This document shows positions 1 through 18,083 of a stretch of 18,083 nt of DNA, one piece after another (position 1 is the first letter of the stretch; the number at the start of each line of letters is the position of its first letter). Source of the DNA: an uncultured Prevotella sp. Its GTDB lineage: Bacteria; Bacteroidota; Bacteroidia; Bacteroidales; Bacteroidaceae. The stretch covers positions 1 to 18,083 of the forward strand of contig CAMOQW010000036.1 of the NCBI GenBank assembly GCA_946623195.1. Reading direction: 5' to 3'. The notes beneath the pieces were generated by a model. That model ran no database searches, was not told the DNA's origin, and saw nothing but the letters and a program-made list of their open reading frames with translations. The translations under genes and the position numbers were made by a program.

Positions 1-129
1 GGCATTAGCTACGGTTTTGGTTCCAACTCCGACATCGTCAATGGTTTCGGCGGTGCCCTGCGCTGCTTTGCCGAACTGGGTATCGGCGAGCAGGGTATGG
101 CGCTGTTAGGTATCCGTTATAAGTTCTAA
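1..129 (+). CDS. C-terminal end of an outer-membrane beta-barrel-like protein (partial)
   Basis: Only the last 42 codons are in the window; the reading frame is open from base 1 to a TAA at 127-129. The residues alternate polar and hydrophobic around glycines and aromatics (starting GISYGFGSNSD) and end in LLGIRYKF. A terminal phenylalanine after alternating residues is the usual last strand of an outer-membrane beta-barrel, recognised by the BAM machinery. This is an inference from the tail alone, so the family cannot be named. rnhA starts 5 bases after the stop, so the two are probably on one transcript. Confidence 0.55.
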   Translation, partial: GISYGFGSNSDIVNGFGGALRCFAELGIGEQGMALLGIRYKF

Positions 130-134
130 AGACA

Positions 135-602
135 GTGACCTCCGTACAGAATCCTCCCGACTATCGCAACGACACCGTGCTGCCCTTGCCGCTTGAGGTA
201 AGGGCTGACGCATGGGCCGTGGATGCTGCCTGCTCCGGCAACCCGGGCCCCATGGAATATCAGGGCATCGACTTGGCCACCGGGCAGCGCGTCTTCCACT
301 TCGGACCCATGAAGGGGACAAACAATATTGGCGAGTTTCTGGCCATCGTCCATGCCCTGGCTCTCTTGCAGCAACAGGGCTTACACCAAAAGACCATCTA
401 CAGCGACTCCTACAACGCTATCCTATGGGTCAGCAAGCGGAAGTGCAAGACCAAACTGGAACGAACACCACAGACGGAAGCGCTCTATCAGATTATCCAG
501 CGTGCCGAGCGGTGGCTACAGACGCACACCTGGCAAAACCCCATCATCAAATGGGAGACGCAGAAGTGGGGGGAGGTGCCGGCTGACTTCGGACGTAAGT
601 AA
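135..602 (+). CDS. rnhA: Ribonuclease HI
   Basis: Removes RNA from RNA-DNA hybrids in the cytoplasm (R-loops, replication primers). The 155-residue protein has the RNase H core and the four acidic metal ligands in order: D30 in AVDAACSGNPG, E67 in GTNNIGEFLA, D91 in IYSDSYNAI, and D151 in the closing PADFGRK. The sequence WETQKWGEVPADFGRK is typical of the Bacteroidetes family. It lacks the N-terminal viroplasmin-like domain found in many longer Bacteroidetes RNases H. The start is a GTG only 5 bases after the preceding stop; no in-frame ATG lies nearby, and the first 25 residues are not conserved-looking, so the exact start is less certain than the family. The last 56 bases overlap the end of convergent ribD, and the shared part encodes the catalytic end of this protein. 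Confidence 0.93.
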   Translation: MTSVQNPPDYRNDTVLPLPLEVRADAWAVDAACSGNPGPMEYQGIDLATGQRVFHFGPMKGTNNIGEFLAIVHALALLQQQGLHQKTIYSDSYNAILWVSKRKCKTKLERTPQTEALYQIIQRAERWLQTHTWQNPIIKWETQKWGEVPADFGRK

Positions 603-1503
603 CCACTGTGTTGCCGTCATATTCCACCTTATTATATAATATAACGTCTGCTGGCAACTGCGGGGCGCGGGTTCCGTCGGCAACCGTCAGTGCTCCTGTT
701 TCCACACGGATTTCGTCCCACAGACCGGCAGCGATGAAGGCCTCGTGGGTCTGGCGACCACCTTCGACAATCAGCGACTGAATGCCCTGCTGGTAGAGGT
801 CGCCTATCAGCTGTGGCAGGGGACGCTGCCGGGTTAGCACCAGGCGCTTGGGACTAGGTCCGTGCCAGTGGCGCACGTCCAAACGGGGGTGTTCGCGGTC
901 GTGTGTAGTATGCCCTACCAGAATGGCGTCCTCTTCCGAACGCAATTGGTGGTTGAGCATTTGGGTCTGCTCGTTGGAAATCTGTAACTGCTGGAAGTGG
1001 TCGTCAATAAAGCCATTGACCGTCTGTGCCCATTTCAGGATGATGTAGGGACGCTGCTTTGAGTGGTAGGTGAAGAAGCGACGGTTCAACCACCGGCACT
1101 CCTGTTCCAGCACACCAACAGTGACTTCGATGCCTGCCTCGCGAAGCATCCGGATGCCTCGGCCGTGCACCTGGGCAAAGGGGTCCATGGTGCCTACCAC
1201 CACCCTCCGCACGCCTTTCCTGATAATCAGTTCCGCGCAGGGCGGCGTCTTGCCATAGTGTGCACAGGGCTCCAGCGAGACATAGAGGGTTGACTCGGGC
1301 AACAGGCGCTCGTCATTGACAGAGACTGATGCAAAAGCATTCACCTCTGCGTGACCCTCGCCGCAACGCACATGATAGCCCTCTCCGATGATGCGCCCTT
1401 CAGCCACGATGACGGCACCCACCATGGGGTTGGGGCGTGCTCCCAGAATGCCATTGGCGGCCAACTGCAAGCAGCGGTGCATGTATTTTTCGTCTTTTTC
1501 CAT
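547..1503 (-). CDS. ribD: Bifunctional riboflavin biosynthesis deaminase/reductase RibD
   Basis: Catalyses two successive steps of riboflavin synthesis: deamination of the pyrimidine made by GTP cyclohydrolase II, then NADPH-dependent reduction of its ribosyl chain. The N-terminal deaminase domain (about 1-145) has the zinc site H51-A-E53 plus C80 and C89 in SLEPCAHYGKTPPCAELI. The reductase domain (about 150-300) starts at RPYIILKWAQTVNGFI and includes SLIVEGGRQTHEAFIAAGLWDEI. At 318 residues it is a little shorter than the usual 340-370, the shortening being in the middle of the reductase half. The last dozen residues (QPAPPPTSASPI) are low-complexity and come from the antisense of the rnhA end, so they look like a read-through tail. 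The start ATG at 1503 is 58 bases from divergent prmC. No TAnnTTTG promoter was seen on this strand. Confidence 0.95.
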   Translation of the reverse strand: MEKDEKYMHRCLQLAANGILGARPNPMVGAVIVAEGRIIGEGYHVRCGEGHAEVNAFASVSVNDERLLPESTLYVSLEPCAHYGKTPPCAELIIRKGVRRVVVGTMDPFAQVHGRGIRMLREAGIEVTVGVLEQECRWLNRRFFTYHSKQRPYIILKWAQTVNGFIDDHFQQLQISNEQTQMLNHQLRSEEDAILVGHTTHDREHPRLDVRHWHGPSPKRLVLTRQRPLPQLIGDLYQQGIQSLIVEGGRQTHEAFIAAGLWDEIRVETGALTVADGTRAPQLPADVILYNKVEYDGNTVVTYVRSQPAPPPTSASPI

Positions 1504-1516
1504 ATCTTTTTTTACG

Positions 1517-1541
1517 TTTCACTTTTCACTTTTCACTTTTC
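1517..1541. repeat. Heptamer tandem repeat TTTCACT x3.6
   Basis: Three perfect copies of TTTCACT (1517-1537) and a partial fourth fill the spacer between divergent ribD and prmC, just upstream of the prmC -7 box. The period is exactly 7. It occupies the place where a -33 element for prmC would be expected, and no TTG is found there. Confidence 0.85.
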
Positions 1542-1545
1542 TTCG

Positions 1546-1553
1546 TACCTTTG
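1546..1553 (+). promoter_or_regulatory. -7 box TACCTTTG for prmC
   Basis: Exact match to the Bacteroidetes TAnnTTTG -7 element. It ends 8 bases before the prmC ATG at 1562. With transcription starting a few bases after the box, the mRNA would have almost no 5' leader. No convincing -33 TTG is present; that position is heptamer repeat. Confidence 0.6.
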
Positions 1554-1561
1554 CGGTTGCT

Positions 1562-2401
1562 ATGAACTATCAGGAACTTTGGCACCATCTGGCGCAGGTG
1601 TACGACGACGGTGAGGCGAAAGCCATAGCCCGCATGGTCTATGAGAAGCGCTTCGGACTGACGCTGTCGGACATTTACCTCGGCAAAGATACGCAATTAT
1701 CTGCAAACGACCAAGCAGAACTGGCAGAAATCGCACGCCGACTGCTGCGGCAGGAACCGGTACAGTATGTGTTGGGCGAGGCGGACTTCTGTGGGCGTCC
1801 GTTCATGGTCAGTCCCGCCGTGCTGATTCCAAGACCGGAAACCGAGGAACTGTGCCGTTGGATTATATCAGGGGCAGGCGTTGGCCGGTCAGAGCCGAAG
1901 GCCATCCTCGACATCGGTACCGGCAGTGGTTGCATAGCCGTCACGCTGGCTGCTTCCCTGCCCGACGTTCAAGTTGCAGCGTGGGACATCTCGGAAGAAG
2001 CACTGCAGGTGGCTCATGAAAATGCTCGGCGCAATCACGTCAGTGTGTCGTTTGAACGGGTGGACATCCTTCATCGAGACAAAGACAACAGGCGGTGGGA
2101 CCTCATCGTCAGCAATCCACCCTATATCTGTAGCAGGGAGCGCAAGGAGATGGGCGAAAATGTGTTGAGCCATGAACCCCACACGGCTCTCTTCGTGCCT
2201 GACGATGACCCGCTACTGTTCTATCGCGCCATTGCCTGGTACGGGCAGACAGCCTTGCGCGAGGGCGGCAGCCTGTATTTTGAAATCAACCCCCTCTACG
2301 CCACCGACCTGACGAAGTTGTTAACAGCGATGCCCTATCACGACATCGAAATCAAAACCGACGAATACGGCAAAAACAGAATGTTAAGAGCAAGACGATG
2401 A
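1562..2401 (+). CDS. prmC: Peptide chain release factor glutamine methyltransferase PrmC
   Basis: Methylates the glutamine of the GGQ motif in release factors RF1/RF2, using S-adenosylmethionine. The 279-residue form has the N-terminal helical substrate-binding domain (1-75), the signature VLIPRPETEEL (88-97), the SAM loop DIGTGSGCIA (117-126) and the catalytic NPPY (185-188). The frame stays open upstream to 1388, but the stretch before 1562 is antisense ribD and spacer. ATG 1562 directly follows a TACCTTTG box and gives the family's usual length, so this start is chosen. The stop shares bases with the recX start (ATGA), which implies translational coupling. Confidence 0.95.
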   Translation: MNYQELWHHLAQVYDDGEAKAIARMVYEKRFGLTLSDIYLGKDTQLSANDQAELAEIARRLLRQEPVQYVLGEADFCGRPFMVSPAVLIPRPETEELCRWIISGAGVGRSEPKAILDIGTGSGCIAVTLAASLPDVQVAAWDISEEALQVAHENARRNHVSVSFERVDILHRDKDNRRWDLIVSNPPYICSRERKEMGENVLSHEPHTALFVPDDDPLLFYRAIAWYGQTALREGGSLYFEINPLYATDLTKLLTAMPYHDIEIKTDEYGKNRMLRARR

Positions 2402-2892
2402 AACAAAAGACAGAACAAGATGCCTTCCTGACCCTGGCAGCACTCTGCGCACAGGCGGAGCACTGCCAATATGAGATGCTGGAGAAAATGCGACGCTGGG
2501 AACTGTCGGAGGATGCACAAGCGCGCGTGATGGAAAGACTGACCAAGGAACGCTATATAGATGACGAACGCTTCGCCCGTGCCTTCGTCAAGGACAAGAT
2601 ACGCTACAACAAATGGGGCCGCCGGAAGGTGCAGCAGGCGCTTTGGCAGAAGCATGTCAGCGACGACATTCAGCAGCGGGTTCTTGACGAAATCGACGAA
2701 GACGAATACCTCAGCGTGTTGCGACCTTTACTCAAACAGAAACGGAAGACGGTGAAGGCAGAGAACGACTACGAACTGAACCGGAAACTGGCACGCTTTG
2801 CATTGAGTCGTGGCTTCACTTTCGACATCATCCGGCAGTGTCTGGATGTGGAAGACTTAGAAGAAGAGGATGAAGGGACTCTGGTGGACTAA
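2398..2892 (+). CDS. recX: Regulatory protein RecX
   Basis: RecX proteins bind RecA filaments and limit RecA recombinase and coprotease activity. The 164-residue product is all-helical and highly charged. It has the family's core sequence LTKERYIDDERFARAFVKDK followed by NKWGRRKVQQAL (about residues 46-80), and further three-helix repeats up to the acidic tail (DVEDLEEEDEG). Its ATG overlaps the prmC TGA by 4 bases, and comF starts inside its last 23 bases. The three are therefore one operon driven from the promoter in front of prmC. recA is not in the window. Confidence 0.9.
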   Translation: MKQKTEQDAFLTLAALCAQAEHCQYEMLEKMRRWELSEDAQARVMERLTKERYIDDERFARAFVKDKIRYNKWGRRKVQQALWQKHVSDDIQQRVLDEIDEDEYLSVLRPLLKQKRKTVKAENDYELNRKLARFALSRGFTFDIIRQCLDVEDLEEEDEGTLVD

Positions 2893-3568
2893 AATACTCG
2901 ATTTCATCGCGCCACGCCAGTGTGTGGTCTGCGGGAAACGGTTGATGCCTTCAGAACGAACGCTCTGTTCGCCCTGTATGCTCCAACTGCCGCGCACCAT
3001 GTTCCAGTTTACGGCTGACGACAATCCCATGGTTCAGCTCTTCTGGCACCTCACCCCCATCTGTCGTGCTGCCGCACTCATCTACTACGAGCCCCACTCT
3101 GAGATGGCACAGATTGTTTACGACCTGAAATATCACGACCGCCCGGACATTGGGGAGGACATGGGGCGTCTGATGGCCAACGAGGTGCAGATGGCCGGAT
3201 TTTTGGATGGAATCGATGTCTTGTTGCCTGTTCCTCTCAGCCGCAAGCGTCTGCGTCAGCGTGGCTATAACCAGAGCCAGTGCCTTGCCCAAGGTGTCAG
3301 CGACATCACAGGCATACCCTTGGTGACTCATGCCGTCAGCCGCAAGCACTTCAAGCAAAGCCAGACGCAACTCAACAGGCGAGAACGTCAGGAGAACGTG
3401 GCCGACATGTTTCGGGTCGACGATGACACAGTGTTGAAAAACAAGCATGTCCTCTTGATAGACGACGTCTGCACCACCGGTTCCACTCTCATCGCCCTTT
3501 CCGATGTCATCTGCCACATAGAAGGTGTCCGGCTCAGCGTACTTACCTTTGGATTCACCAAGAAATGA
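2870..3568 (+). CDS. comF: ComF family protein (phosphoribosyltransferase-like)
   Basis: 232 residues with the two-part ComF layout. An N-terminal zinc-ribbon has C18-x2-C21 and C33-x2-C36. A type I phosphoribosyltransferase fold follows, with the PRPP loop VLLIDDVCTTGST (194-206) and the family motif VPLSRKRLRQRGYNQS (121-136). In naturally competent bacteria ComF (GntX in E. coli) is needed for DNA uptake; its biochemical reaction is not settled. The start overlaps recX by 23 bases, so it is probably coupled to it. Pairing a RecA modulator with a DNA-uptake protein suggests a shared DNA-processing role, but this is inference from position. Confidence 0.9.
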   Translation: MKGLWWTKILDFIAPRQCVVCGKRLMPSERTLCSPCMLQLPRTMFQFTADDNPMVQLFWHLTPICRAAALIYYEPHSEMAQIVYDLKYHDRPDIGEDMGRLMANEVQMAGFLDGIDVLLPVPLSRKRLRQRGYNQSQCLAQGVSDITGIPLVTHAVSRKHFKQSQTQLNRRERQENVADMFRVDDDTVLKNKHVLLIDDVCTTGSTLIALSDVICHIEGVRLSVLTFGFTKK

Positions 3569-3639
3569 TTCTCGGTGCCGGCTATCACCTGCTGAACCGC
3601 GACGAGGTGACTCAGATTCTGATAGAGGGCGTGTGGTGA
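3565..3639 (+). CDS. Possible 24-residue ORF coupled to comF
   Basis: The ATG at 3565 overlaps the comF stop (ATGA) and opens a frame encoding MILGAGYHLLNRDEVTQILI and four more residues before TGA at 3637-3639. It has no recognisable family. The ATGA junction is the same as between prmC and recX, which is the only argument that it is translated. It could also be the relic of a longer gene, since the sequence looks like ordinary globular protein. Confidence 0.25.
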   Translation: MILGAGYHLLNRDEVTQILIEGVW

Positions 3640-3709
3640 ATGCAACCGATTGCGCAGCCTGCTTGTGAAGATGAAAGCCCTTATTGTTACATGCTATTGA
3701 TAAAATGAC

Positions 3710-3717
3710 TATCTTTG
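3710..3717 (+). promoter_or_regulatory. -7 box TATCTTTG for the amylase gene
   Basis: Exact TAnnTTTG match 24 bases before the amylase ATG. The nearest TTG upstream (3684-3686) is 23 bases away, slightly more than the usual 19-21, so the -33 element is weak. Confidence 0.6.
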
Positions 3718-3741
3718 CAACATCGAAACTAACATAACTTA

Positions 3742-5535
3742 ATGGATATGAAACGGATTTTTACTTCACTGGTGGTGCTGCTGGCCTCGTTGCCGATGCT
3801 GGCACAGGGTTGGCCTTCGGAGTATGGGGGCGTCATGCTGCAGGGATTCTATTGGGACGGTTATGCCGATGCCCAGTGGACAAGACTTGAAAAGCAGGTC
3901 GACAATCTGGCTACCACTTTCAATCTTGTATGGATACCTCAGAGTGCCTATTGCGGTGGTCAGTCGATGGGCTACGACGATCTCTATTGGTTTCCAGGAC
4001 ATTACGACAGCTCGTTCGGCACGGAGACGGAACTGCGGTCGATGATCAGTACCTTCAAGGCGAAGGGCATTGGCACGATTGCCGACGTGGTGATTAATCA
4101 CCGCAAAAACGTATCTACATGGACGGACTTCCCCGCAGAGACCTATAAGGGCGTTACCTATCAACTCACTTACAACGACATCTGCTCCAACGATGAGGCC
4201 GCAAAAAATGGTCAGAAGGTAGGGCCTAACGTGGATACCGGTGAAGGCTGGGACGGCATGCGCGACCTGGACCATAAGAGCGAGAATGTGCAAGAGAATG
4301 TCAAGGCCTATCTGAAGATGCTGTTGGAGGATCTTGGCTATGCAGGTTTCCGCTACGACATGGTGAAAGGCTATAGTGGCTCGTTCACCAAGATATATAA
4401 TGAGGATGCCAAGCCGCAGTTCTCGGTGGGTGAGTGCTGGGACGGTTCCAACACCATCAAGAATTGGATTGATGCTACCGGCAAGACCAGCGCGGCCTTT
4501 GACTTCCAGTTCCGTTATACGGTGCGCAATGCTGCCAACAATGGCGACTGGAGCAAGCTGGGTGCTCAGAATGACGGCAACTGGCCGCTGGTGAGCAGCT
4601 ATTTCAACAGTGGAAGCTACCGCCAGTATGCTGTGACCTTCGTGGAGAATCACGACACGGAGTACCGTTCGGCCACGGCTCAGCAGGACCCGCTCCGCAA
4701 GGATACCCTGGCTGCCAATGCCTATCTGCTGGCCATGCCGGGCACGCCCTGTGTGTTCCTGAAGCATTGGCAGGCTTACAAGCAGGAGATTGCCAACATG
4801 GTGGCGGTCCGTAAGGCGGTGGGTATCACTAATGTGAGCCGTCCTATCCAGATGGCTACCAATAAGGACTATTATGCCGTACAGGTGGTAGGGAGCGACA
4901 ACAAGAAACTGCTTTGTGTGGTTGGCAGCAAAATTTCTGCCTACACACCGGCTGCTGCCTGGAAGAAGGTGATCAGCGGCTACCACTATGCCTACTATGT
5001 GCAGGGAATAGAACCCGATGCCATCACCTTGCCCGAACTGAAGGAGGATGAGCACCCGCAGGATGGCATCTACGACGGCGTTCCGTCGTTCTGTACAGTC
5101 GGCGAGGGTGAAATCTGTGCATTCTTCGAGGCTCCTACCACGTGGGGTAGTCAGATTTTCACCTGGGCCTGGATGAAAGGCGGCGACGGTAAGGACTATG
5201 TGGATACCAGCTGGCCGGGAGCGCCTGCTACGCAGATTGGTATTGCCGACAATGGCAACAAGGTGTTTAAGTGGGTGTCTGCCAAGACCACGGCCCCCGA
5301 CTACATCATCTTCAGTGGCGGTGGCAGCCAGACTGCCGACCTCACCTTCGTGAATGGCGGTTACTATACCAAAGACGGCAAGCAGGACGTAGTGACAGGC
5401 ATTGAGGCAGTCACTGTCAGCCAACCGTCTGCGGCCAATGCCCGGTGGTACGACCTACAAGGTCGCAGGTTGGACGGACAGCCAACGACGAAAGGCTTGT
5501 ATATCCGGAATGGTAAGAAGGTCATCAGACCATAA
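3742..5535 (+). CDS. Secreted GH13 alpha-amylase with CBM26-like starch-binding module
   Basis: Hydrolyses alpha-1,4 glucan links in starch or glycogen. A signal peptide (MKRIFTSLVVLLASLPMLA, after a possible two-codon extension) directs export. The TIM barrel shows all four GH13 regions: DVVINH (115-120), GFRYDMVKG with nucleophile D206, VGECWDG with acid/base E231, and FVENHDTE with D305. After a beta domain, residues 458-545 (FFEAPTTWGSQIFTWAW...TSWPGAPATQIG) resemble a family 26 starch-binding module. The final 45 residues end in YDLQGRRL, KGLYIRNGKKVI and RP, a tail common on Prevotella secreted proteins; a sorting or attachment role is inference. The second ATG (3748) is an equally good start. 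It has its own promoter and terminator and no Sus genes beside it. The 552-codon antisense frame is a shadow. Confidence 0.95.
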   Translation: MDMKRIFTSLVVLLASLPMLAQGWPSEYGGVMLQGFYWDGYADAQWTRLEKQVDNLATTFNLVWIPQSAYCGGQSMGYDDLYWFPGHYDSSFGTETELRSMISTFKAKGIGTIADVVINHRKNVSTWTDFPAETYKGVTYQLTYNDICSNDEAAKNGQKVGPNVDTGEGWDGMRDLDHKSENVQENVKAYLKMLLEDLGYAGFRYDMVKGYSGSFTKIYNEDAKPQFSVGECWDGSNTIKNWIDATGKTSAAFDFQFRYTVRNAANNGDWSKLGAQNDGNWPLVSSYFNSGSYRQYAVTFVENHDTEYRSATAQQDPLRKDTLAANAYLLAMPGTPCVFLKHWQAYKQEIANMVAVRKAVGITNVSRPIQMATNKDYYAVQVVGSDNKKLLCVVGSKISAYTPAAAWKKVISGYHYAYYVQGIEPDAITLPELKEDEHPQDGIYDGVPSFCTVGEGEICAFFEAPTTWGSQIFTWAWMKGGDGKDYVDTSWPGAPATQIGIADNGNKVFKWVSAKTTAPDYIIFSGGGSQTADLTFVNGGYYTKDGKQDVVTGIEAVTVSQPSAANARWYDLQGRRLDGQPTTKGLYIRNGKKVIRP

Positions 5536-5547
5536 GAAAAACATCAG

Positions 5548-6336
5548 TCACCGTGCGTCCTGTCGTATGGTGGCTTTTTTTTTGCTTTCCCAAAAGAACT
5601 TGAGGTGCATCATGATGGTAACCAGCCATCCATAGTGTCGGCACATCACGAAGAAGCGTTCCTTCAGCGATTCGCGATGATGCAGCGTGGTAGCTCCTCC
5701 GTCCTCGAAGTCGGCCACCACTTCGTGAGCGTTCACGATGGGCAGTGCAAGTGTTTCGGCTGCCTTCATGATGCGGATGCACCAGTCTACATCGGCAGAG
5801 TAGCGGTAGTGCAAGTCGTAGGACACCTGACGGGCGATGTCCAAACGGGCATAGAATGCCTGATGGCACACCAGCATGCCGTTGCGGAACGAGCGCCACG
5901 ACAGTTTCTCGGGGGGGCGCTTGTCTCGCAGATGCAGGAAATGGCCTGTAGCATCGATGATGGCGGTATCGCCATAGACCACGGCAGGAGTGGAGTCTTT
6001 GCATTTGGTGACGGCATCGGCTACCACTTCCAGCGTCTGAGGCGAGTGCAGGGCATCGCCGGCATTTAGGAACAGGATGTAGTCGCCGGTAGCCTTCCGC
6101 AGCCCTTTGTTCATGGCATCATAGAGTCCGTTGTCGCGCTCTGAGGTAATCACCACCTGATGCCGACTCTTCGTCTGGTAGTTCTTGGCCATTTCCAAAG
6201 TGCCGTCCGTAGAACCGCCGTCAACGATGAGGTGTTCCACCAGTTCGTAGTGCTGGCTGGCTACGCTGTCCAGTGTGCGTTGCAGGCTGCCGGCGGCATT
6301 CCATGTAATGGTAACTATCGAAAAACGTACAGACAT
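5548..6336 (-). CDS. Family 2 glycosyltransferase
   Basis: Transfers a sugar from an activated donor, probably onto a surface polysaccharide; the acceptor cannot be told. The GT-A fold begins at MSVRFSIVTITWNAAGSLQR. It has LIVDGGSTDGTL, ERDNGLYDAMNKGLRKATGD, and the DXD-like region in FLNAGDALH. Further on come GMLVCHQAFYARLD and YSADVDWCIRIMKAAE, typical of the WcaA-like GT2 group. No membrane anchor is visible. The ATG at 6336 is chosen; an in-frame TTG at 6357 would add seven residues encoded by a heptamer repeat. The gene begins 24 bases after the GT4 stop, so the two form an operon. Its last codons overlap the amylase terminator hairpin. Confidence 0.9.
   Translation of the reverse strand: MSVRFSIVTITWNAAGSLQRTLDSVASQHYELVEHLIVDGGSTDGTLEMAKNYQTKSRHQVVITSERDNGLYDAMNKGLRKATGDYILFLNAGDALHSPQTLEVVADAVTKCKDSTPAVVYGDTAIIDATGHFLHLRDKRPPEKLSWRSFRNGMLVCHQAFYARLDIARQVSYDLHYRYSADVDWCIRIMKAAETLALPIVNAHEVVADFEDGGATTLHHRESLKERFFVMCRHYGWLVTIMMHLKFFWESKKKATIRQDAR
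5549..5583 (+). terminator. Intrinsic terminator of the amylase gene, inside the 3' end of the convergent gene
   Basis: A 9-bp stem (CACCGTGCG with CGTATGGTG, two G-T pairs) encloses TCCTGT and is followed by GC and nine T's. It starts 13 bases after the amylase stop. The same bases encode the last residues of the convergent glycosyltransferase, whose lysine run comes from the antisense of the T-tract. Confidence 0.8.
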
Positions 6337-6343
6337 GTCGTTT

Positions 6344-6364
6344 AGTTCAAAGTTCAAAGTTTAA
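6344..6364. repeat. Heptamer tandem repeat AGTTCAA x3 between glycosyltransferase genes
   Basis: Two perfect copies of AGTTCAA (6344-6357) and a third with one change (AGTTTAA, 6358-6364). It fills the junction between the GT4 stop codon and the GT2 start codon. The period is exactly 7. Confidence 0.8.
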
Positions 6365-7596
6365 CGTTCGTAGACCTCTAGGTACTTCTTTGCTACGCTC
6401 TGCTGTGAGTAGCTGTGAGTAACCTTGCTGATACAGGCCTTGCTGAGCGCCGCGTAGTCTGCTTCGTCCAAAACGTAATGGATGCCATGGGCCAAGTCGG
6501 CAGCCTGTTGGAAATCGGCCACATAGCCCGTTTGCCGGTGGTCTATCATCTCGGGAATGCCGCCCACACGGAATCCCACACAGGGTACTCCGCAGGCCAT
6601 GGCCTCCATCAGCGTATTGGGCAGGTTGTCCTCCAGTGAGGGCAACACGAAGACATCAGCGGCATTATAAACCTCCACCACACGCTTGGGGTCACTCACA
6701 TACCCCAACGGATAGGCTTTCAGCGGCAACTGCTGGGCAACCTCCTCGGCATGGCCCCCTAAGATGGCTATGCTTGTCGTCTGTTGCCAGTCAGGATGCT
6801 GTTGTTCCAAGAGCCTGACAGCCTCTACCAGATAGCTGATGCCCTTGCGAGGGTCGGTGACACGTTGCGAGACGAACAGGATGACACGTCCGTCGGCAGG
6901 CAGTCCCAACAGTCTGCGTGCTGTGGCCTTGTCCTTGGGGCGGAACAGATGGGTGTCGATGGGGTTGGGTATGCTGACGATTTGCTGGCCTTTCAGCAGC
7001 TCACTCTTACGAGCCTGGGTAGCTAGCCACTCACTGCAAGCCACAAAGGTCACCCGCTGACCGCTGAGCATGTTGGCTTTCTTCTGCCAGGTACGTCGCA
7101 CAAGTCCTGATCCAGGCAGCAGCGGGCAGTCGGCACACCGGCTTTGGAACTGCTCGCAGCCCCTTGCGTAGTGGCAGACGGCAGTGGCCGGCCAGATGTC
7201 GTGCATGGTCCATACCACGCGCTTCCCAGACCGTAGGATGCGGCTGATGTCCTGAAGTGATAGCATGCCTTGGTTCACCCAGTGCAGGTGGATGATGTCG
7301 GCATCCTGAAATTCACGTAGCTTCGTGATGTCTGTGCCACAGTTGGCAATGTCTATCTCAAACAAGTGGTTGCAGTGCAGATGCAGGTGTAGCCAGATGA
7401 CCAGTCGTTCCCATAGGAAGTGCCAGCGCGGTCGCCATGTCTGTGGCAGCGTGCTTACCGTCAGTGCATCGCTTTCCTTGTCGCGCACCAGCATCATGGC
7501 TTTCACGCCATTGTTGCAGAGAGCCTCCATCAGACGGCCGGCTGCTACGGCAGCCCCGCCTGTACGCTCGCTGGTGTTTACTATCAGTACCTTCAT
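6361..7596 (-). CDS. Family 4 glycosyltransferase (GT-B fold)
   Basis: Retaining sugar transferase using a nucleotide-sugar donor, likely in polysaccharide or glycan assembly. The 411 residues show the N-terminal Rossmann half beginning MKVLIVNTSERTGGAAVAAG, with IIHLHWVNQGML and WTMHDIWPATAVCHYARGC. A cysteine cluster C-x6-C-x2-C follows (HYARGCEQFQSRCADCPLLP), as seen in a subgroup of these enzymes. The C-terminal donor-binding half has ILFVSQRVTDPRKGISYL and VFVLPSLEDNLPNTLMEAMACGVPCVGF, where the acidic pair contacts the donor. The start ATG 7596 lies 27 bases downstream of a TAACTTTG box. It forms an operon with the downstream GT2 gene. Confidence 0.92.
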   Translation of the reverse strand: MKVLIVNTSERTGGAAVAAGRLMEALCNNGVKAMMLVRDKESDALTVSTLPQTWRPRWHFLWERLVIWLHLHLHCNHLFEIDIANCGTDITKLREFQDADIIHLHWVNQGMLSLQDISRILRSGKRVVWTMHDIWPATAVCHYARGCEQFQSRCADCPLLPGSGLVRRTWQKKANMLSGQRVTFVACSEWLATQARKSELLKGQQIVSIPNPIDTHLFRPKDKATARRLLGLPADGRVILFVSQRVTDPRKGISYLVEAVRLLEQQHPDWQQTTSIAILGGHAEEVAQQLPLKAYPLGYVSDPKRVVEVYNAADVFVLPSLEDNLPNTLMEAMACGVPCVGFRVGGIPEMIDHRQTGYVADFQQAADLAHGIHYVLDEADYAALSKACISKVTHSYSQQSVAKKYLEVYER

Positions 7597-7622
7597 TATA
7601 CCTTATTATTTATTATAGGCTA

Positions 7623-7630
7623 CAAAGTTA
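7623..7630 (-). promoter_or_regulatory. -7 box TAACTTTG for the glycosyltransferase operon
   Basis: Minus-strand TAnnTTTG match 26 bases upstream of the GT4 ATG. No good TTG is found at the -33 position. Confidence 0.5.
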
Positions 7631-7693
7631 GTAAATAATCCCATTATCGGAGTGCCTTTTTTAGTTAAAATCTGTTGTTTTCGTACACAGCAC

Positions 7694-7707
7694 TTGATTT
7701 ATGTCAA
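7694..7707. promoter_or_regulatory. FNR/CRP-like palindrome TTGA-N6-TCAA
   Basis: TTGATTTATGTCAA fits the half-site pattern of CRP/FNR-family operators, flanked by C and G that extend the dyad. It is centred about 80 bases upstream of the predicted start of the structured RNA, an upstream-activator position. It also lies inside a wider 8-bp inverted repeat (AGTGCCTT 7651-7658, AAGGCACT 7712-7719), so it may instead be a hairpin at the end of an unseen transcript. Confidence 0.25.
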
Positions 7708-7744
7708 GAACAAGGCACTTTTTTGAGGAAAAGAGGCGAAAAGT

Positions 7745-7776
7745 ATTGTGAGGTTCGAAAAAACGTCGTACCTTTG
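7745..7776 (+). promoter_or_regulatory. Promoter of the structured RNA (TTG-N21-TACCTTTG)
   Basis: TTG at 7745-7747 and TACCTTTG at 7769-7776 are 21 bases apart, within the Bacteroidetes range. Transcription would start near 7780. Confidence 0.75.
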
Positions 7777-7779
7777 CAT

Positions 7780-8093
7780 CGTCAACAAAAGACAATGACT
7801 GAGTGCAGTCATAATGGTTAATAGATTGTTTTAGGTTAGTAGTAATATTTATAGTTTTAGGTTTTTAGTTATTGGTAAGAAGAAAGTTTTAAATGTGTTA
7901 GGATAACAGTGGTCGCCGTGAGGCGCTCATAACTTTCTTTTTTAAATTGATTAAGTTAGTATTAGTAATATATGCTGCCGAAAGGCAGTCCGCCAGTCGG
8001 GAGGCTGGTTTCCTGTTTTGGAAAAGGATTTTTAGTTAAACATAGGCTTTTTTGGAATGCCGCTGCTCGTTGAAGAGTCGCGGTATTTTTTTT
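7780..8093 (+). ncRNA. Stand-alone structured non-coding RNA, about 310 nt, family not identified
   Basis: This stretch has a strong promoter, no long ORF on the sense strand and an intrinsic terminator, and it folds well. A 12-bp helix (7877-7888 with 7931-7942, one G-U pair) encloses a GTGA-capped hairpin (7914-7925). Then follow CTGCC-GAAA-GGCAG (7975-7988), CCAGTC-GGGA-GGCTGG (7993-8008) and TTTCC-N6-GGAAA (8009-8024). Three of these loops are GNRA tetraloops. The 5' part has an ATGACT/AGTCAT stem at 7795-7812 and an AU-rich stretch. The segment GTTAGTAGTAATAT (7835-7848) recurs as GTTAGTATTAGTAATAT (7955-7971). It does not show the signatures I know for RNase P RNA, tmRNA or SRP RNA. A 6S-like RNA or the Rfam 'Bacteroidales-1' class is possible; I cannot decide by eye. 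An 8-codon ORF at 7795-7821 could be a leader peptide, but the terminator makes a simple mRNA leader less likely. Confidence 0.6.
8057..8093 (+). terminator. Intrinsic terminator of the structured RNA
   Basis: ATGCCGC (8057-8063) pairs with GCGGTAT (8080-8086). After one mismatch an inner stem pairs around the loop GTTGAA. Eight T's follow (8086-8093). It separates the RNA from the lipoprotein gene, which has its own promoter. Confidence 0.85.
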
Positions 8094-8152
8094 GTGCCTG
8101 ACAAGGTGGACAGCTTTAGGGCTTTCCCTATACATTTTTCGGGAATATCCCC

Positions 8153-8182
8153 TTGCGTTTTCCAGGAAAATAGTTACCTTTG
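8153..8182 (+). promoter_or_regulatory. Promoter of the glycine-zipper lipoprotein gene (TTG-N19-TACCTTTG)
   Basis: TTG at 8153-8155 and TACCTTTG at 8175-8182, 19 bases apart. The predicted leader is about 20 bases and has no clear Shine-Dalgarno site. Confidence 0.75.
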
Positions 8183-8207
8183 CAACGGACATTAAAACAA
8201 TAAGACA

Positions 8208-8999
8208 ATGATGAAGAATACTTTAATGGCTTTGATTGCCTCAGCGCTCCTGCTGAGCAGCTGTGGCACTTATACAGGACAGGGGGCCTATGTGGGCGGT
8301 TCGTTCGGTTCTATTCTGGGCTCGGCTATCGGTGGTATCGCCGGAGGCTGGCGCGGCAGTGACGTTGGAACCATAGTGGGCATGGCCGGTGGTGCCGCCA
8401 TCGGTGCTGCCATCGGTGCTGCTGCCGACCAGAAGCAGGCAGAGCAGGTGGAGCAGTACAAGCGCGAACGGGCCCAGCGACAGGACCGATATGGTCAGTC
8501 GAGACGGGCTGAGTCGGCTGGTTCCTATGATGACAGTGGCTTCGATGCCACCAATAGTGCCGACGATCGTATCGACTTTGACGGTGCCGGACCTACGGGG
8601 CCTGTAGGTTCTGTCGGTTCCACGACGGTAGAACCCATGACCGACAATGCCAAGCTGGAGATTCGCAACATCAACATCCTGGATGGCAACCGCGACGGTG
8701 TGTTACGTGCCGGCGAGGAGTGTAAAATCTCCTTCGAGGTGATGAACTGTTCCGGCAATCCTGTCTATGACGTTCGGCCTATGGTGACGGAAGTAACCGG
8801 CAACAAGCGCATCTATATCTCCCCCAATCTGCATGTGGAAAGTATTCCGCCACATACGGGTATTCGCTATACTGCATCGTTGCTGGCCGACAAGAAGCTG
8901 AAAGACGGCAACGCAGTCATTCGTGTCGGAGTGGCACATGGCAGCAGTCAGGATGTTGCCAGTAATCAAGATATTACGATAAAGACGAGCCGTAAGTAG
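8208..8999 (+). CDS. Glycine-zipper lipoprotein with a C-terminal beta domain
   Basis: Function unknown. A 19-residue lipoprotein signal ends in LLSSC, so C19 is the probable lipidated residue and the protein is anchored in the cell envelope. Residues 28-73 are a glycine zipper (VGGSFGSILGSAIGGIAGGW, then a second GxxxG block GMAGGAAIGAAIGAAA), as in SlyB/YMGG-type proteins that insert into or span membranes. A charged, glutamine-rich linker (75-145) leads to a beta-rich domain (149-243) of the kind that packs like an immunoglobulin fold. It contains DGNRDGVLRAGE (159-170), which fits a 12-residue EF-hand-like calcium loop. The gene has its own promoter and terminator and stands alone. ATG 8208 and ATG 8211 are both possible starts. 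Confidence 0.8.
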   Translation: MMKNTLMALIASALLLSSCGTYTGQGAYVGGSFGSILGSAIGGIAGGWRGSDVGTIVGMAGGAAIGAAIGAAADQKQAEQVEQYKRERAQRQDRYGQSRRAESAGSYDDSGFDATNSADDRIDFDGAGPTGPVGSVGSTTVEPMTDNAKLEIRNINILDGNRDGVLRAGEECKISFEVMNCSGNPVYDVRPMVTEVTGNKRIYISPNLHVESIPPHTGIRYTASLLADKKLKDGNAVIRVGVAHGSSQDVASNQDITIKTSRK

Positions 9000-9011
9000 G
9001 CTCGTCTTTTT
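8981..9011 (+). terminator. Intrinsic terminator of the lipoprotein gene
   Basis: A perfect 11-bp inverted repeat, AAAGACGAGCC and GGCTCGTCTTT, has a 7-base loop and ends in five T's. The stop codon lies at the loop/stem border, so the stem begins inside the coding region. It also stands between this gene and convergent rlpA. Confidence 0.88.
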
Positions 9012-9029
9012 CTATGTGGACAGCGGTTA

Positions 9030-9542
9030 TTACTTGTTCTGGGTGGCATCCTCTTTCATGTCCTGCCAGTAGGGGGTAATGCCGCTGGAGCCCTCATTGG
9101 TTTCCAGTTCCAACTCGGGAACCTCGATGTCGTCGGGCGGAAGGAAGGGCACGATGATGTCGTTGGCCTTTTGCACGGTGACCATTGCTACACCTTGCGA
9201 GATGATGCCCAATTCTTTGGCGGCTCGCCAGGAAAGGTCTACAATACGGCTGCGGACAAAAGGACCGCGGTCGGTGACCCGGACAATGACGGAGCGGCCG
9301 TTGGCGGGATTGTAGACTTTCAGTTTGGTGCCAAAGGGATAGGAGCGGTGGGCACACGTCAGGCTGTCCGGGTGCAGGCGCTCGCCACTGGCCGTCCGGC
9401 GGCCTGTTAAGCTCTTGGAATAATAAGAAGCCTTGCCGGTTTGGGATTGGCCATCAAGAGTCGAGAGTTGGCAGCTGATGAGTGCAGCGCATGTCAATAT
9501 GCACCGCTTGATATATTTGCTATGTGAAAACACCCTCATCAT
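9030..9542 (-). CDS. rlpA: RlpA-like double-psi beta-barrel protein
   Basis: RlpA proteins act on peptidoglycan in the envelope; in Pseudomonas RlpA is a lytic transglycosylase for denuded glycans at the septum. The 170-residue protein has an export signal whose ALISC (C24) fits a lipobox. The double-psi beta barrel (about 36-118) has [39 protein letters not shown] and [20 protein letters not shown]. The E of ASGE and the D of TDRGP match the proposed catalytic acids. There is no SPOR domain; the tail (120-170) is acidic and probably disordered. The start follows a GGGAG site 7 bases upstream (ATGATG, either one possible). It lies 21 bases after gdhA, so it is likely cotranscribed with it. 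Confidence 0.88.
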
Positions 9543-9563
9543 CTGTCAACTCCCAGTTCTCTG

Positions 9564-10901
9564 CTATACGATGCCTTGTGCCATCATGGCATTGGCTACT
9601 TTCATGAAGCCGGCGACATTGGCGCCCTTCACGTAGTCGATGTAGCCGTCGGGCTGCTTACCGTATTTGACACACTGCTCATGGATGCTCGACATAATCT
9701 GATGCAGCTTCTGGTCTACTTCAGCCTCACTCCAGCCTAAGCGCATGGAGTTCTGCGTCATCTCCAGACCACTGGTGGCCACACCGCCAGCATTGACGGC
9801 CTTGCCAGGTGCAAACAATTGATGGGCAGCAATGAATTTCTCGGCAGCTTCTGCTGTGCATCCCATGTTGCTCACTTCAGCCACACACAGTGGTTTGCTG
9901 GCCAGAATCTGGTCTGCATCCTGACCGTTCAGCTCGTTTTGAGTAGCACATGGCAGATAGATGTCGGCCTTGCGCTCCCAGGGTTTCTTGCCGGGGAAGA
10001 ACTCTGCTCCATCGAACTCGTCAACGTAAGGTTGGCAGACGTCATTACCCGAGGCACGCAGTTCCAACAGGTATGCTATCTTTTCATCGTCAAGTCCGGC
10101 AGGATCGTAGACGTAGCCGTCAGGACCACTGATGGTGATCACCTTGGCCCCTAATTCGGTAGCCTTCTTGGCGGCACCCCATGCCACATTGCCGAAACCG
10201 GAAATGGCCACGGTCTTGCCCTTGATGTCGAGCCCGTGGGTCTGTAGCATCTGGTTGACGAAGTACAAAGCACCAAAGCCGGTGGCTTCGGGACGAATCT
10301 TGGAACCGCCCCACTCGATACCCTTACCCGTCAGCACGCCCTGGAACTGGTGAGTCAGCTTCTTGTATTGTCCGAAGAGGTAGCCAATCTCGCGGGCTCC
10401 CACGCCGATGTCGCCGGCCGGTACGTCCTCGTCGGGACCAATGTGGCGATAAAGCTCGGTCATAAAAGCCTGGCAGAAGCGCATCACTTCATGGTCAGAG
10501 CGTCCGCGGATGCTGAAGTCGGCACCGCCCTTGCCGCCACCCATGGGCAGCGTGGTCAGCGAGTTCTTGAAGGTTTGCTCAAAGCCCAGGAACTTCAGGA
10601 TGCTGAGGTTCACAGAGGGATGGAAACGCAGGCCTCCCTTGTACGGCCCTATGGCGGAATTGAACTGTACCCGGTATCCGATGTTGACGTGCACCTCGCC
10701 CTTGTCGTCAGTCCAAGGTACGCGGAACGTGATGATACGCTCTGGTTCCACGATACGCTCAATCAGTTTGACTTTCTCGAATTCGGGATGCTGATTGTAG
10801 ACATCCTCAATTGACACCAACACTTCACGTACTGCCTGCAGGTATTCTGATTCACCCGGGTGCTTATGTTCCAGGTCCTGCATGATTTTCTCTACATTCA
10901 T
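9564..10901 (-). CDS. gdhA: Glutamate dehydrogenase (hexameric type)
   Basis: Interconverts glutamate with 2-oxoglutarate plus ammonia, the main route of ammonia assimilation in many Bacteroidales. The 445-residue length is standard for the small hexameric class. Visible motifs are NIGYRVQFNSAIGPYKGGLR, PMGGGKGGADF with catalytic K124, PAGDIGVGAREIG (D164), and the dinucleotide loop ISGFGNVAWG (233-242). VAEVSNMGCT replaces the VAEGANMP common elsewhere; I recall that variant from Bacteroides enzymes. NAD or NADP preference cannot be settled by eye. It is transcribed from a good promoter about 55 bases upstream, divergent from the receiver/ATP-grasp gene, with rlpA downstream. Confidence 0.96.
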   Translation of the reverse strand: MNVEKIMQDLEHKHPGESEYLQAVREVLVSIEDVYNQHPEFEKVKLIERIVEPERIITFRVPWTDDKGEVHVNIGYRVQFNSAIGPYKGGLRFHPSVNLSILKFLGFEQTFKNSLTTLPMGGGKGGADFSIRGRSDHEVMRFCQAFMTELYRHIGPDEDVPAGDIGVGAREIGYLFGQYKKLTHQFQGVLTGKGIEWGGSKIRPEATGFGALYFVNQMLQTHGLDIKGKTVAISGFGNVAWGAAKKATELGAKVITISGPDGYVYDPAGLDDEKIAYLLELRASGNDVCQPYVDEFDGAEFFPGKKPWERKADIYLPCATQNELNGQDADQILASKPLCVAEVSNMGCTAEAAEKFIAAHQLFAPGKAVNAGGVATSGLEMTQNSMRLGWSEAEVDQKLHQIMSSIHEQCVKYGKQPDGYIDYVKGANVAGFMKVANAMMAQGIV

Positions 10902-10958
10902 AGTATAAGGTATTTAAAAGTTAGACAGACAATATGTCATTATGTTATTATTACTTCG

Positions 10959-10989
10959 CAAAAATAAGGAATTTCCTGCATATAGCCAA
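10959..10989 (-). promoter_or_regulatory. Promoter of gdhA-rlpA (TTG-N20-TATTTTTG)
   Basis: On the minus strand TTG (10989-10987) and TATTTTTG (10966-10959) are 20 bases apart. The predicted leader is about 50 bases. Confidence 0.75.
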
Positions 10990-11066
10990 GGAAACTTCCA
11001 ATTATTTTTCCGAATTAGTTACATTTTGTTAAATTCGCCTGTTTGTAGCACGAGCATGGTAGCCAT

Positions 11067-11087
11067 ATAATTCATAATTCATAATTA
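11067..11087. repeat. Heptamer tandem repeat ATAATTC x3
   Basis: Two perfect copies of ATAATTC and a third ending in A (ATAATTA), with period 7. It lies directly upstream of the -7 box of the receiver/ATP-grasp gene, where the -33 element would be. Confidence 0.75.
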
Positions 11088-11092
11088 TTTTC

Positions 11093-11100
11093 TACCTTTG
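11093..11100 (+). promoter_or_regulatory. -7 box TACCTTTG for the receiver/ATP-grasp gene
   Basis: Exact -7 match 17 bases before the ATG at 11118, so the leader is short and lacks a Shine-Dalgarno site. No TTG is seen at the -33 position, which is repeat sequence. Confidence 0.65.
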
Positions 11101-11117
11101 CACGAAAATAGTGTAAT

Positions 11118-14100
11118 ATGAGTGCTACGAATATACCTCAGGAGTTTAACAACTTTTTCCTAAAGGACGTGTCGTTTGTCAATCTGATGACGAAACGAAT
11201 TTTCAACGTGCTGATAGTGGCCAACCCCTACGATGCCTTCATGCTGGAGGACGACGGACGTATTGACGAGAAAGTGTTCGACGAGTATAGCGAGCTGGGC
11301 ATGCGCTACCCACCGACGTTCCGTCAGGTTTCTTCTACCGAAGAGGCCCGCGAACTGCTGGGAACTACCGACATCGACCTGGTCATCTGTATGCCGGGTA
11401 ATGCCGACAACGATGCCTTTGCCGTAGCACGCGACATCAAGCAGATGGTGCCCCACATCCCCTGTGTGGTGCTCACTCCTTTCTCGCACGGCATTACCAA
11501 ACGCATTGAAAACGAGGACATGACCATCTTTGATTATGTGTTCTGCTGGTTAGGCAATACCAACCTCATCCTCTCGATTATCAAGCTGATAGAGGACCAG
11601 ATGAACATTGAGCACGACATCAAGGAGGCCGGCGTGCAGATGATTCTGCTGGTTGAGGATAACATCCGCTTCTACTCCTCCGTGCTGCCCAACCTGTATA
11701 ACTACATCCTGGCGCAGTCGAAGAATTTCTCCACCGAGGCCCTCAACCCCCATGCTGCCGCCCAGCGTAAGCGCGGACGACCGAAGGTGGTGCTGGCTAC
11801 GACCTACGAGGAGGCCATCCATTGGTATGAGACGTATTCCGACAATGTGTTGGGTGTCATCAGCGACACCCGCTTCCCGATGCGTGGCGTCAGCGGCCGG
11901 CTGGCTCACGTTGAAGAAGGCGACCCGGAGGCCGGTCTGAAACTGTTGCGTGAAATCAGGAAGCGCGACGAGTATGTGCCGCTCATCCTGCAGAGTTCCG
12001 AGATAGTCAATAAGGAGAAGGCCCGGCAGGAGGGTTTCCATTTTGTAGACAAGAACTCGAAGAAGATGAATGTCGACCTGCGTCAGCTCATCGAGGAACA
12101 CATGGGTTTTGGCGACTTCGTGTTCCGCGATCCGGCGACGAAGGCTGAGATAGCCCGCGTGTCGTCGTTGAAGGAGCTGCAGGACAACATCTTCAAGATT
12201 CCCAACGACTCCATGCTCTATCATATCAGCCGCAACCACATGAGCCGCTGGCTCAGTGCACGTGCCATCTTCCCTGTCTCGCAGTTCCTGAAGACGGTCA
12301 CCTGGCATAAGCTGCAGGATGTCGATGCCCACCGCCAGATTATCTTCGATGCCATCGTGCAGTATCGCCGCATGAAGAACATCGGCATCGTGGCCGTCTT
12401 CGACCGGCTGAAGTTCGACCGCTATGCCCACTTTGCGCGAATCGGTGAGGGTTCGTTAGGCGGCAAGGGCCGTGGTCTGGCATTCCTTGACAACATCATC
12501 AAGCGGCATCCCGAACTGAACCATTTTGAGAATGCTACCGTGTCGATTCCGAAGACCGTGGTGCTCTGTACCGACTTCTTCGATGAGTTCATGGACAAGA
12601 ACAACCTGTGGGGCATAGCCCTGAGCGATGCCCCCGATGAGGAAATCCTGCAGCACTTCCTGCGTGCCCAACTGCCCGACTCACTGATTGCCGACTTCTT
12701 TACGTTCTTCGATGCCGTCAAGTCACCCATTGCCGTGCGTTCCTCGTCGTTGCTCGAAGACTCCCACTATCAGCCCTTTGCCGGCATCTACTCCACCTAC
12801 ATGATACCCTATTTGGAGGATAAGTACGAGATGCTGCGCATGTTGGCCTGTGCCATCAAGGGTGTCTATGCTTCCGTTTACTATCGTGACTCGAAAGCCT
12901 ATATGACCGCCACCTCCAACGTCATCGACCAGGAGAAGATGGCCGTCATCCTGCAGGAGGTGGTGGGCCGTCAGTATGGCGACAAGTTCTATCCCACGTT
13001 CTCGGGCGTGCTGCGCTCGCTCAACTACTATCCCATTGGCGACGAACTGGCCGAAGAGGGTATCGCCTCGCTGGCCCTCGGACTGGGCAAGTATATCGTG
13101 GATGGCGGACAGACGCTGCGCGTGTCGCCCTATCACCCCCATCAGGTGCTGCAGACTTCTGAGATGGAAACGGCTCTGAGTGAGACGCAGACCCGCTTCT
13201 ATGCCCTCGACATGAGTCATGTGGGCGACGACTTCAAGGTGGACGACGGGTTCAACATCAAGAACCTCCGTGTCAAGGAAGCCGACAAGGATGGCTCTCT
13301 GCAGGGCATCGCCTCCACCTACGACCCCAACGACCAGGTGATTCGTGACGGCATCTACGAAGGAGGCCGCAAGGTCATCTCCTTCAGTGGTGTCTTGCAG
13401 CATGGCATCTTCCCGCTGCCTGAGATTCTGCAACTCTCGCAGAAGTATGGCTCTGAAGAGATGCGACGTCCGGTGGAGATAGAGTTTGCCTGCAATCTGC
13501 AGGGAGCAGGCAGTGCCACTACGGGCGATTTCTACCTGCTCCAGATACGTCCCATCGTCGACTCCAAGCAGGTGCTTGACGAAGACCTGTCGGCCATTCC
13601 CGACGAGCAATGCCTGCTGCGCTCGCACAACTCGCTGGGACATGGCATTTCCGAGGACGTGGTCGATGTAGTCTATGTCAAGGCTGGCGATGACTTCACG
13701 GCGACCAACAACCCCGTCATTGCCGACCAGATAGAACAAATCAACCGCAAGTTCCTGGCAGAGGACAAGAACTACGTGCTCATTGGTCCGGGTCGTTGGG
13801 GGTCCAGCGACTACTGGCTGGGCATTCCCGTCAAGTGGCCCCACATCTCGGCAGCGCGTGTCATCGTGGAGGCTGCTCCTAAGAACTACCATGTAGACCC
13901 CTCGCAGGGTACTCACTTCTTCCAGAACCTGACCAGTTTCGGTGTGGGTTATTTCACTGTCAATACCTATACGGGCGATGGGGTGCTACAAACGGAAATC
14001 CTCGACAGCATGCCTGCCGTCGAGGAAACGGAATATGTGCGCCATGTGCGCTTCCAGCGTCCATTGAAGATTATGATGGACGGCAAGAAGCAGCATGGTG

Positions 14101-14126
14101 TGGTCTTACTGCCCACCGAGGCGTGA
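11118..14126 (+). CDS. Double receiver / PEP synthase-type ATP-grasp fusion protein
   Basis: Function unknown; 1002 residues, cytosolic. Residues 28-160 resemble a response-regulator receiver but lack the phosphoacceptor Asp: DLVICMPGN places V where D should be. Residues 173-330 look like a functional receiver: acidic pair E180-D181 (LLVEDN), D250 in VISDTRFPM, S293/S294 and K312. Residues 440-815 are the ATP-grasp domain of PEP synthase and pyruvate phosphate dikinase: GSLGGKGRGLAFL, AVRSSSLLED, PFAGIYSTY, ALGLGKYIVDGG and the closing FYLLQIRPI. The phosphohistidine domain (no TSHAA-like motif) and the PEP/pyruvate barrel are absent. Instead a C-terminal domain (820-1002) carries GPGRWGSSDYWLGIPVKW and SQGTHFFQNLTS. 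I infer a signal-controlled ATP-dependent phosphotransferase; the substrate is unknown. Automatic annotation as PEP synthase would be misleading. An alternative start is M24 (11187). The end overlaps the convergent gene by 21 bases. Confidence 0.85.
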   Translation: MSATNIPQEFNNFFLKDVSFVNLMTKRIFNVLIVANPYDAFMLEDDGRIDEKVFDEYSELGMRYPPTFRQVSSTEEARELLGTTDIDLVICMPGNADNDAFAVARDIKQMVPHIPCVVLTPFSHGITKRIENEDMTIFDYVFCWLGNTNLILSIIKLIEDQMNIEHDIKEAGVQMILLVEDNIRFYSSVLPNLYNYILAQSKNFSTEALNPHAAAQRKRGRPKVVLATTYEEAIHWYETYSDNVLGVISDTRFPMRGVSGRLAHVEEGDPEAGLKLLREIRKRDEYVPLILQSSEIVNKEKARQEGFHFVDKNSKKMNVDLRQLIEEHMGFGDFVFRDPATKAEIARVSSLKELQDNIFKIPNDSMLYHISRNHMSRWLSARAIFPVSQFLKTVTWHKLQDVDAHRQIIFDAIVQYRRMKNIGIVAVFDRLKFDRYAHFARIGEGSLGGKGRGLAFLDNIIKRHPELNHFENATVSIPKTVVLCTDFFDEFMDKNNLWGIALSDAPDEEILQHFLRAQLPDSLIADFFTFFDAVKSPIAVRSSSLLEDSHYQPFAGIYSTYMIPYLEDKYEMLRMLACAIKGVYASVYYRDSKAYMTATSNVIDQEKMAVILQEVVGRQYGDKFYPTFSGVLRSLNYYPIGDELAEEGIASLALGLGKYIVDGGQTLRVSPYHPHQVLQTSEMETALSETQTRFYALDMSHVGDDFKVDDGFNIKNLRVKEADKDGSLQGIASTYDPNDQVIRDGIYEGGRKVISFSGVLQHGIFPLPEILQLSQKYGSEEMRRPVEIEFACNLQGAGSATTGDFYLLQIRPIVDSKQVLDEDLSAIPDEQCLLRSHNSLGHGISEDVVDVVYVKAGDDFTATNNPVIADQIEQINRKFLAEDKNYVLIGPGRWGSSDYWLGIPVKWPHISAARVIVEAAPKNYHVDPSQGTHFFQNLTSFGVGYFTVNTYTGDGVLQTEILDSMPAVEETEYVRHVRFQRPLKIMMDGKKQHGVVLLPTEA

Positions 14127-15098
14127 GAAATACTCGATGATGTCTTCCCACGTCTTGAACGTGTCGGAACCGAATTCCAGAGGGGTGGCCAGTGGGTCAC
14201 CCTCACCTCTCACCTCTTGCCTCTCGCCTCTAATCAGATAGTCGCCATAGAGCAAGTCGCGCCGCCACGTGAAGATGCTATGCCGCCAGGCCGGCACGTT
14301 CACGTGTTCGGTCAGCCACGGCATCATGGCTTCGCTTTCGCCCACAAAATACACCTGATAGTGCTCTATCAACTGGCGCACAGCCTTCACCATCGATGAG
14401 GCTGGCTTCCGGTAGCTGTCCATCAGCGTCTCTATACCTATATATATAATAGGGCGCTGGCGCTTCTCCTGCATGTCGTCAATCCAGCGGATGACGGGCA
14501 CCACCGAGTGCATGAAACTCTTGTCGTTCATGCGGTGCTCGCCATGAAAATGCAAGGCCTGCGGGTAGTGCTCGTGGAACATGTCGAAGGTGTCTACCGT
14601 CGTGTCTTCGTCGCCAAAGAGACCGAAGACGCGCTGGCGGTCTTCGGCGTCAAGTCCCTCGAAGCGGTGCTCCGACACTTCGCGGTATTCCTTGATCATG
14701 GCCTTGTCTACATAGAACTCCTGCACGCCGTCCTGTCTGGGGTTCTGAAACTGCTGAGTGCCCGTCATGCCGTGGGCCTTCATGGTCTCGGCTATCTCCA
14801 GGGCGGGATTCACGCAGATGCGGTCATGGCCGCGCAGCTGTTCGGCATACATGCCGCCCATGCTGGTGCCGATGATCAGGCTGGGGTGCTCCGTGTCGCA
14901 GATGTGGTGGAGTAGGGCGATGGCTTCTTCCGGACGAACGGGCAGGTCGGGGGCAATGACTTTTGCCTGTGGCATCACGACGCGTAGCCGCTCTACCGTT
15001 CCTGACTGTCCGCTGCTGCCGAAACCGTGGCAATACAGTATGGTCTTGCCCGCCATCAGCTCGGGAAACTGTTTTACGTATGGATTTTCTTGCATCAT
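14106..15098 (-). CDS. YqiA/YcfP-type alpha/beta hydrolase fused to a decayed HAD nucleotidase-like domain
   Basis: The N-terminal 205 residues match the YqiA/YcfP esterase group: ILYCHGFGSSGQSGTVERL, nucleophile S79 in IIGTSMGGMYAEQL, GDEDTTVD as acid region, and HFHGEHRMND with a candidate His. E. coli YqiA ends about here. The next 120 residues follow the layout of bacterial 5'(3')-deoxyribonucleotidase-like HAD proteins: start IIYIGIE, middle QLIEHYQVYFVGES, end GDYLI...LEFGSDTFKTWEDIIEYF. The HAD acids seem lost: IYIGIE stands where IYIDMD is expected, and GDYLIRGER where GDYLIDDR is expected. The frame continues upstream to 15125, but those codons precede the -7 box, so the start is ATG 15098 or 15095, almost leaderless. 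The last 21 bases overlap the convergent fusion gene. Substrate unknown. Confidence 0.8.
   Translation of the reverse strand: MMQENPYVKQFPELMAGKTILYCHGFGSSGQSGTVERLRVVMPQAKVIAPDLPVRPEEAIALLHHICDTEHPSLIIGTSMGGMYAEQLRGHDRICVNPALEIAETMKAHGMTGTQQFQNPRQDGVQEFYVDKAMIKEYREVSEHRFEGLDAEDRQRVFGLFGDEDTTVDTFDMFHEHYPQALHFHGEHRMNDKSFMHSVVPVIRWIDDMQEKRQRPIIYIGIETLMDSYRKPASSMVKAVRQLIEHYQVYFVGESEAMMPWLTEHVNVPAWRHSIFTWRRDLLYGDYLIRGERQEVRGEGDPLATPLEFGSDTFKTWEDIIEYFSRLGGQ
14204..14231. repeat. In-gene heptamer tandem repeat (CACCTCT x2, TGCCTCT, CGCCTCT)
   Basis: Four units of period 7 lie inside the hydrolase/HAD gene. On the coding strand they give the arginine/glutamate-rich RGERQEVRGEG (about residues 290-300), right after GDYLI. 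The 28-base length is not a multiple of three. Confidence 0.8.
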
Positions 15099-15102
15099 GC
15101 TG

Positions 15103-15134
15103 CAAAGGTACGAATAAGGATGCAAAAAGCCAAA
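15103..15134 (-). promoter_or_regulatory. Promoter of the hydrolase/HAD gene (TTTG-N20-TACCTTTG)
   Basis: On the minus strand TTTG (15134-15131), with its TTG 20 bases from TACCTTTG (15110-15103). The box ends 4 bases before ATG 15098, which fixes the start downstream of the longer open frame and implies a leaderless or nearly leaderless mRNA. Confidence 0.75.
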
Positions 15135-15149
15135 TTTCGTCTAAAAAAC

Positions 15150-15180
15150 TTGCCAAAGTAAAATAAAATGCCTATCTTTG
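15150..15180 (+). promoter_or_regulatory. Promoter of the aquaporin gene (TTG-N20-TATCTTTG)
   Basis: TTG at 15150-15152 and TATCTTTG at 15173-15180, 20 bases apart. The leader is about 46 AT-rich bases. It stands back to back with the hydrolase promoter, the two -33 elements being 15 bases apart. Confidence 0.8.
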
Positions 15181-15229
15181 CGTTCAAATAACAAACATTA
15201 TTAATCACTTTAAACATTTTAGTAACGTT

Positions 15230-15907
15230 ATGAAAAAGTATTTAGCTGAAATGGTCGGCACGATGGTGCTTGTACTGATGGGTTGCGGCGTGGCCGTCAG
15301 TCTGGGTTGTGATCCTGTAAACAACATTCCTGCTGTGGTGGGTACTGCTATGGCCTTTGGTCTGGCCGTTGTCGCAATGGCCTACACCATCGGCGGCATC
15401 TCCGGTTGCCACATCAATCCCGCTATCACGTTAGGCTGCTTCCTGGCTGGCCGCATGAATGCCAAGGATTGTGGTATGTACATCGTCTTCCAGTGCATCG
15501 GTGCCTTCATCGGCAGCATCCTGCTCTATGTGCTGACAGCTAATGTTCCCGGCTTGGAGGGAACGGGTGCCAACGACCTGCAGGCCAATGTCTCTATGCT
15601 GGGCGGTCTGCTGGCTGAAATCATCTTCACCTGTGTCTTCGTGCTCGTCGTACTGGGTGCTACTGCCAAGACCAACGGCGCCACCAACAACTTCGCCGGT
15701 CTGGCCATCGGTCTGAGCCTGGTGCTTGTCCACCTGGTCTGCATCCGCTACACCGGTACTTCCGTGAACCCCGCCCGTTCGCTGGCTCCCGCCATCTTCC
15801 AGGGTGGCACGGCTCTGGCCAACCTGTGGATTTTCATCGTAGGACCCTTCGTAGGTGGTGCCTTGGCTGCCTTCATCTGGAAGGCTATTGAGCCTGCCGA
15901 GAAGTAA
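15230..15907 (+). CDS. aqpZ: Aquaporin Z-type water channel
   Basis: Inner-membrane channel of the MIP family, 225 residues with six hydrophobic helices and two half-helices. The two NPA signatures are HINPAITLG (N63-A65) and SVNPARSLAPA (N180-A182). The four residues that set the pore filter in E. coli AqpZ (Phe, His, Thr, Arg) are all found at equivalent places: F43, H168, T177 and R183. This points to a water-selective channel rather than a glycerol facilitator, which usually has Gly and a larger pore. The length agrees with AqpZ (about 230). It is monocistronic, with its own promoter and a following long hairpin; no osmoregulatory partner is adjacent. Confidence 0.95.
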   Translation: MKKYLAEMVGTMVLVLMGCGVAVSLGCDPVNNIPAVVGTAMAFGLAVVAMAYTIGGISGCHINPAITLGCFLAGRMNAKDCGMYIVFQCIGAFIGSILLYVLTANVPGLEGTGANDLQANVSMLGGLLAEIIFTCVFVLVVLGATAKTNGATNNFAGLAIGLSLVLVHLVCIRYTGTSVNPARSLAPAIFQGGTALANLWIFIVGPFVGGALAAFIWKAIEPAEK

Positions 15908-15930
15908 TCGTCGTCACGATATCTTACTGG

Positions 15931-15965
15931 GAGAGCGGATGTGCCTTATGGGTGCATCCGCTCTC
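15931..15965 (+). terminator. Long hairpin after aqpZ, probable terminator
   Basis: GAGAGCGGATG (15931-15941) pairs perfectly with CATCCGCTCTC (15955-15965), and up to five weaker pairs continue inside, leaving a TAT loop. No T-tract follows, so it may act as an RNA 3'-end stabiliser as much as a terminator. Confidence 0.6.
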
Positions 15966-16073
15966 TGGCGTTTAAGAGTCTCTGCTATATACGCCCAGCC
16001 TCATGCATTAGTAACCTTTGTAACAACCTTTGGTGTGGCTAATGGCAGGCATTCGAGTCTTTGTAGTTCCCTG

Positions 16074-16172
16074 ACTCCTAACCCAAATGCAGGGATTCCC
16101 TTTGTATAAAGGCATTTTGAAGGGTTAGGAGTTGGCTGGAGTCCTAACCGACTCCTAACCAACTCCTAACCC
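16074..16172. repeat. Left structured inverted-repeat end of the vapE unit
   Basis: Its first 59 bases fold: ACTCCTAACCC (16074-16084) pairs perfectly with GGGTTAGGAGT (16122-16132). AAATGC pairs with GCATTT inside it, and CCTTT-GTAT-AAAGG forms the tip. The inner side carries three CTCCTAACC-type units (16141-16170, period about 11). Read inward, it resembles the right end (17718 back to 17606) in order, spacing and sequence. The vapE stop codon lies 7 bases inside it. Confidence 0.7.
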
Positions 16173-16178
16173 AAGTCC

Positions 16179-17408
16179 TCACGCCGCCTCTTGAATCTTT
16201 GCAGGCTTCATCTTTGGAACAACCCTGTAGTGGGCTACGTTGTGCGGATGACTCTGCTCGAAGCCCAGCCTCTTCATCGCCAACCCCAACTTGATGCTCA
16301 GCCCGGCCATTGTCTTCAGCGAGGGGAATGCTTTGGTCAGAATGCCGAGCAACTCCGTGTTGCTCATCAGCCGACTCGTCTCACCCTCCTCAGGCTTCGC
16401 GAAGCAGGCTTCAATCATCTCCGTCAGGTCCTTCTTGGCCATATAGTCCAGATTCAGCTCCTGAATGCGGGCCACCTCGTCGTTGTTGAACCAGTAGGGA
16501 GCCTTCAGCTCACACAGCTCATAGTGCACCTGAGCATACAACTGCCCGTAGTCAATGTCGCCCGTGTTGTCAATCAACTGCCCGTCAGGAATGGTGAGGC
16601 AGATGTAGCGACGCGAACCTGTGGCATCCGTCAGCGGATGGGGATTATTCGTAGTGGCCACAAACGAAGCATAACGGGGACGGTCAGCCTGGGATCGTCC
16701 GAAGATGGGGCGTCCGTTCACCTTACTTTTCGAGAGAGTCTGCTTCAGCGCAGGATGCTGCGATGGACGGATGGCATCCAGTTCATCGAGGTTCACAATG
16801 AGATTGTTCGTCAGCGCCATCTCCTTGTCGAACTTGTTTGAGAGGTTCAGATGGTCCAGATAGTACTGTCGCAGCGGCTGGGGTAGCAGACGGCGCACGA
16901 AGGTAGTTTTGCCACAGCCCTGAGCTCCGATGAGCGTCGGCACACACTCATTACCGTGCAACATGTCCATCTGCAGCCAGTGGGCCACAGTTGAACGCAG
17001 CCAGACTGCCAGGAAGTGGTGCTGCTCCGTGGAGAGGCCGGGCAGTCGGGAGAAGAGCCGGGCTACATGGTTCTGGCCGTCCCATTGGGGTAGTTCACTG
17101 AGGAACTCACGTATGGGATTATACGCGCGAACCTCCTCAGAACGCAGCAGGTCCTGGATGTCCGTCTTCGGATTGCACTTCTCGTCAGCCAGTTCCTTGC
17201 GGGCTCGGATGATGATGCTCATCTCGGCCTCAGGCGACAGTTCACGATACTCCGGCTCGTCCTTGGCGGGCAGCGTTGCAAACTCAATCTTTCCGCTGAG
17301 CACATTGCGGCGGAAGAGATAATGGTTCTGAAGGAACTGCTCTACTGCGAGCAATCCTCCGTTAGAGGCCTGAACGGCCTCCAGTTGTTTTGTCAGTTCT
17401 TTTTCCAT
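16179..17408 (-). CDS. VapE-type SF3 helicase-like protein with C-terminal DUF3874 region
   Basis: Related to virulence-associated protein E, a P-loop family found in phages, phage satellites and Bacteroidetes islands and thought to help DNA replication. The 409-residue protein has a helical N-terminus (1-110) without a recognisable primase domain. The SF3-like core has Walker A GAQGCGKTT (161-169), Walker B LIVNLDELD with D208/E209, sensor ATTNNPHP and arginine pair GSRRY (264-268). The C-terminal 100 residues (DLTEMIEACFAKP, LMSNTELLGILTKAFPS, LGLAMKRLGF) match DUF3874. All nucleotide-binding residues are intact, so it looks functional. The usual companions in Bacteroides islands (primase-like N-terminal protein, DUF4248, HU-like protein, amidase) are absent. 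The gene lies alone between structured inverted repeats and has its own promoter. Host-like base composition gives no sign of very recent transfer. Confidence 0.88.
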   Translation of the reverse strand: MEKELTKQLEAVQASNGGLLAVEQFLQNHYLFRRNVLSGKIEFATLPAKDEPEYRELSPEAEMSIIIRARKELADEKCNPKTDIQDLLRSEEVRAYNPIREFLSELPQWDGQNHVARLFSRLPGLSTEQHHFLAVWLRSTVAHWLQMDMLHGNECVPTLIGAQGCGKTTFVRRLLPQPLRQYYLDHLNLSNKFDKEMALTNNLIVNLDELDAIRPSQHPALKQTLSKSKVNGRPIFGRSQADRPRYASFVATTNNPHPLTDATGSRRYICLTIPDGQLIDNTGDIDYGQLYAQVHYELCELKAPYWFNNDEVARIQELNLDYMAKKDLTEMIEACFAKPEEGETSRLMSNTELLGILTKAFPSLKTMAGLSIKLGLAMKRLGFEQSHPHNVAHYRVVPKMKPAKIQEAA

Positions 17409-17441
17409 AAATTAGTTTTTCTGTGATATTAGTCCTATTCC

Positions 17442-17458
17442 TTAAGGTTTTTCCTTAA
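17442..17458 (-). promoter_or_regulatory. Inverted repeat TTAAGG-N5-CCTTAA in the vapE leader
   Basis: A 6-bp dyad with a TTTTT spacer (AAAAA on the coding strand) lies between the vapE -7 box and its ATG, in the position of an operator or leader hairpin. Confidence 0.35.
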
Positions 17459-17466
17459 TTCGATTG

Positions 17467-17498
17467 CAAAATTACAAAATTATCTGATAACCTCCAAA
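17467..17498 (-). promoter_or_regulatory. Promoter of vapE (TTTG-N20-TAATTTTG)
   Basis: On the minus strand TTTG (17498-17495) with TTG 20 bases or so from TAATTTTG (17474-17467). A second identical TAATTTTG (17482-17475) adjoins it but lacks a -33 partner. The leader is about 55 bases. Confidence 0.7.
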
Positions 17499-17605
17499 TC
17501 TTTCCACCAAATTTCAAGCGTTTTTCCCCAAATGTTAAAGAACTGCTTTTTGAGGTTAGAGCCTGGGGGCTTAGGTAAGCGTCGCTATGGGCCGAGCGAG
17601 GAGCA

Positions 17606-17718
17606 GGGTTAGGAGTTGGGTTAGGAGTTGGTTAGGAGTTGGTGAGGAGTTCAGGTCACTCCTAACCCATCTGAAACCCCTTTCTGCAAAGGGCTTTCGC
17701 CATAATATGGTTAGGAGT
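17606..17718. repeat. Right structured inverted-repeat end of the vapE unit
   Basis: The inner side has three copies of GGTTAGGAGTTGG (17606-17642) and one decayed copy (GGTGAGGAGTTC, 17641-17652). The outer 61 bases fold: ACTCCTAACC (17658-17667) pairs with GGTTAGGAGT (17709-17718), and CCCTTT-CTGC-AAAGGG forms the tip. It is the inverted counterpart of 16074-16172. Confidence 0.7.
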
Positions 17719-17736
17719 CGCCCTATTTTGCGCTAA

Positions 17737-17786
17737 GCCTAAGAGATTTTGTTGGTAGGCCTAAGAAAAAAAGCTGGATGCCTAGG
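17737..17786. repeat. Spaced GCCTAAG repeats
   Basis: GCCTAAG at 17737 and 17759 and GCCTAGG at 17780, at steps of 22 and 21 bases. The units between them have diverged. It may be an old tandem repeat with the same period as the array that follows. Confidence 0.4.
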
Positions 17787-17828
17787 TAGAAAAACACTGC
17801 TCGCCCATAAAGAGTAATCTCTCCTCCA

Positions 17829-17933
17829 ACGAGGTTACGGCTCGTAGCCAACGAGATTACGGCTCACTACCGACGAGATTACGGCTCACTACCGACGAGA
17901 TTACGGCTCACTACCGACGAGCCGTAACCTCGT
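17829..17933. repeat. 22-bp tandem array closed by a 17-bp inverted repeat
   Basis: Four head-to-tail 22-bp units: a variant at 17829-17850, then three identical ones at 17851-17916 (ACGAGATTACGGCTCACT plus ACCG). The array ends with ACGAGCCGTAACCTCGT (17917-17933), the exact reverse complement of the first 17 bases of the variant unit. There are no spacers, so it is not CRISPR. No coding frame or neighbour explains it. Confidence 0.9.
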
Positions 17934-17936
17934 TTT

Positions 17937-17976
17937 GTATTCCCAAGGTGGGAATACTTTGTTCCCAACCTGGGAA
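17937..17976. promoter_or_regulatory. Two tandem palindromes TTCCCA-N3-TGGGAA
   Basis: GTATTCCCA-AGG-TGGGAATAC (17937-17957, 9-bp arms) and TTCCCA-ACC-TGGGAA (17962-17976, 6-bp arms) share the same core, 22 bases centre to centre. They could be a paired protein-binding site or folded repeats. The rest of the window (17977-18083) is AT-rich, with no gene or clear signal seen. Confidence 0.55.
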
Positions 17977-18083
17977 TGTTTTCAAAGCAAAGCATCAACT
18001 TATTCAGTATACGTCAATAGATATAATTCCCGATATTTGCAAATAATTCCAAAGATATTTTCTCGTTTCACATAAAATTCGTA

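What the first reader, a model, noticed from the sequence alone, without database searches (positions are those of the whole stretch)
16074..17718. One-gene vapE unit bounded by about 100-base structured inverted repeats, with no transposase or integrase
Seen: the region 16074-16172 and the reverse complement of 17606-17718 align along their length. Both have an outer ACTCCTAACC, a CCCTTT-type hairpin tip, GGGTTAGGAGT, a CTGxAxTCC link, then repeated CTCCTAACC units. Between them lies only an intact VapE/SF3 helicase gene. Known: VapE proteins occur in phage satellites and islands. Inference: this is a minimal mobile or replicating unit of 1645 bp, moved in trans, with the folded ends acting as recognition sites. 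A relic of a larger island is the alternative.
Basis: partly seen in the sequence, partly recalled or inferred. Interest (0 to 1): 0.8.

Follow-up and report, generated by a model that had tools for sequence, protein, structure and literature searches.

The report
Helicase gene with matched repeat ends
A rumen Prevotella genome carries a one-gene repeat unit whose only protein, a replication-type helicase, appears to recognise DNA 'words' repeated at both its ends, and related genomes carry many gene-less copies of those ends, as expected of a mobile DNA family without any known transposase.

Summary
Window 16074-17718 is an intact 409-aa VapE/SF3 helicase gene between two ~100-nt inverted ends built of CTCCTAACC words around a hairpin core. 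It belongs to a large family in rumen Prevotella: 68 of 74 testable copies have inverted ends. Each copy has its own word, shared by its two ends (own partner best in 48 of 63). Gene-less inverted doublets (about 200-530 bp) are scattered through these genomes; five of 11 tested spacers hold pieces of a vapE unit of the same genome. Among 150 congeners, ends occur in 36 of 40 genomes with the short VapE and 18 of 110 without, with no link to Y1 transposases. The word covaries with one stretch of VapE, residues 365-395 of the predicted C-terminal winged helix (partial r 0.56, 0 of 1000 permutations). Best reading: a REPIN-RAYT-like mobile family whose cognate protein is a SaPI-Rep-like iteron-binding helicase. 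Recognition and derivation of doublets are well supported by comparison; the strand-transfer chemistry is not. No target duplication and no precise empty site were found; nothing was measured at the bench.

The parts
16074..17718 (-). Whole unit: end A + vapE gene (minus strand) + own leader region + end B
16068..16172 (+). End A (downstream of the gene): outer word, core hairpin, reversed word, spacer, inner word copies
   Evidence: R1 68.3 bits; CTCCTAACC at 16075, 16123(-), 16152, 16163
17606..17718 (-). End B (upstream of the gene), same layout reading inwards
   Evidence: R1 63.9 bits over 17618-17718; CTCCTAACC at 17607(-), 17619(-), 17630(-), 17659(+), 17709(-)
16179..17408 (-). VapE/SF3 helicase, 409 aa, no stop inside; Walker A GAQGCGKTTF at residues 161-170 (motif name recalled)
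   Evidence: closest solved fold SaPI PriRep1 7pds
16182..16451 (-). C-terminal domain, residues 320-409 (DUF3874 match at 328-390), predicted winged helix; residues 365-395 covary with the word
17409..17605 (-). Internal leader between end B and the start codon; TTTTGTAATTTTGCAATCG here resembles a Bacteroidales -7 element (TAnnTTTG, recalled)
   Evidence: sequence read; promoter assignment not tested

Best explanation
The window unit is a full-length copy of a mobile repeat family of rumen Prevotella with one protein, a SaPI-Rep-like SF3 helicase. SHOWN by sequence comparison: the family's ends, the copy-specific words shared by both ends, the gene-less inverted doublets in the same genomes, vapE-unit pieces inside some doublets, and covariation of the word with the C-terminal domain. 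INFERRED: that domain, a predicted winged helix, binds the words (iterons) at both ends, in the way SaPI Rep and (recalled) phage P4 alpha bind their origins. The helicase then loads there and opens the hairpin-forming ends, and host replication makes a single-stranded or displaced copy bounded by the folded ends. INFERRED AND WEAKEST: that copy re-enters the chromosome at A+T-rich DNA without target duplication, perhaps at replication forks. Internal-deletion derivatives that keep both ends are copied by the same protein, as REPINs are thought to be by RAYTs. Word changes together with changes of the recognising domain would isolate copies from one another and give the many word dialects.
Against: No precise empty site was found. 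No target-site duplication: mean longest flank repeat 4.60 against 4.91 in shuffled pairings. No nuclease, primase or transposase domain was recognised in the protein (Pfam and NCBIfam), so cutting and joining are unexplained. 18 of 110 genomes without a short VapE hit still have ends, and 4 of 40 with it have none. In 21 of 44 sites the best-matching unit is in another genome, and one doublet family of G004 (L192-L198) has no matching vapE unit there. One vapE lineage sits at one syntenic locus in several species, i.e. it is inherited vertically there. Some doublets share flanks beyond the ends, so part of the copying may be by larger repeats. Six of 11 spacers gave no unit match longer than 29 nt. 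Everything is comparative; nothing was measured.
Confidence: 0.62

Rival explanations
1. The ends and the scattered doublets are binding sites of a chromosomal DNA-binding ATPase: VapE is a domesticated regulator or chromosome-organising protein with autoregulatory sites around its own gene and a regulon of sites elsewhere. Sites spread by ordinary duplication.
For: Word-protein covariation needs only binding. One lineage is fixed at one locus in several species. No target duplication and no precise empty site. Several doublets share flanks.
Against: Sites are long inverted doublets with the layout of the whole unit (38 of 44; 13 of the 17 picked by core motif alone). Five of 11 tested spacers hold pieces of a vapE unit. 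Some near-identical copies (e.g. L193 and L196, 97%) show no shared flank in the blasts. Copy number ranges from 7 to 79 ends. Several genomes hold more than one unit.
Confidence: 0.2
2. The unit and the doublets are non-autonomous passengers moved in trans by another enzyme (a Y1/RAYT-type or other resident transposase or recombinase); vapE is cargo.
For: The VapE protein has no recognisable nuclease; hairpin ends and absence of target duplication resemble IS200/IS605- and REPIN-type movement (resemblance recalled). IS66 genes lie inside one unit (L028).
Against: Ends occur in 19 of 54 genomes with a Y1_Tnp hit and 35 of 96 without, Fisher p = 1.0. The word tracks vapE's own C-terminal domain, which a cargo gene would not explain. 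Enzymes other than Y1 were not tested.
Confidence: 0.13
3. Relic of a phage satellite or island that kept only its helicase and origin.
For: SaPI and SCC elements carry related helicases with iteron origins (PMC7581432, passages); PHROG matches are phage helicases and primases.
Against: Scan of viral contigs: 19 pattern matches, none confirmed as a relative. A relic would not be expected to keep two inverted ends with a copy-specific word in 68 of 74 copies. Twelve loci with other VapE paralogs of the eight genomes (open frames 421-745 aa) show no end at E<=0.001, two weak hits at 0.003; these loci hold only 1.5 kb either side of the match.
Confidence: 0.05

Closest known systems
REPIN-RAYT systems (REP doublets and REP-associated tyrosine transposases)
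   Same: Inverted doublets of a structured repeat, several per genome, linked to a specific cognate protein; the doublet as the replicating unit (PMC3116915, abstract)
   Different: The cognate protein is an SF3 helicase, not a Y1 HUH transposase; ends are ~100 nt with repeated copy-specific words; Y1 genes show no association
SaPI Rep / PriRep1 and SCCmec Cch2 self-loading helicases; phage P4 alpha
   Same: D5/SF3-type helicase with a C-terminal domain that in SaPI Rep and Cch2 binds iterons or a putative origin
   Different: Here the iterons lie at both ends of the gene in inverted order and are also found as gene-less copies elsewhere; no island, integrase or primase domain was recognised in the unit
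Bacterial MITEs, e.g. BrickBuilt of Porphyromonas gingivalis
   Same: Short non-autonomous inverted-repeat elements, intergenic, in a Bacteroidales genome (PMC4596501, passages)
   Different: BrickBuilt has short terminal repeats listed beside an IS5-family element, and 23-nt tandem repeats; 'helicase' does not occur in that main text. Ours match a helicase-coding unit

Membership tests
REPIN-RAYT | Inverted doublets of a structured repeat, several copies per genome | tested here: met
   38 of 44 fetched gene-less sites are inverted doublets; 7-79 end hits per genome, unit ends included
REPIN-RAYT | Cognate protein is a Y1 (HUH) transposase | tested here: not met
   Pfam hits of the unit's protein are VapE-like, DUF5906, DUF3874 and AAA_5, no Y1_Tnp; Y1 presence not associated with ends
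REPIN-RAYT | Doublet family linked to the resident cognate gene | tested here: met
   36 of 40 vs 18 of 110 genomes; best unit in the same genome 23 of 44
SaPI-Rep-like self-loading SF3 helicase | VapE/D5-type helicase core | tested here: met
SaPI-Rep-like self-loading SF3 helicase | C-terminal dsDNA-binding winged helix | tested here: inconclusive
SaPI-Rep-like self-loading SF3 helicase | Specific binding to iterons next to its own gene | tested here: inconclusive
   Covariation of words with residues 365-395; binding itself not measurable here
DDE-type insertion sequence | DDE transposase gene inside the unit | tested here: not met
   No such match of the unit's protein or of its two longest other ORFs; the IS66 genes in L028 are an exception seen in one relative
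DDE-type insertion sequence | Target-site duplication | tested here: not met
   48 sites, no excess of flank direct repeats; boundaries are uncertain by a few bases
Phage-inducible island / satellite | Integrase and attachment sites, phage-packaging genes | tested here: inconclusive
   None recognised in the unit or in 14 ORFs to its left; only 365 bases lie to its right, and flanks of relatives were not scanned for them

The most novel reading that the evidence does not exclude
A categorically new class of bacterial transposable element: copied and dispersed by a lone iteron-binding replicative helicase acting on origin-like folded ends, with no transposase, integrase, recombinase or HUH nuclease, and with coevolving word-winged helix dialects that keep sibling elements apart.
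Probability: 0.45. Interest if true: 0.95.

Novelty: categorically new. Interest (0 to 1): 0.85.

Why it matters
If right, a replication-initiator helicase alone, with host enzymes, can found and maintain a family of mobile repeats. That would add a mode of DNA mobility beside DDE, HUH, serine and tyrosine enzymes and casposases (list recalled), and explain part of the repeat load of rumen Prevotella genomes. It also offers 62 natural copies with 39 different consensus words, each with its own recognition domain: a ready data set for reading out a protein-DNA code. Within the searches made here no paper describing it was seen in the listings; most subscription papers and all bioRxiv preprints are outside that library.

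Tried and rejected
Relic of an island: disfavoured. Y1/RAYT in trans: no association. Known RNA family: no Rfam match at gathering scores, no tRNA in the window. Defence system: no PADLOC match of the VapE protein. NCBIfam gave only a spurious ABC-F match (20.8 bits, cut-off 975). Empty sites: the 30 fetched aqpZ orthologues (109 of 150 genomes had a match to the queried stretch) hold neither a vapE match nor the right flank within 1.5 kb, but no full synteny either. Reciprocal comparison of G004 and the genome of L036 (G043) showed the shared unit and a second unit elsewhere but no clean empty site. P. communis doublet L169/L232: the adjacent gene is found in relatives, the listed alignments stop at or before its end, and the far side is not conserved. 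A blast of flanks over all loci then held gave 106 row pairs; many are the same locus fetched twice. One paralogous candidate (L202 against L225) turned out to have other sequence at the junction. An intergenic test by open frames at 35 joined junctions was uninformative (13 of 35 in a frame of 80 codons or more). Breadth beyond the genus and a pattern search for the window's word could not be run.

Rows dropped before counts; 7 of 81 copies with short flanks; five of 68 whose aligned repeat was under 60 nt; one of 63 copies with an undetermined word; 10 of 63 ties; 12 of 124 model hits left out (partial, overlapping or opposite-strand echoes, one full-length overlapping hit of L124, and one further full-length hit of L174, a vapE locus). 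One search scored only 26 candidates per genome, so its end counts are lower bounds; one search scored 150. One search used 64 ends. One search tested 11 of the 38 spacers, mostly the longer ones. The 27 sites were partly chosen because two ends showed, which favours doublets.

Full report
Observation. The window holds two ~100-nt inverted ends at 16074-16172 and 17606-17718 around one intact gene. The pairwise alignment is near full length, the word CTCCTAACC occurs nine times and only in the ends (0.07 expected), and both ends fold better than shuffles. The gene (17408-16179, minus) is a VapE-like SF3 helicase with a C-terminal DUF3874 match. The window has no Rfam match or tRNA, and the VapE protein no PADLOC match. 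Fourteen ORFs to the left were scanned with Pfam: thirteen have chromosomal-type matches (RibD, PrmC, RecX, amylase, glycosyltransferases, glutamate dehydrogenase, major intrinsic protein = the aqpZ of the finding, and others) and one has none.

Family. A protein search gave 6841 relatives among 8000 scored candidates. A scan of one-genome-per-species contigs confirmed 361 places and returned the best 80, all in records titled Prevotella, Prevotellaceae, Bacteroidaceae or Bacteroidales, many with ruminant sources in the title; several genomes hold more than one. The viral-contig scan confirmed none. Of 74 copies with enough flank (73 relatives and the window), 68 have inverted repeats around the gene at E<=0.01 and 67 below 1e-5. 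The direct-orientation control also gives hits in 36 of 74, because the words are repeated, but they are at most 83 nt long. A covariance model of 64 ends, at E<=1e-5, finds both ends in 65 of the 80 relatives, only the right end in 13 (some cut by the contig end) and none in L037 and L066, which have repeats. Among the six misses it finds both ends in five, around longer units, and one end in L074. Four of those longer units carry a DUF6078 gene (L011, L021, L040, L041) and one holds IS66 genes (L028).

Architecture and dialects. The aligned ends share one plan: outer word, core hairpin (GCCTTTGTACAAAGGG-like), reversed word, short spacer, then inner words. The word differs between copies (CTCCTAACC, CACCTACCT, CATATAACA, AACCTCATA, CACCTCCCG and others; 39 different consensus words in 62 copies) but is shared by the two ends of a copy: the own right end is the best match to the left end in 48 of 63 copies. 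The hairpin between reversed and inner word keeps pairing through change (86.1% of cells against 64.0% shuffled, and 38-52% when slid). The alternative hairpin with the outer word is weaker (70.7% against 58.3%, and 64.2% when slid by one).

Gene-less copies. The core motif with up to two mismatches already showed dispersed sites. The model finds 23, 8, 19, 54, 79, 27, 7 and 17 end hits (E<=0.001, units' own ends included) in genomes G001 to G008. I fetched 44 gene-less sites: 38 are two ends facing each other in the orientation of the full unit, with spacers of -1 to 318 nt. Some sites were chosen because a pair was visible; among the 17 chosen by core motif alone, 13 are doublets. In 23 of 44 the best-matching of 70 vapE units lies in the same genome, about 1.3 expected. 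Of the other 21, several match a sister or cousin unit slightly better than the own one (for example G004 sites with L036, G006 sites with L048 or L049), and seven (L192-L198) form a family with no matching unit in that genome. In G007, the genome of the closest relative found there (L001, 91%), the doublet L190 carries the window's own word five times and fits the window unit best. Spacers of L169 and L170 match the leader of unit L173, those of L186 and L188 match the leader of unit L187, and that of L180 matches part of the L181 unit lying in its gene (placement). Three more (L113, L114, L121) have only 17-29 nt matches to unit L118, and L116, L179 and L200 have none. The first five look like internal-deletion derivatives. 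Copies within a genome reach 92-97% identity in four of the seven groups compared and 96% in a fifth of two copies; two pairs are only 62-65% alike. Several of the similar copies share a flank; others, such as L193 and L196, do not in those blasts.

Association. In 150 congeners, 54 have ends (E<=1e-7, lower bound) and 40 have a short-type VapE (E<=1e-110). 36 of 40 against 18 of 110, Fisher 7e-17, not corrected for kinship. The control with Y1_Tnp: 19 of 54 genomes with it have ends, 35 of 96 without it. Twelve loci with other VapE paralogues of the eight genomes (open frames 421-745 aa) show no end at E<=0.001 within the 1.5 kb held on either side of the match; two weak hits lie at 0.003.

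Recognition. Word distance between copies was compared with protein distance in windows, holding identity of residues 1-350 constant. Only residues 365-395 stand out: partial r 0.557, null maximum 0.174 in 1000 permutations; 301-350 and 351-364 give 0.12 (17 of 1000) and 0.10 (30 of 1000), and the rest lie between -0.10 and 0.06. Residue 390 is N in 25 copies with A at word position 6 and in 2 with C, and H, G or R in 26 with C and none with A; 10 ties are left out. Position 390 was picked after a scan, so its Fisher value (4e-13) is optimistic. On a tree of residues 1-350 both characters change 14 times, 51 of 53 copies agree, and 9 of 11 non-overlapping pairs differing at residue 390 differ at the word as expected. 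A telling case is L061 against L067: core 97% identical, residues 365-395 only 65% identical, CATCTAACC against CATCTCCCG. Against the pattern, L048 and L060 differ at residue 390 with the same consensus word, but the right end of L060 carries TCCCTAACG.

Mechanism. The chain 'C-terminal domain binds words, helicase loads at both folded ends, host replication copies the unit or any doublet with the same word' is inferred from these facts and from the SaPI precedent. Re-entry into the chromosome is the open step. No target duplication is seen (48 sites), flanks are A+T-rich (about 72%) and no nuclease domain is recognised. I prefer single-strand re-entry at forks, as a guess. Vertical inheritance in one lineage and the lack of a clean empty site keep a regulatory reading alive.

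Literature. Searches for vapE with inverted repeats or mobile elements in Prevotella, for DUF3874, for MITEs or REP sequences with Prevotella, and for SF3 helicases or initiator helicases with transposition showed no description of this family in the listings seen. REPIN-RAYT is the closest concept (PMC3116915, abstract).

Noticed in passing
window 17819-17934: 22-nt tandem array (CTCACTACCGACGAGATTACGG) closed by an 18-bp inverted copy, 100 nt outside the unit; arrays with a similar GTCGGTA core also flank units or doublets in two other genomes.
   Followed up: partly
window 15100-15138: About 38 nt upstream of aqpZ match many places in congeners, mostly at 87-95% identity in the listed rows: another dispersed sequence or a common promoter.
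   Followed up: no
P0046 and P0077 (protein relatives): A similar insert of about 23 residues (RQ..LDGRVVTDEGK) sits at two different places in the N-terminal part of VapE, as if a small in-frame element had inserted twice.
   Followed up: no
L011, L021, L040, L041 (about 4230-4740): A DUF6078 gene lies between the left end and vapE in four longer units; possible accessory gene.
   Followed up: partly
L028 2335-4769: IS66 transposase genes lie inside a vapE unit of Prevotella communis.
   Followed up: partly
L039, L045, L046, L050, L051, L063, L074, L075: The vapE unit sits at one syntenic locus in several species: a vertically inherited sub-lineage.
   Followed up: partly
L192-L198 (G004): A doublet family with almost no spacer, 89-97% identical among its copies, with no matching vapE unit in the genome; some copies share one flank.
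   Followed up: partly
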